Part shown: in pieces, positions 1-64,000 of the stretch
Layout of the letters: each line of letters opens with the position of its first letter
Numbering within the stretch: the first letter of the stretch is position 1
NCBI RefSeq assembly: GCF_003319115.1
Contig: NZ_QOHF01000017.1
Location: forward strand, 1 to 64,000
Direction of reading: 5' to 3'
From: Geodermatophilus sp. TF02-6
GTDB lineage: Bacteria > Actinomycetota > Actinomycetes > Mycobacteriales > Geodermatophilaceae
Length of the DNA: 64,000 bases
Program-made: the position numbers and the translations under genes
Notes under the pieces: model-generated
Database searches by the model: none
Seen by the model: only the letters and a program-made list of their open reading frames with translations
What the model was told of the DNA's origin: nothing

Positions 1-2
1 CG

Positions 3-125
3 CTGCAACGATGGATCGACCAGTGGAACGAACAGGCGCGGCCCTTCAAGTGGGTCAAGACCCCGGACCAGATCCTCAACAAGATCGCCCGATACTGCGC
101 ACGGATCTCCGGATCGGAACACTAG
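3..125 (+). mobile_element. IS630-family transposase, C-terminal fragment cut by window edge
   Basis: The first 40 codons of the window read as the end of a DDE transposase. The residues WIDQWNEQARPFKWVKT and then a TPDQIL helix are typical of the IS630 family C-terminus. The stop is TAG at 123-125. The catalytic part lies outside the window, so intactness cannot be judged. No terminal inverted repeat is obvious in the 46 bases before the next gene. It may mark the edge of an insertion next to otherwise syntenic actinobacterial backbone. Confidence 0.75.
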
Positions 126-171
126 GGCAACGCGGCGACCGACGGTGCCCCCCTGCGCTGCCCCTCCGGGG

Positions 172-861
172 TCAGACGACCGCGCCGTCGTCACCATCGT
201 CGGTCGAGCGCTCGCGCATCCGCGACACGAGCACCCCGACCCCGCCGACGACGGCGGCCACCCCGAGCACCAGTCCGAGGTCCGCGGACAGCCCGAGCAC
301 CCGCGGGGCGCCCACGAGCACGGCGCCGGCCGCGATGAGCAGCACCGCGTACAGCGAGGCGGGCGCGGGAGCCGGGACAGGCGGGGGTGGCGGCGGCTCG
401 TAGTGCTCGTCGGGCCGGTCGAGCACCGACGGCTCGACCGGTGCCGGAGGCGGAGCGGCGGAGGCGTCGGTGTCGCCGGATCCGAGATCGACCCCGGTGC
501 GGCCGTGCTCGGCCTCGAACGCGGCGACGATGCGCGCCCACTCGGCGTCCTCGTCGACCTCGCGCCGGGGCGCCCGCGGAGCACGGGTGCGCTCCGGCGC
601 GGCGTCGTCGACGTGCTGCTCGACCAGGGCCCGGGCCTCGCTGGTGCGGGAACGGTCCACGAAGAGCCGGTCGGTCGGCGGGCTGGGCAGCGACACGGCC
701 CGGGTGTAGGGCTCGACGTCGGCCGAGGGCTCCAGGTAGGCGGCGACCCCGGCCTCGCGCAGGACGTCGAGCAGGTGCTCGCCGACCCGCGGGTCGACGT
801 CGCGCAGCGGCGTCCACAGGGTCGCGGGCAGGCCGTTGTCCCGGCGGCCCCGGCCGCTCAC
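172..861 (-). CDS. DUF308-type conserved membrane protein
   Basis: A 229-residue protein whose function is not known to me. The N-terminal 80 residues form a soluble region (LPATLWTPLRDVDPRVGEHLL) shared by a conserved actinobacterial family. A charged stretch and a proline-rich linker (about 136-168) follow, then two hydrophobic segments near residues 170-190 and 193-213, and an acidic tail. The GTG start at 859-861 overlaps the TGA of the upstream hydrolase by four bases (GTGA), so the two are translationally coupled. The family name is from memory of annotated relatives. The two-helix C-terminus suggests a tail-anchored membrane protein. Confidence 0.7.
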   Translation of the reverse strand: MSGRGRRDNGLPATLWTPLRDVDPRVGEHLLDVLREAGVAAYLEPSADVEPYTRAVSLPSPPTDRLFVDRSRTSEARALVEQHVDDAAPERTRAPRAPRREVDEDAEWARIVAAFEAEHGRTGVDLGSGDTDASAAPPPAPVEPSVLDRPDEHYEPPPPPPVPAPAPASLYAVLLIAAGAVLVGAPRVLGLSADLGLVLGVAAVVGGVGVLVSRMRERSTDDGDDGAVV

Positions 862-1643
862 GCGCCCTCCTCGAGCGCGGGCACCCGGGCGCGGATCCAG
901 TCGACCGAGCCGGCGAAGATGCGCGGGGCGTCGTGGTCCAGGGTGGCGACGTGGTAGCTGTCCTCGAGCAGCACCTCGGTCGTGTCGGTGCTGGCGACCC
1001 CGGCCAGCAGCACCCGCACCGACGCCGGCTCGACGACGTGGTCGGTGACGCTGCGGAAGACCAGCAGGGGAGCGGTCACCCGGTGCAGGTCGGCGCGGGT
1101 CGCCGTCCACAGCCGGCCCAGCCCCAGCACCGCCCGGGTGGGCAGCCGGGAGTAGGCCCGCTCGGTGACGCCGGGCTTCTTGACGTCGTCGCCGATCGCC
1201 GTCCAGGCGGGGGTCAGCCGGGCCAGCAGCGGCAGGAGCCTGGCGTCCCGGCGCTCGGTCAGCAGCGAGGGGTTGACCAGCACCAGACCGGCGACGTCGT
1301 CCGGGCGCAGCTCGGCGAGCCGGACGGCCAGGGTGCCGCCCATCGACAGCCCGGCGACGACGACCCGCTCGCACTCGGCGGCCAGCTCGTCGAACGCGTC
1401 GGAGACCGCGTCCAGCCAGTCCCGCTCGGTGGTGCGGTTGCAGTCCTGCCAGCGGGTGCCGTGCCCGGGCAGCAGCGGTGCGCGGACGGCGAAGCCCTCG
1501 GCGGTCAGGTGCTCCCCCCACGGGCGCATGCTGAACGGGGACCCGGTGAAGCCGTGCACGAGCAGGACGCCGGTGCCCCCGCCGGCGGGCCCGCCGGGGA
1601 AGGCGAACGGCTCGGCGCCGGGCACCAGGTCGGGAATCGGCAC
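858..1643 (-). CDS. alpha/beta hydrolase (carboxylesterase / monoacylglycerol lipase type)
   Basis: A 261-residue cytosolic serine hydrolase. The sequence shows the oxyanion-loop HGFTGSP near residue 31, the nucleophile elbow GLSMGG near 98-103, a late Asp in SVTDHVVEP and the catalytic His in EDSYHVATLD. These form a complete Ser-Asp-His triad. The architecture matches the carboxylesterase Est/monoacylglycerol lipase group. The substrate is not predictable. The GTG start has a strong Shine-Dalgarno (GAGGAGGACAC) just upstream. It is divergent from plsC, which makes a lipid-related role possible but unproven. Confidence 0.85.
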   Translation of the reverse strand: MPIPDLVPGAEPFAFPGGPAGGGTGVLLVHGFTGSPFSMRPWGEHLTAEGFAVRAPLLPGHGTRWQDCNRTTERDWLDAVSDAFDELAAECERVVVAGLSMGGTLAVRLAELRPDDVAGLVLVNPSLLTERRDARLLPLLARLTPAWTAIGDDVKKPGVTERAYSRLPTRAVLGLGRLWTATRADLHRVTAPLLVFRSVTDHVVEPASVRVLLAGVASTDTTEVLLEDSYHVATLDHDAPRIFAGSVDWIRARVPALEEGA

Positions 1644-1700
1644 GTGTCCTCCTCGGCGTCCGGCGGGAACGGGGTGCTCCGGCGGGACGAGGCGGGCGGA

Positions 1701-1730
1701 TTGTCCTCACACCCCCGGGCTCCCTAGTCT
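1701..1730 (+). promoter_or_regulatory. Candidate housekeeping promoter for plsC
   Basis: TTGTCC at 1701-1706 and TAGTCT at 1725-1730 are separated by 18 bases and lie 20 bases before the plsC GTG. Both match the actinobacterial SigA-type consensus moderately. This is inferred from sequence only. Confidence 0.45.
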
Positions 1731-1750
1731 GGCAGCCCCAGAGGGAGGGC

Positions 1751-2515
1751 GTGTTGTTCTACTGGTTCCTCAAGTTCATGGCGATCGGGCCGGTCGTGAA
1801 GCTGTTCCTCCGGCCGCGGGTCGAGGGCGAGGACCACGTGCCTCGCACCGGAGCGGCCGTGCTCGCCAGCAACCACCTGTCGGCGGCCGACTGGATCTTC
1901 ATGCCCCTGTCGCTGCGCCGGCGGGTCACGTTCCTCGCCAAGGCCGAGTACTTCACCGGCCGAGGGGTGAAGGGCTTCCTGCAGCGGGCCTTCTTCGCCG
2001 GCGCCGGGCAGGTGCCCATCGACCGCAGCAGCGCCTCGGCCGCGGAGAACGCCATCCGCACCGGCCTGCGGATCCTGCGCGAGGGCAAGCTGCTGGGCAT
2101 CTACCCCGAGGGCACCCGGTCGCCCGACGGGCGGCTCTTCCGCGGCAAGACCGGCGTGGCCCGGATGGTGCTGGAGACCGGTGCCCCCGTCGTCCCCGTG
2201 GCGATGCTCTACCGGCGTCGGCGGCTGCCGCTGGTGGGGCTCCACCTGCCGGCGGTCCGCGTGCGCTTCGGCCCTCCGCTGGACTTCTCCCGCTACGAGG
2301 GCCTGGCCGGCGACCGGTTCGTCGAGCGGTCGGTCACCGACGAGATCATGTACGAGATCATGACGCTGTCCGCGCAGGAGTACGTCGACGTCTACGGCGC
2401 CCAGGTGAAGAAGTCGATGGAGGACACCGGCGCCAGCGCCTCCGAGGTGGTCTCGCGGCTGCAGCCGCCGGTCCACGAGGCCGGCGACCGGGCACCGGAG
2501 TCCCTGGCCGGCTGA
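1751..2515 (+). CDS. plsC: 1-acyl-sn-glycerol-3-phosphate acyltransferase (PlsC family)
   Basis: A 254-residue membrane-associated acyltransferase that would convert lysophosphatidate to phosphatidate in phospholipid synthesis. Motif I is NHLSAAD (residues 41-47, catalytic His and Asp), motif II/III is around VPIDR, and EGTRS at 120-124 is the glycerophosphate-binding motif. The hydrophobic N-terminus (FYWFLKFMAIGPVVKLFL) is a membrane anchor. The GTG start is preceded by GAGGGAGGG. The length and all motifs fit the family. The position next to the exoribonuclease and aroG genes parallels Rv2182c in M. tuberculosis. Confidence 0.9.
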   Translation: MLFYWFLKFMAIGPVVKLFLRPRVEGEDHVPRTGAAVLASNHLSAADWIFMPLSLRRRVTFLAKAEYFTGRGVKGFLQRAFFAGAGQVPIDRSSASAAENAIRTGLRILREGKLLGIYPEGTRSPDGRLFRGKTGVARMVLETGAPVVPVAMLYRRRRLPLVGLHLPAVRVRFGPPLDFSRYEGLAGDRFVERSVTDEIMYEIMTLSAQEYVDVYGAQVKKSMEDTGASASEVVSRLQPPVHEAGDRAPESLAG

Positions 2516-2585
2516 GAAAGGACCCGGCCCCCTTGCAGGGGCCCGCCGCGAGCTTGCGAGCGGTGGGGGGCAAGGGGGTCCTTAC
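2516..2585. repeat. Dispersed intergenic palindromic element, copy 1
   Basis: Starts at the plsC stop. The outer arms (AAGGACCC...CCCCTTGC against GCAAGGGGGTCCTT) are inverted. The core CCGCGAGCTTGCGAGCGGTGG is itself near-palindromic. The same core recurs in other gaps of this window. It could act as a transcription terminator. Confidence 0.7.
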
Positions 2586-2662
2586 TGGGGCCGACCCGGG
2601 ACCGACCCGCGAGGGGGCCGGGGCCGGGGAGGGCTCTGCCCCTCCCGCTTACGGTGGGACTC

Positions 2663-3148
2663 GTGCGGCGGTACTTCTACGACACGGAGTTCATCGAGGA
2701 CGGCACCACCATCGACCTGGTGAGCATCGGCGTCGTCGACGAGACCGGCCGCGAGTTCTACGCCGTCAGCACCGAGTTCGACCCGGGCCGGGCGATCCCG
2801 TGGGTGCGGCGACACGTCCTCGACCAGCTGCCGCCGCCGGCCGACCGCGCCTGGCGCGACCGGCAGCGGATCCGCGAGGACCTGCTGGCCTTCCTCACCG
2901 GCCCCGGCGAGGAGGTCGAGCTGTGGGCCTGGTTCGCCGCCTACGACCACGTGGCGCTGTGCCAGCTGTGGGGGCCGATGCCGGCGCTGCCCCGGCCGAT
3001 CCCGCGGTTCACCCGTGAGCTGCGCCAGCGCTGGGACGACCTCGGGCAGCCACCGCTGCCGCCCCGGCCCGGCGGCACGCACGACGCGCTGGTCGACGCC
3101 CGCTACAACCTGGCCCGCTGGCAGGCGATGCAGAGCGCGCGACGCTGA
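2663..3148 (+). CDS. Polyadenylate-type 3'-5' exoribonuclease (Rv2179c/AS family, DEDDh)
   Basis: A 161-residue single-domain RNase H-fold exonuclease. The start of the chain, YFYDTEFIEDG, carries the first catalytic Asp and Glu. AAYDHVAL supplies the middle Asp. THDALVDARYN near the C-terminus supplies the general-base His and the last Asp, completing DEDDh. M. tuberculosis Rv2179c, its evident relative, is a 3' exoribonuclease. I chose GTG at 2663 because family members begin just before RYFYDTEF. An in-frame GTG at 2654 would add three residues. It sits directly upstream of the pfkA/aroG genes, as in mycobacteria for aroG. Confidence 0.85.
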   Translation: MRRYFYDTEFIEDGTTIDLVSIGVVDETGREFYAVSTEFDPGRAIPWVRRHVLDQLPPPADRAWRDRQRIREDLLAFLTGPGEEVELWAWFAAYDHVALCQLWGPMPALPRPIPRFTRELRQRWDDLGQPPLPPRPGGTHDALVDARYNLARWQAMQSARR

Positions 3149-3328
3149 GCACCCGCCGGCCGGGACCCCGCACCGGGCGTCCACGAGCCCGGTCGGCGGA
3201 CGGGGTGCGCGCGGGTCGGGCGGCTCCTGTGACGCCGCTCACGGGGTGCCGACGACCCGGCTCCCCACCTGCGGCATCATGACGCCTGCCCATGCCCCAG
3301 CAGCGCTTCGCACCCCGGAGGACGGCAC

Positions 3329-5720
<2,392 letters not shown>

Positions 5721-5723
5721 TGA

Positions 5724-5792
5724 AGGACCCCTTGAAGGACCCCCCTTCCCCCCACCGCTCGCGAACTCGCGGCGGGACCCTGAAGGGGGGCC
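5724..5792. repeat. Dispersed intergenic palindromic element, copy 2 (inverted orientation)
   Basis: Between aroG and ltaE. The core CACCGCTCGCGAACTCGCGG is the reverse complement of the copy 1 core with few changes. It is flanked by GAAGGACC and CCTGAAGGGG arms. The 3' arm doubles as the Shine-Dalgarno of ltaE (GAAGGGGGG). Confidence 0.65.
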
Positions 5793-5795
5793 GCC

Positions 5796-6803
<1,008 letters not shown>

Positions 6804-6820
6804 TCGGGGCCGATCGCCGT

Positions 6821-6884
6821 TGATCACCACGCGCTGACGGTGGTCGAGGCTGGGAATCCGGTAGCCGTCAGTGCGTGGTGATCA
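6821..6884. terminator. Long convergent inverted repeat
   Basis: Two 20-base arms (6821-6840 and 6865-6884) pair with one mismatch around a 24-base loop. It lies between the ltaE stop and the stop of the oppositely oriented DUF559 gene, whose TGA is inside the right arm. It probably terminates both transcripts. There is no T-tract. Confidence 0.55.
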
Positions 6885-7754
6885 CACGGCCAGGGCGTCG
6901 GCGATCATCGTGACGACCCGTTCGGGCCGCCGCATGTCGCTGGCGGTCACGAAGAGCACCCGCCACCCCGCGGCGAGGAGGCGGTTGAGCCGGTCGCGGT
7001 CGCGGGTGAACTCGCCCGGCCCGCCGTGCCAGGCGCCGTCGTACTCGATCGCCAGGCGCTGCTCCGGGTAGGCGAAGTCCACCCGGGCGACGAAGCGGCC
7101 GTCGGAGCGGACCTCGTACTGGGCGACCGGAGCGGGGAGTCCGGCTCGGTCGACGAGCAGCCGCAACCGCGTCTCCTGAGGTGACTCGGCGAGGCCATCG
7201 GCGCGGGCTGCGACGGTCCGTGCCTGACGGCTGCCCCGGCATCGCGGCAGGGCGGCGACGGCTGCCCGCACGTCGTCGAGGAAGGCGACCCGCCGGTGCA
7301 CGAGCTGGTCGAGCAGGACGACGGCATCGTCCTCGGCGCCGCGACGGACGAGGTCGACCGCGGTTCGGGTGCGATCGGTCCATCGCAGCGTTCCGTCCGT
7401 GACCGCGGCACCGGTGGTGTCCGACGTCCGGACGACGACTCCCGCACCGGCGTTCCAGCGCACCCCCGGCGGGAGGACGACCTCCACCGGGTCGTCAGGT
7501 CCGGCGAAGGGCCCACGGGTGCTCCACAGCGTGGCCGCGGTGAGTCCACCCAACACCGCCGCGGGCGGGGCCACCAGGGCGACCGCCCGCGCGTGCAGCT
7601 CGTGCACGACCGGCAACCGGGAGTCGGCGTAGACATCGTGCCGCAGCCGTCGCCACGCCGATCCGCGTAGCTGGGCGCGGGTCAGCAGGCCCGCGGCCAG
7701 GGCCTCGCTCCCGCGGAAGACGGTGTCGATCGGAAGCGGGCCGGGGTGGGACAC
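6882..7754 (-). CDS. DUF559 (Vsr-like) nuclease-fold protein with AbiEi-type N-terminus
   Basis: About 290 residues. The C-terminal third carries a PD-(D/E)XK-type motif set: ESPQETRLR, then VARVDFAYPEQRLAIEYDGAWH, and the Arg-rich RDRLNRLLAAGWRVL. This is the DUF559/very-short-patch-repair-like fold. The N-terminal part (LLTRAQLRGSAWRRLRHDVYAD) resembles the winged-helix region of AbiEi-family antitoxins seen in actinobacterial homologs. No experimental function is known for this combination. I chose GTG at 7754; another in-frame GTG at 7838 would add 28 residues. There is no clear ribosome site at either. Confidence 0.7.
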   Translation of the reverse strand: MSHPGPLPIDTVFRGSEALAAGLLTRAQLRGSAWRRLRHDVYADSRLPVVHELHARAVALVAPPAAVLGGLTAATLWSTRGPFAGPDDPVEVVLPPGVRWNAGAGVVVRTSDTTGAAVTDGTLRWTDRTRTAVDLVRRGAEDDAVVLLDQLVHRRVAFLDDVRAAVAALPRCRGSRQARTVAARADGLAESPQETRLRLLVDRAGLPAPVAQYEVRSDGRFVARVDFAYPEQRLAIEYDGAWHGGPGEFTRDRDRLNRLLAAGWRVLFVTASDMRRPERVVTMIADALAV

Positions 7755-7951
7755 GAGCGCAGAGCCTGCCGCGAACCGGGCCGACCCCGCTCCCGCCGTC
7801 CACAGACGGTGATCACGGCACCCTGGTGGCTGCCACACCCGGCTGCGGAGCAGCCACCGACGTGTGGTGGTCGTGCTCGGGCCGCACTCAGGCGGCGGGG
7901 GCCTCGCCTGACCTGGACGTGCGCGCCGATCGGCGGCGCACCCGCAGCAGT

Positions 7952-7993
7952 GCTCAGCGTCCCGTCCTATCCGCTCAGCGTCCCGTCCTATCC
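7952..7993. repeat. 21-bp perfect tandem duplication at the end of pknL
   Basis: The 21-base unit starting GCTCAGCGTCCCGTCC occurs twice back to back (7952-7972, 7973-7993). The second copy contains the pknL stop codon (7988-7990). The duplication therefore adds only 3' untranslated sequence and leaves the protein unchanged. Confidence 0.7.
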
Positions 7994-9982
7994 GAAGGTC
8001 ACCAGGATCGTCACCTCGGTGCCCACGTCGACCACCTCACCGGCCCCGGGGCTCTGCCGGAACACCCGGTCGCCGAAGAACTGGCTCACCGTGACGTGCA
8101 GCCCCGCGGCCTCCAGCGCCGCCCTCGCCTCGTCCTCGCCCTTGCCGACGACGTCGGGCACGGTCACCTGCGGCCGGCCGACCGACACCTGGATGGTGAC
8201 CGTGCTCCGGTAGGGCGCCTGCTGGCCGGCCGCCGGGGTGACCGCCATGACCTTGCCGGAGTCGACGTCGGCGCTGCGCCCCTCCGCCCGCGAGACGGTG
8301 AAGCCGAGCGCCTGCAGGTTGGCCGTCGCCTCCTCCGGGGAGAGGCCGACCACCGCGGGGACGCCCACCGGCGCGTGCCCGCGGCTGACGAACACGGTCA
8401 GCGGCTGGTCGCGCTTGAGCTCGGTGCCGGGCTCGGGGTCGAAGCCGGTGACGGAGCCGGTGGGCACGTCGTCGTCGTAGTCCTGCACCTCGGTGGGGAC
8501 GACGGGGATGTGCGCGAGCGCTTGGCGGACCTCCTCCAGCGGGCGGCCGACCAGCGCCGGGTCGACCTCGAACCGCTCGGGCCCCTTGGACACCACCAGC
8601 CGGACGTCGGTGCCGCGGATCGCCTCGCCGCCGTCGGGGTCGGCGGAGACGACCACACCCTCGGCGACGTCCTCGTCGAACTGCTCCGTGCAGCAGTCGG
8701 GGTCCAGCCCCGCCTGCTGCAGCAGGTCGATCGCGGTCGCCTGGTCCCTGCCCACCAGCTGCGGGACGGTCGTCCAGCGGCCCGAGCCCATCCACCAGCC
8801 GATCGCGCCGATCGTCACGGCGAGCAGCAGGACGACGGCCACGGCCAGCCGGGCGCGGCGGCGGCGGACGTGCTGCGGGACGCCGGGACGGGTGCGCTCG
8901 ACCCCGGGGTGCCGTCCGGCCACGTCGGTGGTCGGGCCGGGGACCGTGCCGGGCAGCATCGAGGTGCGTCCCCCACGGCCGGGGCGGGTGCCGCTCCCCA
9001 GCACCTCGGTGCCCGGGTCGCTCGGCCGCCCCGGGTCGCTGGGGTGGCGGGCACGGGGAGGCCGGTTGGTCGGGCGCAGCGTGTCGGGGCCGGCGGTGCT
9101 GCGGCCGGTGGGCACCGGTACCCGCTCGATGCCCAGCTCGCGGCGCACGTCCTCGAGGTCGGCGAGGAATGCGCCGGCGTCCAGGGGGCGGACGGCGGGG
9201 TCGCGTCGGGTGGCGCGGGTGACCAGCTCGTCGACCTGCCACGGCGTGCCGGGCACCTCGTCCGACGGCGGGGGCATGTCGTGGTGCACGTGCTGGTAGG
9301 CCACCGCCAGCGGGGTGTCGCCGCCGTAGGGCGGGTGGCCGGTGAGCATCTCGAACAGCACGATCCCGGCGGCGTAGACGTCGCTGCGGGCGTCGGCCCG
9401 GCCGCGCTCGAGCTGCTCGGGGGAGAGGTAGGCGACGGTGCCGATGAGCACTCCGCCGGTGTGGCTGGTCTGCCCAGTGCCGGTGAGCGCGCGGGCCAGG
9501 CCGAAGTCGGCCACCTTGACGCCGCCGTCGGTGCCGATGAGGACGTTCTCCGGCTTGATGTCGCGGTGCACGATGCCGGCCCGGTGGGCGGCGGTGAGCC
9601 CGGACAGGACCGGCTCCAGGACGGCGAACGCCTCGGCGACGGTGAGCCGGCCGCGGGCCTGGAGCAGGTCGCGCAGCGTCCGGCCGCGGACCAGTTCCAT
9701 GACGAGGAACACCAGACCCTGGTCGCTGCCCTGGTCGCTGACCGACACGACGTGGGGGTGGCTGAGCATCGCCGCGGCGTGCGCCTCGCGGGTGAACCGG
9801 CCGACGAACGTGGGGTCGTGGGCCAGGTGCTCGGCCATCACCTTGACCGCCACCGGACGGTGCAGCCGCAGGTCCGTGGCGGCGTAGACGGTGGCCATGC
9901 CGCCGCGCGCCAGCCGCTCCTCGAGGACGTAGCGCCCCTCGAGGACGAGGCCGACCACGGGGTCGGTCACGGCGGTGTCCAC
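7988..9982 (-). CDS. pknL: Serine/threonine protein kinase with four PASTA domains (PknL type)
   Basis: A 664-residue membrane receptor kinase. The kinase domain spans about residues 17-275: Gly-rich loop LARGGMATVY, Lys47 in VAVKVM, HRDIKPEN with catalytic Asp141, DFG at 159-161 and the activation loop with GTVAYLSPEQ. A Pro/Arg-rich juxtamembrane linker leads to one transmembrane helix (VAVVLLLAVTIGAIGWW). Four extracellular PASTA repeats follow (VPQLVG, VDPALVG, VPAVVG, VPDVVG), expected to bind peptidoglycan or lipid II. GTG at 9982 is chosen because homologs start shortly before the kinase fold; a GTG at 10054 would add 24 residues. Its probable substrate, the Rv2175c-type protein, is encoded nearby. 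Confidence 0.92.
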   Translation of the reverse strand: MDTAVTDPVVGLVLEGRYVLEERLARGGMATVYAATDLRLHRPVAVKVMAEHLAHDPTFVGRFTREAHAAAMLSHPHVVSVSDQGSDQGLVFLVMELVRGRTLRDLLQARGRLTVAEAFAVLEPVLSGLTAAHRAGIVHRDIKPENVLIGTDGGVKVADFGLARALTGTGQTSHTGGVLIGTVAYLSPEQLERGRADARSDVYAAGIVLFEMLTGHPPYGGDTPLAVAYQHVHHDMPPPSDEVPGTPWQVDELVTRATRRDPAVRPLDAGAFLADLEDVRRELGIERVPVPTGRSTAGPDTLRPTNRPPRARHPSDPGRPSDPGTEVLGSGTRPGRGGRTSMLPGTVPGPTTDVAGRHPGVERTRPGVPQHVRRRRARLAVAVVLLLAVTIGAIGWWMGSGRWTTVPQLVGRDQATAIDLLQQAGLDPDCCTEQFDEDVAEGVVVSADPDGGEAIRGTDVRLVVSKGPERFEVDPALVGRPLEEVRQALAHIPVVPTEVQDYDDDVPTGSVTGFDPEPGTELKRDQPLTVFVSRGHAPVGVPAVVGLSPEEATANLQALGFTVSRAEGRSADVDSGKVMAVTPAAGQQAPYRSTVTIQVSVGRPQVTVPDVVGKGEDEARAALEAAGLHVTVSQFFGDRVFRQSPGAGEVVDVGTEVTILVTFG

Positions 9983-10067
9983 CCGGTCGAGTGTAGGAGC
10001 GGGGGCGGCCGGAACCGCCTGCACACGCGCAGGTGAGGGGTCTGCCGGGTTCACCCGTCACACCGGC

Positions 10068-10178
10068 CACGACGGCCCCCTCCAGGGCCCCGCCGGCCCC
10101 GTCCAGAGGCTCGCCGCGAGCCTGCGAGCGGGGAGGAGGACGGGGTCCCTTCTCCGAGGGGTGGGGAGGAGGTCCTTT
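10068..10178. repeat. Dispersed intergenic palindromic element, copy 3
   Basis: Lies between pknL and the glyA stop. The core CCGCGAGCCTGCGAGCGGGG matches copy 1, with flanking GGCCCCGTCC and GGACGGGGTCC arms. Confidence 0.65.
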
Positions 10179-10179
10179 C

Positions 10180-11664
10180 TCAGGCCAGCTCGAGGCCGGG
10201 GTAGAGGGGGTGGGCGTCGAGCAGCTCGGCGGCCGCGACGCGGGTCCGCGCGGCGACGCCGTCGGCGGTCGTGTACCTCGCCTTGGACGCCCCACCGTCG
10301 CGGGCGGCCGTGGGCGCGGTGGCCGAGAGGACGTCGACGATGAGCTCGGCGGTGCGGTCGAACTCGGCCGCCCCGAAGCCGCGGCTGGTCAGCGCGGGCG
10401 TGCCCAGCCGGATGCCGGAGGTGTACCAGGCGCCGTTCGGGTCGGCCGGGACGGCGTTGCGGTTGGAGACGACGCCGGCGTCCAGCAGCGCCGACTCCGC
10501 CTGCCGCCCGGTGAGACCGAAGCCGGACACGTCGATGAGCACCAGGTGGTTGTCGGTGCCGCCGGTGACCAGCCGCGCACCGCGCCGGGTGAGCCCCTCG
10601 GCGAGGCTCTGCGCGTTGTCTGCGACCGCCTGGGCGTACGCGGCGAACGCCGGACGGCGGGCCTCGGCCAGGGCGACCGCCTTGGCGGCCATGACGTGCG
10701 GCAGCGGGCCGCCGAGCACCATCGGGCAGCCGCGGTCGACGGCGTCGGCGAACTCCGGCTGGGCCAGCACCATGCCGCCGCGCGGGCCGCGCAGCGACTT
10801 GTGCGTCGTCGTCGTGACGACGTGCGCGTACGGCACCGGGTCGAAGTCGCCGGTGAACACCTTGCCGGCGACCAGCCCGGCGAAGTGGGCCATGTCGACG
10901 ACCAGGGTGGCGCCGACCTCGTCGGCGATCTCGCGCATCACCGCGAAGTCGACCCGGCGCGGATAGGCGGAGTAGCCGGCCATGAGGATCAGCGGGCGGA
11001 ACTCCCGGGCCCGGTCCCGGACAGCGGCGTAGTCGAGCAGCCCGGTCTCCGGGTCGGTGCCGTAGGAGGACTGCTCGAACATCTTGCCGCTGATGTTGGG
11101 GCGGAAGCCGTGGGTGAGGTGGCCGCCGGCGTCCAGGGACATGCCCAGCATCCGCTGGTCGCCCAGGGCGCGGCGCAGCTCGCGCCAGTCGGCGTCGGTC
11201 AGCTCGTTGACGTGCCGCACGCCGGCCCGCTCCAGCGCCGGGGCCTCCACCCGGGAGGCGAGGACGGCCCAGAAGGCGACCAGGTTGGCGTCGATCCCCG
11301 AGTGCGGCTGCACGTAGGCGTGCGGCGCGCCGAACAGCTCGCGGGCGTGCTCGGCGGCCAGCGCCTCGACGGTGTCGACGTTCTGGCAGCCGGCGTAGAA
11401 GCGGTGCCCGACGGTGCCCTCGGCGTACTTGTCGCTCAACCAGGTGCCCATGGTGAGCAGCACCGCGGGGCTGGCGTAGTTCTCGCTGGCGATCAGCTTG
11501 AGCGAGGCCCGCTGGTCGGCCAGCTCGGCGCCGATCGCCTCGGCCACCCGGGGCTCGACGGCGCCGATGACCTCCAGGGCGCTGCGGTAGGCGGCGGAGG
11601 CGGCCACGGCGTCCGGGACGGCGTCCGGGACGGTGGTCGGGGAGGTGGTCGCGTCGGTCGTCAT
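10180..11664 (-). CDS. glyA: Serine hydroxymethyltransferase
   Basis: A 494-residue PLP enzyme converting serine and tetrahydrofolate to glycine and methylene-[25 protein letters not shown]-like [29 protein letters not shown] and the PLP lysine in [15 protein letters not shown] are intact. The extra insert after [11 protein letters not shown] and the longer N-terminus match the larger actinobacterial GlyA form. The ATG is 28 bases from the 3' end of a ZTP riboswitch, so expression should rise when ZTP signals folate one-carbon shortage. It is divergent from the Rv2175c-type gene. Confidence 0.95.
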
Positions 11665-11692
11665 GGGAGCACTCCAGCAGATGTCGACGAGG

Positions 11693-11775
11693 GGGGTGCC
11701 CAGGCGCCCGGCGGGGACGTGCAGGCCGCTCCCCGGTGGTTGACCCACCCCTGTGCGCCAGTCACGGCCCACCGT
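11693..11775 (-). ncRNA. ZTP riboswitch (pfl motif) controlling glyA
   Basis: Read on the minus strand, the leader contains CCGUGACUGGCG, then GGGUGGG...CCACC, CGGGGAGCGG and a 3' pseudoknot partner CGCCGGGCGCCUGGGCA. These are the conserved blocks of the pfl RNA, in the right order and spacing. pfl RNAs bind ZTP/AICAR ribotides and are known upstream of glyA and purine/folate genes. The 3' block sits about 30 bases before the glyA ATG. That favours control of transcription termination or of ribosome access; which one cannot be told here. Confidence 0.88.
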
Positions 11776-11892
11776 CGATCCTACCGAGCCGCCGGGCAGG
11801 GGGAACGGTGTCCCGGGGCGGCGGTGACGTCGCCGGGCCGACGGCCCGGCACGGTGGGTGTCCGCTCGTCGGGCGCCATAGGCTCGCACCCC

Positions 11893-12216
11893 ATGGAGAC
11901 GCTCACCCCTGCGGAGGTCGCCGCTGTCCTGGGGGTCTCGCCCAACCGGGTCCGCCAGCTGCTGCGCGAGTACAAGCTCATGGCGGTGCCCGGCAGCGGC
12001 AACAGCCGCATCCCCGCCGACTTCCTGCAGGACGGCGCGGTCCTCAAGCACCTGCCCGGCCTGATCACCGTGCTCAGGGACGGCGGGTTCAGCGACGAGG
12101 AGGCCTTCGCGTGGCTGTTCCGCGCCGACGACTCGCTGCCCGGCACCCCGGTGCAGGCGCTGCGCAGCGACCGGCACGGCGAGGCCACCCGCCGGGCTCA
12201 GGCGTTGGCGTTCTGA
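11893..12216 (+). CDS. Rv2175c-family helix-turn-helix DNA-binding protein
   Basis: A 107-residue protein. The N-terminal half ([29 protein letters not shown]) is a winged helix-turn-helix of MerR/excisionase type. The C-terminal half ([37 protein letters not shown]) is characteristic of Rv2175c. In M. tuberculosis, Rv2175c is phosphorylated by PknL, and the gene pair is adjacent there. Here glyA and its riboswitch separate them. A TAGGCT box 10 bases before the ATG suggests a short or absent leader. It ends seven bases before crtYc and may be cotranscribed with it. Confidence 0.85.
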
Positions 12217-12223
12217 TCCTCCC

Positions 12224-12586
12224 GTGGGTCACCTGACGTACCTGGCGCTGCTGGTCGGCTGCCTGGTCGTCACCACGCCGCTGGAGCTGGTGCTGCGGGT
12301 GCGGGTCTACGCCCGCTGGCGGCGGCTGCTGCTGGCGGTCGCCCCGGAGTTCGCCGTGTTCGTGGCCTGGGTGCTCTACGCCATCGCACAGGGTCACTGG
12401 AACTACTCGGCCGAGCTCACCCTCGGCGTCCGGCTGCCCGGCGGCATCCCGGTCGAGGAGGTGCTGTTCTTCCTCGTCGTCCCGCTGTGCTCGGTGCTCG
12501 CGCTGGAGGCGGTGCGCCGGGTCACCGGCTGGGACGCCGGCTACCCGGCCGAGGAGGCCGAGCCGGTGGCGCAGGAGCGGTCGTGA
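12224..12586 (+). CDS. crtYc: Lycopene cyclase subunit CrtYc
   Basis: A 120-residue membrane protein with three hydrophobic helices and the family motif [16 protein letters not shown] near residue 74. It is one half of the heterodimeric actinobacterial lycopene cyclase (CrtYc/CrtYd), which forms beta or epsilon rings on the C40 backbone in the membrane. The downstream partner overlaps it by four bases (GTGA). The start is GTG at 12224. The ring type cannot be read from sequence alone. Confidence 0.88.
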
Positions 12587-12930
12587 GCTACTCCGCCCTC
12601 GCGGTCACCGCCGTCGTCGCCGTCCTCGTCGTCGACCTGGCCGTCTACCGCACCCGGATGGTCACCCGCCCGGTGTTCTGGGTGGCCTACGCGATCATCC
12701 TGACCTTCCAGCTGCTGGTGAACGGCGTGCTGACCGGCCTGGACGTGGTCACCTACGACCCGGACACCATCTGGGGCCCGCGGATCGCCTACGCCCCGGT
12801 CGAGGACCTGCTGTTCGGCTTCGCCATGGTCACCCTGACCCTGGCCAGCTGGGCGGCGGTCAACCGGCGGGCGAACACCGCCAGGCGCCGCGGCCGGGAC
12901 ACCCGCACGCGGCGGTCGAGCACCCGGTAG
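12583..12930 (+). CDS. crtYd: Lycopene cyclase subunit CrtYd
   Basis: A 115-residue second cyclase subunit with three hydrophobic segments and the motif IAYAPVEDLLFGFAMV, the counterpart of PVEEVLFF in CrtYc. The GTG start overlaps the crtYc stop. After residue 95 the chain ends in an Arg-rich tail that lies over the 3' end of crtB on the other strand. The 142-base antisense overlap (12789-12930) is real if no frameshift exists, since both ends are stop codons. Confidence 0.88.
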   Translation: MSYSALAVTAVVAVLVVDLAVYRTRMVTRPVFWVAYAIILTFQLLVNGVLTGLDVVTYDPDTIWGPRIAYAPVEDLLFGFAMVTLTLASWAAVNRRANTARRRGRDTRTRRSSTR

Positions 12931-13742
12931 TCGGCCCGCTCGATCTCGGTGAGGATGCCGCCGTAGAGGGCGGTCGCCGCGCGCACGCAGTCGCGGGACT
13001 CCGGCGCCAGCATCGGCGTTCCGGGGGCGGCGTCGTCGTAGCGGCGGCGCACGATGGCGATCATCTCCCGCATGAGCTCGCCGAAGTTGCGGTCGTACCG
13101 CTTGGCCGCCAGCTGCTCGCGGGTCACGCCGTGCGCGGCCATGAGGTCGGCGGGCAGGTAGACCCGGCCGCGGTCGACGTCCTCGGCGACGTCGCGGCAG
13201 AAGTTGGTCAGCTGGAACGCCTCGCCCAGCGCGATGGCGTGCGGCGCGGCCTCCTCGCGGGCCACCCCGGGCGCGGTGCCCAGCACCGGCAGCACCTGCA
13301 GCCCGATCACCGCCGCCGAGCCCCACGTGTAGCGGTCGAGGGCGGCCGTGTCGGCGTAGCCGGTGACCTCGAGGTCGCTGGTCATCGCGGCGAGGAAGTC
13401 GACCAGGTGCTCGACCGGGATCCGGTACCGGCGGTAGGTGTGCACCAGCGCCAGCCGCACCGGGTCGGCCGACCAGCCGGCGTCCAGCTCGGCGAGCACC
13501 GCCCGCGACCACGCGAGCAGGTCGCCGGCCGGGTCGGCACCGGGGACGTCGACCAGGTCGTCGGCGGTGCGCGCGGCGGCGTACAGGGCGTGGATCGCCG
13601 GACGGCGGTCGGGCGTGAGCAGCCGGGTGGCCAGGTGGTAGCTCTTGCCGTGCCGGGCGGCGATCGCGGCGCAGTGCCGGTAGGCGGCGTCCAGCCGTGC
13701 CTGCTGCTCGGCCCGCGTCGAGGGTGGCTGGACGACGCTCAC
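12789..13742 (-). CDS. crtB: Phytoene synthase
   Basis: A 317-residue head-to-head prenyl synthase joining two GGPP molecules to phytoene. The first Asp-rich motif is in YAAARTADDLVD, and the second is the NFCRDVAEDVDRGRVYLP block. The substrate loop HGKSYHLATRLL is near the N-terminus. The GTG start overlaps the crtI stop (GTGA). The C-terminal 20 residues (after AVFARRL) go beyond the conserved fold and overlap crtYd in antisense. It is the last gene of the crtE-crtI-crtB operon. Confidence 0.93.
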   Translation of the reverse strand: MSVVQPPSTRAEQQARLDAAYRHCAAIAARHGKSYHLATRLLTPDRRPAIHALYAAARTADDLVDVPGADPAGDLLAWSRAVLAELDAGWSADPVRLALVHTYRRYRIPVEHLVDFLAAMTSDLEVTGYADTAALDRYTWGSAAVIGLQVLPVLGTAPGVAREEAAPHAIALGEAFQLTNFCRDVAEDVDRGRVYLPADLMAAHGVTREQLAAKRYDRNFGELMREMIAIVRRRYDDAAPGTPMLAPESRDCVRAATALYGGILTEIERADYRVLDRRVRVSRPRRLAVFARRLTAAQLARVRVTMAKPNSRSSTGA

Positions 13743-15277
13743 CGGGTCCGCGCCGTTCCGGGAGGGGCCATCGTGGCCACTCCGGCCCTCGACGGGCCGG
13801 TGATCCGCTCGGCGGCCAGCCGGCCGCTGATGACGACCATCGGCACGCCCACGCCCGGCTGCACGCTCGACCCGGCGAGGACGACGTTCTCCGGGCCGCG
13901 GCGGGGCAGGGTCGGCGTCCGGAACGGGCCGGTCTGGCCGAAGGTGTGGGCCAGGGCGAACGGGGTGCCGGCGGCCATGCCCTGCGCGGCCCAGGTCAGC
14001 GGGGTGTCCACGTGCTCCACCTCGATCGCTGCGGTCAGTCCGGTCCAGCCGCGGCCCTCCAGCGCGGCCAGCACCTCCTCGCGGTAGCGCGGGGTCAGCG
14101 TCGTCCAGTCCAGGTCGGGGTTGCCGCCGCTCCCCGGGTCCAGGTTGGGTGTGGGCGCCACGATGCTGAGCACCTGCCCGCCGTCGGGGGCCAGGCTGCG
14201 GTCGGTGACCGACGGCATGCTCACCAGCAGGCTCGGGTCGCTCATCGGCCGGCCGTCGCGGGTGAGCTCGGCGAACACCTCCCGCCAGGCGGCGCCGAAG
14301 CTGATCGTGTGGTGCGCCTGGCCGGGCAGCTCGGCGCGCACGCCCACGTGCAGCGCCACGCAGGAGGGCGAGTACACCGGGCGGCGGCGCCGGGCGAACC
14401 CGGGCACGAGGCGCTCGGGTGAGTCCACGGTGACGACCACGACGTCGGCGGGCAGCCGCTCGCCGTCGTCGGTGAGCACCCCGGTGACCCGCCGTCCGGC
14501 GCCGTCGAGCCGCTCGACCGACGTGCCGTACCGGAACTCGACCCCCGCGTCGGCGGCGGCCGCGGCCATCGCCCGGGGGACGGCGGCGATGCCACCCACC
14601 GGGTGCCACACGCCGGCGCCGATGTCGAGCTGGGCGATGACGGCGTAGGCGGCGATCGCCCGGTACGGGCTGACCCCGGCGTAGAGCGCCTGGAAGCTGA
14701 ACAGCCGGCGCAGCCGGTCGTCGGTGAAGTGCCGCTCGACGTGCCGGGAGAGCCGGCCGAACCCGCCGCGGCGGACCAGCGCGACCAGCTCGGGGCCCAG
14801 CAGGTCGAGCGGGGTGTCGAGGTTGCGGTCGATGAAGGTGGACAGCTGCAGCCGGTACAGCTCGGCCAGGTCGGCCAGGTAGCGGCGCAGCGCCGCGGCC
14901 TCGCCCGGCCCGCACAGCGCCTCGACCTCGGCGGCGAAGGCGTCCACGTCGGCGTGCACGTCCAGGTGCGAGCCGTCGGCGAACCGCGCCCGGTAGGTGG
15001 TCTCCAGCGGTACGAGGGTCAGCCGGTGCTCCGGCTTCTCGCCGACCGCGGCGAGGGCGTCCGCGACCAGCTCGGGCGCGGTGAACACCGAGGGGCCGGT
15101 GTCGAGGGCGTACCCGCGCAGCTCGACCCGGCCGGCGCGTCCGCCGGGACCCGGGGCCCGCTCGACGACGGTGACCTCCCGGCCGGCGCCGCGCAGCCGC
15201 AGCGCCGCCGACAGGCCGGCCAGACCGGCGCCCACGACGACGACGCGGTCGGTGCGGCCCGGGACGGTGCGCGCCAT
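13739..15277 (-). CDS. crtI: Phytoene desaturase
   Basis: A 512-residue FAD-dependent desaturase making lycopene (or neurosporene) from phytoene. It opens with the dinucleotide-binding motif VVVGAGLAGLSAALRLRGAGREVTVVE written across residues 12-38, followed by GGRAG. It closes with the bacterial CrtI signature VVLAGSSVQPGVGVPMVVISG. The ATG shares one base with the crtE stop (TGATG), and the stop overlaps crtB. Full length and order fit a canonical operon. The number of desaturation steps cannot be predicted. Confidence 0.94.
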   Translation of the reverse strand: MARTVPGRTDRVVVVGAGLAGLSAALRLRGAGREVTVVERAPGPGGRAGRVELRGYALDTGPSVFTAPELVADALAAVGEKPEHRLTLVPLETTYRARFADGSHLDVHADVDAFAAEVEALCGPGEAAALRRYLADLAELYRLQLSTFIDRNLDTPLDLLGPELVALVRRGGFGRLSRHVERHFTDDRLRRLFSFQALYAGVSPYRAIAAYAVIAQLDIGAGVWHPVGGIAAVPRAMAAAAADAGVEFRYGTSVERLDGAGRRVTGVLTDDGERLPADVVVVTVDSPERLVPGFARRRRPVYSPSCVALHVGVRAELPGQAHHTISFGAAWREVFAELTRDGRPMSDPSLLVSMPSVTDRSLAPDGGQVLSIVAPTPNLDPGSGGNPDLDWTTLTPRYREEVLAALEGRGWTGLTAAIEVEHVDTPLTWAAQGMAAGTPFALAHTFGQTGPFRTPTLPRRGPENVVLAGSSVQPGVGVPMVVISGRLAAERITGPSRAGVATMAPPGTARTR

Positions 15278-16416
15278 CAGGCGGTGCGGGTGGTCGCTGC
15301 CACGGCGAGCGCGTCGAGCGCGGCCCGGGCGTCGTCGGTGATCGGGGCGCCGGCGATGGCGGTGCGGGCCAGGGCGGTGCGCTCGGCGATGCGCTCCTCC
15401 ACCCGGACGCGGGCGCCGGTGCGCTCGATGAGGTCCCGCAGCGCGTCGAGGTCCTCGCTGCCGGCGTCCGGGTTGCCCAGCACCTCGGCGAGCAGCCGGC
15501 GGCCCTCGGCGTCCGCGGCCTGCTCGGCCAGCGCGATGAGCAGCGTCTGCTTGCCCTCGCGCAGGTCGTCGTCGGCGGACTTGCCGGTCACCGACGGGTC
15601 GCCGAACACCCCGAGGACGTCGTCGCGCAGCTGGAACGCCTCGCCGAGCGGCAGCCCGATCCCGGTGTACACGTCGGCGGCGCGCTCGCCCGCGCCGGCG
15701 ATCGCGGCGCCCAGCTGCAGCGGCCGCTGCACGGTGTAGCCGGCGCTCTTGTACCGGGCGACGGTGAGCGCGCCCTGGGCGCCGGGCAGTCCGCCGGCGG
15801 CGCGCAGCAGGTCCAGGTACTGCCCGGCGGTGACCTCGGTGCGCATGGTGTCCCACACCCCCCGGGCGCGCATCAGCGCCGCGGGGGACAGCCCCGAGTG
15901 GCGCAGCAGCTCGTCGGACCAGACCAGCGCCAGGTCGCCGACGAGGATGGCCGCGCCCACCCCGAAGGCGTCGCCGTCCCCGGCCAGCCGGCCGTCGCCG
16001 TGCCGCGCGGCGAACCCGACGTGCGTGGCCGGCCGGCCCCGGCGGGTCAGGGCGCCGTCCATGACGTCGTCGTGCACCAGGGCGCTGGTGTGCACGAACT
16101 CCAGCGCGGCGACCGCCCGCAGCACGGCCGCGTCGTCCTCGGCCGGGCCGTCCTCCTGGTGGTCGCCGAGCACGCCGCGCCAGCCCCAGTAGGCGAACAG
16201 CGGCCGCAGCCGCTTGCCGCCGTCGGCCAGGGCGCGCACCTCGTCGACGACCGGCAGGAGGGTGTCGTCCATCGCGGTGAGGGTCTCCCGCTGGACGTCG
16301 AGGAAGCCGGTGAGCGCGGCCGAGACGGCGCCGCGGACGCGGTCGAGCTCGGCGACGGCCGGCGGGGATGCCGGGGGGAGGGCGGTGGACTCGCGCTGCT
16401 GCGCCCCGGCGGTCAC
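15277..16416 (-). CDS. crtE: Geranylgeranyl diphosphate synthase
   Basis: A 379-residue trans-prenyltransferase supplying GGPP for carotenoids. GGKRLRPLF, the first Asp-rich motif [13 protein letters not shown] and the second region [14 protein letters not shown] with [13 protein letters not shown] are present. GTG at 16416 is chosen; a TATCGCC-like box (minus strand GATACT, 16423-16428) lies just upstream, suggesting a leaderless message. In M. tuberculosis the corresponding place holds idsA2 (Rv2173), beside the MTHFR-like gene. It is first of the crtE-crtI-crtB operon. Confidence 0.92.
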
Positions 16417-16578
16417 GGTCCGAGTATCGCCCGCGACCCGAGTCGGCGCGGCCGGAAGCCGGGGCCCGGTCGGCGTCAACAGGTCGGCCTCCTCGTCCCT
16501 CGGCGGTCGCGCTGGTGCTGCGCGGTCTTCGCCCGGACGGCGTCCGCCGGATGCGGCACGGGCGGACGACGGGGTCCG

Positions 16579-16584
16579 TATCCT
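16579..16584 (+). promoter_or_regulatory. -10 element TATCCT for metF, leaderless arrangement
   Basis: TATCCT ends eight bases before the metF GTG, so transcription would begin at or next to the start codon. No Shine-Dalgarno is visible. Leaderless genes with a TANNNT box at this distance are common in actinobacteria. Confidence 0.45.
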
Positions 16585-16592
16585 CGGCAACC

Positions 16593-17495
16593 GTGACCCC
16601 CACCGTGCGCGAGCTGCTCGCCGACGCCCGGCCGACGTGGTCGTTCGAGTTCTTCCCGCCCAAGACCCCGGACGGCGCCACCCAGCTGTGGACGGCGCTG
16701 CGCGAGCTGGAGCGGCTGCGGCCCTCGTTCGTGTCGGTGACCTACGGCGCGGGCGGCTCGACCCGCGAGGGCACCGTCTCGGTGACCGAGCGGATCGCCA
16801 CCGAGACGACGATGACGCCGCTGGCGCACCTGACCGCCGTCGACCACAGCGTCGCCGAGCTGCGGCACGTGGTCAGCCGGCTGGCCGCCGCGGGGGTGCG
16901 CAACCTGCTGGCGCTGCGTGGCGACCCGCCCGGCGCCGACCCGCAGGCCGAGTGGGTGACCCACCCCGAGGGGCTCGCGTACGCGGCCGAACTGGTCGAG
17001 CTGATCCGCTCGATGGGCGACTTCTCCGTCGGCGTGGCCGCCTTCCCCGAGGGACACCCGCGTTCGCCGGACCCGGACAGTGACGTCGAGATGTTCGTGG
17101 GCAAGTGCCGGGCGGGCGCGGACTTCGCGATCACCCAGATGTTCTTCCGCGCCGAGGACTACCTGCGCCTGCGCGACCGGGTGGCCGCCCGCGGCTGCGA
17201 CGTCCCGCTCATCGCCGGGGTCATGCCGGTGACCAACGCCAGGCAGATCACCCGCATCGTGCAGCTGTCCGGGCAGGCGTTCCCCGAGGACCTGGCCGCC
17301 CGCTTCGCCGAGTTGGACGGCGACCGGCCCGAGGACCGGGCGGCGGTGCGCGCCTACGGCGTCGAGGTGGCCACCGAGCTGTGCCGGACCCTGCTGGACG
17401 AGGGGGTCCCCGGCATCCACTTCATCACCATGAACCGGTCGACGGCGACGCGTGAGGTGTACGCCAACCTGGCCGCGGTCGGCGCTACCCACTGA
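16593..17495 (+). CDS. metF: Methylenetetrahydrofolate reductase
   Basis: A 300-residue TIM-barrel flavoprotein reducing methylene-THF to methyl-THF for methionine synthesis. SFEFFPPKT holds the catalytic Glu, followed by [22 protein letters not shown], the FAD-binding Asp region and DFAITQMFF. The C-terminal [10 protein letters not shown] is conserved. It uses methylene-THF made by GlyA. The last 11 bases overlap the end of the convergent gene. GTG at 16593 fits the start of the family's conserved region. Confidence 0.93.
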
Positions 17496-18129
17496 GCCGG
17501 GTCCCCGGCGCGGTCAGCAGCTCGGCGGTGCGGGTCGCGGCCCGGCGCAGGCCCTCCCGCTCGGCCGCGTAGCCGCCGGCCACCCCGACCACCGGCAGGT
17601 AGGCCAGCGCGCGGTGCCGCCGCTTGCCCCGCGGGCGGGCGTCGAGGGTGTCGTCGATGCGGCCGAGCAGCCGGGCGATGCGCCACAGCGTGCGGACGTT
17701 GCCGCGCACGCCGGCCCGCTCCTCCCGGGCGCCGAGCGCCTCCTCGGCGTAGCTGCCGCGCACCCGCTCCAGCAGCGGCTCGACCCGCTCGGCGGGCAGG
17801 TCGCGCTCCAGCAGGACCCGGGCCAGCAGCGACACCCGCTCGGCCGGGTCGCAGACCCCGTGCTCGGTCGCCACCCCGACGACGACCAGTGCCTGTACCG
17901 CCGCCCCGACGGTGTTCTGCAGCGGCAGCAGGTCGGCGACCTTGCCGGCCAGGCGCGGCGAGGCGCTGACTCCGGCGGCCACCCGGGCGACCCGGTCGGC
18001 CCACCACCGGTCGCGCTCGGCCTGCGGCAGCGCCGGTGGCCGGCCCAGCCGGCGGACCAGCGGAACGGTCAACCGGTCGACCCGGCGGAGGACGTCGACG
18101 ACGACCGCGTCGCCGATGGGAGGCGCCAT
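17485..18129 (-). CDS. Conserved actinobacterial protein of unknown function
   Basis: A 214-residue, Arg- and Leu-rich, mostly helical protein. I do not recognise a catalytic motif. A central stretch ([24 protein letters not shown]) is moderately hydrophobic and may be an amphipathic or membrane-surface helix. The Arg/Lys patch [26 protein letters not shown] follows. Convergent with metF with an 11-base overlap. Codon use matches the neighbours, so it looks native. Confidence 0.6.
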
Positions 18130-18184
18130 GCCCGCGCCCTACCCGCGGCCGCGGACGGACCATGCACGGCGACGTGCGCGAGGA

Positions 18185-18238
18185 CGTTCGATGCACAGTG
18201 TCGTTCAGTGCAGCGTCGTTCAATGCACAGTGTATTGA
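18185..18238 (+). promoter_or_regulatory. Operator-like direct repeats upstream of vapBC
   Basis: Three direct repeats begin with CGTTC: CGTTCGATGCACAGTGT (18185), CGTTCAGTGCAGCGT (18202) and CGTTCAATGCACAGTGT (18217). The last is part of the palindrome TCAATgcacagtgtATTGA (18220-18238). A TAGTCT box follows at 18247-18252, seven bases before the antitoxin start. Such iterons are typical binding sites for ribbon-helix-helix antitoxins, so autoregulation is likely. Confidence 0.6.
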
Positions 18239-18258
18239 GCCGGGGGTAGTCTGACCGC

Positions 18259-18516
18259 GTGGGCTCGTTGCTGCAGATCAGGGACGTGCCGGACGACGTC
18301 CGCCGCGCGCTCAAGTCGCGGGCAGCGGCCCGTGGGGAATCGCTGAACCGGTACCTGCTCGGTCTGCTCGAGCGCGACGCCGCCCGGCCCACCGTGCAGG
18401 AGGTCCTGGAGCGCGCTGCGCGCCGCACCGAGACGGCCACCGAGTCCGCGCTCGTCGCCCTGCACGAGGAGCGGGAGGAACGCGAGGGGCTGGGGGAGAT
18501 TCGGCCGACGCGGTGA
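18259..18516 (+). CDS. vapB: VapB/FitA-type ribbon-helix-helix antitoxin
   Basis: An 85-residue protein. The N-terminus LLQIRDVPDDVRRALKSRAAARGESLNRYLLGLLE is a FitA-like ribbon-helix-helix DNA-binding domain. The C-terminal half is charged and probably folds on binding the toxin. The stop overlaps the start of the PIN-domain gene by four bases. Three operator-like repeats lie immediately upstream. GTG start with no leader. Confidence 0.85.
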   Translation: MGSLLQIRDVPDDVRRALKSRAAARGESLNRYLLGLLERDAARPTVQEVLERAARRTETATESALVALHEEREEREGLGEIRPTR

Positions 18517-18902
18517 TCGTCGTCGACTGTGCGGCCGTGGTCGACGTCCTGACCGGGGTCGAGGGCAGCGATCCGCTGCGGAGCCGCCTCCTGGCCGAGG
18601 ACCTGCACGCGCCTGCGCTGCTGGACTACGAGGTGGTGTCGGCGCTGCGCCGCCTGGTTCGCCGTGGGGCGCTGAGCGCCGACGGGGCCACCGGCGTCCT
18701 CGCCGACTACAGCGACCTGGCGGTGGAGCGGTGGGCGGCGCATGACGCCCTCCGCCGCCGTGCATGGGTGTTGAGGGAGAACGTCTCGGCGTACGACGCG
18801 GCCTACGTCGCCCTGGCCGAGGCGCTGGAGTGTCCGCTGGTCACCCGGGACACACGACTGGCCCGCACCCCCGGACACGGTGCTCTCGTCGAGGTCCTGT
18901 GA
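18513..18902 (+). CDS. vapC: VapC-type PIN-domain ribonuclease toxin
   Basis: A 129-residue PIN domain. The acidic active-site residues are visible: Asp5 in IVVDCAAVV, Glu near 40 in LLDYEVVSALRR, Asp near 92 in SAYDAAYVALAE and Asp near 111 in LVTRDTRLAR. This is a complete set for Mg-dependent RNA cleavage. The substrate RNA is unknown; VapC toxins commonly cut tRNA or rRNA. It is coupled to the antitoxin gene. Confidence 0.88.
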   Translation: MIVVDCAAVVDVLTGVEGSDPLRSRLLAEDLHAPALLDYEVVSALRRLVRRGALSADGATGVLADYSDLAVERWAAHDALRRRAWVLRENVSAYDAAYVALAEALECPLVTRDTRLARTPGHGALVEVL

Positions 18903-19038
18903 CGCGGACCCTGCCAGTTCGGCCACGGCGTGCCGTCCTCCTCGCCGCGACCGGCTCACCGCTCGGAGTGCACCGCGCCCGGCGTCCCGACGACGACCGC
19001 CGAGGGCCCGGCGACACGCCGCCCGTACGGTGGGTCGC

Positions 19039-20145
19039 ATGGCCGCACGGGCGCACGGCGCGATCCGGCGCTGGGCGGTGGTCGGGCTCCTGGTCGCGAC
19101 CCTGCTGGTGCTGCCCTCGCTCGTGGGCGCGCTGCCCGCCGACGTGGGGGACGCGCCGGCGGCCGAGCTGCGGACCGCCGCTCTGGCCAGCGCGGACGTC
19201 GGCTTCTCCGGGTACGCGGTGTCGGCCGGCGGGCTCGCCCTGCCGGTCTCCGACCGGCTGACCGACGTGGCCGACCTGTTCAGCGACCGGACGCTGATGC
19301 GGGTGTGGTGGCGCGGCCCGACCGAGCACCGCGTCGACGTGGTCACCGCGGCCGGCGAGACCGACGTGCACCGCGATCCCGCCGGGACGTGGACCTGGGA
19401 CTTCGAGGCCGGGACGGCCACCCGCGGCGTCCCTGCGTCCCTGGCGCTGCCCACGGCGCCGGACCTGCTGCCCTCCTCGCTCGGTCGCCGGCTGCTGTCC
19501 GAGGCGCACGACGACGAGCTCTCCCGCACCGGCGCCCGCCGCATCGCCGGCCGCGAGGCGCAGGGGCTGCGGCTGGTGCCCTCGGACGCCGCCTCCTCGG
19601 TCGGCCGGGTCGACCTCTGGCTCGACCCGGCCAGCGGGCTGCCCCTGCAGGTCGAGGTCTACGCCGAGGGCGCGGAGCACGCCGCGCTGGACACCCGCTT
19701 CCTGGACCTCGACCTCGGCGACCCGCCGTCGCGGGTGCTGGCCTTCACCCCGCCGGCGGAGGCGAGGGTGCTCACCGCCCCCGACACCGACGACCTGATC
19801 GCGCAGGCCGAGCAGCGGGCACCGCTGGTCGCGCTGCCGTCGCAGCTGGCCGGGCTGACCCGCCGGACCCTCGACGGGGTGCCGCCGGCGGTCGGCGTGT
19901 ACGGCCGCGGCATCACCCTGCTGGCCGTGGCGCCCGTGCCGCCGCGGGTGGCCGGCGGGCTGGACACGACGCTGCGGGCCAGCCCGGACGCCGTCGTCGA
20001 CGCCCAGGGGGTGCGGGTCGCCGCCGGTCCGCTCGGCTTGATGCTGGTCGAGCGACCCGGCCGCACGGCCTACGTCCTGACCGGCACGGTCTCGCTCGAC
20101 GCGCTCGCCGAGGCCGCCCGCCGGCTGCCCGGGGTGCCGACGTGA
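19039..20145 (+). CDS. LolA-like/MucB-RseB-type secreted protein of an ABC transporter operon
   Basis: A 368-residue exported protein. An Arg-containing N-terminus precedes a hydrophobic segment (VVGLLVATLLVLPSLVGALPA, residues 12-32) that is a signal or anchor sequence. The body (TLMRVWWRGPTEHRVDVVTAAGETDVHRD, then VDLWLDPASGLPLQVEVY) has the half-barrel pattern of LolA/RseB-like lipoprotein-sorting folds. It is coupled by GTGA to an ABC ATPase, and then a permease. It may present a lipid or sense the envelope for that transporter. ATG at 19039 is preferred; TACGGT ten bases upstream could be a -10. Confidence 0.65.
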   Translation: MAARAHGAIRRWAVVGLLVATLLVLPSLVGALPADVGDAPAAELRTAALASADVGFSGYAVSAGGLALPVSDRLTDVADLFSDRTLMRVWWRGPTEHRVDVVTAAGETDVHRDPAGTWTWDFEAGTATRGVPASLALPTAPDLLPSSLGRRLLSEAHDDELSRTGARRIAGREAQGLRLVPSDAASSVGRVDLWLDPASGLPLQVEVYAEGAEHAALDTRFLDLDLGDPPSRVLAFTPPAEARVLTAPDTDDLIAQAEQRAPLVALPSQLAGLTRRTLDGVPPAVGVYGRGITLLAVAPVPPRVAGGLDTTLRASPDAVVDAQGVRVAAGPLGLMLVERPGRTAYVLTGTVSLDALAEAARRLPGVPT

Positions 20146-21062
20146 CCTCGGTGGTCCGCACCCGCGGCCTGGTCAAGCGCTACGGCCGGCTGCGTGCGGT
20201 CGACGGCATCGACCTCGACGTCCGCGCCGGTGACGTCTACGGCTTCCTCGGCGCCAACGGCTCGGGGAAGACGACGACGGTGCGCATGCTGCTGGGCCTG
20301 GTGCTGCCCACCAGTGGGGAGGTGGAGTTGCTGGGCGAGCGGATGCCGCGGGCCGCCCGGCGGGTGCTGCCGCGGGTGGGCGCGCTGGTCGAGGGGCCGG
20401 CCGCCTACGGGCACCTGTCCGGCCGGGCGAACCTGGCGCTGTTCGACGCCGCCGGGCCCGGCGGCCCGCGCCGCACCCGCCGGCGGCGGGTCGAGGAGGT
20501 GCTCGAGCAGGTCGGGCTGGGTGGCATCGACCGGCGGCCGGTGCGCGCCTACTCGCTGGGCATGCGCCAGCGGCTGGGGCTGGCCGCCGCGCTGCTGCGC
20601 CGGCCCGAGCTGCTCGTCCTCGACGAGCCCACCAACGGCCTGGACCCGCAGGGCATCACCGAGATCCGCGAGCTGCTGCTCGACCTGCACCGCGGCGGGA
20701 CGACGGTGTTCCTCTCCAGCCACCTGCTGGCCGAGGTCGAGCAGCTGTGCACCCGCGTCGGCGTGCTCGACCGCGGCCGGCTGGTGCTGCAGGACGAGCT
20801 GGCCACGCTCACCGCACCCACCGGCGCGACCGTCGTCCACACGCCGGCGGCCGACCGGGTGCCCGCCGTGCTCGACGGGCGGGTGGTCGCGGTCGACGGC
20901 TCCCGGGTGGTCGTCCGCGGCGCCGACCCGGCCGAGGTCAACGCGCTGCTGGTCGGCGCGGGTGTGCCGGTGACCGGCCTGGCGCTGCAGCGGCCCAGCC
21001 TGGAGGAGGTGGTCCTCGCCGCGGCGGGCAGCAGTCTCGACCGGGTGGAGGTGCACCGGTGA
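20142..21062 (+). CDS. ABC transporter ATP-binding protein
   Basis: A 306-residue DrrA/CcmA-type ATPase. Walker A is GANGSGKTT (near residue 40), the signature is YSLGMRQRLGLA (near 140), Walker B is LLVLDEPTNGLDP and the switch His is in SSHLLAEVE. The C-terminal extension of about 90 residues is usual in the drug/lipid exporter subgroup. The start overlaps the upstream LolA-like gene and the stop overlaps the permease. The substrate is unknown. Confidence 0.88.
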   Translation: MTSVVRTRGLVKRYGRLRAVDGIDLDVRAGDVYGFLGANGSGKTTTVRMLLGLVLPTSGEVELLGERMPRAARRVLPRVGALVEGPAAYGHLSGRANLALFDAAGPGGPRRTRRRRVEEVLEQVGLGGIDRRPVRAYSLGMRQRLGLAAALLRRPELLVLDEPTNGLDPQGITEIRELLLDLHRGGTTVFLSSHLLAEVEQLCTRVGVLDRGRLVLQDELATLTAPTGATVVHTPAADRVPAVLDGRVVAVDGSRVVVRGADPAEVNALLVGAGVPVTGLALQRPSLEEVVLAAAGSSLDRVEVHR

Positions 21063-21880
21063 TCGCTGTCGAGCTGCGCAAGCTGTTCCGGCGGCCCCGC
21101 ACCTGGGCGACGATCGCCGTCCTCAACGCGCTGCCGGTGCTCGTGGCGGTCCTGGTGCGGCTCACCGACCTGGTGCCCCGGCCGGGGGAGGGGCCGCCGT
21201 TCCTCTCCGCCGTCCTGACCAACGGGTCGCTGTTCCCGCTGGCCGCGCTGGCCATCGTGCTGCCGCTGTTCCTGCCCATCGCCGTCGCGGTCGTGGCCGG
21301 GGACTCGGTGGCCGGCGAGGCGCAGGCCGGCACGCTGCGCTACCTGCTGGTCCGCCCGGCCGGGCGCACCCTGCTGCTGGTGGCCAAGCTGGTCGCCGTC
21401 GTCGCCTTCGTGCTGGTCACCGTGCTCGTGGTGGCGGCCGTCGGCTACGTCGTCGGGACGACGCTGTTCGACGCCCAGCCGCTGACCGCGGCCACCGGCG
21501 GGACGTCGGTGTCCGGGACCGGGCTCACCCAGCAGGAGCTGGTCGGCCGCACGCTGACGGCCATCGGGTACGTCGTCGTGTCGATGCTCGGCGTCGCCGC
21601 CTTCGGGCTGTTCTTCTCCACGCTGACCGACTCCCCGCTGGCCGCCGCGCTGGGTGCGCTGGCCGTGCTGGTCGCCTCGTCCCTGCTGTTCACGCTGGAC
21701 GCCGCCTCGCCGATCGCGCCGTACCTGCCGACCCGCTACTGGCTGGCCTTCGTCGACCTCTTCCGCGACCCGATCCTGTGGCGCGACGTCGTCCGCGGAC
21801 TGGCGCTGCAGGGCGTCTACGTCGGCGTGCTGCTCGCCGCGGCCTGGGCCAACTTCACCACCAAGGACGTCACCAGCTGA
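21059..21880 (+). CDS. ABC-2 type transporter permease
   Basis: A 273-residue membrane protein with six predicted helices (clusters at about 20-37, 58-82, 102-133, 160-182, 190-207 and 244-264). The short N-terminal IAVELRKLFRRPRTW and the DSVAGEAQAGTLRYLLVRP loop are typical of ABC-2 permeases. It partners the ATPase upstream, to which it is coupled by GTGA. Direction is likely export; the cargo is not predictable. Confidence 0.85.
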   Translation: MIAVELRKLFRRPRTWATIAVLNALPVLVAVLVRLTDLVPRPGEGPPFLSAVLTNGSLFPLAALAIVLPLFLPIAVAVVAGDSVAGEAQAGTLRYLLVRPAGRTLLLVAKLVAVVAFVLVTVLVVAAVGYVVGTTLFDAQPLTAATGGTSVSGTGLTQQELVGRTLTAIGYVVVSMLGVAAFGLFFSTLTDSPLAAALGALAVLVASSLLFTLDAASPIAPYLPTRYWLAFVDLFRDPILWRDVVRGLALQGVYVGVLLAAAWANFTTKDVTS

Positions 21881-21885
21881 GGGGA

Positions 21886-21980
21886 CCCCCTGCCCCCGCC
21901 TGGCCCCGTCCAGGGCCCCGCCCTGAGCTCGCGAGGGGTGGGAGGACGGGGTCCTTCTCGAGAGGGACGGGGTCCTTCCA
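21886..21980. repeat. Dispersed intergenic palindromic element, copy 4
   Basis: Follows the permease stop. It has the core CTGAGCTCGCGAGGGGTGGG and two copies of the arm GACGGGGTCCTT. It lies between convergent genes and could serve as a terminator. Confidence 0.6.
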
Positions 21981-22039
21981 CCTGCAGGAGGCCGCCCGGG
22001 AGGGGGCCGCGCTCGGGGACGCCGAGGAGGCGGCCTCCC

Positions 22040-22888
22040 TCAGCCGCGCAGACGGGCGCAGTCGGCCGGGCCCAGCTCGACCGGCGGGCCGGCGCCGAGC
22101 TCGGCGAGCACCATCGCCTGCACCAGCGGGTCGCCGGGCAGCTCGGCGTGGGTGACCAGCGCGTCGGCGCACACCGACTGCACCGGCAGGTCCAGCGCGC
22201 CGGCCAGGCGGGCGGACTCCGGCGGGGTCACCGTCTGGTCCTGCGTCGTCCAGATGCTGATCCAGACCGGGCCCTCCGGCGTCTCGTCGCCGGCGTTGAG
22301 CCGGGTGAGCAGCTCGCTGCCGGTGGTCATCTGCCGGCAGGCCTCGGGGCACTGCTGCCCGACGGAAGAGGCCAGGTCGGCCAGCGTGGTGCCGTGGTGT
22401 GGGGAGCCGAGCGTGACGACCCGGCGGGCGACGTCCGCACCCCCCTCGGCCACCCACAGCCGGGCGACCACCCCGCCCGCGGAGTAGCCGACGACGTCGA
22501 CGCTGTCCGCGCCGGTGCGCTCCATCGCCTGCTCGGCGGCCGTGGCCAGCGCGTCGGCGGAGGCGGCGAGGTCGCCGGTGCCGTCGCCGGGGACGGCGAC
22601 CACCGTCGCGTCGCGTCCCTCGGCGGCCAACCGGTCGGCCAGCGGCGCCAGCGCGGCGGTCGACCCGCCGTAGCCCGGGACCAGCAGCACCGGCCCGGGC
22701 TCGTCCTGCGCGACCTCCTCGCCCCCGGCGGCGTCCGACGACCGGCCCAGCAGGAGCGCTCCACCGGCGACGAGTGCCGCGACCACGGCGAGGGCCAGGA
22801 CGGCGAGGACCAGGCGGCGGCGGGCGGGGGACAGGCCGGCGAGCACCCCTCCACTGTCCCCGCCCGTGCCGGTGCTGGTGGACTGCAC
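22040..22888 (-). CDS. Membrane-anchored lipase/esterase (alpha/beta hydrolase)
   Basis: A 282-residue protein. An Arg-rich start and a hydrophobic stretch (LVLAVLALAVVAALVAGGALLLG) anchor or export it. The catalytic domain shows VPGYGGST, the nucleophile elbow GYSAGG, GSPHHGTTLAD and a late Asp/His region (TQDQTVTPP, VTHAELPGD). This resembles secreted triacylglycerol lipases of the LipA/EstA type. Two cysteine pairs suggest disulfides outside the cell. The start is uncertain: GTG at 22888 or at 22846. It is divergent from the phosphatidyltransferase gene with almost no spacer. Confidence 0.75.
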   Translation of the reverse strand: MQSTSTGTGGDSGGVLAGLSPARRRLVLAVLALAVVAALVAGGALLLGRSSDAAGGEEVAQDEPGPVLLVPGYGGSTAALAPLADRLAAEGRDATVVAVPGDGTGDLAASADALATAAEQAMERTGADSVDVVGYSAGGVVARLWVAEGGADVARRVVTLGSPHHGTTLADLASSVGQQCPEACRQMTTGSELLTRLNAGDETPEGPVWISIWTTQDQTVTPPESARLAGALDLPVQSVCADALVTHAELPGDPLVQAMVLAELGAGPPVELGPADCARLRG

Positions 22889-22904
22889 CGGTGATGGGGG
22901 CGCC

Positions 22905-23594
22905 GTGCTGAGCCGCGAGGAGTACCTGGCCGCGTGGTCGACCTGGCACGGCGGGACCGACCCCGGGGAGAGCCGGCTGGTCCGCGGGTGGCTGTCGGGC
23001 GCCTACGCGCTGGCCCGTCCCCTCGCCGGCCTGCCGCCGGTCGCGGTGACCGCCGCCGGGCTGCTCGTCGCCGCGGCCGCCGTCGTCCCGGCCCGGCTCG
23101 GCGGGCCCTGGCTGGTGCTGGCCGGGGTGCTCGTCGGGGTCTCCGCCGTCCTGGACTCCCTCGACGGGGCGGTGGCGATCGCCACCGGCCGGGCCTCGCG
23201 CCGCGGCTTCGTGCTGGACTCCGCGGTGGACCGGGCCAGCGAGGCCGCCTTCGCCACCGCGCTGTGGGTGGCCGGCGCGCCCGGTCCGCTCGCGGCGGCC
23301 TTCGGCGCGCTGTGCTGGCTGCCCGACTACCTGCGGGCCCGGGCCGGGCAGGCCGGGCTGGCCGAGACCGGCGCGATCTCGGTCTGGGAGCGCCCCACCC
23401 GGGTCGCGATGACCGGCTTCACCCTCGGCGGGGCGGGGGTGCTCGCGGCCCTCGGGCTCGACGGAGCGGGCGTGCTCCCCGCCGTCGGCGGCGCGGCTGC
23501 GGTGGTCACCTGCGGAACCGCCGTCGGCTGCCTGCTCGGCGTCGTGGGGACCGCCCAGCTGGGAGTGTCCCTGCGGCGGGCGCTGGGGGGGTGA
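22905..23594 (+). CDS. CDP-alcohol phosphatidyltransferase family protein
   Basis: About 229 residues with several membrane helices. The family motif reads DSLDGAVAIATGRASRRGFV followed by LDSAVDR. The four Asp and both Gly residues are at the usual spacing, but the Arg after the conserved Ala is replaced by Ile. The enzyme would transfer a phosphatidyl group from CDP-diacylglycerol to an alcohol; the acceptor is unknown. GTG at 22905 is preferred for a compact N-terminus; in-frame GTGs at 22866-22878 are possible and would overlap the divergent lipase gene. Confidence 0.78.
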   Translation: MLSREEYLAAWSTWHGGTDPGESRLVRGWLSGAYALARPLAGLPPVAVTAAGLLVAAAAVVPARLGGPWLVLAGVLVGVSAVLDSLDGAVAIATGRASRRGFVLDSAVDRASEAAFATALWVAGAPGPLAAAFGALCWLPDYLRARAGQAGLAETGAISVWERPTRVAMTGFTLGGAGVLAALGLDGAGVLPAVGGAAAVVTCGTAVGCLLGVVGTAQLGVSLRRALGG

Positions 23595-23699
23595 CGGTCC
23601 GGACGGCGGCCCCGCCGGCCGGCTCCTATGGTGTGCGGTGCCGGACTGCCGTCCACCCGGACCCGACACCGTGCGGGCCGTGCACCCCAGGGAGCGCCC

Positions 23700-24677
23700 G
23701 TGCCCGTCGTCGTCACCGGCTCCATCGCCACCGACCACCTGATGACCTTCCCCGGGAGGTTCACCGAGCAGTTCGTCGAGGGGCAGCTGGAGAACGTCTC
23801 GTTGTCCTTCCTCGTCGACGACCTGGTGCAGCACCGCGGCGGCGCGGGCGCCAACACGGCCTTCGGGCTGGGCCTGCTGGGGCTGGCGCCGGTGCTGGTC
23901 GGCGCGGTGGGCAGCGACTTCGCCGACTACGACGCCTGGCTGACCCGGCACGGGGTGGACACCGCCAGCGTGCACTGGTCGCAGCTCAAGCACACCGCCC
24001 GGTTCGTGTGCACGACCGACGTGGTCAACAACCAGATCGCGTCGTTCTACTCGGGTGCCATGTCGGAGGCGTCGTCCATCGAGCTGGCCCCGGTCACCGC
24101 CCGGGTCGGGACGCCGGACCTGGTCGTCGTCGGCCCCAACGACCCGACGGCGATGGTGCGGCACACCCAGGAGTGCCGGCAGCGCGGCTACCCCTTCGCC
24201 GCCGACCCCAGCCAGCAGCTGGCCTGGGCCGACGGCGAGATGATCCGCGAGCTGGTGGACGGCGCGCAGCTGCTGTTCACCAACGAGTACGAGGCCGCGC
24301 TGCTGCTGCAGAAGACCGGGTGGACCGACCAGGAGGTGCTCGCCCGCGTCGGGACGTGGGTCACCACCCGGGCCGCCGAGGGCGTGCTCGTGCGCCAGGG
24401 CGGCGCCGAGCCGATCTCGGTGATCGCCGTCCCGGAGACCAAGCCGGTCGAGCCCACCGGTGGCGGCGACGCGCTGCGCGCCGGCTTCATCGCCGGCCAG
24501 GTGTGGGGACTCTCCCCGGAGCGGGCCACCCAGCTCGGCTCCGCGGTGGCCACCGAGGCGGTCGAGGTCGTCGGCACGCAGGAGTACTCGCTGGTCCGCG
24601 AGCCGTTCCTGGAGCGCTTCGCCGCCGCCTTCGGCGCCGACGCCGCCGACGAGGTCGCCGCCCACCTGCCTGCCTGA
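23700..24677 (+). CDS. adoK: Adenosine kinase (PfkB family, AdoK type)
   Basis: A 325-residue ribokinase-fold enzyme, very similar in plan to M. tuberculosis adenosine kinase Rv2202c. VTGSIATDHLMTFPGRF, LSFLVDDLVQHRGGAGAN, the IASFYSGAMSEA lid region, AADPSQQL and FTNEYEAALLL are shared. The anion-hole motif is PTGGGDALRAGF with the catalytic Asp. Mtb has Val-Gly-Asp where this has Gly-Gly-Asp. It would phosphorylate adenosine with ATP in purine salvage. GTG at 23700 follows AGGGAG; TATGGT at 23627-23632 may be the -10. Confidence 0.88.
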   Translation: MPVVVTGSIATDHLMTFPGRFTEQFVEGQLENVSLSFLVDDLVQHRGGAGANTAFGLGLLGLAPVLVGAVGSDFADYDAWLTRHGVDTASVHWSQLKHTARFVCTTDVVNNQIASFYSGAMSEASSIELAPVTARVGTPDLVVVGPNDPTAMVRHTQECRQRGYPFAADPSQQLAWADGEMIRELVDGAQLLFTNEYEAALLLQKTGWTDQEVLARVGTWVTTRAAEGVLVRQGGAEPISVIAVPETKPVEPTGGGDALRAGFIAGQVWGLSPERATQLGSAVATEAVEVVGTQEYSLVREPFLERFAAAFGADAADEVAAHLPA

Positions 24678-24695
24678 GGCCCGGGCACCTGAGGA

Positions 24696-24760
24696 CTGGG
24701 CATGGGAAGCGATACGTGCACTTCCGGCGCCAGAACGCACGTATCGCTTCCCATGCCCAG
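24696..24760. terminator. Perfect 24-bp inverted repeat after adoK
   Basis: Arms 24696-24719 and 24737-24760 are exactly complementary around a 17-base loop. It sits between the adoK stop and the stop of the oppositely oriented flavin reductase, so it likely ends both transcripts. The perfect long stem without a T-tract is unusual for a simple terminator. Confidence 0.65.
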
Positions 24761-24805
24761 CTAGCCTGCCCAGCTAGCCTGCCCAGCTAGCCTGCCCAGC
24801 TAGCC
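24761..24805. repeat. 13-bp tandem repeat CTAGCCTGCCCAG, three copies plus partial
   Basis: Perfect copies at 24761, 24774 and 24787, then CTAGCC. It starts at the edge of the 24-bp palindrome, and the fourth partial copy holds the TAG stop of the flavin reductase gene. The copy number could vary between strains. Confidence 0.75.
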
Positions 24806-25450
24806 GTCGCGCAGCTGCTCGCCGATCGTCGGGTCCTCGACCCAGCGGCGGTAGGGGATCCGCTTGATCTCCCTGACCTCGCCGAGCGTCGTCCACTCGT
24901 TGCCGCCGAGGCGGGCCAGCGGGCGCAGCCGCCCGATCCGCGGCCGACCGCCCTCGACCACGCTCTCCCACGCGCTGATCAGCTCGACCCGGCCGAAGAC
25001 CACGGTGCTGTCGCCCAGCCGCAGCGTGGCGTGCAGGGTGCACTCCAGCGCCACCGGCGACCCGGTGACGCGGGGGACGGCGACCCGCTCGCCCGGCTCG
25101 AGCTCGACCCCCACCGCCTCGGCCTCGCTGACCCCGTGCGGGAAGTCGGTGCCGGTGGCGTTGACCTGCTCGAACAGCCACTCCGGGGTGAGGCTGACGG
25201 TGAACTCGCCGGTGGCCTCGACGTTGCGCAGCGAGTCCTTGCGGCCGATCGAGGTGAACTGGACCACCGGCGGGTCGGCGCAGGCCACCGTGTAGAACGA
25301 GTGCGGTGCCAGGTTCACCACGCCCTCGGCCGAACGGCTGCACACCCAGGCGATGGGGCGCGGCACCACGACGGAGTTGAGCACCCGGTAGAAGGCGCCG
25401 CCGTCCATGGTCGCCGGGTCGAACTGCACACGAGCGTCCGAGCTGGTCAC
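24800..25450 (-). CDS. Flavin reductase-like FMN-binding protein
   Basis: A 216-residue split-barrel flavoprotein. The N-terminal FYRVLNSVVVPRPIAWVCSR, NLAPHSFYTVACADPPVVQFT and the RKDSLRNVEATGEFTV stretch are typical of the flavin reductase-like domain. The last gene of a seven-gene minus-strand operon; its GTG overlaps the CPBP protease stop. It could supply reduced flavin to the CrtO-like oxidoreductase of the same operon, but this is inference. Confidence 0.85.
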   Translation of the reverse strand: MTSSDARVQFDPATMDGGAFYRVLNSVVVPRPIAWVCSRSAEGVVNLAPHSFYTVACADPPVVQFTSIGRKDSLRNVEATGEFTVSLTPEWLFEQVNATGTDFPHGVSEAEAVGVELEPGERVAVPRVTGSPVALECTLHATLRLGDSTVVFGRVELISAWESVVEGGRPRIGRLRPLARLGGNEWTTLGEVREIKRIPYRRWVEDPTIGEQLRDG

Positions 25451-26226
25451 CGGGACATCCTCGGCCACCTCCGGTCCGGTGGCGCAGCGAGGGCGTGCGG
25501 GCGGGTCAGCTCCCATGCGGCCGCCGCGTAGCCGACCGCGACGGCGAGCTGCCACCACCACGGCGCGGCCCCCGGGCTGTTGACCTGGCACCAGTCGTCC
25601 AGGCCGTGCAGCAGCGCCAGCGGCCAGAGCGCGACGGTGTGCAGGCGGAGAGCGGCGAACCCGGCCCCGAAGGCGGTCGTGGAGACCACCTGGGCGACCG
25701 TGTCGTCGACCGGCCGGCCGAACGCGACGGCCGACAGCACGTGACCCAGCCCGAACAGCACCCCCACGCACAGCACCCGCGGGCGCGGACGCAGCGGCGC
25801 CAGCACCTCCTGCACCACGCCGCGGCTCTGCAGCTCCTCGCTCGCGCCGAGCACCAGGAACAGGACGGCGGACGAGAGCAGCACGCCGGCGCCGCCCTCG
25901 ATGCCGGGCGCGGCGTAGGACAGGGCCACGGCGAGCACCGGCACCAGCAGCAGCGGTCGGCGCGGCCAGGCGGTGCGCAGCCACGGGCGGTCTCCCCAGC
26001 CCCGGCGCACGACCACCGCAACCGGTACGACGGCGGCCGCCAGGTTCACCACGGTGGCGCCCAGGTCGGGGAACCAGGACGGCGAGAGCGGGGGCAGGCC
26101 GTACGCGGCGGCCACCAGGACCACGTGCCAGGCCAGGGTGAGCGCCGCGGCCTCGGCCACCGCGCGGCCGGCCGCACCCCGCACGCCGTCGGCGGCCGGG
26201 TCGCTCCCCGCGCCGGGGTCGGGCAC
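25447..26226 (-). CDS. CPBP-family intramembrane metalloprotease
   Basis: A 259-residue integral membrane protein with about seven helices. The Abi/CPBP motifs are present: ASEELQSRGVVQE (EExxxR), FGLGHVLSAV with a zinc-ligand His, and the final ALLHGLDDW with another His. Such proteases process prenylated proteins or act in stress and immunity. Here it lies nine bases after nothing else but the carotenoid glycosyltransferase, in the same operon. Its role in that context is unknown. Confidence 0.82.
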   Translation of the reverse strand: MPDPGAGSDPAADGVRGAAGRAVAEAAALTLAWHVVLVAAAYGLPPLSPSWFPDLGATVVNLAAAVVPVAVVVRRGWGDRPWLRTAWPRRPLLLVPVLAVALSYAAPGIEGGAGVLLSSAVLFLVLGASEELQSRGVVQEVLAPLRPRPRVLCVGVLFGLGHVLSAVAFGRPVDDTVAQVVSTTAFGAGFAALRLHTVALWPLALLHGLDDWCQVNSPGAAPWWWQLAVAVGYAAAAWELTRPHALAAPPDRRWPRMSR

Positions 26227-26235
26227 CGCCCGTTC

Positions 26236-27348
26236 CTACAGGACGCGACCGCGCCAGGTCAGCACACCCCGCCGCCGGGCGGCCACCGACCCGGCCAGCA
26301 GGACGTCGAACAGCAGCACCGACACCGGGTGCGCCAGCGAGTCCGGCCAGACCCGGCCGCCGGTCGCCGCGGCCGACACCGCCCGCCCGGCCACCCCCGC
26401 CGCGTACCCGGCCAGCCCGGCCCGCGAGCCGCGCAGCGCGGCCAGGGCCGGCAGCACCCAGACGGCGGTCAGCGCGGCGGCGACCGCGACGCTCGCCCCC
26501 GGCGACCCGCCGACCGCGGCCCACAGCGACTTCGTGTAGCCCGCCCGCAGCGCCGACCAGCCCTCGTACATCCGGCAGCCGGCCAGCCGGGAACCGTCGA
26601 CCGGCACCGCCCGGCCACCGGCCCGTTTCACCGCCCGCGCCAGCGCGACGTCCTCGATCACCTGGCCGCGCACCGCGCCGTGCCCGCCGGCCCGTTCGTA
26701 CGCCGCACGGGTCAGGACGAGGAACTGGCCGTTGGCCGCGGTCAGCGAGGGCCGCGGCGAGCGCTCGGCCAGCCGCACCGGCAGCGTGGTGACCCACAGC
26801 CAGGGGCCCAGCGGCTGCACCAGCCGCTCGGCCGTGGTCGCGGTCACCGGCCGCGGCCACGGGGAGACCAGGTCCAGGTCGTGGGCGTCGAGGACGGCCA
26901 CCGCGCCGGCGACCGCGTCGGGGGAGAGCCGGACGTCGGCGTCGACGAAGACCAGGACGCCGTCGCCGGCGCCGGCCTCGCCCGTCGCCACGGCCGCACC
27001 GGTGGCGCAGGCGTGCGGCTTGCCCAGCCAGCCCGGCGGCGGGGGCGGAGCGGTCACCAGCCGTACCCGGGGGTCGGTCACCGCCCGCACCACCGCGGCG
27101 GTGCCGTCGGTCGAGCCGTCGTCCACCACGACCACCCGCAGGTCGGGCACGCCCCGCTGGGCCAGCACCGCGGCCAGGCAGCCGCCGACCTGCGCCTCCT
27201 CGTCGCGCACCGGCAGCACGACGGTGACCGGGCGGCGCACCGGCGGCAGCTGCGCGGGGGGGCGGCGCAGCAGCGCCACGTTGACCGCCGCGTGCAGCGC
27301 CCCGGCGACCGCCGTCGCGGAGAGCGCGCGCAGCAGCCGGCCGGTCAC
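26236..27348 (-). CDS. Family 2 glycosyltransferase, CruG-like carotenoid glycosyltransferase
   Basis: A 370-residue GT-A enzyme. It has an N-terminal membrane segment, then VTVVLPVRDEEAQVGGCLAAVL, VVVDDGSTDGT, the DXD-like VFVDADVRL near residue 135 and the QVIEDVALARAVKRAG acceptor region. C-terminal hydrophobic helices follow. It overlaps cruF by four bases. In Synechococcus, CruF and the GT2 enzyme CruG together make 2'-O-glycosylated carotenoids, so a carotenoid glycosyltransferase is the best reading. It could instead be a hopanoid or general lipid glycosyltransferase. Confidence 0.75.
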   Translation of the reverse strand: MTGRLLRALSATAVAGALHAAVNVALLRRPPAQLPPVRRPVTVVLPVRDEEAQVGGCLAAVLAQRGVPDLRVVVVDDGSTDGTAAVVRAVTDPRVRLVTAPPPPPGWLGKPHACATGAAVATGEAGAGDGVLVFVDADVRLSPDAVAGAVAVLDAHDLDLVSPWPRPVTATTAERLVQPLGPWLWVTTLPVRLAERSPRPSLTAANGQFLVLTRAAYERAGGHGAVRGQVIEDVALARAVKRAGGRAVPVDGSRLAGCRMYEGWSALRAGYTKSLWAAVGGSPGASVAVAAALTAVWVLPALAALRGSRAGLAGYAAGVAGRAVSAAATGGRVWPDSLAHPVSVLLFDVLLAGSVAARRRGVLTWRGRVL

Positions 27349-28151
27349 CGCGGCCGGCGGGCCTGCACCGCCAGGGCGACCAGCACCGGGACGGCGAGCA
27401 CTCCGCCCCACACCGCCGAGCCGGGCAGGCCCAGCCAGCCGGCGTGCGCCAGCGCGCCGCCGAGGGTCATCCAGCCCAGCACCAGCAGCGGCGCGCCGTC
27501 CCCGGCGCGCGGCACGGCCGCGGCGGTGCGCGCGACCAGCAGGTCGAGCAGCGTCATGAGGACGACGCCGGCCAGCAGCCAGCCGGCCAGGTTGGTCAGC
27601 GGCACCGTGACGATGCCCGGCAGCGACGGAGCCGGGTGCGTCCAGGTCCAGTACCCGGCCTGCACCATCTGCGGGTCGAGCACGACGTCCCAGCCGGCGA
27701 ACACCGCCGCGGCGACGGCGACCCGGGCCGGCCGCCGGCGGTCGGCCCGGACGTCGCGGGTGAGCCGGCGGGCCAGCAGCCAGCTCGGCCAGGCCATCAT
27801 CAGCCAGGCCAGCGGCACGAGGAACGGGACGCCGAGCAGCGTGGGGCCCAGGTCGTCGCTGTAGGTGTACTCCCCGTAGGGGACGCCGGCGGCCAGGCCG
27901 ACCGCCTCGAAGAGCACCGCGGTCGCCGCGGTCAGCAGACCGACGCCGGCGCCGGTGCGCGCGCCCCGGCTGACCGCCGCGTGCGCCACCGAGACCAGAG
28001 CTCCGAGCAGCACGATGGTCCAGCTGACCGCGTCGCGAGCGGCGCCGGCGGTGAGCGGGTAGGCGATCGCGGTCAGCACCAGCAGGACCGCGGGCACCCA
28101 CGGGAGCGCGGTCGGCCCACGGACCGGTCGCACGGTGGCGAGGCCGGTCAC
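27345..28151 (-). CDS. cruF: Carotenoid 1',2'-hydratase (CruF / DUF422)
   Basis: A 268-residue integral membrane protein with seven or eight helices. The DUF422 hallmarks are VPYGEYTYSDDLGP, VPFLVPLAWLMMAWPSW and FAGWDVVLDPQMVQAGYWTW, with a conserved Asp. CruF adds water across the terminal double bond of gamma-carotene, lycopene or bisanhydrobacterioruberin. Four-base overlaps join it to the CrtO-like gene upstream and the glycosyltransferase downstream. The exact substrate depends on how far CrtYc/CrtYd cyclise lycopene. Confidence 0.85.
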   Translation of the reverse strand: MTGLATVRPVRGPTALPWVPAVLLVLTAIAYPLTAGAARDAVSWTIVLLGALVSVAHAAVSRGARTGAGVGLLTAATAVLFEAVGLAAGVPYGEYTYSDDLGPTLLGVPFLVPLAWLMMAWPSWLLARRLTRDVRADRRRPARVAVAAAVFAGWDVVLDPQMVQAGYWTWTHPAPSLPGIVTVPLTNLAGWLLAGVVLMTLLDLLVARTAAAVPRAGDGAPLLVLGWMTLGGALAHAGWLGLPGSAVWGGVLAVPVLVALAVQARRPR

Positions 28152-29785
28152 GTCCGCGCCCGAGCCAGCAACCGACCCGCGGTCGTGCGCACCCGGGCAG
28201 GCAGCCGGCGATCGGCCAGGACGACGCGGGCCGCCGTCCGCCCGGAGTTGCCCGACACCCCGCCGCCGGGGTGGGTGGAGGCGCCGGCCAGGTAGAGGCC
28301 GGGCAAGCCGGGGACGCGGTACCCCGACAGGGCGGGCGTGGGCCGGAAGGCGAACATGCTGGCCAGCCCCATCTCCACGTGCATGACGTTGCCACGCAGC
28401 AGCGACAGTTCCCGCTCGAGCAGCAGCGGGGTCTGCACGTACAGCCGCTGCACCGAGGCGGCGAACCCGGGCGCGAAGCGGGCGACCGCGGCGACCAGCC
28501 GGGCCGCCTCGGACTCGGCGATCGCGTCCCAGTCGGCGCCGTCGGCGAGCTCGTACGGGTACCACTGGCCCCAGATGGTCACCACGTGCCGACCGGGCGG
28601 GGCGAGGGTGTCGTCGCTGGCCGAGAAGCACATCGCCAGCGGCACCGGGTCGCGCGGCAGCCGGCCGGCCAGCCAGTCGCCGTGCGCGCCGGCCAGCTGG
28701 GCCCGGTGGGTGCACAAGAGCTGCAGCCCGCCCAGCGCCTGCGCCGGCTCGACCCCCGGGTAGGCCGGCGGGGCGTCGGTGAGCGCGCGGACGACGAGGC
28801 CGAAGCCGTTGCCCACCGGCGGGTCGGCCTGCACCAGCGCCGGCGGGGCGTGCTCGCCGGCCAGGTCGCGGGTGGCCAGCACGTGGCAGGCGGCGACGAC
28901 GACCGGGGCCGCCACCCGCCGTCCGGACCCGGTCTCCACGCCGCTCACCCGGCCGCCCTCGACCAGCAGCCGGGCCGCGCCGTCCCCCAGGGTGACCCGC
29001 CCGCCGTCGGCCTCCAGCCGGCGGCGCAGCGCCTGGGTCAGCCCGCCGGAGCCGCCCACCGGGTGGCCCGGCGGGACGTCGTGCAGCAGCGTCACCCAGG
29101 CCACCATCGCCGCGGTGCCCGGCTCGGACACCGGCGGGCCGGACTGCGCGCCGAACCAGGCGAGTGCTGCCTTGAGGCGCTCGCTGGTGAACCAGCGGTC
29201 CAGCAGCGCGTCGCCGGAGCCGAGGAAGTCGACGGCGAGGTCGCCGCCCGACGTGCGCGGCCGGCCGTCGGCGGGGGCGCCCAGCGGCCAGAAGGAGCGC
29301 ACCAGACCGGCCGCGGTCGGCCGCCGTCCGAAGGAGGCCACCACCGCCCGGCTGCGCGGCGCCCACACCTCGACGAAGCGCCGGTAGGCGGCCGCGTCGG
29401 CCGGGCCGCAGGCGGCCGCGATCGAGGCGCAGGTGGCGTCGAGGTCGACGGAGAGGACCAGCGGCTGCCCGTCGGGGCCGGGGTCGCCGGGGGACGGCGC
29501 GGGCGCGAAGCCCCACGGGTCGCAGTCGACGTAGCGCAGGCCGTGGGCTGCGAGGTCGAGCTCCTCGACGATCCCGCTCTGCCGGACGACGACGTGCGCG
29601 CTCGACCCCCGGTCGACGCGGACGCCGGGCCACCGCTCGACGGTGGAGACCGCGCCGCCGAGCACCTCGTCGCGCTCGACCATCTCCACGCGCAGCCCGG
29701 CGCGGGCGAGGTAGCAGGCGGCGACCAGCCCGTTGTGGCCGGCACCGACGACGACGGCGTCGACGGCGGTGTCCTGCGCCCTCAC
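28148..29785 (-). CDS. crtO: CrtO-type carotenoid ketolase/desaturase-like FAD oxidoreductase
   Basis: A 545-residue CrtI-superfamily protein. VVVGAGHNGLVAACYLARAG is the FAD-binding motif with the HNG variant typical of CrtO. The C-terminus LRGNVMHVEMGLASMFAFRP and LYLAGASTHPGGGVSGNSGR aligns with cyanobacterial and Deinococcus CrtO beta-carotene 4-ketolases. It would introduce a keto group on the ring end. The wider subgroup also contains uncharacterised retinol-saturase-like proteins, so the activity is not certain. GTG at 29785 overlaps the GNAT stop. Confidence 0.75.
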   Translation of the reverse strand: MRAQDTAVDAVVVGAGHNGLVAACYLARAGLRVEMVERDEVLGGAVSTVERWPGVRVDRGSSAHVVVRQSGIVEELDLAAHGLRYVDCDPWGFAPAPSPGDPGPDGQPLVLSVDLDATCASIAAACGPADAAAYRRFVEVWAPRSRAVVASFGRRPTAAGLVRSFWPLGAPADGRPRTSGGDLAVDFLGSGDALLDRWFTSERLKAALAWFGAQSGPPVSEPGTAAMVAWVTLLHDVPPGHPVGGSGGLTQALRRRLEADGGRVTLGDGAARLLVEGGRVSGVETGSGRRVAAPVVVAACHVLATRDLAGEHAPPALVQADPPVGNGFGLVVRALTDAPPAYPGVEPAQALGGLQLLCTHRAQLAGAHGDWLAGRLPRDPVPLAMCFSASDDTLAPPGRHVVTIWGQWYPYELADGADWDAIAESEAARLVAAVARFAPGFAASVQRLYVQTPLLLERELSLLRGNVMHVEMGLASMFAFRPTPALSGYRVPGLPGLYLAGASTHPGGGVSGNSGRTAARVVLADRRLPARVRTTAGRLLARART

Positions 29786-30369
29786 GGCCGGTCGGCCCGC
29801 GGGGCCGGCGACGGCAGCGGCAGGCGGGCGCCGAGGATCGCGAAGGGGCGGGAGTCGCCGGGGAAGTGGTGGTTGCGGGCCAGGTCGACGAAGCCGTCGG
29901 CGTGGTAGAGCCGGAAGGCCTTGGTGTCGGCGTCCGGGGTGGACAGCAGCGCCGTCGGGTACGGCAGGCCGGCCAGCAGGGCGTGCAGCAGCTGGCGGCC
30001 CAGCCCGCGGCTCTGGGAGTCGGGGTGGACGTGCAGCTCGCAGACCTCGAAGGCGCCGGGCAGCCACCGCTTCGCCGTGCGCCGGTCGAGCGCGGCGCGC
30101 ACCTGGTCGTGCCACCACTGGCCGGGAGTGATCAGGTACCCGTAGCCGAACCCGACGAGGACCTCGCCCTCCCGGGTCGGCACGAAGGCGCCCACCGCCC
30201 GGAAACCGGCGCGCTCGCTGTGCTGGATGGCGTAGCCGTAGCGGCCGGCCACCACCGACGACGCGTAGCCCATCGCCGCGCCGTAGATCGCCAGGGCCTC
30301 GTGCATGTGGTCGCGCAGCCAGCCGGTGGACAGCTCGGTGACCCGCGCGGCAGGCGTCGTACCGGTCAT
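29782..30369 (-). CDS. GNAT-family N-acetyltransferase
   Basis: A 195-residue acetyltransferase. The acetyl-CoA loop is in LHVHPDSQSRGLGRQLLHALL (residues 112-132), preceded by the beta-strand FEVCEL, with FRLYHADGFVDL near the end. The N-terminal half (GYASSVVAGRYGYAIQHSERAGFRAVGAFV) is specific to an actinobacterial group related to Rv2170, which lies in the equivalent place in M. tuberculosis. Coupled to YbaK (ATGA) and CrtO (GTGA). The substrate is unknown. Confidence 0.8.
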   Translation of the reverse strand: MTGTTPAARVTELSTGWLRDHMHEALAIYGAAMGYASSVVAGRYGYAIQHSERAGFRAVGAFVPTREGEVLVGFGYGYLITPGQWWHDQVRAALDRRTAKRWLPGAFEVCELHVHPDSQSRGLGRQLLHALLAGLPYPTALLSTPDADTKAFRLYHADGFVDLARNHHFPGDSRPFAILGARLPLPSPAPRADRP

Positions 30370-30878
30370 GACGCGGTCGCCTCCGCGACCTCGGCCGGGT
30401 CGTCCCCGACCTCGGCCGCCGTGCCGCCGGTCAGCCGCAGCAGCTCTGCGTAGCTGGTGGGGAAGACCGCGTGCGGGTGCCCCGCGGCGGCCCAGACCCG
30501 GTCGTACCGGGCGAGCTCGACGTCGACCAGGGTGTCGATCGGCTCGGGGTGCCCGATGGGGGCGACCCCGCCGATGGGCTGCCCGGTGTGCCGGCGGACG
30601 AAGTCGGGGGAGGCCGGGCGCATCCCGGGGACGCCGAGCAGCGCGGCCACCTTGGCCACGTCGACCCGGTGGGCCCCGCTGGTGAGCACGAGCAGCGGCG
30701 CGCCGTCGACGTCGAACACCAGGCTGTTGGCGATCGCCCCGACCGGGACGCCGAGCCCGGCCGCGGCCTCGGCGGCGGTGCGGGCGCCCTCGGGGAGCTC
30801 GAGCACCTGCCCGGTCGCCCCCGCGTCGGCCAGCAGTCGGGCGATCGCGGCCACGCGGGGGTGCGGCGGGGCGTCCAC
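30366..30878 (-). CDS. YbaK/ProX-family aminoacyl-tRNA deacylase
   Basis: A 170-residue single-domain protein. VGAIANSLVF, the Ala-rich helix, SGAHRVDVAKVAALLG and TGQPIGGVAPIGHPEPIDTLVDVEL are the family landmarks; the GGV(A/S)P(I/F)G loop is the substrate pocket. Such proteins hydrolyse mischarged Cys-tRNA(Pro) or Ala-tRNA(Pro). It heads the operon leading to crtO-cruF. GTG at 30878 is chosen because GGGAG lies nearby; a more upstream start would add residues of low similarity. Confidence 0.82.
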   Translation of the reverse strand: MDAPPHPRVAAIARLLADAGATGQVLELPEGARTAAEAAAGLGVPVGAIANSLVFDVDGAPLLVLTSGAHRVDVAKVAALLGVPGMRPASPDFVRRHTGQPIGGVAPIGHPEPIDTLVDVELARYDRVWAAAGHPHAVFPTSYAELLRLTGGTAAEVGDDPAEVAEATAS

Positions 30879-30960
30879 GCCGGGAAGTCTCCCACTCGGC
30901 GCGGCATCCGGCCCGACCTGCTGGACGCACGGCTCTGGCGCCGCTGTCTGCGCGGATGCG

Positions 30961-31179
30961 ATGACTGTGGCGGCATCCGAGGTCCCGATGATGGACCCTG
31001 ACGTCGGGGTGAAGACCGACAAGGCGTCGGGCATCGTCAACGACCCCAACGACTGGTCCCGCGAGGTCGGCGACCCGCGCTACATCCTCGACCTGCTCGC
31101 CCGCATCGTGACAGTCTCGCTGGAGACCATGCGCATCGTCGACGCCCTGCCCGCCCTGGACATCCGGCCGGCGGGCTGA
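30961..31179 (+). CDS. Small protein of unknown function, partner of nuclease-like gene
   Basis: A 72-residue protein (or 63 from ATG at 30988). The second half, DPRYILDLLARIVTVSLETMRIV, looks like one amphipathic helix. I do not recognise the family. Its TGA shares an A with the ATG of the next gene (TGATG), so the two form a two-gene unit. A decayed copy of its 3' end lies about 570 bases downstream. An antitoxin-like or chaperone role for the nuclease-fold partner is possible but unproven. Confidence 0.5.
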   Translation: MTVAASEVPMMDPDVGVKTDKASGIVNDPNDWSREVGDPRYILDLLARIVTVSLETMRIVDALPALDIRPAG

Positions 31180-31592
31180 TGCGCGGCGACGAGGCTCGCG
31201 TGGTCGACGTCTTCTGCGCCTTCCTCGAAGGTGACGGCTGGCAGGTGACCCACGAAGTGGAGTTCGTGGACGTGGTCGCGCACAAGGACGGCACGACGAT
31301 CTACGCCGAGGCCAAGGGGCGCACCGCCAGCCCCGGCCTCGACACGATGTACGGCCAACTGCTGCGTCGCATGGGAGACGAACCGAGGTCGCGCACCCGC
31401 TGTGCGGTCGTCGTCCCGGACACCGCCCTGTCTGCCGCCAAGCGGGTGCCGACGTGGGTGCGATCTCGGCTCGGCGTCGACGTGTACGCGGTCGACGCGG
31501 ACGGTCGGGTGGAGCTGCACGGGTCTACCGCCCTGACCGATCCGGCCAACTTCCAGCCTGTGCCGGTGGAGGACGACGAGGGGGAGCGATGA
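31179..31592 (+). CDS. PD-(D/E)XK nuclease-like protein
   Basis: A 137-residue protein. The helix VVDVFCAFLEGDGWQV, then EVEFVDVVAHKDGTTIYAEAKGRT (residues 27-50) gives the E...D...(E)xK pattern of the PD-(D/E)XK nuclease fold, followed by a helix DTMYGQLLRRMGD and strand RCAVVVPD. It resembles restriction-endonuclease-like families (Mrr/DUF-type). It may be a defence or DNA-repair nuclease. Coupled to the small upstream gene. The start ATG is fixed by the TGATG junction. Confidence 0.65.
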   Translation: MRGDEARVVDVFCAFLEGDGWQVTHEVEFVDVVAHKDGTTIYAEAKGRTASPGLDTMYGQLLRRMGDEPRSRTRCAVVVPDTALSAAKRVPTWVRSRLGVDVYAVDADGRVELHGSTALTDPANFQPVPVEDDEGER

Positions 31593-31659
31593 AGCTGATG
31601 GCATCCCTGAGCTCAGCGTTCCGGAGCCGGTGAAGACCTCGGGCTCGTCGCCCAGCGAA

Positions 31660-31755
31660 TCGCGGTCGAGAAGTCGTCACCGTCTCGCTGGGGACCCGCG
31701 CACCGTCCATGCCCTGCTCGCCCTCGACACCTGGCCGGGTCCCCTGACATGACGG
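31660..31755 (+). pseudogene. Decayed copy of the end of the small gene at 30961-31179
   Basis: Bases 31676-31752 align with 31108-31181: GTCACCGTCTCGCTGGGGAC against GTGACAGTCTCGCTGGAGAC, then CCCTGCTCGCCCTCGACA against CCCTGCCCGCCCTGGACA, ending at TGACATG against TGATG. A small indel shifts the frame. The similarity is roughly three quarters by eye. It shows the two-gene unit was once tandemly duplicated. The rest of the 31593-31898 gap holds no gene I can support. Confidence 0.6.
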
Positions 31756-31898
31756 GCGAGTACGGGTACCGAGGGCGCGCAACCGAGCGCCACGGATGTG
31801 TCACGTCGGTTCGGCTGCGGGTGACTCCGTGTCCGGGTCCGCTTCGCGCACGTATCTGACCAGCCAGAATCGTCAGACCCCGTGGTTACCGTGCAGCC

Positions 31899-33467
31899 AT
31901 GGAGGACGGAGGGGTGCCGCGGTCACCGGAGGAGGGCGAGCCGGTCCCCGTCCTGCCCTCGGAGGTGGTCTCGCCGCAGCTGGGTGAGCTGGAGCTGGTC
32001 TGCGACATCTGGTCGGCCGATGCGCACATGGCCCGCGAGCACGCCCGCCAGGCCGCCACCATCGCAGAGCTGGCCCGCCGGCGCTCGGCCGAGCGCGACC
32101 GCGACTTCGGTCCCCGGGGTGGGCCGGGGCCGGACTCGCGGGCGATGCGCCCGGCCGCGCTCGCCGACGTGTCCGACGACTTCGTGACCGAGCTGGCCCT
32201 CATCCGCCACTGCTCGGAGGCCGAGGCCTCCCGGCTGGCGGTCGAGTCGCTGCTGCTCACCACCAAGCTGGCCGCCACCTGGTCGGCGCTGTACGCGGGG
32301 CGGCTGACGGTGCGCAAGGCGCGGATCCTGCTCGACCTGCTCGGCGACGTCGACGACGCCGTCGCCGCCGGAGTTCAGGCGCGGGTGCTGGACGGCGCCG
32401 AGGACTGTCCGTCGTCCCGGCTGGGCGACCGGGCCCGTTACCACCTGTACCGGGTGGACGCCGAGGCCAAGGAGCGCCGCCGCAAGGAGGCCGAGCGCAA
32501 GGCCGACGTGCACGTGGAACGCACCGCCGACGATCTCGGTCGCCTGGTGATCGAGGGGCCGCTGCCGGCCGTGTACGCCGCTCGCGACGCGGTCGACCAG
32601 TACGCGCGGTGGATGCGTGCCGACGGCGACGACCGTCCGATGGGCCTGCTGCGCTCGGCCGCGGCGCTGGATCTGATCCTGCGGCCGTGGGACACCAGTC
32701 GCCCACCCGTGACCGCGCAACTGCTCCTCCACGTCGCACTGCCCTCGCTGCGACCCGACGCGCCGGTCGGCGCGGCACCGGCGGAGATGGACGGCCAGGT
32801 CATCTCGGCGGCCCAGTGCCGCGAGATCCTGGCCTCCCTGGACGTGCTCGGATTGCGCCCGCCACCGACCGGTGGGTCGATCGCCGTCGCGATCGACGAC
32901 GCGGCTACCGGCGAGACCATCGCCGTGGCCACCCGCGCCGAGCTCCGCCGCGCCGCCGGACGGGGTCGCCGGGTCCGCCGCCGAGGTCGGCCGGGTGTCG
33001 GCCGGCCCACCCCCACAGCAGAGCAGTCTGCCGCAGCAACCGGCGCGTCCAGCGGAGTGGCACCGGCCGGCGAGGTGGATGACGGGCCCGGACTTCGACC
33101 TCCCGGGCCGACCCGCTGTTACCGGCCGAGGGTGGCCCAGCGTCACCTCGTCACGGTCCGTGACCGGCACTGTCGCATGCCGGGGTGCCGCCGCCGTCCC
33201 GGCCGCTGCGACATCGACCACGGGCAGGCCTACGCCGACGGCGGGCCCACCGCCTGCTGGAACCTCTGCTGTCTCTGCCGGCGACACCACCGGATCAAGA
33301 CGTTCGCCCGCGGCTGGTCCTTCACCCTGCTCCCCGACGGCCGGCTGGCGGTCCGCACGCCGTCAGGGGTCTCCCGAACGACCCGCCCACCCGGCTGGTA
33401 CCACGACCCCGAACCCGACCCGCCCTGGCTCGACGAGCTCGCGCCACCCGACCCGTTCCGCACGTGA
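31899..33467 (+). CDS. DUF222 / HNH endonuclease-domain protein
   Basis: A 522-residue protein of the 13E12-like family abundant in actinobacteria. The long N-terminal DUF222 region (FVTELALIRHCSEAEASRLAVES to VIEGPLPAVYAARDAVDQYAR) is helical. The C-terminal HNH motif is CRMPGCRRRPGRCDIDHGQA, then YADGGPTACWNLCCLCRRHHRIK, with the zinc Cys pairs and catalytic His. These genes are often multi-copy and behave like selfish or intron-homing elements; their function is not settled. The surrounding gaps have lower coding density, consistent with an accessory patch. Confidence 0.85.
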   Translation: MEDGGVPRSPEEGEPVPVLPSEVVSPQLGELELVCDIWSADAHMAREHARQAATIAELARRRSAERDRDFGPRGGPGPDSRAMRPAALADVSDDFVTELALIRHCSEAEASRLAVESLLLTTKLAATWSALYAGRLTVRKARILLDLLGDVDDAVAAGVQARVLDGAEDCPSSRLGDRARYHLYRVDAEAKERRRKEAERKADVHVERTADDLGRLVIEGPLPAVYAARDAVDQYARWMRADGDDRPMGLLRSAAALDLILRPWDTSRPPVTAQLLLHVALPSLRPDAPVGAAPAEMDGQVISAAQCREILASLDVLGLRPPPTGGSIAVAIDDAATGETIAVATRAELRRAAGRGRRVRRRGRPGVGRPTPTAEQSAAATGASSGVAPAGEVDDGPGLRPPGPTRCYRPRVAQRHLVTVRDRHCRMPGCRRRPGRCDIDHGQAYADGGPTACWNLCCLCRRHHRIKTFARGWSFTLLPDGRLAVRTPSGVSRTTRPPGWYHDPEPDPPWLDELAPPDPFRT

Positions 33468-33641
33468 GGCGGCCGGTCGACGAGGGGCTGGTCCGGCATC
33501 CGGCGGCGACAGTCCTTGGTCAGTACCCGTTCGTGGAGATCGATTTTCCTGTGGCTGCGTGGAACGCCGATGTGCGCAGTACCTGACGAGGCCGTGTGCC
33601 CGATGGCGCGTATGCATGTCCGCACGGTGCGCACGTCCAGC
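33468..33641. other. Non-coding stretch between HNH gene and SOS operon promoter
   Basis: I see no supportable gene. A local run (around 33520-33560) is less GC-rich than its surroundings, which fits remnant acquired DNA beside the HNH gene. Confidence 0.4.
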
Positions 33642-33694
33642 TTGACGTTGGCGGCAAGATGAGGTCTACTCGATGTATTCGAACACCAGTTCGA
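33642..33694 (+). promoter_or_regulatory. LexA-controlled promoter of the dnaE2 operon
   Basis: TTGACG (33642-33647) and TCTACT (33665-33670) are spaced by 17 bases. Right after them TCGAACACCAGTTCGA (33679-33694) is a perfect actinobacterial SOS box (TCGAAC-N4-GTTCGA). The box would cover the transcription start. LexA binding there should repress the DUF6504-HEPN-dnaE2 operon until DNA damage. Confidence 0.88.
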
Positions 33695-33789
33695 ACTACG
33701 TCGGCCCTCCCGCCGCACCCGGGTCCTTCCCCACCCGGTGCGGTGGGTCGGGCCGGTCGAGGCGGCGAGCAGCGGTGGGGAGTCGTGGC

Positions 33790-34116
33790 ATGAGCCGGGT
33801 GCTGAGCGGGGTCGGCGGTCGGGTCGGCGAGCAGGTGCAGGTCGAGCCCGGCCCGCTCGGCCCGGCGCAGTTCTGGCGCGGGCGGTCGCGCTACGTCGTG
33901 GGAGAGCTGCTCGACTCGTGGGTGGAGACCGCCCCGTGGTGGCAGTGTGCGCCCGAGGTGGTCGGCGGCGCCTCCGCCGACCTGGTCGCCACCCGCGAGG
34001 TGTGGCGGGTGGAGGCGGTCCGGGCCGGCCGGTCGCGGACGAGCTCTGCCGGCGTCTTCGACCTCAGCTGGGAGTCCGCCGCCAACCGCTGGTCGCTCGT
34101 GCGGGTGCACGACTGA
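33790..34116 (+). CDS. DUF6504 family protein of the SOS operon
   Basis: A 108-residue small basic/acidic protein. Conserved features are PAQFWRGRSRYVVGELLDSWVETAPWW and REVWRVEAVRAGR, ending in DLSWESAANRWSLVRVHD. Family members sit beside dnaE2/DinB-like genes in actinobacteria, hinting at a role in translesion synthesis, but no activity is known to me. The stop TGA shares a base with the next ATG. The first gene after the LexA box; about 95 bases of leader. Confidence 0.8.
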   Translation: MSRVLSGVGGRVGEQVQVEPGPLGPAQFWRGRSRYVVGELLDSWVETAPWWQCAPEVVGGASADLVATREVWRVEAVRAGRSRTSSAGVFDLSWESAANRWSLVRVHD

Positions 34117-34598
34117 TGGGTGCCGTCCGCGCCGTGGCCGACCAGCTGCCCCTGCCCCCGCCGCTGCCACCCGCGGCCAGCCAGCTGCTCGACCAGGCCC
34201 ACCGGGCGCTGGCCGAGGCGGCGGCGAGCACCGATGCCCGGCAGCGCTACGCCACCGCTCACCTGGGCGCGCTGCGCGCCGCCGCGGCGGTGCTGGCCGC
34301 CCGCACCCGGCCGGAGTCCGGGCGGCGGCGTCCGCGCAGCGCCTGGGTGCTGCTCGGGCAGGTCGCGCCGGAGCTGGAGGAGTGGGCCACCTTCTTCGCC
34401 GCCGGGGCCGCCAAGCGGGCCGCCGCGGAGGCCGGCCTCTCCCGGGCGGTGACCGAGCGCGAGGCCGACGACCTCGTCCGCGACGTCCGCACCTTCCTCA
34501 CCGTGGTCGAGGACGCTGTGGGCAGCACGCCGTCACCCGGGTCCCCCCGTCCGGAGCGTCCACGCGTGGTCGGCGTCGAGCCCCGGAACAGGAGGTGA
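34116..34598 (+). CDS. SAV_6107-type HEPN domain protein
   Basis: A 160-residue all-helical protein. LLDQAHRALAEAAASTDARQRYATAHLGALRAAAAVLAAR spans two helices of the HEPN fold. RRRPRSAWVLLGQVAPELEEWATFFAAGAAKRAAAEAG completes it, with AVTEREADDLVRDVRTFLTVVE at the end. SAV_6107-like proteins are conserved next to dnaE2 in actinobacteria. Typical HEPN RNase RxxxxH is not evident, so it may be a structural partner of the polymerase. The stop overlaps dnaE2 (GTGA). Confidence 0.8.
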   Translation: MGAVRAVADQLPLPPPLPPAASQLLDQAHRALAEAAASTDARQRYATAHLGALRAAAAVLAARTRPESGRRRPRSAWVLLGQVAPELEEWATFFAAGAAKRAAAEAGLSRAVTEREADDLVRDVRTFLTVVEDAVGSTPSPGSPRPERPRVVGVEPRNRR

Positions 34599-37500
34599 GG
34601 GCCGACCCCTTCGTCCACCTCCACGTCGCCTCGGGCTACTCCATGCAGTACGGGGCCAACCACCCGGCCGACCTGGTCACCCGGGCCGCCGAGCACGGGA
34701 TGCCGGCCCTGGCGCTGACCGACCGCGACGGGCTCTACGGCACGGTGAAGTTCGCCCTGGCCTGCCGGGCGGCCGACGTCCGGCCGGTGTTCGGGGTGGA
34801 CCTCGCCGTCGTGCCCACGGTGGACAGCACGGTGCCGCCGGCCCTCGCCCCGGTGCTCGGTGGCGGGCACTCGCCGGAGCGGACGAGGTCGCGCCGACCG
34901 GGCGGGCCGGTCGACGGGTCCGGCCGGGCCGGGTCGGGACGCCGGGTGCCGGCCCGCGGCGGGGCCAGCGTCGACCCCCGGCTGCCTCGGGTCACCTTCC
35001 TCGCCCGGGACGGCGCTGGCTGGCGGTCGCTGTGCCGCTTGACCAGCGCCACCCACCTGCGCGGCACCCGGGGGGAACCGGTCAGTTCGCTGGCCCTGGC
35101 CGCCGAGCACGCCGCGGGGCTGATCGTGCTGCTGGGGCCCGACTCCCCGGTGGGCCGGGCGCTGGCCGCCGGCCGGGCCGACGTCGCCGCCGCCCGGCTG
35201 GACGCCTGGCGCGCGGTCTTCGGCTCGGGGTCCCTGGCGCTGGAGGTCGTGCACCACCGCGGCCGCGGTGACCGCGCCCGGGCGCAGCGGATGCTCCGGT
35301 TCGCCACCGCGCAGGGGGTGCCGGCGGTGCTGACCAACGCCGTGCGCTACGTCGACGCGCTCGACGCGCCGACCGCCGACGTCCTCGACGCCGCGCGGCG
35401 GCTCGTCCCGCTGGACGCCCGGCACGTCGACCGGCGCACCGCCGAGGGCCACCTGAAGTCGGGCAAGGAGATGGCCGAGGTCGCCGAGGACGTGATCGGC
35501 CCCGACCGCGACGCGGTGCGGCGACTGCTGGAGCGCACCGCCCGGCTGGCCGAGCAGTGCGCGGTCGACGTCCGGGCCGACCTCGGCATCGGCACGGTGC
35601 GCCACCCCGAGCTCGACGTGGTCACCACCCCGGCCGAGCGGGGGATGACCCCGTCACAGGTGCTGCGCGCCCGCTGCGAGGCCGGGCTGGGCCGGCGCGG
35701 GATGCCGCTGACCGAGCGGGTGCGGGGGCGGCTGGCCGACGAGCTGGCCGTCATCGACGACCTCGGCTACCCGTCCTACTTCCTCACCGTCGCCGACGTG
35801 GTCGACCTCATCACGGGCCTGGGGATCAGGGCGGCCGCCAGGGGCTCGGGCGCCGGCAGCCTGGTCACCTACCTGCTCGGCATCTCCGACGTCGACCCGA
35901 TCCGGTACGGCCTGCTGATGGAGCGCTTCCTCTCCCCGCTGCGCCACCAGCTGCCCGACGTCGACATCGACGTGGAGTCCGCCCGGCGGATGGAGGTCTA
36001 CGACGCGGTCCTCGACCGTTTCGGGGCGCAGCGGGTCAGCTGCATCTCGATGATGGACACCTACCGGGTGCGGCACGCCATCCGCGACGTCGGCGCCGCG
36101 CTGGGCCTCCCGCCGGCCGAGGTCGACGCGGTCGCCAAGGCCTTCCCGCACGTCCGGGCCAGCCAGGTGCACGCCGCGCTCAAGGACCTCCCGGAGCTGC
36201 GGGCCAGCCGGCTCGGATCCCGGCGCGGCGGCGGCTCCGGCGACCTCGACCTGCTCTTCGACCTCGTCGCCCGGCTCGACGGGCTGCCCCGGCACATCGC
36301 GCTGCACCCCTGCGGGGTGCTGCTCTCCGACGCCACGCTGCTCGACCGCACCCCGGTGGAGAACAGCCACCTGGGCTACCCGATGAGCCAGTTCGACAAG
36401 GACGACGTCGAGGAGCTCGGGCTGCTCAAGCTCGACCTGCTGGGCATCCGGATGCAGTCGGCGATCGCGCACGCCGTCGACGAGGTGGCCCGGGTCGACG
36501 GTGAGGTCGTCGACATCGACGCGGTCCCGCGGGACGACCCGACGACGTTCGAGCTGATCCGCAGCACCCGCACGCTCGGCATGTTCCAGATCGAGTCGCC
36601 GGGGCAGCGGGAGCTGGTCGGCAAGTTCGGGCCGCGGTCGTTCGAGGACATCGTCATCGACATCTCGCTGTTCCGGCCCGGGCCGGTGAAGAGCGACATG
36701 GTGACCCCGTTCCTCCTGGCCCGGAACGGCTGGCGGGAGCCGGTCTACCCGCACCGCGACCTCGCCTCCGTCCTCGAGGAGACCGCCGGGGTGGTCGTCT
36801 TCCACGAGCAGGTGCTGCAGATCGTGGCGCAGATGACCGGTTGCGACCTGGCCCAGGCCGACGAGGTGCGCCGGGCCTTTGGGGAGAAGGACCTCCACCC
36901 GGAGGTGCGCGCCTGGTTCATGCCCGAGGCGCTGCGGCGCTACCCGGTCGAGGTCGTCGAGCGGGTGTGGGAGGTGCTGGTCGCCTTCGGCTCGTTCGGT
37001 TTCTGCAAGGCCCACGCCGCGGCGTTCGCCCTGCCCACCTACCAGTCGGCGTGGCTCAAGACGCACCACCCCGCGGCCTTCCTCGCCGGGGTGCTCACCC
37101 ACGACCCGGGCATGTACCCGAAGCGGCTGATCCTCGACGACGCCCGCAACTTCGGCGTCCGGGTGCTGGGGCTGGACGTCAACGCCTCGACCGGCAGCTA
37201 CCGCGTCGAGCGGGTCGAGCCGGAGGAGGACGAGCGACCGTGGCGGCGTCCGGAGTGGATGCCGGCGTCGATGCCCGACCCGTCGCGCTACGGCATCCGG
37301 CTGTCCCTGGCCGACGTGAAGGGCATCTCGGAGGAGGAGGTGGCCCGCGTCGTCGCCGGGCAGCCCTTCCGGTCGCTGATCGACTTCTGGCACCGGGCGT
37401 CGGTGTCCCGGCCGGTAGCGGAGCGGTTGGTGCTGGCCGGCGGCTTCGACTCCCTCTACGGGTTCGGGGTGCGCGACCGCGAGGCCGGTCGGCCCACCCG

Positions 37501-38398
37501 CAGCCGCCGGCAGGTCACCCGCCGCGACCTGCTGCTGCAGATCGGCGAGCTGGACCGGTGGAGCCGCAGCGGGGCGAAGGCCGCCTCGGTCGGCCAGCTC
37601 AGCCTCGACCTGATGGGGCTGGCGCTCCCCGGCGAGGAGGCGGAGGAACCGGGTCTCGACTGGGCCACCGGCAGCGGGCTGCCCGAGTTCACCGACGCCG
37701 AGCTGGTGCGCGCCGAGCTGGAGGTGCTCGGCCTGGACGCCAGCCGGCACGTCGTGGACTTCTACCGGCCCTTCCTCGCCGCGCTCGGCGCGGTGCCGGC
37801 GGGGGAGCTGCTCGGCTGCCGCAGCGACGCGGAGGTGCTGGTCGCCGGGGTCAAGGTGGCGACCCAGACCCCGCCGATCCGCTCGGGCCGGCGGGTGGTG
37901 TTCGTGACCCTGGACGACGGCACCGGGTGCACCGACTCCACGTTCTTCGAGGACGCCCAGGGCCCCTACGCCGCCACGGTCTTCCACTCGTGGCTGTTGG
38001 TGATCCGCGGGGTGCTGCGCCGGACCGGTCCGCGGGGGGTCTCGCTGCGGGCCACCGGGGCGTGGGAGCTGCCGGCGTTGCACGAGGCCTGGGAGGTCGG
38101 CGGGGTGGCCGCGGTCGCCGAGCACATGGCCGCTGGGTGGGCGGGGGACGGCGACGAGTACACCGAGGCGGCGATCACCGGGGCGGCGGCCTCGCGCGGC
38201 TCTCGTCCGGTGGTGGTCAAGCCGGTGCTGGTGCACCCGACCGGCTTCCGCATGTCGCCCTACGCCGACATCAGGCCCGCCGGCGAGGACGCGATGACGG
38301 TGGCCCGGCGGGAGGCCGCGCAGCCGGAGACGTCGCGCCGGGGGACGTCGGCGCCGCGCAAGCTGTGGCACTCCAGCCCCGGCAGCCCCGGCCCCTGA
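34595..38398 (+). CDS. dnaE2: Error-prone DNA polymerase III alpha subunit (DnaE2)
   Basis: A 1267-residue C-family polymerase. The PHP domain is at the N-terminus (HLHVASGYSMQYGANHP, ALTDRDGLYG). The catalytic palm shows AARGSGAGSLVTYLLG and PDVDIDVESARR (around residue 455) with the catalytic Asp pair. A helix-hairpin-helix/thumb region and the OB-fold (LVAGVKVATQTPPIRSGRRVVFVTLDD) follow. The shorter length and the lack of a tau-binding tail fit DnaE2 rather than DnaE1. It acts with ImuA'/ImuB in damage-induced mutagenesis in mycobacteria. No imuB is adjacent here. LexA-controlled operon. Confidence 0.92.
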   Translation: MRADPFVHLHVASGYSMQYGANHPADLVTRAAEHGMPALALTDRDGLYGTVKFALACRAADVRPVFGVDLAVVPTVDSTVPPALAPVLGGGHSPERTRSRRPGGPVDGSGRAGSGRRVPARGGASVDPRLPRVTFLARDGAGWRSLCRLTSATHLRGTRGEPVSSLALAAEHAAGLIVLLGPDSPVGRALAAGRADVAAARLDAWRAVFGSGSLALEVVHHRGRGDRARAQRMLRFATAQGVPAVLTNAVRYVDALDAPTADVLDAARRLVPLDARHVDRRTAEGHLKSGKEMAEVAEDVIGPDRDAVRRLLERTARLAEQCAVDVRADLGIGTVRHPELDVVTTPAERGMTPSQVLRARCEAGLGRRGMPLTERVRGRLADELAVIDDLGYPSYFLTVADVVDLITGLGIRAAARGSGAGSLVTYLLGISDVDPIRYGLLMERFLSPLRHQLPDVDIDVESARRMEVYDAVLDRFGAQRVSCISMMDTYRVRHAIRDVGAALGLPPAEVDAVAKAFPHVRASQVHAALKDLPELRASRLGSRRGGGSGDLDLLFDLVARLDGLPRHIALHPCGVLLSDATLLDRTPVENSHLGYPMSQFDKDDVEELGLLKLDLLGIRMQSAIAHAVDEVARVDGEVVDIDAVPRDDPTTFELIRSTRTLGMFQIESPGQRELVGKFGPRSFEDIVIDISLFRPGPVKSDMVTPFLLARNGWREPVYPHRDLASVLEETAGVVVFHEQVLQIVAQMTGCDLAQADEVRRAFGEKDLHPEVRAWFMPEALRRYPVEVVERVWEVLVAFGSFGFCKAHAAAFALPTYQSAWLKTHHPAAFLAGVLTHDPGMYPKRLILDDARNFGVRVLGLDVNASTGSYRVERVEPEEDERPWRRPEWMPASMPDPSRYGIRLSLADVKGISEEEVARVVAGQPFRSLIDFWHRASVSRPVAERLVLAGGFDSLYGFGVRDREAGRPTRSRRQVTRRDLLLQIGELDRWSRSGAKAASVGQLSLDLMGLALPGEEAEEPGLDWATGSGLPEFTDAELVRAELEVLGLDASRHVVDFYRPFLAALGAVPAGELLGCRSDAEVLVAGVKVATQTPPIRSGRRVVFVTLDDGTGCTDSTFFEDAQGPYAATVFHSWLLVIRGVLRRTGPRGVSLRATGAWELPALHEAWEVGGVAAVAEHMAAGWAGDGDEYTEAAITGAAASRGSRPVVVKPVLVHPTGFRMSPYADIRPAGEDAMTVARREAAQPETSRRGTSAPRKLWHSSPGSPGP

Positions 38399-38399
38399 C

Positions 38400-38597
38400 C
38401 CCACTCGGGAGCTGGTGGCCGCGGTGCTCGACCTCGCCGCAGCGGTCGGCGCCGCCGACGTCCGCCTGGCTGTCTGGACGTTCAACGAGCGTGCCATCCG
38501 GCTCTACGAGCGGATGGGACCGACCGCCCGACAGCTGACCATGGGCCGGCTGCTCCCTCGGGGCGCCGGGCCGGCTCCCGTCCCCGACGGGCGCTGA
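38400..38597 (+). pseudogene. 5'-truncated GNAT acetyltransferase remnant
   Basis: Directly after the dnaE2 stop, the frame PTRELVAAVLDLAAAVGAADVRLAVW then NERAIRLYERMGP reads as the acetyl-CoA-binding end of a GNAT enzyme, with the hallmark RLYERMG. The N-terminal half is missing, and the normal F of the ERxGF motif is P. No start with a ribosome site precedes it. It is probably a deletion remnant. Confidence 0.55.
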
Positions 38598-38604
38598 CGT
38601 CCCG

Positions 38605-38657
38605 GCGAGGTCGCCGATCCCGCACGGCGGGGCGGGATCCGTGCGAGGTCGCCGATC
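38605..38657. repeat. 15-bp direct repeat pair GCGAGGTCGCCGATC
   Basis: Perfect copies at 38605-38619 and 38643-38657 lie between the GNAT remnant and the VOC-like gene. A CCCGCACGGCGGGGCGGGATCC stretch lies between them. They could be scars of a recombination event. Confidence 0.45.
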
Positions 38658-38762
38658 TCGCCGACGCCGTCTGGGTGACCGATGAGTTGTGGACGCCGCT
38701 CGGGTCTCCTCCACGACCCCGGTACCCGACCCGGGGGCTCGAGGAGGAGAAAGGACAGACCG

Positions 38763-39242
38763 ATGCCCGAGACGATCCCGTGTCTGTGGTTCGACGGCCG
38801 CGCCGAGGAGGCCGCCAACTACTACGTCTCCGTCTTTCCGAACTCCTCGATCGGAGAGGTGTCCCGCTACGGCCCCGGGATGCCCGTGCCCGAGGGCGAG
38901 GTGCTGACCATCGAGTACACGCTCGACGGCCGCACGTACACAGCGCTCAACGCCGGCCCGGAGTTCACCTTCTCCGAGGCGATCTCCTTCCAGATCATGT
39001 GCGCCGACCAGGAGGAGGCCGACTACTACTGGACCCGGCTGACCGACGGCGGCGAGGAGAGCCAGTGCGGCTGGCTCAAGGACCGGTTCGGCGTCTCCTG
39101 GCAGGTCGTGCCGACCGAGCTGCCCAGCCTGCTCAGCGACCCCGACCCCGAGCGGGCTCGCCGCGCCACCGAGGCGATGATGCAGATGCGCCGCATCGAC
39201 CTCGTCGAGATCCGGCGCGCCGCAGACGGCGTCCCCGCCTGA
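38763..39242 (+). CDS. VOC/PhnB-like protein (3-dmu-9_3-mt family)
   Basis: A 159-residue vicinal-oxygen-chelate fold protein. PCLWFDGRAEEAANYYVSVFPNS, TALNAGPEFTFSEAISFQI, GGEESQCGWLKDRFGVSWQVVP and the C-terminal RATEAMMQMRRIDLVEI are the typical family blocks. Despite the Pfam name, family members are not proven demethylubiquinone methyltransferases. The ATG has a strong GGAGGAGAAAGGA ribosome site. The substrate is unknown. Confidence 0.85.
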   Translation: MPETIPCLWFDGRAEEAANYYVSVFPNSSIGEVSRYGPGMPVPEGEVLTIEYTLDGRTYTALNAGPEFTFSEAISFQIMCADQEEADYYWTRLTDGGEESQCGWLKDRFGVSWQVVPTELPSLLSDPDPERARRATEAMMQMRRIDLVEIRRAADGVPA

Positions 39243-39395
39243 AGAGGACCACCCTCCCCCGCCTCGTGGGAGGACCCCGTCCTCCCCATCCCTCGCAGTT
39301 GACGGACCCCTGCCCCCCAGCCCTCGCGAGCTCGGGCCGGTGCCCTGGACGGGGCCGAGGCCCGGGACGGGGCCAGCGGGACCCGGGAGGGGGTC
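39243..39395. repeat. Dispersed intergenic palindromic element, copy 5 (expanded)
   Basis: After the VOC gene stop. It contains GGACCCCGTCCTCCCC, then the core CAGCCCTCGCGAGCTCGGGC and the arm CCTGGACGGGGCC. It is longer than other copies, perhaps two nested elements. Confidence 0.55.
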
Positions 39396-39412
39396 GCACT
39401 AGGCTGCGACGG

Positions 39413-40183
39413 GTGCCGCCGTCTGCTCCCGCCTCGTCCGCCGCGGACCAGCTGCCCGCCCGTGCGGCCGCCGTCTGGGCCGCCCTCGATCCGGTCGTCG
39501 CGGCGGGTCCGGCGCTCCGCGTGCTCGACGTCGGCGGCGGGAGCGGCAACTTCGCCGTCCCCCTGGCCCGCCTCGGTCACGAGGTCACCGTCGTCGACCC
39601 CAGCGCCGACGCCCTCGCCACGCTGGACCGGCGCGCGCAGACCGCCGGGGTCGGGGAGCGGGTCCACGGCGTGCAGGGCGACGGCGACCTCCTGCACGAG
39701 GTCGTTCCGGCCGGCGAGGACGACGAGGGCAGCTACGACCTGGCCCTGTGCCACTCGGTGCTCGAGGTCGTCGACGACCCCGCCACCACGCTGCGCGAGA
39801 TCGCCCGCGCCCTGCGCCCGGGAGGCACCGCCAGCGTGGCGACCGCCAACCGGGCCGGCGCGGTGCTGGCCCGCGCCGTCGCCGGGCACCCCGTCGAGGC
39901 CCTCGCCCTGCTCGAGGACCGCGACCCCGCACCGGTCCGCGCCCGCCCCGCCCGCCGCCGCTTCGCCCCCGACGACCTGCTCGCCCTCGTCGCCGGCGCC
40001 GGGCTGCAGCCGGGTAGCTGGCGCGGGGTCTCCGTCGTCGCCGACCTGCTCGACATGGCAGCCGGTGACACGGCCTCCGGCGCCGACCCCGCCGCGGTCC
40101 GCCGGCTCGAGCTGGCGCTGGCCGGCAGCTCGCCCTACCGCGACGTCGCCGCCGGGCTGCACGTCCTGGCCACCCGTCCGTGA
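39413..40183 (+). CDS. SAM-dependent class I methyltransferase
   Basis: A 256-residue Rossmann-fold enzyme. Motif I is VLDVGGGSGNFAVPLA (residues 40-55), motif II is EVTVVDPS, motif III YDLALCHSVLEVVDDPA and motif IV LRPGGTASVATAN. The substrate is unknown. It is coupled (GTGA) to the alkaline-phosphatase-superfamily gene downstream, a pairing conserved in actinobacteria as far as I recall. GTG start. Confidence 0.82.
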   Translation: MPPSAPASSAADQLPARAAAVWAALDPVVAAGPALRVLDVGGGSGNFAVPLARLGHEVTVVDPSADALATLDRRAQTAGVGERVHGVQGDGDLLHEVVPAGEDDEGSYDLALCHSVLEVVDDPATTLREIARALRPGGTASVATANRAGAVLARAVAGHPVEALALLEDRDPAPVRARPARRRFAPDDLLALVAGAGLQPGSWRGVSVVADLLDMAAGDTASGADPAAVRRLELALAGSSPYRDVAAGLHVLATRP

Positions 40184-41349
40184 TGCTCCCGGCCGACCTG
40201 CACCGGCCCGACTACGGGGCGGCCACCCTCGCCGACGTGCTCCCGGGCGCCGCCGCCGCACTCGGCGTCCCGGTCGAGCGCGGGGACCTGCCGACCGACC
40301 CGCTCGGCCTCACCACCGCGCTGGCCGGCGCGCGTCGCGTCGCCGTCCTCCTGGCCGACGGCCTCGGCGCCGACCTGCTCCGCGCGCACGCCGACTCGGC
40401 GCCCACCCTCGCCGCGCTCGCCGCCCCCGCCGGCGACCTGTCGGCGCCCTGCCCGAGCACCACCCCGGTCAGCCTGGCCACCCTGGGCACCGGGCTGCCG
40501 CCGGGCAGCCACGGCGTCCTGGGCTTCGTCACCGCGATACCGGGGGAGGGGCGGACGCTCAACCACGTCCAGTGGACCGACGACCCCGACCCGCTGGTCT
40601 GGCAGGCGCGGCCCAGCGTCTTCGCGCAGGTGGCCGCCGCGGGGGTCGACGTCACCACCGTCGCCCCGTACGCCTATGCCGGCTCCGGGCTCACCCGCGC
40701 GGTCTACCGCGGCGCGCGCTACGCCGGCACCGTGGGCCCCGGCGACCTGGCCGCCGTCCTCCTGCGGTCGCTGGCCGCCGCCCCGCGCGCCCTGGTCTAC
40801 GGCTACACCGCCGAGCTCGACCTCACCGGCCACGTCCGCGGCGTCGACTCGCCCAGCTGGCGCGCGCAGCTGGCGCACGTCGACCGGCTGGTCGAGCAGG
40901 TCCTCACCGGCCTCCCCGCGGACGCCGCGCTGCTGGTCACCGCCGACCACGGGATGCTCGACGTCCCCGCCGCCACCCGGGTCGACCTCGACACCTCCCC
41001 CGAGCTCACCGAGGGCGTGCGCCTGCTGGCCGGCGAGCCGCGGGCCCGCTACGTGCACGCCGTCGCCGGCGCGGAGGCCGACCTGCTGGCTCGCTGGCGC
41101 GCGGTGCTCGGCGAGCGGGCGTGGGTCGCCGGCCGCGACGAGGCGATCGCCAGCGGCGTCTTCGGTCCGGTGGACGACGGCCTGGCCGCCCGCATCGGCG
41201 ACGTCGTCGCCCTCGCCCGCGGCACCTGGGCGCTGACCGCCACGGAGCAGGAGCCGGGTCCGAGCCGGCTGGTCGGCTACCACGGCTCCCTCACCGAGAC
41301 CGAGCTGGCTATCCCGTTGCTCGCTGCCCGCGGGCCGGCGCTCGGCTAG
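40180..41349 (+). CDS. Alkaline-phosphatase-superfamily phosphodiesterase (nucleotide pyrophosphatase type)
   Basis: A 389-residue enzyme. LLADGLGADLL gives the first metal Asp. APCPSTTPVSLATLGTG holds the nucleophile Thr in a typical TxxS/T context. YTAELDLTGHVRG supplies Asp and His, and VTADHGMLDV the second metal Asp-His. GYHGSLTETELAIPLL contains the last His. This is a complete nucleotide pyrophosphatase/phosphodiesterase site. No signal peptide is seen, so it is cytosolic. The start is GTG at 40180 (overlap) or ATG at 40183. The stop overlaps the convergent sucrase/ferredoxin gene by four bases. Confidence 0.85.
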   Translation: MMLPADLHRPDYGAATLADVLPGAAAALGVPVERGDLPTDPLGLTTALAGARRVAVLLADGLGADLLRAHADSAPTLAALAAPAGDLSAPCPSTTPVSLATLGTGLPPGSHGVLGFVTAIPGEGRTLNHVQWTDDPDPLVWQARPSVFAQVAAAGVDVTTVAPYAYAGSGLTRAVYRGARYAGTVGPGDLAAVLLRSLAAAPRALVYGYTAELDLTGHVRGVDSPSWRAQLAHVDRLVEQVLTGLPADAALLVTADHGMLDVPAATRVDLDTSPELTEGVRLLAGEPRARYVHAVAGAEADLLARWRAVLGERAWVAGRDEAIASGVFGPVDDGLAARIGDVVALARGTWALTATEQEPGPSRLVGYHGSLTETELAIPLLAARGPALG

Positions 41350-42467
41350 ACCACCGACAGCAGCCGCACGTGCCAGGTGCGGCTGTGCGCCTCGTGCCGG
41401 GCCCGACAGGTCAGCCGGGTGGCCTCCGGCGCGGGCCGGCTCTCCACCTCGGCCACCACGTCGCCGTCCGGACCGGCGAGGGTGACCACCCACCGCTCGA
41501 CCTCCGCGCCGGCCGGGGTCAGCCGGCGCACCGCCCGCGGCGGCAGGTCGTCGACGCCGAGCAGCGCCAGCTCCTCCCGGGCGGTGTGCTGGGCCGCCTG
41601 CGCCGCCGGGGCGAGACCGGCCCGACCGCGCAGCCAGGGCAGCGCCACCCGGCCTCCGGCGTGGGCGGCGACCAGGTCGGCGCCGTCGCCGGGGACCTGC
41701 CCGTAGTAGAAGCCGTGCGGGAGCACCAGCACGTTGCTGGCGAACCGGCACCCACCCAGGTGGCTGCACTCCCACACGTCGGCGCCGGGCATCACCCGGG
41801 CCAGCGGCCGCCCGCGCAGCGCGCAGCAGGCGTCGTGTCCGCCGTGTGCGCACACCAGGTAGGTGGGGCCGCCGGTCGGTTCGCCGACCGAGCCGTCCCA
41901 CGGCGCGTCGACGAGCTCGGCGTCGGTACCGCGCACCGACCACCACAGACCCTCGTGGCCGGGCCGGCCGTCGACGTAGGCCCAGCGCCGCCGCGAGTCG
42001 ACCAGCCGGTCGCCGGGCCGGCGCACCAGCAGCACCCGGACGTTCTCCGCCCGCGCCCGCTGCGCCACCAGCTCGGCCACTGCCGGGTCGAACCGGGACT
42101 GCCGCAGCGCGTCGACGCCCCACGGCCCCGGCTGCTCGACGAGCAGCCAGCGCTGCGCCGGCGAGGCCGTCGCCACCCCGGAGTCGCCGCGGGCCAGGGC
42201 CAGCACCGAGCAGCGGTCGTCGGCGAGCCGACCGATCGGCCGTCCGGGTGCCTGCTCGGAGCGGCAGAAGTCGGGTCCGCCCGCTGCGTCCCGCTCCCGC
42301 CGTCCCCCGCGCGCGGGAGGCGCCCCCGGCTCGTCCGCGACCGGAACCGGCTCGTCCGGGACCGGAACCGGCCCTGCGGTGTCCACGGGTGACCCCGCGA
42401 GCTCGGTCACGTCGGGCGGTCCGCCCGGCTCACGACCCGGTCCGGGGAGCGCGGTCACGCCCTCCAT
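41346..42467 (-). CDS. Sucrase/ferredoxin-like (thioredoxin-fold 2Fe-2S) protein
   Basis: About 373 residues. A low-complexity Pro/Val-rich N-terminus (with the DNA repeat GACCGGAACCGGC) precedes the conserved core RWLLVEQPGPWG. The iron-sulfur part is YLVCAHGGHDACCALRGRPL and WECSHLGGCRFASNVL, with four Cys plausibly binding a 2Fe-2S cluster as in Apd1/sucrase-ferredoxin proteins. It would carry electrons. Its start lies inside the cupin gene end (overlap of 38 bases if ATG at 42467; GTG at 42410 is an alternative). Linked to a repeat peptide and a cupin oxygenase. Confidence 0.82.
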   Translation of the reverse strand: MEGVTALPGPGREPGGPPDVTELAGSPVDTAGPVPVPDEPVPVADEPGAPPARGGRRERDAAGGPDFCRSEQAPGRPIGRLADDRCSVLALARGDSGVATASPAQRWLLVEQPGPWGVDALRQSRFDPAVAELVAQRARAENVRVLLVRRPGDRLVDSRRRWAYVDGRPGHEGLWWSVRGTDAELVDAPWDGSVGEPTGGPTYLVCAHGGHDACCALRGRPLARVMPGADVWECSHLGGCRFASNVLVLPHGFYYGQVPGDGADLVAAHAGGRVALPWLRGRAGLAPAAQAAQHTAREELALLGVDDLPPRAVRRLTPAGAEVERWVVTLAGPDGDVVAEVESRPAPEATRLTCRARHEAHSRTWHVRLLSVV

Positions 42468-43755
42468 CGTGCCCCTCGACCCGGTCGGGGGCGGCGGCGT
42501 CGGGGACCACCGCGACCGCCTCGGTGACCAGCCGCCGGGCGAGGGTGAGCTGGTCGGCCGGGTCCAGGCCCGGCAGGTCGGCCACCTTGAGCTCGCCGGC
42601 GGCCACCAGCGCGGCCAGCGCGGGCCGGGTCTCGGCCGACAGCTCCAGCGACCGTCGACCGGCGACCAGCGTGACCCGGCCGTCGGCGGGCTCGCGCAGC
42701 ACGCACCGCAACCGGGGGCGCAGCCGCAGCACGGTGTCGGGGGACAGGGACGCCGCGGCGGTGGCCTGGGCCAGCGGCGCCACCGGCTGGGGCCGCACCT
42801 GGGCCCACGTCCGCGACCGCAGCCGGTCGGCGACCTCGGCCGGGTCGACCCGGTCCAGCCAGCCCTTGAGCGCGGCGACGACCGTCGCGACGTCGTCGGC
42901 GACCGTGCCCGGGTCGGCGAGGTCCAGGCCCAGCGGGAGCGAGCGGCGCAGCTCCGGGTCCTCGGCGGCGAGCACCCGCAGCAGGTCGAGCGCGGACTCC
43001 GCGGCCGCCCAGCGGGTCACCGGGTGCACGCCGACGGTCAGGTGCGCGCTGATCTCGCCCAGGGCGACGGCCGAGTGCAGGTGACCGCGGGGCAGGTAGA
43101 GGGCGTCGCCGGGCCTCAGCACCGCGTCGATCAGCGGCTCCCGCTCGGCCGCGGCCGCGACGGCGGCGGCGTGGTCGTTCCAGGGCTGGGTGCGCAGCGG
43201 GTCGGGCAGCACCGGCTCGTGGATCCGCCAGTGCTTCTCCCCGGCCACCTGCAGCACGAAGACGTCGTGCACGTCGTAGTGCGGGGAGAACCCGCGCGAG
43301 GACGGCGGGGTGACGTAGGCGTTGACCTGCGTGGGGTGGCCCAGGTCGGCGGCGAGTTGGTCGGCGAACTCGATCAGCGGCGGCCAGAGCCGGTGCAGGC
43401 CCTGCAGGACGACGGTGCTGCCGTCGGCGAACAGCCGCAGCACCGCGTCGGAGGACACCTGGTCGGCGATCTCGGCGCCGGCGCCTCCGGAGGTGGTGAA
43501 GCGCTTCGGATCGACGACCGCGCCGTCCTTGGCGATCCGCAGGAAGGGCGTGCGCAGACCACGGCGGGACAGCAGCTCGTCGACCGCGGTCAGGTCGAGC
43601 AGGTCGGCGAAGGACGCCCCGCTCTCCTCGGCCCGGGTCAGCAGCGGCCGGCGGGACCAGTACCGCTCGGCGAAGACCTGCGGGTCCAGGACGGTGCACC
43701 GGCGCAGGGCCGGCCGGGAGCCCGGCCGGCCCTGCGCGGTGGGGTTCTCGGTCAG
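42430..43755 (-). CDS. JmjC/cupin_4-type oxygenase (ROXA/YcfD-like), CTG start
   Basis: About 441 residues. The core has FSPHYDVHDVFVLQVAGEKHW with the iron-binding HxD (His159, Asp161) and GDALYLPRGHLHSA with the distal His (225 or 227). These are the facial triad of Fe(II)/2-oxoglutarate ribosomal-oxygenase-like hydroxylases acting on His or Arg side chains. A helical and winged-helix-like C-terminus follows. Conserved N-terminal sequence (QVFAERYWSRRPLL) extends 80 residues before the first GTG (43458), and no ATG, GTG or TTG occurs in frame there. CTG at 43753-43755 overlaps the upstream TGA (CTGA). It is the likely start. Confidence 0.82.
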   Translation of the reverse strand: MTENPTAQGRPGSRPALRRCTVLDPQVFAERYWSRRPLLTRAEESGASFADLLDLTAVDELLSRRGLRTPFLRIAKDGAVVDPKRFTTSGGAGAEIADQVSSDAVLRLFADGSTVVLQGLHRLWPPLIEFADQLAADLGHPTQVNAYVTPPSSRGFSPHYDVHDVFVLQVAGEKHWRIHEPVLPDPLRTQPWNDHAAAVAAAAEREPLIDAVLRPGDALYLPRGHLHSAVALGEISAHLTVGVHPVTRWAAAESALDLLRVLAAEDPELRRSLPLGLDLADPGTVADDVATVVAALKGWLDRVDPAEVADRLRSRTWAQVRPQPVAPLAQATAAASLSPDTVLRLRPRLRCVLREPADGRVTLVAGRRSLELSAETRPALAALVAAGELKVADLPGLDPADQLTLARRLVTEAVAVVPDAAAPDRVEGHDGGRDRAPRTGS

Positions 43756-44036
43756 GCGCCACCGTCCGCGCCGCCGTCGGCACCGCCGTCGCGGACGCCG
43801 GGCGTGCCCTGGCCGGCGCCGCTGTCCGCGGGGCCCTCGGCGCCGCTGTCGGCTCCGCCGTCGGCGCCGCCGTCGTGCACGCCCGGGGTGCCCTGGCCGG
43901 CGCCGCTGTCCGCGGGGCCCTCGGCGCCGCTGTCGGCACCGCCGTCGGCGCCGCCGTCGTGCACGCCCGGGGTGCCCTGGCCGGCGCCGCTGTCCGCGGG
44001 GCCCTCGGTGCTGGTCATGTCGTCGTCGAGCGCCAT
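43752..44036 (-). CDS. Small Asp/Gly-rich protein with three 28-residue repeats, possible modified-peptide precursor
   Basis: A 94-residue acidic protein. A ten-residue start MALDDDMTST is followed by three near-perfect 28-residue repeats (residues 11-38, 39-66, 67-94). Each runs EGPADSGAGQGTPGV, then HDGGADGGADSGA. The third has Arg for His and Gly for Ser. At DNA level they are 84-bp direct repeats. A strong ribosome site (GGAGGAGCC) precedes the ATG. The stop overlaps the CTG of the cupin oxygenase. The repeat plan, the His and Asp residues and the linked oxygenase and ferredoxin suggest a multi-core precursor or an oxygenase substrate. This is inference; I know no characterised family. 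Confidence 0.65.
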   Translation of the reverse strand: MALDDDMTSTEGPADSGAGQGTPGVHDGGADGGADSGAEGPADSGAGQGTPGVHDGGADGGADSGAEGPADSGAGQGTPGVRDGGADGGADGGA

Positions 44037-44174
44037 GGCTCCTCCGCTCTCTCGTCCGGGCCGCCCGGAGTGGGCGCCCGCGCCCGACCTTCCTACCGCA
44101 GCCGACCGGGCCTCACACCTGGCCGGCCGCGACCGCCGGGGTTGCCCCCGGCCGACGCCGGGTAGCCGCCGCCG

Positions 44175-45176
44175 GTGCCCGTCCCCGGCATCCTCTCCTC
44201 CTCCGTCGTCCCGGTCGACCCCTCGGTCGAGGCGACGGCCACGGCCCTGACCGCGCTGCTCGGCGGCGGGTGGTCGGTCCCCCCGCCCGGTGGGGGCGAG
44301 ACCGCCACGCGCTGGCGGGCCCTGGGGCGCCTGGGCGGGGAGAGCCTGCCGCTCGCCCGGCTCGCCGAGGGGCACGCCGACGCCCTGGCGATCCTGCGGG
44401 AGCTCGGCGGCCCCGACCCCGGCCCGGGGGCGCGGCTGGGCGTCTGGGCGGCCGAGCCCCCCACGGCCCGGCTGCGGGCGCGCCGCTCGGCCGCGGGCTG
44501 GCGGCTCGACGGCCCCAAGGCCTGGTGCTCCGGTGCCCGCACGCTGACCTCCGCCCTGGTGACGGCGACCGCGGAGGACGGGCCCCGCCTGTTCCTCGTC
44601 GACCTGGGCGCCGGCGGGATCGCGGTCGACCCCACCGGCTGGGCGGCGGCGGGCATGCGGGCCAGCGACACCGACCAGGTGGCGTTCACCGACGTCCCGG
44701 CGCTGCCGGTCGGCCCGCCGGGGGCCTACGTCGAGCGGCCCGGGTTCTGGCACGGCGGGCTCGGCGTGGCCGCCGTCTGGCTCGGCGGGGCCCGCGCGGT
44801 GGCCGCCCCGCTGCGCCGGGCGGCCGGCGCCGGCGGGCGGGCGGCAGACCCCCTGCACGACCTGGCCCTGGGCACCTGCGAGGTGTCGCTCGCCGCGGCC
44901 GAGGCCGCGCTGCAGGTCGCCGCCGCGGAGGTCGACGCCGACCCGGCCGGCCTGCCGGCGGCCCGGCGGCGGGCCCTGTGGGTGCGCGCGCTGGTCGCCC
45001 GGTCGGCCGAGGAGGTGCTCACCGCCGTCGGCCACGCGCTGGGCGCCGGACCGCTGGCGCACGACGCGGCGCACGCTCAGCGGGTCGCCGACCTCACCGT
45101 CTACCTGCGCCAGCACCACGCCGAGCGGGACGTGGCCGCCCTCGGCGCGCTGCTGCGCGGAGCGGAGCCCCGGTGA
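44175..45176 (+). CDS. Acyl-CoA dehydrogenase-like protein, first gene of a four-gene cassette
   Basis: A 333-residue flavoprotein of the acyl-CoA dehydrogenase fold. WRLDGPKAWCSGARTLTSALVTA is the middle beta-domain motif, AAAGMRASDTDQVAFTDVP the FAD/acyl loop, and the C-terminal helices (CEVSLAAAEAALQVAAAEVD; LTVYLRQHHAERDVAALG) complete it. It is shorter than standard ACADs, lacking most of the N-terminal helical domain. The catalytic Glu cannot be assigned by eye. Coupled (GTGA) to a PIG-L deacetylase, NodS-like methyltransferase and GT2. Confidence 0.78.
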   Translation: MPVPGILSSSVVPVDPSVEATATALTALLGGGWSVPPPGGGETATRWRALGRLGGESLPLARLAEGHADALAILRELGGPDPGPGARLGVWAAEPPTARLRARRSAAGWRLDGPKAWCSGARTLTSALVTATAEDGPRLFLVDLGAGGIAVDPTGWAAAGMRASDTDQVAFTDVPALPVGPPGAYVERPGFWHGGLGVAAVWLGGARAVAAPLRRAAGAGGRAADPLHDLALGTCEVSLAAAEAALQVAAAEVDADPAGLPAARRRALWVRALVARSAEEVLTAVGHALGAGPLAHDAAHAQRVADLTVYLRQHHAERDVAALGALLRGAEPR

Positions 45177-45937
45177 GCCGCGGGTACCCCGCGCCGTGCG
45201 GCCCGGCCACGGACGGCGGCACGCCGGAGGACGACTGGCGGGCCTGGCTGGCTGCGCGCCGTTGGCCGGAGCTCGTCCCCGACCCCGGCTGGCGCACCGC
45301 GCTGGTCTGCGCCGCGCACCCCGACGACGACGTCCTCGCCGTCGGGAGCCTGATGCGGTGCCTGGGGGACGCCGGGGTCGCGCTGCGCCTGCTGGCGGCC
45401 ACCGACGGGGAGGGCAGCCACCCGGGCTCGTCGGTCCTCGACCCGCCGGAGCTGGCCCGCCGCCGCGTCGCGGAGGTCGCCGCCGCCCTGGCTGTCCTGG
45501 GCGTCGCGCCGGCGGCCACGGTGCGGCTGCGGCTGCCCGACTCGGGGCTCGCGGCGGTGGAGGAGGAGCTCACCACCGCCGTCGTCGGCGCGGCCGAGGG
45601 CGCCGACGTGGTCCTCGCCCCGTGGGACGGCGACGCGCACCCCGACCACGAGGCGTTGGGCCGTGCCGCGGCCGCGGCCGCCGCGGCGGTGGGCGCGCCG
45701 CTGCTGGCCTTCCCGGTGTGGACGTGGCACTGGGCCGCGCCGGCCGACCGACGGGTGCCGTGGGACCGCGCCCGCGTCGTCCGGGTGCCGCCGCCGCTGC
45801 GGGCGGCCCGGCGGGCGGCCGTCGCCTGCTTCGCCACCCAGGTGCGCCCGCTCGGCCCGGCGCCGGAGGACGCGGTCGTGCTGCCGCCCGAGGTGCTGGC
45901 CCACTTCGACCGCGACGTCGAGGTGGTGTTCGCGTGA
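45173..45937 (+). CDS. PIG-L family deacetylase
   Basis: A 254-residue zinc de-N-acetylase of the LmbE/MshB fold. CAAHPDDDVLAVGSL (residues 47-61) holds the His and Asp ligands and catalytic Asp. APWDGDAHPDHEALGRAA supplies the second His pair. Homologs remove acetyl groups from GlcNAc-containing small molecules or glycolipids. The partners suggest a glycolipid or amino-sugar conjugate as substrate. Starts overlap on both sides by four bases. Confidence 0.85.
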   Translation: MSRGYPAPCGPATDGGTPEDDWRAWLAARRWPELVPDPGWRTALVCAAHPDDDVLAVGSLMRCLGDAGVALRLLAATDGEGSHPGSSVLDPPELARRRVAEVAAALAVLGVAPAATVRLRLPDSGLAAVEEELTTAVVGAAEGADVVLAPWDGDAHPDHEALGRAAAAAAAAVGAPLLAFPVWTWHWAAPADRRVPWDRARVVRVPPPLRAARRAAVACFATQVRPLGPAPEDAVVLPPEVLAHFDRDVEVVFA

Positions 45938-46548
45938 CGCTGCCCGACGGCTACTTCGACGACCTCTACCGGGCCGCCGAGGACCCGTGGTCGATGCGCA
46001 CCCGGTGGTACGAGCGGCGCAAGTACGCCCTGACCACGGCGGTGCTGCCCCGGGAGCGCTACGCCGAGGCCGTGGAGGTGGGCTGCTCGGTGGGGGAGCT
46101 GACCGCCGCGCTGGCGCCCCGCTGCGGTCGGCTGACCGCCTGGGACGTCAGCGCCGCGGCCGTCGAGCGGGCCCGCGCCCGGACCCGCGGTCTCGGGGAC
46201 GTGCGGGTGCAGCGGCGCCGGCTGCCCGCCGACGTCCTGCCGCCGTGCGACCTGCTGGTGCTCTCCGAGGTCCTCTACTACCTCGGTCCGGCCGACCTGC
46301 GCGCCGCCGTGGCCGCGGCACGGGACGCCGTCCGCCGCGGGGGCACGCTGCTCGCCGTCCACTGGCGCCACCCCGTCGCCGACTACCCGCAGAGCGGGGA
46401 CGCGGTGCACGCGGCGCTGCGCGCGGAGCTGGACTGGCCGCGGGTGGCCGGGCACGAGGAGCCGGACTTCCTGCTCGACTGCTGGGTCGCCGCGCCGGCG
46501 GACGACGTGCGGGCGGCCTCGGTCGCCGCGGCCGAGCAGCTGTGGTGA
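45934..46548 (+). CDS. SAM-dependent methyltransferase (NodS-like)
   Basis: A 204-residue methyltransferase. The N-terminal YFDDLYRAAEDPWSMRTRWYERRKYALTTAVLP is typical of the NodS-type family. Motif I is AVEVGCSVGELTAAL, then AWDVSAAAVERARAR and CDLLVLSEVLYYL. NodS N-methylates the deacetylated sugar of Nod factors. Here the same logic (deacetylase before methyltransferase) appears. Coupled by GTGA to both neighbours. Confidence 0.85.
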   Translation: MTLPDGYFDDLYRAAEDPWSMRTRWYERRKYALTTAVLPRERYAEAVEVGCSVGELTAALAPRCGRLTAWDVSAAAVERARARTRGLGDVRVQRRRLPADVLPPCDLLVLSEVLYYLGPADLRAAVAAARDAVRRGGTLLAVHWRHPVADYPQSGDAVHAALRAELDWPRVAGHEEPDFLLDCWVAAPADDVRAASVAAAEQLW

Positions 46549-47339
46549 GCGGCGTCCGGGAGCCCGGCGTGCGGGAGCTCGGCGTGCGGGAGCTCGGCGT
46601 CGTGGTGCCCGCCCGCGACGAGGAGGAGCTGCTGCCGGCCTGCCTGTCCGCGCTGAGGGTCGCGTCCGCCGACCCCGCGCTCGACGACGTCCGCGTCCGG
46701 GTCGTCGTGGTGACCGACGGCTGCACCGACCGCACCGCGCAGCTCGCGCGGGCCGGCGGGGCGGTCGTGCTCGACGGCGGCGGGCCGGGCGGCAACGTGG
46801 GCGCCGCCCGCGACACCGGCGTGCGCCGGCTGCTCACCGACGCGGAGGCGGTGGGGGTGCCGCCGGAGGCGGTGTGGGTGGCCACCACGGACGCCGACAG
46901 CACCGTGCCCCCGGAGTGGCTGGCGCTGCACCGCGCCGCCGCGGCGTCCGGTGCCGACGCCCTGGTCGGCACCGTGACCGTGCCGGACTGGACCGGGGTC
47001 CCGCCGGGAGCCGCCGCGCAGTTCGAGGCCGCCTACCGGGCCGGGCGTTCCCGGCTGGAGCGCGCCGCGTCCTCGCCCACCCACCCGGCTCCCGCCCACC
47101 CGCACGTGCACGGCGCACACCTCGGGGTGCGCGGCAGCGCCTACCTGGCCGTCGGCGGCTTCCCCGCCGTGCGGGTGGGCGAGGACGTCGCCCTCGTCCG
47201 GGCGCTCGACGCGGCCGGTGCGACGGTCCTGCGCACGCTCGCCGGCCCGGTGCGGACCTCGGCACGACGCCGGCCGCGGGCTCCCGGCGGGTTCGGGTCC
47301 GACATCGACCGGCTGGTCACCGGACTGGACGCCGGTTGA
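46545..47339 (+). CDS. Family 2 glycosyltransferase
   Basis: A 264-residue GT-A glycosyltransferase. VVVPARDEEELLPACLSAL, VVVVTDGCTDRTAQLAR and WVATTDADSTVPPEW (with the DxD-type metal site) are clear, and HGAHLGVRGSAYLAVGGFP and VGEDVALVRALDAAG give the acceptor side. The first 17 residues are three V-R-E-P/L-G repeats encoded by a 15-bp tandem repeat (46551-46595). The real start may therefore be one of the later GTGs. It ends 56 bases before dinB. Confidence 0.82.
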   Translation: MSGVREPGVRELGVRELGVVVPARDEEELLPACLSALRVASADPALDDVRVRVVVVTDGCTDRTAQLARAGGAVVLDGGGPGGNVGAARDTGVRRLLTDAEAVGVPPEAVWVATTDADSTVPPEWLALHRAAAASGADALVGTVTVPDWTGVPPGAAAQFEAAYRAGRSRLERAASSPTHPAPAHPHVHGAHLGVRGSAYLAVGGFPAVRVGEDVALVRALDAAGATVLRTLAGPVRTSARRRPRAPGGFGSDIDRLVTGLDAG

Positions 47340-47358
47340 CCGCTATCCTCCCTGGGCA

Positions 47359-47374
47359 TCGAACAGGCGTTCGA
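47359..47374 (+). promoter_or_regulatory. LexA (SOS) box upstream of dinB
   Basis: TCGAACAGGCGTTCGA is a perfect TCGAAC-N4-GTTCGA box. It lies 21 bases before the dinB start and just after a TATCCT -10-like element (47344-47349), so LexA would block transcription. It is the second such box in the window. Confidence 0.85.
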
Positions 47375-47395
47375 CCAGCGGGGAGAGGGGACGGG

Positions 47396-48613
47396 ATGCC
47401 GTCGTCGGGCCGTGCCGTGCCGTCGCGGGCTCCGGGGTGCAGCGTCCTGCACGTCGACATGGACGCGTTCTTCGCCAGCGTCGAGGTGCGCCGCCGTCCC
47501 GAGCTGGCCGGCACGCCGGTGATCGTCGGCGGGGCCGGCAGCCGCGGGGTGGTCACCTCGGCCACCTACGAGGCGCGCCGGTACGGCGTGCACTCGGCCA
47601 TGCCGACCGCCCGCGCGCTGCGGCTGTGCCCCACGGCGACGGTGCTGCCGGGGGACACGGCCCTCTACACCGAGGTGTCCCGGGCGGTCATGGCGCTGTT
47701 CCGCTCGATCACCCCGCTGGTGGAGCCGTTGAGCCTGGACGAGGCGTTCCTCGACGTCTCCGGGGCCGGCCGCCGGCTCGGCGACGCCGCCGAGGTCGGC
47801 GAGTACCTGCGCGCCCGCGTCTACGACGAGCAGGGCATCACCTGCTCGGTGGGCGTGGCCGCCACCTTGTTCGTGGCCAAGCTGGCCTCCACCCGCGCCA
47901 AGCCCGACGGGCTGCTCGTCGTCCGGCCGGCCGAGGTCATCGGGTTCCTGCACCCGCTGCCGGTGGGCGCGCTGTGGGGGGTGGGCGCCCGGACCGAGGA
48001 GGTGCTGCTGCGGCTGGGGCTGCGCACCGTGGGCGACCTCGCCCACGTACCGGTCCGCACGCTGCAGCGGGCGCTGGGCCCCGCGGCGGGCGCCCACCTG
48101 CACGAGCTGTCGTGGGGCCGCGACCCGCGCCGGGTGGTGCCCGACGAGCCGGAGCGGTCGGCCGGGCACGAGGAGACCTTCGCCAGGGACGTCGACGACC
48201 CGGCCGTCGTCCACCGGGAGCTGCTGCGGCTGGCGGAGCGGACGGCGGCCCGGCTGCGCGCCGGTGGCTGCCTGGCCCGCACGGTGAGCATCAAGGTGCG
48301 CTTCGCCGACTTCGCCACGATCACCCGGTCGCGCACCCTCGACGTCCCCACCGACGTCGGGCAGGAGCTCTACGAGACCGCCCGCGGGCTGTTCGACGCG
48401 CTGGGCCTGGACCGGGCGCGGATCCGGCTGGTCGGCGTGCGCGCCGAGCGCCTGGTGGCGGCCGGGTCGACGCCCCGGCAGCTGGAGCTGGGCGCCCGCG
48501 AGCGCGGCCGCCGGGAGGCCGAGCTGGCCGCCGACCGGGCCGCTCGCCGGTTCGGCGCCGGCGCGGTGCGCCCGGCGACCCTGCTGCACCGCGACGGGCA
48601 CCCCTCTCCATGA
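47396..48613 (+). CDS. dinB: DNA polymerase IV (Y-family)
   Basis: A 405-residue translesion polymerase. VLHVDMDAFFASVE carries the first catalytic Asp and the steric-gate-region Phe-Phe. ATYEARRYGVHSAMP, LSLDEAFLDVSG with the catalytic Asp-Glu, and CSVGVAATLFVAKLASTRAKPDG with the fingers are intact. The little finger domain ends near LELGARERG. A beta-clamp-binding motif is not obvious at the tail. A LexA box upstream places it in the SOS regulon. ATG with GGGGAGAGGGGAC upstream. Confidence 0.93.
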   Translation: MPSSGRAVPSRAPGCSVLHVDMDAFFASVEVRRRPELAGTPVIVGGAGSRGVVTSATYEARRYGVHSAMPTARALRLCPTATVLPGDTALYTEVSRAVMALFRSITPLVEPLSLDEAFLDVSGAGRRLGDAAEVGEYLRARVYDEQGITCSVGVAATLFVAKLASTRAKPDGLLVVRPAEVIGFLHPLPVGALWGVGARTEEVLLRLGLRTVGDLAHVPVRTLQRALGPAAGAHLHELSWGRDPRRVVPDEPERSAGHEETFARDVDDPAVVHRELLRLAERTAARLRAGGCLARTVSIKVRFADFATITRSRTLDVPTDVGQELYETARGLFDALGLDRARIRLVGVRAERLVAAGSTPRQLELGARERGRREAELAADRAARRFGAGAVRPATLLHRDGHPSP

Positions 48614-48738
48614 CACCGCCCCCGATGACACCGCCCCCGATGACACCGCCCCCGACGACACCGCCCCCGACGACACCGCCCCCGACGACACCACTCCCGA
48701 CGACACCGCTCCCGACGACACCGCCCCGACGACACGCC
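48611..48738. repeat. 15-bp tandem repeat (TGACACCGCCCCCGA), about eight copies
   Basis: Starts at the dinB stop. Units drift from TGACACCGCCCCCGA to CGACACCGCCCCCGA and CGACACCACTCCCGA. In frame it could read Thr-Pro-Pro-Pro, but no start or ribosome site supports a gene. It is probably an expandable satellite. Confidence 0.75.
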
Positions 48739-48935
48739 GGCCGGTGGGGTGCCCCGGGGAACCCCGGCCGGCGCCCGTTCGTGCACACCGGCGAGGCCGC
48801 GACCACCCCCGGGAGTGATCACGGCGGGTCGATCGCGGCCCGCCTTTCGCGCCCCGCGGAGGGCTCGTATCCTCGGTGTCACCGACGGTTCACCCCGCCG
48901 TCGGGTCTTCGGCTATGGCCCACATGGAGGTCGAC

Positions 48936-49343
48936 GTGCCGCTCTCCGAGCACGAGCAGCGACTGCTGGAGCAGATCGAGCGCGCCCTCGTCGATGACGA
49001 TCCCAAGTTCGCCTCGTCGGTCCGCAGCGGTGACCGCCGGATCAAGGCCCGCCGCCGGCTGCAGATTGGTGCCCTGCTGGTCCTGGTCGGGATGGCCGTC
49101 CTCGTCGGTGGCGCCGTCGCCCCGTCGGTGCCCCTCGGCGTCCTCGGCTTCCTGGTCGCCTTCGGCGGCCTCATCCTCGCCGTCCTCAACTACCGGTCCG
49201 CCACCGGTGCGGTCGAGGCCGGGGCCTCCGCTCCCGCGGGCAGCAGCGCGTCCGGGCGCAGCGGCCGTCGCGGCGGCAGGGCCCGCCGGCAGCCGCTCAA
49301 GAACCGCCTGGAGGAGCGCTTCCGCCGCCGCTACGACCAGTAA
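48936..49343 (+). CDS. DUF3040 membrane protein (Rv2169c-like)
   Basis: A 135-residue protein. PLSEHEQRLLEQIERALVDDDPKFASSVR is the DUF3040 signature, followed by two helices (LQIGALLVLVGMAVLVGGAVAP and VLGFLVAFGGLILAVLNYRS) and a basic tail rich in Arg. GTG at 48936 is selected because GGAGG lies five bases upstream and homologs start with PLSEHE; ATGs at 48915 and 48924 are weaker. TATCCT at 48868-48873 is a possible -10. Its position near mraZ matches M. tuberculosis Rv2169c. The function is unknown. Confidence 0.85.
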   Translation: MPLSEHEQRLLEQIERALVDDDPKFASSVRSGDRRIKARRRLQIGALLVLVGMAVLVGGAVAPSVPLGVLGFLVAFGGLILAVLNYRSATGAVEAGASAPAGSSASGRSGRRGGRARRQPLKNRLEERFRRRYDQ

Positions 49344-49359
49344 CCGACAGACCCCTCCC

Positions 49360-49392
49360 GACAGCCGCCGTCCGCGCCGGACGGCGGCTGTC
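49360..49392 (+). terminator. Perfect 15-bp stem hairpin after DUF3040 gene
   Basis: GACAGCCGCCGTCCG, a CGC loop, and CGGACGGCGGCTGTC form a perfect stem. It begins 16 bases after the DUF3040 stop. No T-run follows, as is common in high-GC actinobacteria. Confidence 0.75.
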
Positions 49393-49422
49393 GTGCACCA
49401 GGGGCCGCAGAGGAGGAGTCCG

Positions 49423-49725
49423 GTGCCGCAGGAGCGGCTGTGGCGGCAGGTGGCCGCCCAGCGCGGGCTGTGGGGGTGGGGGGACGCCGACGGCGTCGTC
49501 CCGTGGAGCGACGACGAGGGGCGCGAGGCCGTTCCGCTGTGGACCTCCCCTGAGCCGGCCGAGGCGGAGTCCCGGGCCGGCGCGGAGCCGGGCGAGGCGC
49601 CGGTGTTCCTCGACCTCGACACCCTGCTCGACGCGGTCGGGGACTGGCTGGCGGCCGGGGTGACGCTGGCGACCCTGCGGTCCGAGGACGGGCGCCGGCT
49701 GCCGGTGCCGCTGGGGCCGAGCTGA
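49423..49725 (+). CDS. DUF2750-like small protein
   Basis: A 100-residue acidic protein. LWRQVAAQRGLWGWGDADGVVPW, EAVPLWTSPEPAEAESRAG and FLDLDTLLDAVGDWLAAGVTLATLR follow the pattern of the DUF2750 family, whose role is unknown. GTG start with GAGGAGGAGTCCG upstream. Separated from the DUF3040 gene by a strong hairpin, so it has its own transcript or depends on read-through. Confidence 0.6.
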   Translation: MPQERLWRQVAAQRGLWGWGDADGVVPWSDDEGREAVPLWTSPEPAEAESRAGAEPGEAPVFLDLDTLLDAVGDWLAAGVTLATLRSEDGRRLPVPLGPS

Positions 49726-49769
49726 CCGAACGGCTCCTGCGCCTGCAGGTCGACCGGCCGTCCTGACGG

Positions 49770-52163
49770 TCAGCCGCGTGCCGGGGTGCGCCGCCCGGCT
49801 CCCGGCCGCGGCACCCGCGCCGCGGCGTCGCGCAGGCCGGCGAACAGGGAGGGCGGCAGCAGCAGCGCGCGCAGCCGGGCCGACCGCGGCGCTCCGGCCA
49901 GCAGCCCGCGGCGGGCCGTGTCCAGCGCCGCGCGCAGCTCCGGCCCGACCGCCGGGGCCGACCGCGCGTAGCTGGCCGCCTCCTCCGCCCGGGCCAGGCG
50001 CGCCACGGCGTCGGCCAGCGCCGGTGCCGGCGCCTGCCGGTGCCGGTGCGCACCCCCCGTACCGCGCGAGCCGACGGCGCCGGCCAGCTGCGCGGCCACC
50101 TGCCGCGGGGTCCGCGCCGGGTCCATCGCCCGGCCGAGGTCGAGCGCCGTGGCCGACAGCTCGTCCCACAACGCGGCCGCGCTGCCGGCGGCCAGCCGGC
50201 GCCGCCGCTGCAGGACCCGCAGCCCGGCCGGCACCGCGGCCAGCGCGAGCGCGACCAGGACGACGGCGGCGGCGCGCAGCACCGGCCCCAGCCGGTCCGG
50301 GCCCTGCGGGGTGGCCTGCGGCAGCGGCGCGTCCTGCGGTGCGGGCTCGGCCTGCGGCGCCGGGGCCACCGGTGCGGGCGCGGGTGCCGCCGTGGGGGCG
50401 GTGCGGGGGTCGACCTCCTGGTCCTGCACCCGCGGCGCCCACGGCAGGTCCACCGCGCGGTCGGCGTCGATGGGGGTGGGGTCGAACGGCACCCACCCGA
50501 TGTCGTCGAAGTACACCTCCACCCAGGCGTGCGCGTCGTCGCTGGTGACCAGCCGGCTGCCGTCGGGCTGCGTCGTGCCGGGCGTGTACCCGAGCACCAC
50601 CCGCGCCGGGACGCCGGCCGCGCGGACCAGCACCGCCATCGCCCCGGCGTACTGCTCGCAGTAGCCCTGGCGCAGCCGGAGGAAGTCGGCGAGGTCGTCC
50701 CCGCTGGTGCCCGGCGCGGTGGACAGCGAGTAGCGGTAGCCGCTGGCCGGGTCGGTGAAGTGCCGGTAGACCGCCTGCACCCGCTCGTAGGGCGTGCCCA
50801 GCCCGGCGGTCAGCGAGGTCACCAGGTCGGTCACGCTCGGGTCGAGGGGCGGCAGGGCGGTGTAGCGCTGCACCAGCGGCAGGCCGGGCGGCAGCGGGCC
50901 CGCGGCGGCCAGATCGTCCCCGGTGGGCCGCGGTTCCACGGCCGACACCGACCAGGTCAGGCCCGCGGTGCTCACGTCCCGGCCGAAGACGGTGCCCGTG
51001 CCGGGGTCGAAACGCCACCGGTCGGGGTCGGCCACGCTCACCGACAGGGGCGAGTACAGCAGCGGCAGGAAGCGGTCCTCGTGACCCAGCGCGGTGAGCA
51101 CCGCGTCGACCGGGCGGCCGGTGCGCCGCCCGGGCAGCGGGGCCAGCTCCCGGTCGTCGGCGACCGAGGCCTCGCCGTCGAGGTTGCCCACCGTCCAGCC
51201 GGCGTCGGCGTCGTAGACCTCCAGGGCCACCACCCGCAGGTAGCCGGGGTCGGCGACCGAGGCGTTGACGCGCAGCAGGTCGACCGGCTCGTCGAGGGTC
51301 AGCTGGCCCTGCAGCGCGGCGGCCGGGTCGAGGGCGGTCCCGGTCGACCCCCCGCCGCCGGCCCCGCCGATCCCGCCGGCCAAGCGGCCCTCGGTCAGGG
51401 TCGGGACGACGGCGCCGACGAGCAACCCCACCGCGACGGCCACCGCGCCGGTGCGGACGGCCGTCAGCGTCCCCGTGCCCAGCAGCGGACGGGGCCCCTC
51501 CGCGGCGCGCCGGCCCAGCCGACGGTGCTGGTCGGCCCACAGCAGCAGCGCCAACCCGGCCGCGGGGGCGACCACCGGCAGCGCGCCGATCGTGCCGGTC
51601 ACCGTGCTCACCGGCACGCAGAACAGGACGAGCAGCCCCAGCCCGGCCAGCGCCGGTTGCCGGCCGCCGACCGCGACCAGGTCGACGAGCACGGCCACCA
51701 GGCCGGCGAGCACCGTGGTCAGCGCCAGCAGACCGGTCAGCGGCAGCGCGGGCGTGGCCTGCTCGCGCAGCTCCACCGTGCCGTCGGTGAGCACCGACGT
51801 CAGGTCGGTCAGGCTCGCGCCGGTCGGGAACCAGCCGAGGTCGGCCCGGGCGGGCGCGAACAGCGCGGTGAGCACGCAGACCAGCACGGCCAGCTGGCCG
51901 ACCGGGACGAGCGCGACGGCGAACCCGCCCCACCCGCCGGGCACCGGCCGGTCCCCGCCCAGCCGGGCCCACAGCGCGACGCCGGCCGTGCGCAGCAGCA
52001 GGCCGGTCGCGGCGACGGCGGCGACCGCCACGAGCACCGGCGGCAACCAGGACCGGTCGGTGAACACCGGCAGCAGCGCGCAGGCGCCCAGTGCGGTGGC
52101 CACCGCGGCGGCCAGCGTCGTCCCGGTGTCCTGCAGCAGGGCGCGGGCCGAGGCGGGGCTCAC
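49770..52163 (-). CDS. Transglutaminase-like membrane protein (TgpA type)
   Basis: A 797-residue membrane protein. Six to seven N-terminal helices (to about residue 240) are followed by an extracytoplasmic domain. The papain-like transglutaminase core shows [20 protein letters not shown] with the catalytic Cys, [22 protein letters not shown] with His and Asp. A Pro/Ala-rich linker, one more helix ([23 protein letters not shown]) and a C-terminal DUF4129-like helical tail complete it. Coupled to the DUF58 gene (GTGA). Its substrate is unknown. Confidence 0.88.
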
Positions 52164-53530
52164 GTCGGCACCGCCCGGAGCCCGGGGGCCGCCGCGTCCG
52201 GCCGGCCCAGCCGCGCCCAGACCGAGGCGACCGGGTCCCCCGCGGCGGCGACGGCGACCTGCCAGCCGCCGGCGCGCAGCAGGTCCGCGGCGGCCCCCAG
52301 CTGGCGGGTGAGCTCGCCGTGAGCCGATGCACCGACCGGCCGCCGTCCCCGCTGCGCGCCGGCCGCGGCCCAGCTGCCCACGTCGGCGAGCACGGCCAGG
52401 TCGGTCGACGGGCCGGACCGGGCCCGGACCAGCTCGACCGCCTCGTCCGGGCCGATCGCGCCGAGCAGCGCGACGACCGGCCCGTCGCCGGCCGCCCGGG
52501 TGAGCAGCTCGATCCCCGGGCCCAGGCCCGACAGCCGCGACGGCGTCACCCCGGCGAGCCGGTCGAGCAGCTCGCCGGATCCCAGCCCGGCGGCGTGCTC
52601 GGCGGGGGCCAGCTCCAGGGCGTCGGTCACCACCCGCAGCGTCGCGCCGCGCTCGACCAGCGCGGTGCCGATGCTGGCCGCCGCCTCGACCAGCCACTCG
52701 AGGCTGTCCGGCGGAGGGGCGTCGGCCCGCGCGGTGGCGGCGCGGGAGTCGGCGGCGTGCCCGCGGGCGAGCAGGTGCGCGCGGGCCCGGGTGTCGAGCA
52801 GCAGGGTCGCCTGCGCTCGCCACGGCCGCTCCTCCAGGCGCACCATCAGCTCCCCGGTGCGCGCCGTCGCCCGCCAGTGCACCTTGCGCAGGTCGTCGCC
52901 CTGCCGGTAGGGCCGGGTGCTGACGTCGTCCTCGCCGTGGACGGCGATCGAGCGGCGCGCACCCGCCCCGCCGCCCTCGTGCCCGCCGACCGGGCCGCCC
53001 GGCCCCAGCGGCACGACCCGCGGCACCACGGTCAGCGGCGCGCTGTCGGCGCCGGCGACCGTGCGCAGCACCAGCCCGAACGGGTCCACCAGGCGCAGCC
53101 GCAGCGGCCCGAGCCGGTAGCGGCCGCGCCGACCGCCGTGCACCCGGTAGTGCACGGCGGCGCTCCCCCCGCCGTGCAGCCGGTCCACCACGAACTCCGG
53201 CGAGCGCCCCAGCTCCGGCGGCACCGTCTCGGCCAGCAGCCACAGCCCGCCGGTGCCCCGGCCGGCGTTGGTGACCTCCAGCCGCACCTCGGCGTCCCCG
53301 CCCCGGGGCACGCGGGCGGGGGTGACCGTGCGGCGGGAGGCGACCCGGAACCGGCGCCGGGCCACCGCGGCCGCCGACAGCAGCGGCAGCGCCAGCACGA
53401 AGACGGCGACCTGCACCAGCGGGCGCTCACCGAGCACCACTCCGAGCAGGAGGAGGGTGAGCCCGGCGGCGACCAGGCACCGACCCCGCAGGGTCAGGGA
53501 GGCCAGCGCCGTGGCGACCGGTCCGCGCAC
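52160..53530 (-). CDS. DUF58 protein
   Basis: A 456-residue protein. Two helices near the N-terminus (residues 18-48) precede a beta-rich region and the DUF58 signature [35 protein letters not shown]. The C-terminal half has a von Willebrand A-like fold but with a degenerate metal site. DUF58 proteins act with MoxR ATPases. GTG at 53530 begins two bases after the moxR stop. Confidence 0.88.
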
Positions 53531-53532
53531 GG

Positions 53533-54513
53533 TCAGCGTCCGCGCAGCACCGGGACGGCCGCCAGCAGGTCGGTCACCACCTGCTCGGCGCCGCGCCGCG
53601 CGGCCGCGGCGTCGGGGGTGAGCAGCAGGCGGTGCGCCAGGACCGGGACGGCGACGCTCTGGACGTCGTCCGGCAGGACGTGGTCGCGCCCGGCCAGCGC
53701 CGCGGCCGCCCGGGCGGTGCGCAGCAGCTGCAGCCCGGCGCGCGGCGAGGCGCCCAGCCGCAGGTCGGGGGAGCGGCGGGTGGCCTCCACCAGGGACACC
53801 ACGTAGCGGCGGACCGGCTCGGAGACGTGCAGCCGGCCGACGGCGGCGACCAGCGCCCGCACCCCCGCGGCGTCGGCCACGGGGGCGAGCGAGGCCAGCG
53901 GGTCGCTGGTGACCAGGTCGTCGAGCATCGCCAGCTCGGCCTCGCGGTCGGGGTAACCCATGGAGACCCGCGCGGTGAACCGGTCGCGCTGGGCCTCCGG
54001 GAGCGGATAGGTCCCCTCCATCTCGATGGGGTTCTGGGTGGCCACCACGAGGAACGGGCGGGCCAGCTCGTAGCTGACGCCGTCCACGGTGACCTGCCGC
54101 TCCTCCATGCACTCCAGCAGCGCCGACTGCGTCTTGGGCGAGGCCCGGTTGATCTCGTCGGCCACCACGACGTTGGCGAACACCGCGCCCGGCTTGAACT
54201 CGAACGCGCGGCTCTCCTGGTCGTAGACCGCCACGCCGGTGACGTCGCTGGGCAGCAGGTCGGGCGTGAACTGGATGCGCCGCACGGTCGCGTCGATCGA
54301 GGCGGCCAGCGCCTTGGCCAGGGTGGTCTTGCCGACCCCCGGCACGTCCTCGACCAGCAGGTGGCCCTCGGCCAGCAGGACGACCAGCGCCAGGCGGACG
54401 ACGTCGGGCTTGCCGTGGACGACGCGGGCGACGTTCGCCGCGATGCGGGCGCCCTCGGCCGCGACGTCGACCGCGGAGCCGGTGCCGTCGGCGGTGCGGG
54501 TCACCTCCGTCAC
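53533..54513 (-). CDS. MoxR-family AAA ATPase
   Basis: A 326-residue AAA+ ATPase. Walker A is EDVPGVGKTTLAKALA (near residue 56), Walker B VVADEINRASPKTQSALLEC, sensor 1 LVVATQNPIEMEGTYPLPEAQRDRF, and sensor 2 near SPRAGLQLLR. MoxR ATPases are chaperones that mature partner VWA/DUF58 proteins. GTG at 54513 has a strong GGAGGAGGACAC site. A 20-bp triple tandem repeat lies just upstream of that site. Confidence 0.9.
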   Translation of the reverse strand: MTEVTRTADGTGSAVDVAAEGARIAANVARVVHGKPDVVRLALVVLLAEGHLLVEDVPGVGKTTLAKALAASIDATVRRIQFTPDLLPSDVTGVAVYDQESRAFEFKPGAVFANVVVADEINRASPKTQSALLECMEERQVTVDGVSYELARPFLVVATQNPIEMEGTYPLPEAQRDRFTARVSMGYPDREAELAMLDDLVTSDPLASLAPVADAAGVRALVAAVGRLHVSEPVRRYVVSLVEATRRSPDLRLGASPRAGLQLLRTARAAAALAGRDHVLPDDVQSVAVPVLAHRLLLTPDAAAARRGAEQVVTDLLAAVPVLRGR

Positions 54514-54527
54514 GTGTCCTCCTCCCT

Positions 54528-54587
54528 GGTGTTCTCCCTGGGGTCCTGGTGTTCTCCCTGGGGTCCTGGTGTTCTCCCTGGGGTCCC
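54528..54587 (-). repeat. 20-bp tandem repeat, three copies, in the moxR leader
   Basis: On the plus strand the unit is GGTGTTCTCCCTGGGGTCCT at 54528, 54548 and 54568; the third copy has one change. It lies directly upstream of the moxR ribosome site, in the expected 5' leader on the minus strand. Each unit carries AGGGAG on that strand, which mimics a ribosome site. Confidence 0.75.
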
Positions 54588-54909
54588 TCCCGCCCGACGG
54601 TGCGGTGCGTCCCCGGTGACCCCGCGGGCTCAGGCCGCCGACCAACGGTACGTGTCCGGCCGCGTCCCGGGCGCAGCGTGCGGTGCCGCCAGGGGTGCGG
54701 GGCGGCAGCAGCGCGGGCCGGAGCGCCGACGTCCCCCGCCGTCCCCCGCCGTGCCGCCGCGACCGTCGGCGACGACCGGCCGGGCCGGGCGTGGCGGGTC
54801 ACGGCCCCACCCGGCCCCACCCGCCGGACCCGAGCGGCCGATGACGCGCTGACCTGCGGGTCGAGCGGTGGGGACGGTCGGTCACGACATGGTGTCGAGT
54901 GGTGTCCGG
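54588..54909. other. Non-coding region between moxR leader and mraZ promoter
   Basis: About 320 bases. It contains no gene I can support on either strand. It is very C/G-rich and probably holds the moxR promoter, which I cannot place. Confidence 0.4.
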
Positions 54910-54944
54910 TGGGGCGCAGTGGGCTAATGTGTGGCTTGGTGGGG
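54910..54944 (+). promoter_or_regulatory. mraZ: MraZ-binding repeats and promoter of the division cluster
   Basis: Pentamers TGGGG (54910), TGGGC (54920), TGTGG (54930) and TGGGG (54940) are spaced every ten bases. MraZ is known to bind TGGGN direct repeats with five-base spacers upstream of its own gene. TAATGT (54925-54930) inside the array is a probable -10, so MraZ binding would block the promoter. Confidence 0.72.
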
Positions 54945-55006
54945 AGGTAGGACTCGGCATCGGGTCCGTGCACAGCCGGGGGAGGACCAGTGGGGGAGGT
55001 GATCCG

Positions 55007-55441
55007 GTGTTCGTCGGCAGCTATCCGCTGCGGCTCGACGACAAGGGCCGGCTCGCGCTCCCGGTCCGCTTCCGCGAGCAGGTGGCCGACGGCATGGTGA
55101 TCAAGAAGGGCCAGGAGCGCTGCGTCTACGGCCTCACCCTGGCCCGCGTCACCGAGATCAGCCGCGCCGCCGCCGCGATGGCCCCCTCCGACACCGCCGC
55201 GGCCCGCATGCGGGCCCGCATGAGCTTCGGGTCGATGGTCGAGGTCGAGCCGGACAAGGCCGGCCGCATCACCATCCCGGCCGGCCTGCGCCAGTACGCC
55301 GGCCTCGACCGCGACGTCGTCGTGGTCGGCGTCGACACCCGCTTCGAGATCTGGGACGCCGTCACCTGGGACGCCTACGTGGCCGAGCAGGAGGCCGGCT
55401 ACGCCGAGATGGAGAGCGAGGGGATGCCCACACTCTCCTGA
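55007..55441 (+). CDS. mraZ: Transcriptional regulator MraZ
   Basis: A 144-residue AbrB/SpoVT-fold protein with two swapped-hairpin repeats. The first is FVGSYPLRLDDKGRLALPVRFRE and the second FGSMVEVEPDKAGRITIPAGLRQYAGL. The DKGR and DKAGR loops are the DNA-contact signature. It autoregulates the division and cell wall operon. GTG at 55007 is chosen: GGGGGAGGTGATCC is an excellent ribosome site, and homologs start with FxGxY. Confidence 0.94.
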   Translation: MFVGSYPLRLDDKGRLALPVRFREQVADGMVIKKGQERCVYGLTLARVTEISRAAAAMAPSDTAAARMRARMSFGSMVEVEPDKAGRITIPAGLRQYAGLDRDVVVVGVDTRFEIWDAVTWDAYVAEQEAGYAEMESEGMPTLS

Positions 55442-55855
55442 TCCGACGCCCGTACCCGTTGCGACCCCCTCCGGGCCCGACGCCGACCGAGCCGACTTCC
55501 CCGCGGCTCGACCGGACCGGCCCGAGCCACCTTCCCCGCGGCTCGGACCCCTCCCGGCACGGAGGACACGCACCGCCCGCCCGGGGCCGCCGGCGACCGA
55601 CCGGCGCGGACTCCCGGCATCCCCGCGGGGCACCACCTGACGCACTTCCCCGGCGCCAGGCGGGCCCCGCGGGGGCGGGCCGGCGGAACGCCCCCCGCGT
55701 CCCCACCCCACTCCCTCCGGCACCGACCGCGGCCGGCGAAACGCCCGCCGCCCTCCACCCACCCAGCACCGCCCCGCGCCACCATGGACGGGCCGCCACG
55801 CCTCGCGACCGCGATCGCCCCCGAGGCCCCCCGACCCGTTCAGGAGCAGTCGACG
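55442..55855. other. mraZ-rsmH spacer
   Basis: 414 bases, strongly C-rich on the plus strand, without a supportable gene. It is long for this operon. It may carry an additional promoter for rsmH, but no clear motif is seen. Confidence 0.4.
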
Positions 55856-56833
55856 ATGAGCAGACCTGCGCCGGCGCCGTCCGCGGTGCACGTGCCCGTC
55901 CTGCTCGAGCGGGTCGCCGCGCTGCTGGGCCCGGCCTGCGCCCTCGACGGCGCCGTCCTGGTCGACGCCACCCTCGGCCTGGCCGGGCACTCGCTGGCGC
56001 TGCTGCGGGCGCACCCCGGGCTGCGGCTGGTCGGCCTGGACCGCGACCCCGACGCCCGCGCCGAGGCCGCCCGCCGGCTGGCCGCCGCCAGCCTCGCCGA
56101 CCGCGCCACCGTCGTCCCCGCCGTCTTCGACGAGCTGCCCGGCGTGCTCGACCGCCTCGGCGTCGAGCAGGTGCAGGCGGTGCTGTTCGACCTCGGCGTC
56201 TCCTCCCTGCAGCTGGACCGGCCCGACCGCGGCTTCAGCTACGCCGCCGACGCGCCCCTGGACATGCGGATGGACCCCGGCGCGCCGCGCACCGCCGCCG
56301 ACGTCGTCAACAGCTACCCCGTCGCCGAGCTCGCCCGGGTGCTGCGCGTCCACGGCGAGGAGCGCTTCGCCACCCGCATCGCCCGGGCCATCGAGCGGGA
56401 GCGGGCCCGCGAGCCGTTCACCCGCACCGGCCGGCTGGCCGAGCTCGTGCGCGCCTCGATCCCCGCCGCCACCCGGCGCACCGGCGGCCACCCGGCCAAG
56501 CGGACCTTCCAGGCCCTGCGGATCGAGGTCAACGACGAGCTCGGCGCGCTGGCGCGGGCCCTGCCGGCGGCGATCGAGGCGCTGGCCGTGGGCGGGCGGA
56601 TCGCGGTCATCACCTTCCACTCGCTCGAGGACCGGATCGTCAAGCAGACCCTCGCCGCCGGGGCGACCGACCGCACCCCGCCGGAGCTGCCCGTGCCGCT
56701 GCCCGGGCACGGCCCGACGTTGCGGCTGCTCACCCGCGGCGGCGAGGCGCCGGCCGCGGCGGAGGTCGCGGCCAACCCGCGGGCCGCCTCGGCCCGGGTG
56801 CGGGCCGCCGAGCGCATCCGGCGGGCCGCATGA
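55856..56833 (+). CDS. rsmH: 16S rRNA m4C1402 methyltransferase
   Basis: A 325-residue enzyme methylating N4 of C1402 in 16S r[16 protein letters not shown], the SAM loop [42 protein letters not shown] and [13 protein letters not shown] are the standard MraW motifs. The usual GxGGH loop reads TLGLAGHS here. ATG at 55856 has AGGAG nine bases upstream; an ATG at 55784 would add 24 non-conserved residues. The stop overlaps ftsL. Confidence 0.93.
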
Positions 56834-57405
56834 GCGCCACGGCCCGCGCGGCGGGCCTGCCGCCGGAGGACCGCCCCGCCCGGACGCCGCTGGCCGCCGT
56901 CCACCCGGCACCCCGGGCCCCCGAGGTCCGGCCGGACGAGACGCGGCCGGGCGGCGCGCACACCGCACCGGTCCGCACCGGCTCCCTGCGCAGCCGACCG
57001 ACCCGGGCGACCGGTCCGGTCGCCCGCGCCTCGGCGGCGTCGGCCGTCCGCGGGCGGGGCGTCGCCGGCGCCCGCCGCGCGCCGTTCGTGCTGCTCGTCG
57101 TGGCGCTGCTGGTGGCGACCACGCTCGGGCTGCTGTTCCTCAACACCGCCATCGCGGTCGACTCGCTCAAGGCCACCCAGCTCGCGGCCGCCAACGAGGA
57201 CCGCACCCAGGAGGTCCAGCGGCTCGAACAGCAGGTCATCGCCGGCGACACGCCCGCCTCCCTCGCCGCCACGGCGGCGGCGGCCGGCCTGGTGCCCGCC
57301 GGCGCGGCCGCCTACCTGGTCATCGGCGACGACGGCAGCGTCACCCTCCGCGGGCGGCCGGTGCCGGCCCCGGCCGCGGCTCCCCGGCCCCGCAGCGGGG
57401 GCTGA
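56830..57405 (+). CDS. ftsL: FtsL-like septum membrane protein
   Basis: A 191-residue bitopic membrane protein (Rv2164c position). A long Pro/Ala/Arg-rich cytoplasmic N-terminus (about 82 residues) precedes one helix ([21 protein letters not shown]). A short coiled-coil follows ([24 protein letters not shown]), as expected for FtsL/DivIC. It would join FtsQ/DivIB and recruit FtsW-FtsI. The name rests on position and topology more than on sequence identity. Confidence 0.8.
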
Positions 57406-57408
57406 CCC

Positions 57409-59232
57409 GTGGCGACCGCGGTCCGCCCGCCCGCACCCGGCCGGCGCGCCGGTGACCGCACCCCGCGGCGGGGTGCCAGCCCGGCCGGCGCCTTCGTGCC
57501 CCGCCGCCAGCCGGGCAGCCGGCGCCTCGGCGGACTGCGCCCCAGCCGCCGCCGGCTCACCCTCGGGCTGGTGCTGGTCGTCGTCCCGCTGTTGGCGATC
57601 ACGGGCAAGCTGGTGCTGCTGCAGGGCGTGGACGCCGGCGACTACGCCACCGCGGCCGCGCAGGACCGGCTGCGCAGCGACCCGATCCCCGCGCTGCGCG
57701 GCCAGGTGGTCGACCGCGACGGCCGCCCGCTGGCCTACACCGTCGACGCCTCCCGGGTGGTCGCCGACCCGACCGTCGTCGCCGACCCCGCCCGGACGGC
57801 GCTGGCGCTGACCACGCTGCTCGACGTCCCGGTCTCCGAGCTGACCGCGCGGCTGTCCGAGGACAGCCGCTACGTGGTCCTGGCCGCGCAGGTCCCGCCG
57901 GAGACCGTCGACGCGATCGACGAGCTGGGCCTGGCCGGCATCACCGCCGAGGACGACCCGCAGCGGCTCTACCCGGAGGGCGCCGTCGGCGGCCAGGTGG
58001 TCGGCTTCGTCGGCCGGGACGGCGACGGGCTGGCCGGCATCGAGCAGACCTTCGACGCCCAGCTGGCCGGCACCCCGGGGCAGCGGCGGGTCGAGGTGGG
58101 CAGCGGCGGCCACCCGATCCCCTCGGGCATCGACGAGTCGACCGCCGCCGTCGACGGCGCCACCGTGCAGCTCACCGTCGACGCCGACCTGCAGTTCGCC
58201 GTAGAGCAGCAGCTGGGCCAGGCCTGCTCCGACGGCGCCACCACCCGCGCCTCCGCCGTCGTCCTCGAGGTGCACACCGGGCACGTCGCGGCCATGGGCT
58301 CGTGTCCCGGCTACCACCCCGGCAACTCCGCGAAGACGAACCCGGACCTGCTGGGCAACCCGGTGGTCTCCGACGTCTTCGAGCCCGGCTCGGTGATGAA
58401 GGCGGTCACCCTCGCCGCCGCCCTGGAAGAGGGCAAGGCCACCCCGGACACCGTGCTCACCGTCGACGGGCACATCCAGGCCGGCGACAAGGTGGTCACC
58501 GACGCGCACGACCACGCGCCGATCGACTGGACGGTGACCGGCATCCTCGCCAAGTCCAGCAACGTGGGCACGATCATGCTCGCCCGCGAGGTCGGGGACG
58601 CCGAGCTCGAGCACTACCTGCGGGCCTTCGGCGTCGGCAGCGCCACCGGCGTCGAGCTGCCCGGCGAGAGCGCCGGCATCCTGCAGGACTCCGCGGACTG
58701 GACCGCCAGCCGGGCGGCCAACGTCCCCATCGGGCAGGGCGTGTCGGTGACCACCCTGCAGATGGCCTCGGTCTACCAGGCGATCGCCAACGACGGCGTG
58801 CGCATCCCGCCGCGGGTGGTCGCCTCGGTCGGCGGGAAGGCGCCCGAGGCCCCGGAGCCGACCCGGGTGGTGAGCGGGGCCACCGCCGAGCAGATGGCCT
58901 ACGTGCTCGAGGCCGTCGTCGGCCCGGGCGGGACGGCGCCGCTGGCCCAGATCGATGGCTTCCGGGTGGCCGGCAAGACCGGCACCGCGCAGCGGGCCAA
59001 CCCCGCCTGCGGCTGCTACACCGGCGGCGGCTACGTGACCACGTTCGTCGGCTTCGCCCCGGCCGACGACCCGCAGTACGTCGTCGCCGTCGACCTGGAG
59101 CGGCCGACCAGCTCGGCCGAGGGCGGCCAGGTCGCCGCGCCCGTCTTCGCCGACATCATGCGCCGGACGCTGACCGCGGGCGGGATCGTCCCGTCCGGGA
59201 CGCCGCGCCCCGCCTTCCGGCTCACCGGTTGA
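57409..59232 (+). CDS. ftsI: Division transpeptidase, class B penicillin-binding protein (FtsI/PbpB)
   Basis: A 607-residue class B PBP. A basic cytoplasmic N-terminus and one helix (TLGLVLVVVPLLAITGKLVLL) precede the pedestal domain (IPALRGQVVDRDGRPLAYT). The transpeptidase shows the three motifs: SVMK (nucleophile Ser about 328), SSN (about 383-385) and KTGT (about 523-526). It cross-links septal peptidoglycan with FtsW. It has a Cys pair near ANPACGCYTG. No PASTA domain is present at the C-terminus. GTG start. Confidence 0.95.
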   Translation: MATAVRPPAPGRRAGDRTPRRGASPAGAFVPRRQPGSRRLGGLRPSRRRLTLGLVLVVVPLLAITGKLVLLQGVDAGDYATAAAQDRLRSDPIPALRGQVVDRDGRPLAYTVDASRVVADPTVVADPARTALALTTLLDVPVSELTARLSEDSRYVVLAAQVPPETVDAIDELGLAGITAEDDPQRLYPEGAVGGQVVGFVGRDGDGLAGIEQTFDAQLAGTPGQRRVEVGSGGHPIPSGIDESTAAVDGATVQLTVDADLQFAVEQQLGQACSDGATTRASAVVLEVHTGHVAAMGSCPGYHPGNSAKTNPDLLGNPVVSDVFEPGSVMKAVTLAAALEEGKATPDTVLTVDGHIQAGDKVVTDAHDHAPIDWTVTGILAKSSNVGTIMLAREVGDAELEHYLRAFGVGSATGVELPGESAGILQDSADWTASRAANVPIGQGVSVTTLQMASVYQAIANDGVRIPPRVVASVGGKAPEAPEPTRVVSGATAEQMAYVLEAVVGPGGTAPLAQIDGFRVAGKTGTAQRANPACGCYTGGGYVTTFVGFAPADDPQYVVAVDLERPTSSAEGGQVAAPVFADIMRRTLTAGGIVPSGTPRPAFRLTG

Positions 59233-59285
59233 CCGACCCCCCTGCCCCCCGCCACCGGCAGGCTCGCGGCGCCCCGCGTGTGGGC
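59232..59285. repeat. Dispersed intergenic element, partial copy 6
   Basis: After the ftsI stop: GACCCCCCTGCCCCCCGCCA, CAGGCTCGCGGCGCC. Only part of the core is kept and the arms are weak, so it is a degenerate member. Confidence 0.4.
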
Positions 59286-59310
59286 GGCGGGCCGGCCCGG
59301 GGCCCGGCGG

Positions 59311-59316
59311 TAGATT
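59311..59316 (+). promoter_or_regulatory. -10 element TAGATT for murE, leaderless arrangement
   Basis: TAGATT ends eight bases before the murE GTG. No Shine-Dalgarno is seen. This suggests an internal promoter giving a leaderless murE message within the division cluster. Confidence 0.45.
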
Positions 59317-59324
59317 GGCGCCCC

Positions 59325-60905
59325 GTGAGCACGCGCGGGAGGGGGTCGGGGCACCGGCCGGCGGGCACCGGCCCCCTGACCCTCGCCGCGCTCGCCGACC
59401 TCGTCGGCGCCCCCGTGCAGGGCGATCCCGGCACGACGGTCAGCGGGGTCACCCTCGCCTCGGCCGAGGTCGCGCCGGGGGACCTCTACGCCGCCCTGCC
59501 CGGCGCCCGCACCCACGGCGCCCGGTTCGCCGTCGACGCCGCCGCCCGCGGCGCGGCCGCCGTCCTCACCGACCCGGCCGGCCGGGAGTCCGCCTGCGCC
59601 ACCGGCGTGGCCGTCTGCGTCGTCGACGACCCCCGTGCGGTGCTCGGCGCCGTCGCCGCCCGCGTGTACGGCGAGCCGGCCCGGCGGTTGCAGGTCGTCG
59701 GCGTCACCGGCACCAACGGCAAGACGACGACGAGCTACCTGGTGGAGGCCGGCCTGGTGGCCGCCGGCCGCGGCACCGGCCTGATCGGCACCGTGGAGAC
59801 CCGCACCCGCGGCCGCGCCGACGACGGGTCGCCGACGGTCACCGCCCTGCCCAGCGTGCGGACGACGCCCGAGGCCCCCGCCCTGCAGGCGCTGCTGGCC
59901 GGCATGGCCGACGCGGGCGTGCAGACGGTGGTCATGGAGGTCTCCAGCCACGCGCTGGTGCTCGGCCGCGTCGACGGCACCGCCTTCGCCGCCGCGGGCT
60001 TCACCAACCTCGGCCGCGACCACCTGGACTTCCACGCCGACCTCGAGGACTACTTCCGCGCCAAGGCCCGGCTCTTCGACGGCCGGGCCGCGGTCGAGGT
60101 CATCGACGTCGACGACCCGCACGGCCGGCGGCTGACCGGGCTGCTCGGCGGCCGGCGCCCGGTCACCGTCTCCACGCAGGGCGCGGACGCCGACTGGTGG
60201 GCCGCCGACGTGACCGTCGCCCCCGACGGCGGGTCGGCGTTCACCCTGCACGGCCCGGGCGGGCGCAGCTGGCCGGCGCAGGTGCGGCTGCCCGGGCGGT
60301 TCAACGTCGCCAACGCCGTCCTCGCCGTCGCCCTGCTCGACGCCGTCGGCGTGCCCGTCGAGGCGGCGCTGACCGGGCTGGCCGAGACGGTGGTGCCCGG
60401 TCGGATGGAGCCGGTGGACGCCGGGCAGCCGTTCGTGGCCGTCGTCGACTACGCGCACACCCCCGACGCGGTCGCCACCGCGCTGGCCGCGCTGCGCGCC
60501 GCCACCCCGGGGCGGGTCCTCACCGTGCTCGGCTGCGGCGGCGACCGCGACCCCGGCAAGCGCGCGGCCATGGGGGAGGCGGCGGCGCTGGGCAGCGACC
60601 TGCTCGTCGTCACCGACGACAACCCCCGCTCGGAGGACCCGGCCGCGATCCGGGCGGCGGTGCTGGCCGGCGTCCCCGCCGACCGGCGCGGCGCCGTGCT
60701 GGAGGTCGGCGACCGCCGCGCGGCGATCGCCGAGGCCGTGGCCCGCGCCCGGCCCGGCGACGCCGTCCTGGTGGCCGGCAAGGGCCACGAGACCGGCCAG
60801 GAGGCGGGCGGCACCCTGCACCCGTTCGACGACCGCGCCGTGCTGCGCTCGGCGTTGGAGGCCCTGGCGCGGCCGGCGCCGGCCGGAGTGGAGCCCCTTC
60901 CATGA
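59325..60905 (+). CDS. murE: UDP-MurNAc-tripeptide ligase, meso-diaminopimelate adding
   Basis: A 526-residue Mur ligase. GVTGTNGKTTTSYLVEAGL (residues 126-144) is the ATP loop, MEVSSHAL and NLGRDHLDFH the central domain, and DYAHTPDAV the C-terminal domain. DNPRSEDP (around 432) is the known selector for meso-diaminopimelate rather than lysine, so the wall is probably A1gamma-type. GTG at 59325 is chosen because of the nearby -10 and conserved start region. Confidence 0.95.
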   Translation: MSTRGRGSGHRPAGTGPLTLAALADLVGAPVQGDPGTTVSGVTLASAEVAPGDLYAALPGARTHGARFAVDAAARGAAAVLTDPAGRESACATGVAVCVVDDPRAVLGAVAARVYGEPARRLQVVGVTGTNGKTTTSYLVEAGLVAAGRGTGLIGTVETRTRGRADDGSPTVTALPSVRTTPEAPALQALLAGMADAGVQTVVMEVSSHALVLGRVDGTAFAAAGFTNLGRDHLDFHADLEDYFRAKARLFDGRAAVEVIDVDDPHGRRLTGLLGGRRPVTVSTQGADADWWAADVTVAPDGGSAFTLHGPGGRSWPAQVRLPGRFNVANAVLAVALLDAVGVPVEAALTGLAETVVPGRMEPVDAGQPFVAVVDYAHTPDAVATALAALRAATPGRVLTVLGCGGDRDPGKRAAMGEAAALGSDLLVVTDDNPRSEDPAAIRAAVLAGVPADRRGAVLEVGDRRAAIAEAVARARPGDAVLVAGKGHETGQEAGGTLHPFDDRAVLRSALEALARPAPAGVEPLP

Positions 60906-60978
60906 CCCAGCTCGCGAGGTCGGGCGAGTGCACGGCAGCCTGGAGCGCGGGGACGACGAGCGCCGGTGAGGAGACCCC

Positions 60979-62367
60979 GTGATCGCACTGAGCCTGGCCG
61001 AGGTGGCCGAGGCGGTGCGCGGGGAGCTGGCCGGCGGCGCCGGCGGCGTGACCGGGGTCACCGTCGACTCGCGCACCGTCACGCCCGGCGACCTGTTCGT
61101 CGCGGTGCCGGGGGAGCGGGTCGACGGCGCCGACTTCCTGGGGGCCGCCGCGGCCGCGGGCGCCGTCGCCGCGCTGACCCCCCGCCCGGACGACGCCCTG
61201 CCGTGCGTGCTCGTCGACGACCCGGTCGCCGCGCTCGGCCGGCTGGCCGCCGCCGTGCACGCCCGGCTCGCCGGGAACGGGCTGCGCACGCTGGCGATCA
61301 CCGGCTCCTCGGGCAAGACCAGCACCAAGGACCTGCTCGGCCAGGTGCTGGCCGCCGCCGGAGCGACGGTGAGCCCGCCCGGGTCGTACAACAACGACAT
61401 CGGCCTGCCGCTGACCGTGCTCGACGCCGACGCGGGCACCCGCTTCCTCGTCCTGGAGATGGGCGCGCGCGGGCCCGGGCACATCGCCCGCCTGTGCCGG
61501 GTGGCCCGGCCCGAGGTCGGGGTCGTGCTCAACGTCGGCTCGGCGCACCTGGGCGAGTTCGGCTCGCCCGAGGGCATCGCCGCGGCCAAGGGGGAGCTGG
61601 TCGAGGCGCTGCCGGCCGAGGGCACCGCCGTCCTCAACGCCGACGACCCGCGGGTCATCGGCATGGCGTCGCGCACCCGGGCCCGGGTGGTCACCACCGG
61701 CCGCGCCGCGGACGCCGACGTCCGCGCCGAGGGCGTCGCCCTCGACGAGGCCGGCCGGGCGCGGTTCACCCTCGTCGCCGGCGGCGCGCGCTGCGCGGTG
61801 CGGCTGCAGGTCGTCGGCGAGCACCAGGTCGCCAACGCGCTCGCGGCCGCCGGCGCCGCCCTGGCCGCCGGGATGGCGCCCGACGCGGTCGCCGCCGGGC
61901 TGTCGGCCGCCGTGCCGCGCAGCCGCTGGCGGATGGAGGTCACCCGCCGGGCCGACGGCGTGACCGTGGTCAACGACGCCTACAACGCCAACCCCGAGTC
62001 GATGCGCGCCGCGCTGGCGGCGCTGGCCGGCCTGCCCGCGCGGCGGCGGATCGCCGTCCTGGGCGGCATGGCCGAGCTGGGACCGGGCGCGGCCGCCGAG
62101 CACGAGCGGCTGGGCCGGGACGCCGTCGCCGCCGGGGTGGACCTGGTCGTGGCGGTCGGCCCCGACGCGGCAGGGACGGCCGACGGGGCGCTCGCCGCGG
62201 GTGCGCGCGAGAACGAGGGCGCGGTGCGCGTGCCGGACCGGGCAGCCGCCCGGGAACTGCTGATGGAGGTGCTGGTGCCCGGCGACGTCGTGCTGGTGAA
62301 GGCCAGCCGGTCCTACGGGCTCGAGGTGCTCGCGGCCGACCTGCTCGCCGCCGGGGCAGGCGCGTGA
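60979..62367 (+). CDS. murF: UDP-MurNAc-pentapeptide synthetase
   Basis: A 462-residue Mur ligase adding D-Ala-D-Ala. ITGSSGKTSTKDLLGQVL (residues 106-123) is the ATP loop. PGSYNNDIGLPLTVL, EMGARGPGHIARLCR and NDAYNANPESMRAAL are MurF signatures. The C-terminal KASRSYGLE closes it. GTG follows GGTGAGGAGACCCC. The stop overlaps mraY by four bases. Confidence 0.94.
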   Translation: MIALSLAEVAEAVRGELAGGAGGVTGVTVDSRTVTPGDLFVAVPGERVDGADFLGAAAAAGAVAALTPRPDDALPCVLVDDPVAALGRLAAAVHARLAGNGLRTLAITGSSGKTSTKDLLGQVLAAAGATVSPPGSYNNDIGLPLTVLDADAGTRFLVLEMGARGPGHIARLCRVARPEVGVVLNVGSAHLGEFGSPEGIAAAKGELVEALPAEGTAVLNADDPRVIGMASRTRARVVTTGRAADADVRAEGVALDEAGRARFTLVAGGARCAVRLQVVGEHQVANALAAAGAALAAGMAPDAVAAGLSAAVPRSRWRMEVTRRADGVTVVNDAYNANPESMRAALAALAGLPARRRIAVLGGMAELGPGAAAEHERLGRDAVAAGVDLVVAVGPDAAGTADGALAAGARENEGAVRVPDRAAARELLMEVLVPGDVVLVKASRSYGLEVLAADLLAAGAGA

Positions 62368-63443
62368 AGTCGGTCCTCATCGCCGCCGCGTTCGGCCTGG
62401 TGATCTCCATCCTCGCCACCCCGGTCGCCGTCCACCTGTTCCGCCGCAAGGGCTTCGGCCAGGAGATCCGGGACGACGGCCCGGAGAGCCACCTGTCGAA
62501 GAAGGGCACGCCCACCATGGGCGGCACCGTCATCGTCGGGGCGACGGTGGGCGCCTACCTCATCGCCCACCTGTTCCTCGTCACCCAACCCGGCCGCGGC
62601 ATGACCGCCAGCGGGCTGCTGGTGCTGTTCCTCATGGTGGGGCTGGGCACCGTCGGGTTCCTCGACGACTACCTCAAGATCCGCTTCCGGCGCAGCCTGG
62701 GGCTGAACAAGACCGCCAAGCTGGTCGGCCAGCTGCTCGTCGGCGTGGCCTTCGCGGTGCTGGCGGTGAACTTCCCCGACGAGGCGGGCATCACCCCGGC
62801 CTCGACGTTCGTCTCCTACGTGCGCGACATCGCGCCGCTGGCGCTGGGCTCCATCGGGTTCGTGGTGCTGGCCTACCTGTACATCGCCGGCTTCTCCAAC
62901 GCGGTGAACCTCACCGACGGCCTCGACGGGCTGGCCGCGGGCTGCTCGGCGATGGTCTGCGGCGCGTACACGGTCATCTCGTTCTGGCAGTTCACCCACG
63001 ACTGCACCACCGGGCTGATCGACGGCTGCTACACGGTGCGCGACCCGCTCGACGTCACCCTCGTCGCCGCCGCCGGGCTGGGCGCCTGCCTCGGGTTCCT
63101 GTGGTGGAACACCAGCCCGGCGCGGATCTTCATGGGGGACACCGGGTCGCTGGCCCTCGGCGGTCTGCTGGCCGGCCTGGCGATCGTCACCCGCACCCAG
63201 CTGCTGCTGATCGTCCTCGGCGGGCTGTTCGTCGCGGTCACCCTCTCGGTGGTCATCCAGGTCGCGTTCTTCCGCGCGACCCGCCGCCGGGTGTTCCGGA
63301 TGGCGCCGCTGCACCACCACTTCGAGCTGGCCGGCTGGACCGAGAACACCGTCATCGTCCGTTTCTGGCTGGTGACCGGGATGGCGGTGGCCTTCGGCCT
63401 CGGCCTGTTCTACGCCGACTGGCTCGCCTTCGCCGGCCTGTGA
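62364..63443 (+). CDS. mraY: Phospho-MurNAc-pentapeptide transferase
   Basis: A 359-residue polytopic enzyme forming lipid I. About ten membrane helices are seen. Motifs: SHLSKKGTPTMGGTVI, FLDDYLKI with the catalytic Asp pair, NAVNLTDGLDGLAAG, FLWWNTSPARIFMGDTGSLALGG and MAPLHHHFELAGW. All are intact. In most relatives murD follows; here an intergenic element follows instead. Confidence 0.95.
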   Translation: MKSVLIAAAFGLVISILATPVAVHLFRRKGFGQEIRDDGPESHLSKKGTPTMGGTVIVGATVGAYLIAHLFLVTQPGRGMTASGLLVLFLMVGLGTVGFLDDYLKIRFRRSLGLNKTAKLVGQLLVGVAFAVLAVNFPDEAGITPASTFVSYVRDIAPLALGSIGFVVLAYLYIAGFSNAVNLTDGLDGLAAGCSAMVCGAYTVISFWQFTHDCTTGLIDGCYTVRDPLDVTLVAAAGLGACLGFLWWNTSPARIFMGDTGSLALGGLLAGLAIVTRTQLLLIVLGGLFVAVTLSVVIQVAFFRATRRRVFRMAPLHHHFELAGWTENTVIVRFWLVTGMAVAFGLGLFYADWLAFAGL

Positions 63444-63520
63444 AGAAGGGAGAAGGACCCCGTCCCTCTCACCACTCGCACGCTCGTGGCGAGCCTCCGG
63501 ACGGGGCCGCCCCCCGCGCC
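63440..63520. repeat. Dispersed intergenic palindromic element, copy 7
   Basis: At the mraY stop. GAAGGACCCCGTCCCTC, the core CACTCGCACGCTCGTGGCGA and the arm GGACGGGGCC pair. It occupies the place where murD normally sits. Confidence 0.6.
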
Positions 63521-63628
63521 TCGCCCGCTCGACGCGGGCCCCATGAGGGCGGCCGTTCCAGCACCTCACCACCGCGACACGCCCCGTCGGTCCCCCGGGA
63601 GCCCGGCGCCACCGGCGACCATGGCCCG

Positions 63629-64000
63629 GTGGAGTCCACCGGCGTCCCGACCGCCCCCGGACGGCGCCGGACCGCGCCGACCGGGCGGAGGACGCCGGCT
63701 GCCCGGCTGACCCCTCCGGCCTGGCTCGACGGGCCCATGACCAGCTGCCACCTGGTCGTCGGCGCGGCCGGCATGCTCCTGGCCATCGGGCTGGTCATGG
63801 TCTTCTCCGCCTCGGCCATCGAGGCGGCGCTCAACCACCAGCCGGCCTGGCGGCCCGGTGTCGACCAGGTCGTGTTCGCCTGCATCGGGCTGGGCGCCCT
63901 GCTGGTCGCCGTCCGGCTGCCGGTCGGCCTCGTCCGCCGCTGGACCCCGCTCGCGCTGGTCGGGTCGGTGCTGCTGCTGGTCCTGGTGCTGGTCCCCGGG
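63629..64000 (+). CDS. ftsW: Lipid II polymerase FtsW, N-terminal part, cut by window edge
   Basis: The frame is open from at least 63520 to the window end. It encodes a basic cytoplasmic stretch and then helix 1, LVVGAAGMLLAIGLVMVFSAS, the hallmark start of SEDS proteins, with AIEAALNHQPAWRPGVDQVVF as the periplasmic loop and helix 2 VFACIGLGALLVAVRLP. GTG at 63629 is the best start; ATG at 63737 would leave almost no cytoplasmic tail. The partner transpeptidase FtsI is upstream. The rest of the gene lies beyond the window. Confidence 0.85.
   Translation, partial: MESTGVPTAPGRRRTAPTGRRTPAARLTPPAWLDGPMTSCHLVVGAAGMLLAIGLVMVFSASAIEAALNHQPAWRPGVDQVVFACIGLGALLVAVRLPVGLVRRWTPLALVGSVLLLVLVLVPG

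Follow-up and report, generated by a model that had tools for sequence, protein, structure and literature searches.

A repeat peptide gene adjoining a JmjC_2 cupin oxygenase gene in Geodermatophilus and other actinobacteria: a candidate peptide-modification unit

Three genes on the minus strand

Within the 64,000-nucleotide stretch of Geodermatophilus sp. TF02-6 DNA that was analyzed (contig NZ_QOHF01000017.1; here called the window), three ORFs are found on the minus strand between 41346 and 44036, in agreement with the three-gene unit put forward in the original prediction. The first (43752..44036) encodes a putative substrate, or precursor, of 94 residues. ORF translation and Tandem Repeats Finder both resolve this protein as had been described, into a 10-residue start and three units of 28 residues. 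The start, MALDDDMTST (44007..44036), resembles a leader and carries a DDD[I/M]xT-type motif recognized in a motif count over relatives, and the core repeats (43755..44006) read EGPADSGAGQGTPGV[H/R]DGGADGGAD[S/G]GA. At the DNA level the repeat has a period of 84, 3.0 copies and 94% matches, and its score of 438 is the highest listed by Tandem Repeats Finder for the window. The GC contents at the three codon positions are 0.85/0.69/0.95. When repeats were matched by DNA similarity, codon position 3 accounted for 67% of repeat-versus-repeat mismatches on average, and for the majority of them in 172/191 loci. Because mismatches between repeats concentrate at this position, the repeat is judged to be coding. 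No Pfam or NCBIfam model matched the window peptide, four further repeat peptides had no match among NCBIfam models, and no signal peptide is evident in the predicted precursor.

The second gene (42430..43755) encodes a cupin that matches PF08007 (9.1e-28; 96.8 bits against a curated cutoff of 22), as do all 32 aligned relatives at E <= 1. The Fe(II) HxD...H triad that had been read from the translation is present as H160, D162, and H228, and is invariant in 32/32 of these relatives. The nearest solved structures are NO66 and MINA, and profile positions 11 to 398 of 399 align to NO66 residues 38 to 445 of 454. The protein is a predicted Fe(II)/2-oxoglutarate hydroxylase of the JmjC_2 family. 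A comparison by hhalign with PqqD, using 17 PqqD rows and with L264 out of frame, gave an RRE domain a probability of 0.6% (0.3% for a control part). HTH_15, HTH_IclR, and MarR_2 each matched weakly in 2/32 members.

The 4-base overlap claimed between the peptide and cupin genes corresponds to CTGA at 43752..43755, comprising the TGA stop of the peptide and a putative CTG start of the cupin. The open cupin frame has no earlier ATG, GTG, or TTG; the first of these lies at 43458, already within the domain. CTG is assigned as the start because the overlap needs it and because relatives display the same in-frame NTGA overlap, found in 121/191 loci (CTG in 92, GTG in 19, TTG in 7, and ATG in 3). 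Translation of the cupin is apparently coupled to the peptide gene by this stop-start arrangement. The overlap would also be expected if the upstream ORF served mainly as a translational leader, setting the level of cupin synthesis by such coupling, with a product that has no other role. However, the 70/191 loci that lack the overlap still have the peptide, amino acids are conserved while third codon positions drift, and the peptides are long (median, 95 residues). We regard this explanation as very unlikely.

The third gene (41346..42467), whose start overlaps the 3' end of the cupin gene, encodes a Suc_Fer-like protein (PF06999; 1.9e-13; 51.3 bits against a curated cutoff of 34.9), which we take to have a thioredoxin-like fold with a 2Fe-2S cluster. 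Sequence searches returned no meaningful resemblance to a solved structure for it (E values of 0.45 or worse). A convergent plus-strand gene (40180..41349) for a PF01663 phosphodiesterase/nucleotide pyrophosphatase lies outside the unit; it adjoins the cupin gene in many loci of the host family and does not do so in loci of other families. Other neighbors in the window identified by Pfam include an acyl-CoA dehydrogenase-like protein and a 3-dmu-9_3-mt protein. Among the nine window proteins scanned, there was no protease or transporter and no ATP-grasp/graspetide ligase.

Pairing of the peptide and cupin genes across genomes

As had been anticipated for actinobacterial genomes, an Asp/Gly/Ala repeat peptide was found directly upstream of 181 of the 187 distinct related cupins for which the upstream DNA could be read, related loci being nonindependent samples; a general lack of repeat neighbors among homologous cupins was not the pattern observed. 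The same test applied at random positions of the same loci passed in 41/2867 and 48/2862 control cases. A stricter version had been passed by 180/199 loci. It was loosened since clear peptides failed it, and the random-position control was repeated on the loosened version. The 181 include two loci, L163 and L171, that the loosened test missed and whose peptides were recognized by eye, whereas L052, L055, and L070 passed with nonrepeat peptides and were counted accordingly by hand. Outside the class, an Asp-rich peptide was upstream of all 15 readable cupins. Among more distant cupins, a short peptide (…DSDGTDSSSDFI) was present in 14/24; for L067, L068, and eight further distant cupins, the scan found no such peptide or a different candidate. 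L052 and L055, in which the upstream ORF is not a repeat, share a long stem (0.98 changes per column) in the cupin tree, which would be expected after loss of the usual constraint. The near-constant presence of a peptide upstream suggests that the purpose of the enzyme is to modify that peptide.

Within the host family, Geodermatophilaceae, the cupin is near-universal (107/112 genomes); beyond it, its occurrence is patchy (85/296 genomes in the class). In a tree of 50 chosen cupins, with 10 forks open, most genera cluster, Kribbella falls within the Pseudonocardiaceae, two Geodermatophilaceae MAG rows stand apart from the rest of the family, and the Geodermatophilus rows are not gathered in a single group, so that vertical inheritance appears to be borne out only partly. 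A DNA pattern for DGGADGxA, tried as a test for orphan peptides, matched in 172/296 genomes, many of them without the cupin, and was set aside as nondiscriminating. Adjacency as such is also compatible with a chaperone, an iron donor, or a regulatory peptide.

The repeat part of the peptide contains about 40% Gly and 17.5% Asp. This composition would also suit a hydrophilin-like disordered stress protein that shares an operon by chance with an oxygenase acting on another substrate, and some members of the host family live in deserts or on rock. The pair nevertheless recurs beyond the host family, across numerous families and even outside the class, and this makes a chance association improbable in our judgment.

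Leader, core, and candidate target residue

The gene arrangement, a short encoded precursor beside a modifying enzyme, is a trait of RiPPs, and so is the combination of a conserved leader with a variable core that these peptides display. Leaders are alike between peptides (DDDITT, DEDIxTV), and the motif [DE][DEQA][IM]x(1,2)[TS] occurs in 146/192 distinct peptides, once in each and at a median position of 5, compared with a mean of 5.9 and a maximum of 16 in shuffled peptides; the other 46/192 peptides lack the motif as defined. Cores differ (for example, DGGADGGA and DGTDGDATDGTD), and the core type tracks the cupin group, with DGGADGGA in most class members and DGTD/DATDGD-type cores in L062 to L066 and in cupins outside the class. 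Across 173 peptides with script-chosen starts, length ranges from 51 to 244 residues and Asp content from 8 to 37 residues.

The original prediction had proposed the peptide as the substrate of the cupin and a His or Arg in each repeat as the modified residue. The first part is favored by the conserved pairing, and the second is not supported. Known ROX enzymes do modify His or Arg, and of 1,209 DGGADG[GSATQ]A units, 247 have His immediately before the motif (17 have Arg and 945 another residue). Yet both His and Arg are missing from 27/192 cores, with core boundaries, like peptide starts, chosen by script and with some N termini wrongly long, which if anything adds His and Arg. His or Arg therefore cannot be the general target, and we consider hydroxylation at these residues of each repeat extremely improbable. 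Asp, in contrast, is found in 192/192 cores, and from this pattern we infer that the core may be hydroxylated at multiple Asp residues. Asp-Gly is not a strict rule, because the L233 core has no such pair.

With a probability of roughly 60%, these observations point to a two-gene peptide-modification unit in which the JmjC_2 cupin hydroxylates the repeat precursor, most likely at Asp. The first gene would supply a precursor whose leader is short and acidic and whose core is repetitive and rich in Asp and Gly, and the second, apparently translated by coupling from the peptide gene, would supply an Fe(II)/2-oxoglutarate oxygenase. This enzyme would bind the precursor and hydroxylate a large number of its core residues, the conversion of Asp to beta-hydroxyaspartate being the most likely reaction. 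If this is correct, an undescribed peptide-modification system is widespread in actinobacteria, bacterial JmjC_2 enzymes gain a dedicated peptide substrate, a simple two-gene model for multisite peptide hydroxylation becomes available, and the role of many of these proteins can be put to a direct test. Among natural cores, the 27 that lack both His and Arg offer a ready means to probe the target residue. Such a system would have been overlooked because the repeat ORF is of low complexity and matches no Pfam or NCBIfam model, and because its partner tends, as seen in plasmid rows, to carry only the annotation "cupin."

Relation to known oxygenases and a likely iron link

The cupin shares PF08007, the HxD...H triad, and a profile alignment reaching the NO66 C-terminal region with NO66, MINA, and YcfD, which modify ribosomal proteins at His or Arg. 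Here, by contrast, a dedicated repeat peptide lies upstream, and we know of no NO66/MINA/YcfD enzyme encoded behind one. The cupin could itself be a ribosomal oxygenase of this type, with the Asp-rich peptide acting as an iron chaperone, inhibitor, or assembly partner; NO66 and MINA are its closest solved structures, and Asp-rich peptides typically bind metals. Against this, the conserved peptide neighbor speaks against a ribosomal His/Arg substrate, and in distant groups the same enzyme family is accompanied by peptides that contain Asp but are otherwise very different. The wide variation in core length and repeat number, alongside a mostly retained leader motif, is also a better fit to a multisite substrate than to a binding partner. 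We consider a ribosomal role unlikely. Macrocyclization by a ketoglutarate-dependent dioxygenase has reportedly been described by Xia et al. in 2025 and is possibly relevant.

In biphenomycin-type RiPPs, a residue of the ribosomally made precursor is hydroxylated by an enzyme of the same cluster, a JmjC protein in the case of BpmG and BipG and a related cupin in that of PbsQ (PMC12257519, PMC12707348). The combination of a JmjC or JmjC-related cupin with a cluster-encoded precursor resembles the present pair, but those enzymes belong to multienzyme clusters with MNIO, B12 radical SAM, arginase, and protease components and target Orn, and the available portions of these articles describe no Asp/Gly repeats (PMC12257519, PMC12707348). 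Precursor Asp hydroxylation and repeated motifs also have parallels, since SmaO beta-hydroxylates Asp in its precursor, and corallotide has five repeated motifs in each of which Lys is hydroxylated by a 2-oxoglutarate oxygenase; however, the SmaO/SmaX and corallotide clusters include a graspetide synthetase, and CorC belongs to PF13640 rather than JmjC_2 (PMC13097080). PF08007 domains with a fused RRE-like fold occur in fish and algae, whereas the JmjC homologs from bacteria that come closest, at about 30% identity, are found in RiPP-like contexts (PMC12710340). The part of that article at hand names no Asp/Gly repeat precursor, and in our cupin hhalign gave an RRE no support, as noted above. 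Searches of the open-licence literature listed no paper that we recognized as describing a repeat peptide paired with a JmjC cupin, and none with the string DGGADGG.

A Suc_Fer-like ORF occurs in 172/210 fetched loci, compatible with the ferredoxin-like electron donor originally envisaged. A PF06999 match is missing from 7/14 whole cupin genomes tested, all 7 of which retain the repeat peptide, which weakens the electron-donor idea and excludes an obligatory partnership. In the distant clade, an FhuF-type gene, unrelated to Suc_Fer-like, lies near the cupin in 13/14 short-peptide genomes, hinting at iron handling. Taken together, the two associations make a link to iron or redox chemistry likely, although it need not be essential, and the Suc_Fer-like protein, usually next in order, would probably serve such a step. 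More tentatively, the single JmjC_2 oxygenase could yield a poly-beta-hydroxyaspartyl peptide that binds Fe(III) or another metal, with the Suc_Fer-like or FhuF-type protein reducing the bound iron; we view this as possible though doubtful. The product would then be a metallophore or iron store of ribosomal origin, distinct from known siderophores. A prolyl oligopeptidase-like ORF is also present in all three listed distant short-peptide loci (Pfam having been run on one).

Composition of the three-gene unit

Three overlapping genes lie on the minus strand between positions 44036 and 41346. The first (43752..44036) encodes a repeat peptide of 94 residues, consisting of MALDDDMTST and three 28-residue units with the sequence EGPADSGAGQGTPGV[H/R]DGGADGGAD[S/G]GA, the second (42430..43755) encodes a JmjC_2 cupin (PF08007, 9.1e-28) with the metal residues H160, D162 and H228, each conserved without exception in an alignment of 32 relatives, and the third (41346..42467) encodes a Suc_Fer-like protein (PF06999, 1.9e-13). 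The array in the peptide gene (period 84, 3.0 copies, 94% matches) has the top Tandem Repeats Finder score listed in the window. The ORFs, the array and the two Pfam matches thus confirm the unit described in the original prediction, and the unit is more general than the window sequence alone could reveal. The window peptide matches no Pfam or NCBIfam model, and four other repeat peptides have no NCBIfam match.

The repeat is coding, as judged from the GC content by codon position in the peptide ORF (0.85/0.69/0.95) and from an excess of third-position mismatches. When repeats were paired by DNA similarity alone in 191 loci, third codon positions took 67% of the mismatches on average and the majority of them in 172 loci, and no out-of-frame self-matches were found at the chosen threshold.

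The peptide stop codon and the presumed cupin start share four bases, CTGA (43752-43755). The open cupin frame contains no ATG, GTG or TTG before 43458, which is already inside the domain. An in-frame NTGA overlap is present in 121 of 191 related loci, with CTG in 92, GTG in 19, TTG in 7 and ATG in 3. Among the CTG loci, 60 have no ordinary start codon ahead of the domain; the other 32 have one slightly further on, and in these translation may begin at a codon other than CTG. For the window cupin, a CTG start with stop-start coupling is the simplest reading. Such coupling would lead to the enzyme being made where the peptide had just been made.

Further tandem repeats in the window include a 15-base unit array (8.3 copies, 94% matches) at 48612-48735, between a DNA polymerase IV-like gene and a DUF3040 gene, and a perfect 20-base repeat (3.1 copies) at 54525-54586, in the N-terminal coding region of an ORF for a MoxR-type AAA ATPase.

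Occurrence of the cupin and its partners

The cupin is near-universal in Geodermatophilaceae, where 107 of 112 genomes have it, and patchy elsewhere, with matches in 178 of 298 genomes of an order-level sample (rich in Geodermatophilaceae), 85 of 296 from the class (a count including distant forms; E <= 1e-20 in all three) and 26 of 246 from the phylum (E <= 1e-40). In a tree of 50 hand-picked cupins, most genera form their own groups. The cupin seems to have been inherited mainly, though not entirely, by vertical descent, because Kribbella is placed inside Pseudonocardiaceae, two Geodermatophilaceae MAG rows stand apart, and 10 forks are open.

We fetched 210 cupin loci: 30 from the Geodermatophilaceae search, 100 chosen from the listed matches of the family, order and class searches, and the best 80 of at least 579 matches in a named collection. 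With 11 loci having under 250 bases upstream, 199 remained, and these were tested automatically for an acidic ORF, rich in Asp and Gly, that ends close to the start of the cupin. This test was passed by 194 loci (180 in a stricter first version), compared with 41 of 2867 random same-strand and 48 of 2862 random other-strand positions in these loci. Three loci (L052, L055 and L070) pass, yet their upstream ORFs are not repeat peptides; in two of the five failures (L163 and L171) a repeat peptide is visible by eye. With duplicates merged and corrections made by eye, related cupins elsewhere do have a repeat ORF upstream, in 181 of 187 distinct cases. This association supports the view that the peptide is the putative substrate of the cupin, as originally proposed. 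Of the six exceptions, L067 and L068 are distant cupins without a repeat peptide, L069 and L070 are distant cupins with another peptide upstream, and L052 and L055 belong to one genus on a long stem in the tree (0.98 changes per column). The latter two are preceded by an acidic, non-repeat ORF, and their fetched stretches lack Suc_Fer, though it is present elsewhere in the genome; here the substrate has perhaps been lost or replaced. A further 16 cupins were taken from outside the class, and an Asp-rich peptide lies directly upstream in all 15 that have upstream DNA.

The first residues of the peptides are similar throughout the phylum (MALDDDDMTS, MSINDDDITT, VEDEDIVTTW, LTDEEIETVW). The motif [DE][DEQA][IM]x(1,2)[TS] occurs once each in 146 of 192 distinct peptides, at median position 5, against 5.9 on average and at most 16 in shuffled sequences; among the 46 without the motif as defined, some deviate slightly and others have a much shorter leader. 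The cores vary: most members of the class have units of the DGGADGGA type, and units of the DGTDGDATDGTD type occur in loci L062-L066 and in cupin loci from outside the class.

Of the 210 loci, 172 contain a Suc_Fer-like ORF, as do 14 of the 16 from outside the class; among the 130 loci in which its position was read (L001-L130), it lies just downstream on the cupin strand in 112. PF06999 is absent from 7 of 14 cupin genomes searched whole, namely genome G168 and six of a family labeled f14, presumably Micromonosporaceae, since their peptides and neighbors resemble those of named loci. All seven retain the repeat peptide, and the Suc_Fer-like protein is therefore a frequent but dispensable partner; the ferredoxin-like member of the original prediction stands as a common neighbor but not as an obligatory one. 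In six of the remaining seven genomes the PF06999 gene is away from the cupin, and in G070 it adjoins a second cupin piece.

Target residue and known systems

His or Arg had been predicted as the target, and the cores do not support this as a general rule: 27 of 192 have neither, whereas D, like G and A, is found in every one. At least one Asp-Gly pair occurs in 191 cores, the exception being L233. Among 1209 units, the residue preceding DGGADG[GSATQ]A is A (701), H (247), S (101), Q (55), G (51), T (26), R (17) or another (11). Asp, present in every core, is thus the most plausible general target, and the excerpted text of PMC13097080 offers a precedent in SmaO, associated with Asp beta-hydroxylation in another ribosomal peptide. 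The putative modification is probably hydroxylation, but may be another oxidation carried out by the cupin.

By its sequence, the window cupin is a JmjC_2 protein of the NO66/MINA/YcfD type. In biphenomycin-type clusters, according to excerpts of PMC12257519 and PMC12707348, JmjC or related cupin hydroxylases act on ribosomal precursors. According to excerpts of PMC12710340, PF08007 proteins can carry RRE-like folds, and bacterial homologs occur in RiPP-like contexts; a profile test here found no RRE similarity. The peptide-cupin pair, known here from genes, is arranged as in RiPP systems, with a single oxygenase, yet it occurs in almost every genome of its host family and turns up repeatedly across the phylum. 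The open-licence papers searched contained no recognized account of a repeat peptide paired with a JmjC_2 cupin.

Distant cupins with a short peptide

Fourteen of 24 distant cupins (L069, L070 and L211-L222) are preceded by a short peptide, 35-52 residues as listed, in which a conserved stretch like EVEVEDLAEVTSRD precedes the end D[S/N/T]DG[T/S]D[S/G]SSDFI; the other 10 have no peptide of this type. A prolyl oligopeptidase-like ORF lies beside the short peptide in all three loci with genes listed (Pfam was run on one). FhuF proteins are ferric-siderophore reductases with a 2Fe-2S cluster. In 13 of the 14 short-peptide genomes, comparison of match positions with cupin positions placed an FhuF-type match (PF11575, a model of 21 positions) on the same strand as the cupin, 0.9 to 7.2 kb downstream of it; in genome G446, such matches are on contigs other than the cupin's. 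These loci look like a separate RiPP-like cluster. Since Suc_Fer-like and FhuF-type proteins, two unrelated 2Fe-2S-type neighbors, adjoin two branches of one oxygenase family, a role in iron or redox handling is suggested; the link is only suggestive because, among the genomes tested, three of f14 and G168 match neither PF06999 nor PF11575. Another Asp-Gly variant, SDSDGSDG, is contained in the short peptide METADELVVAVETLASVQDRFDTEHSDSDGSDGLNYPEGQ, located about 150 bases upstream of the distant JmjC_2 cupin of locus L226, one of the other 10.
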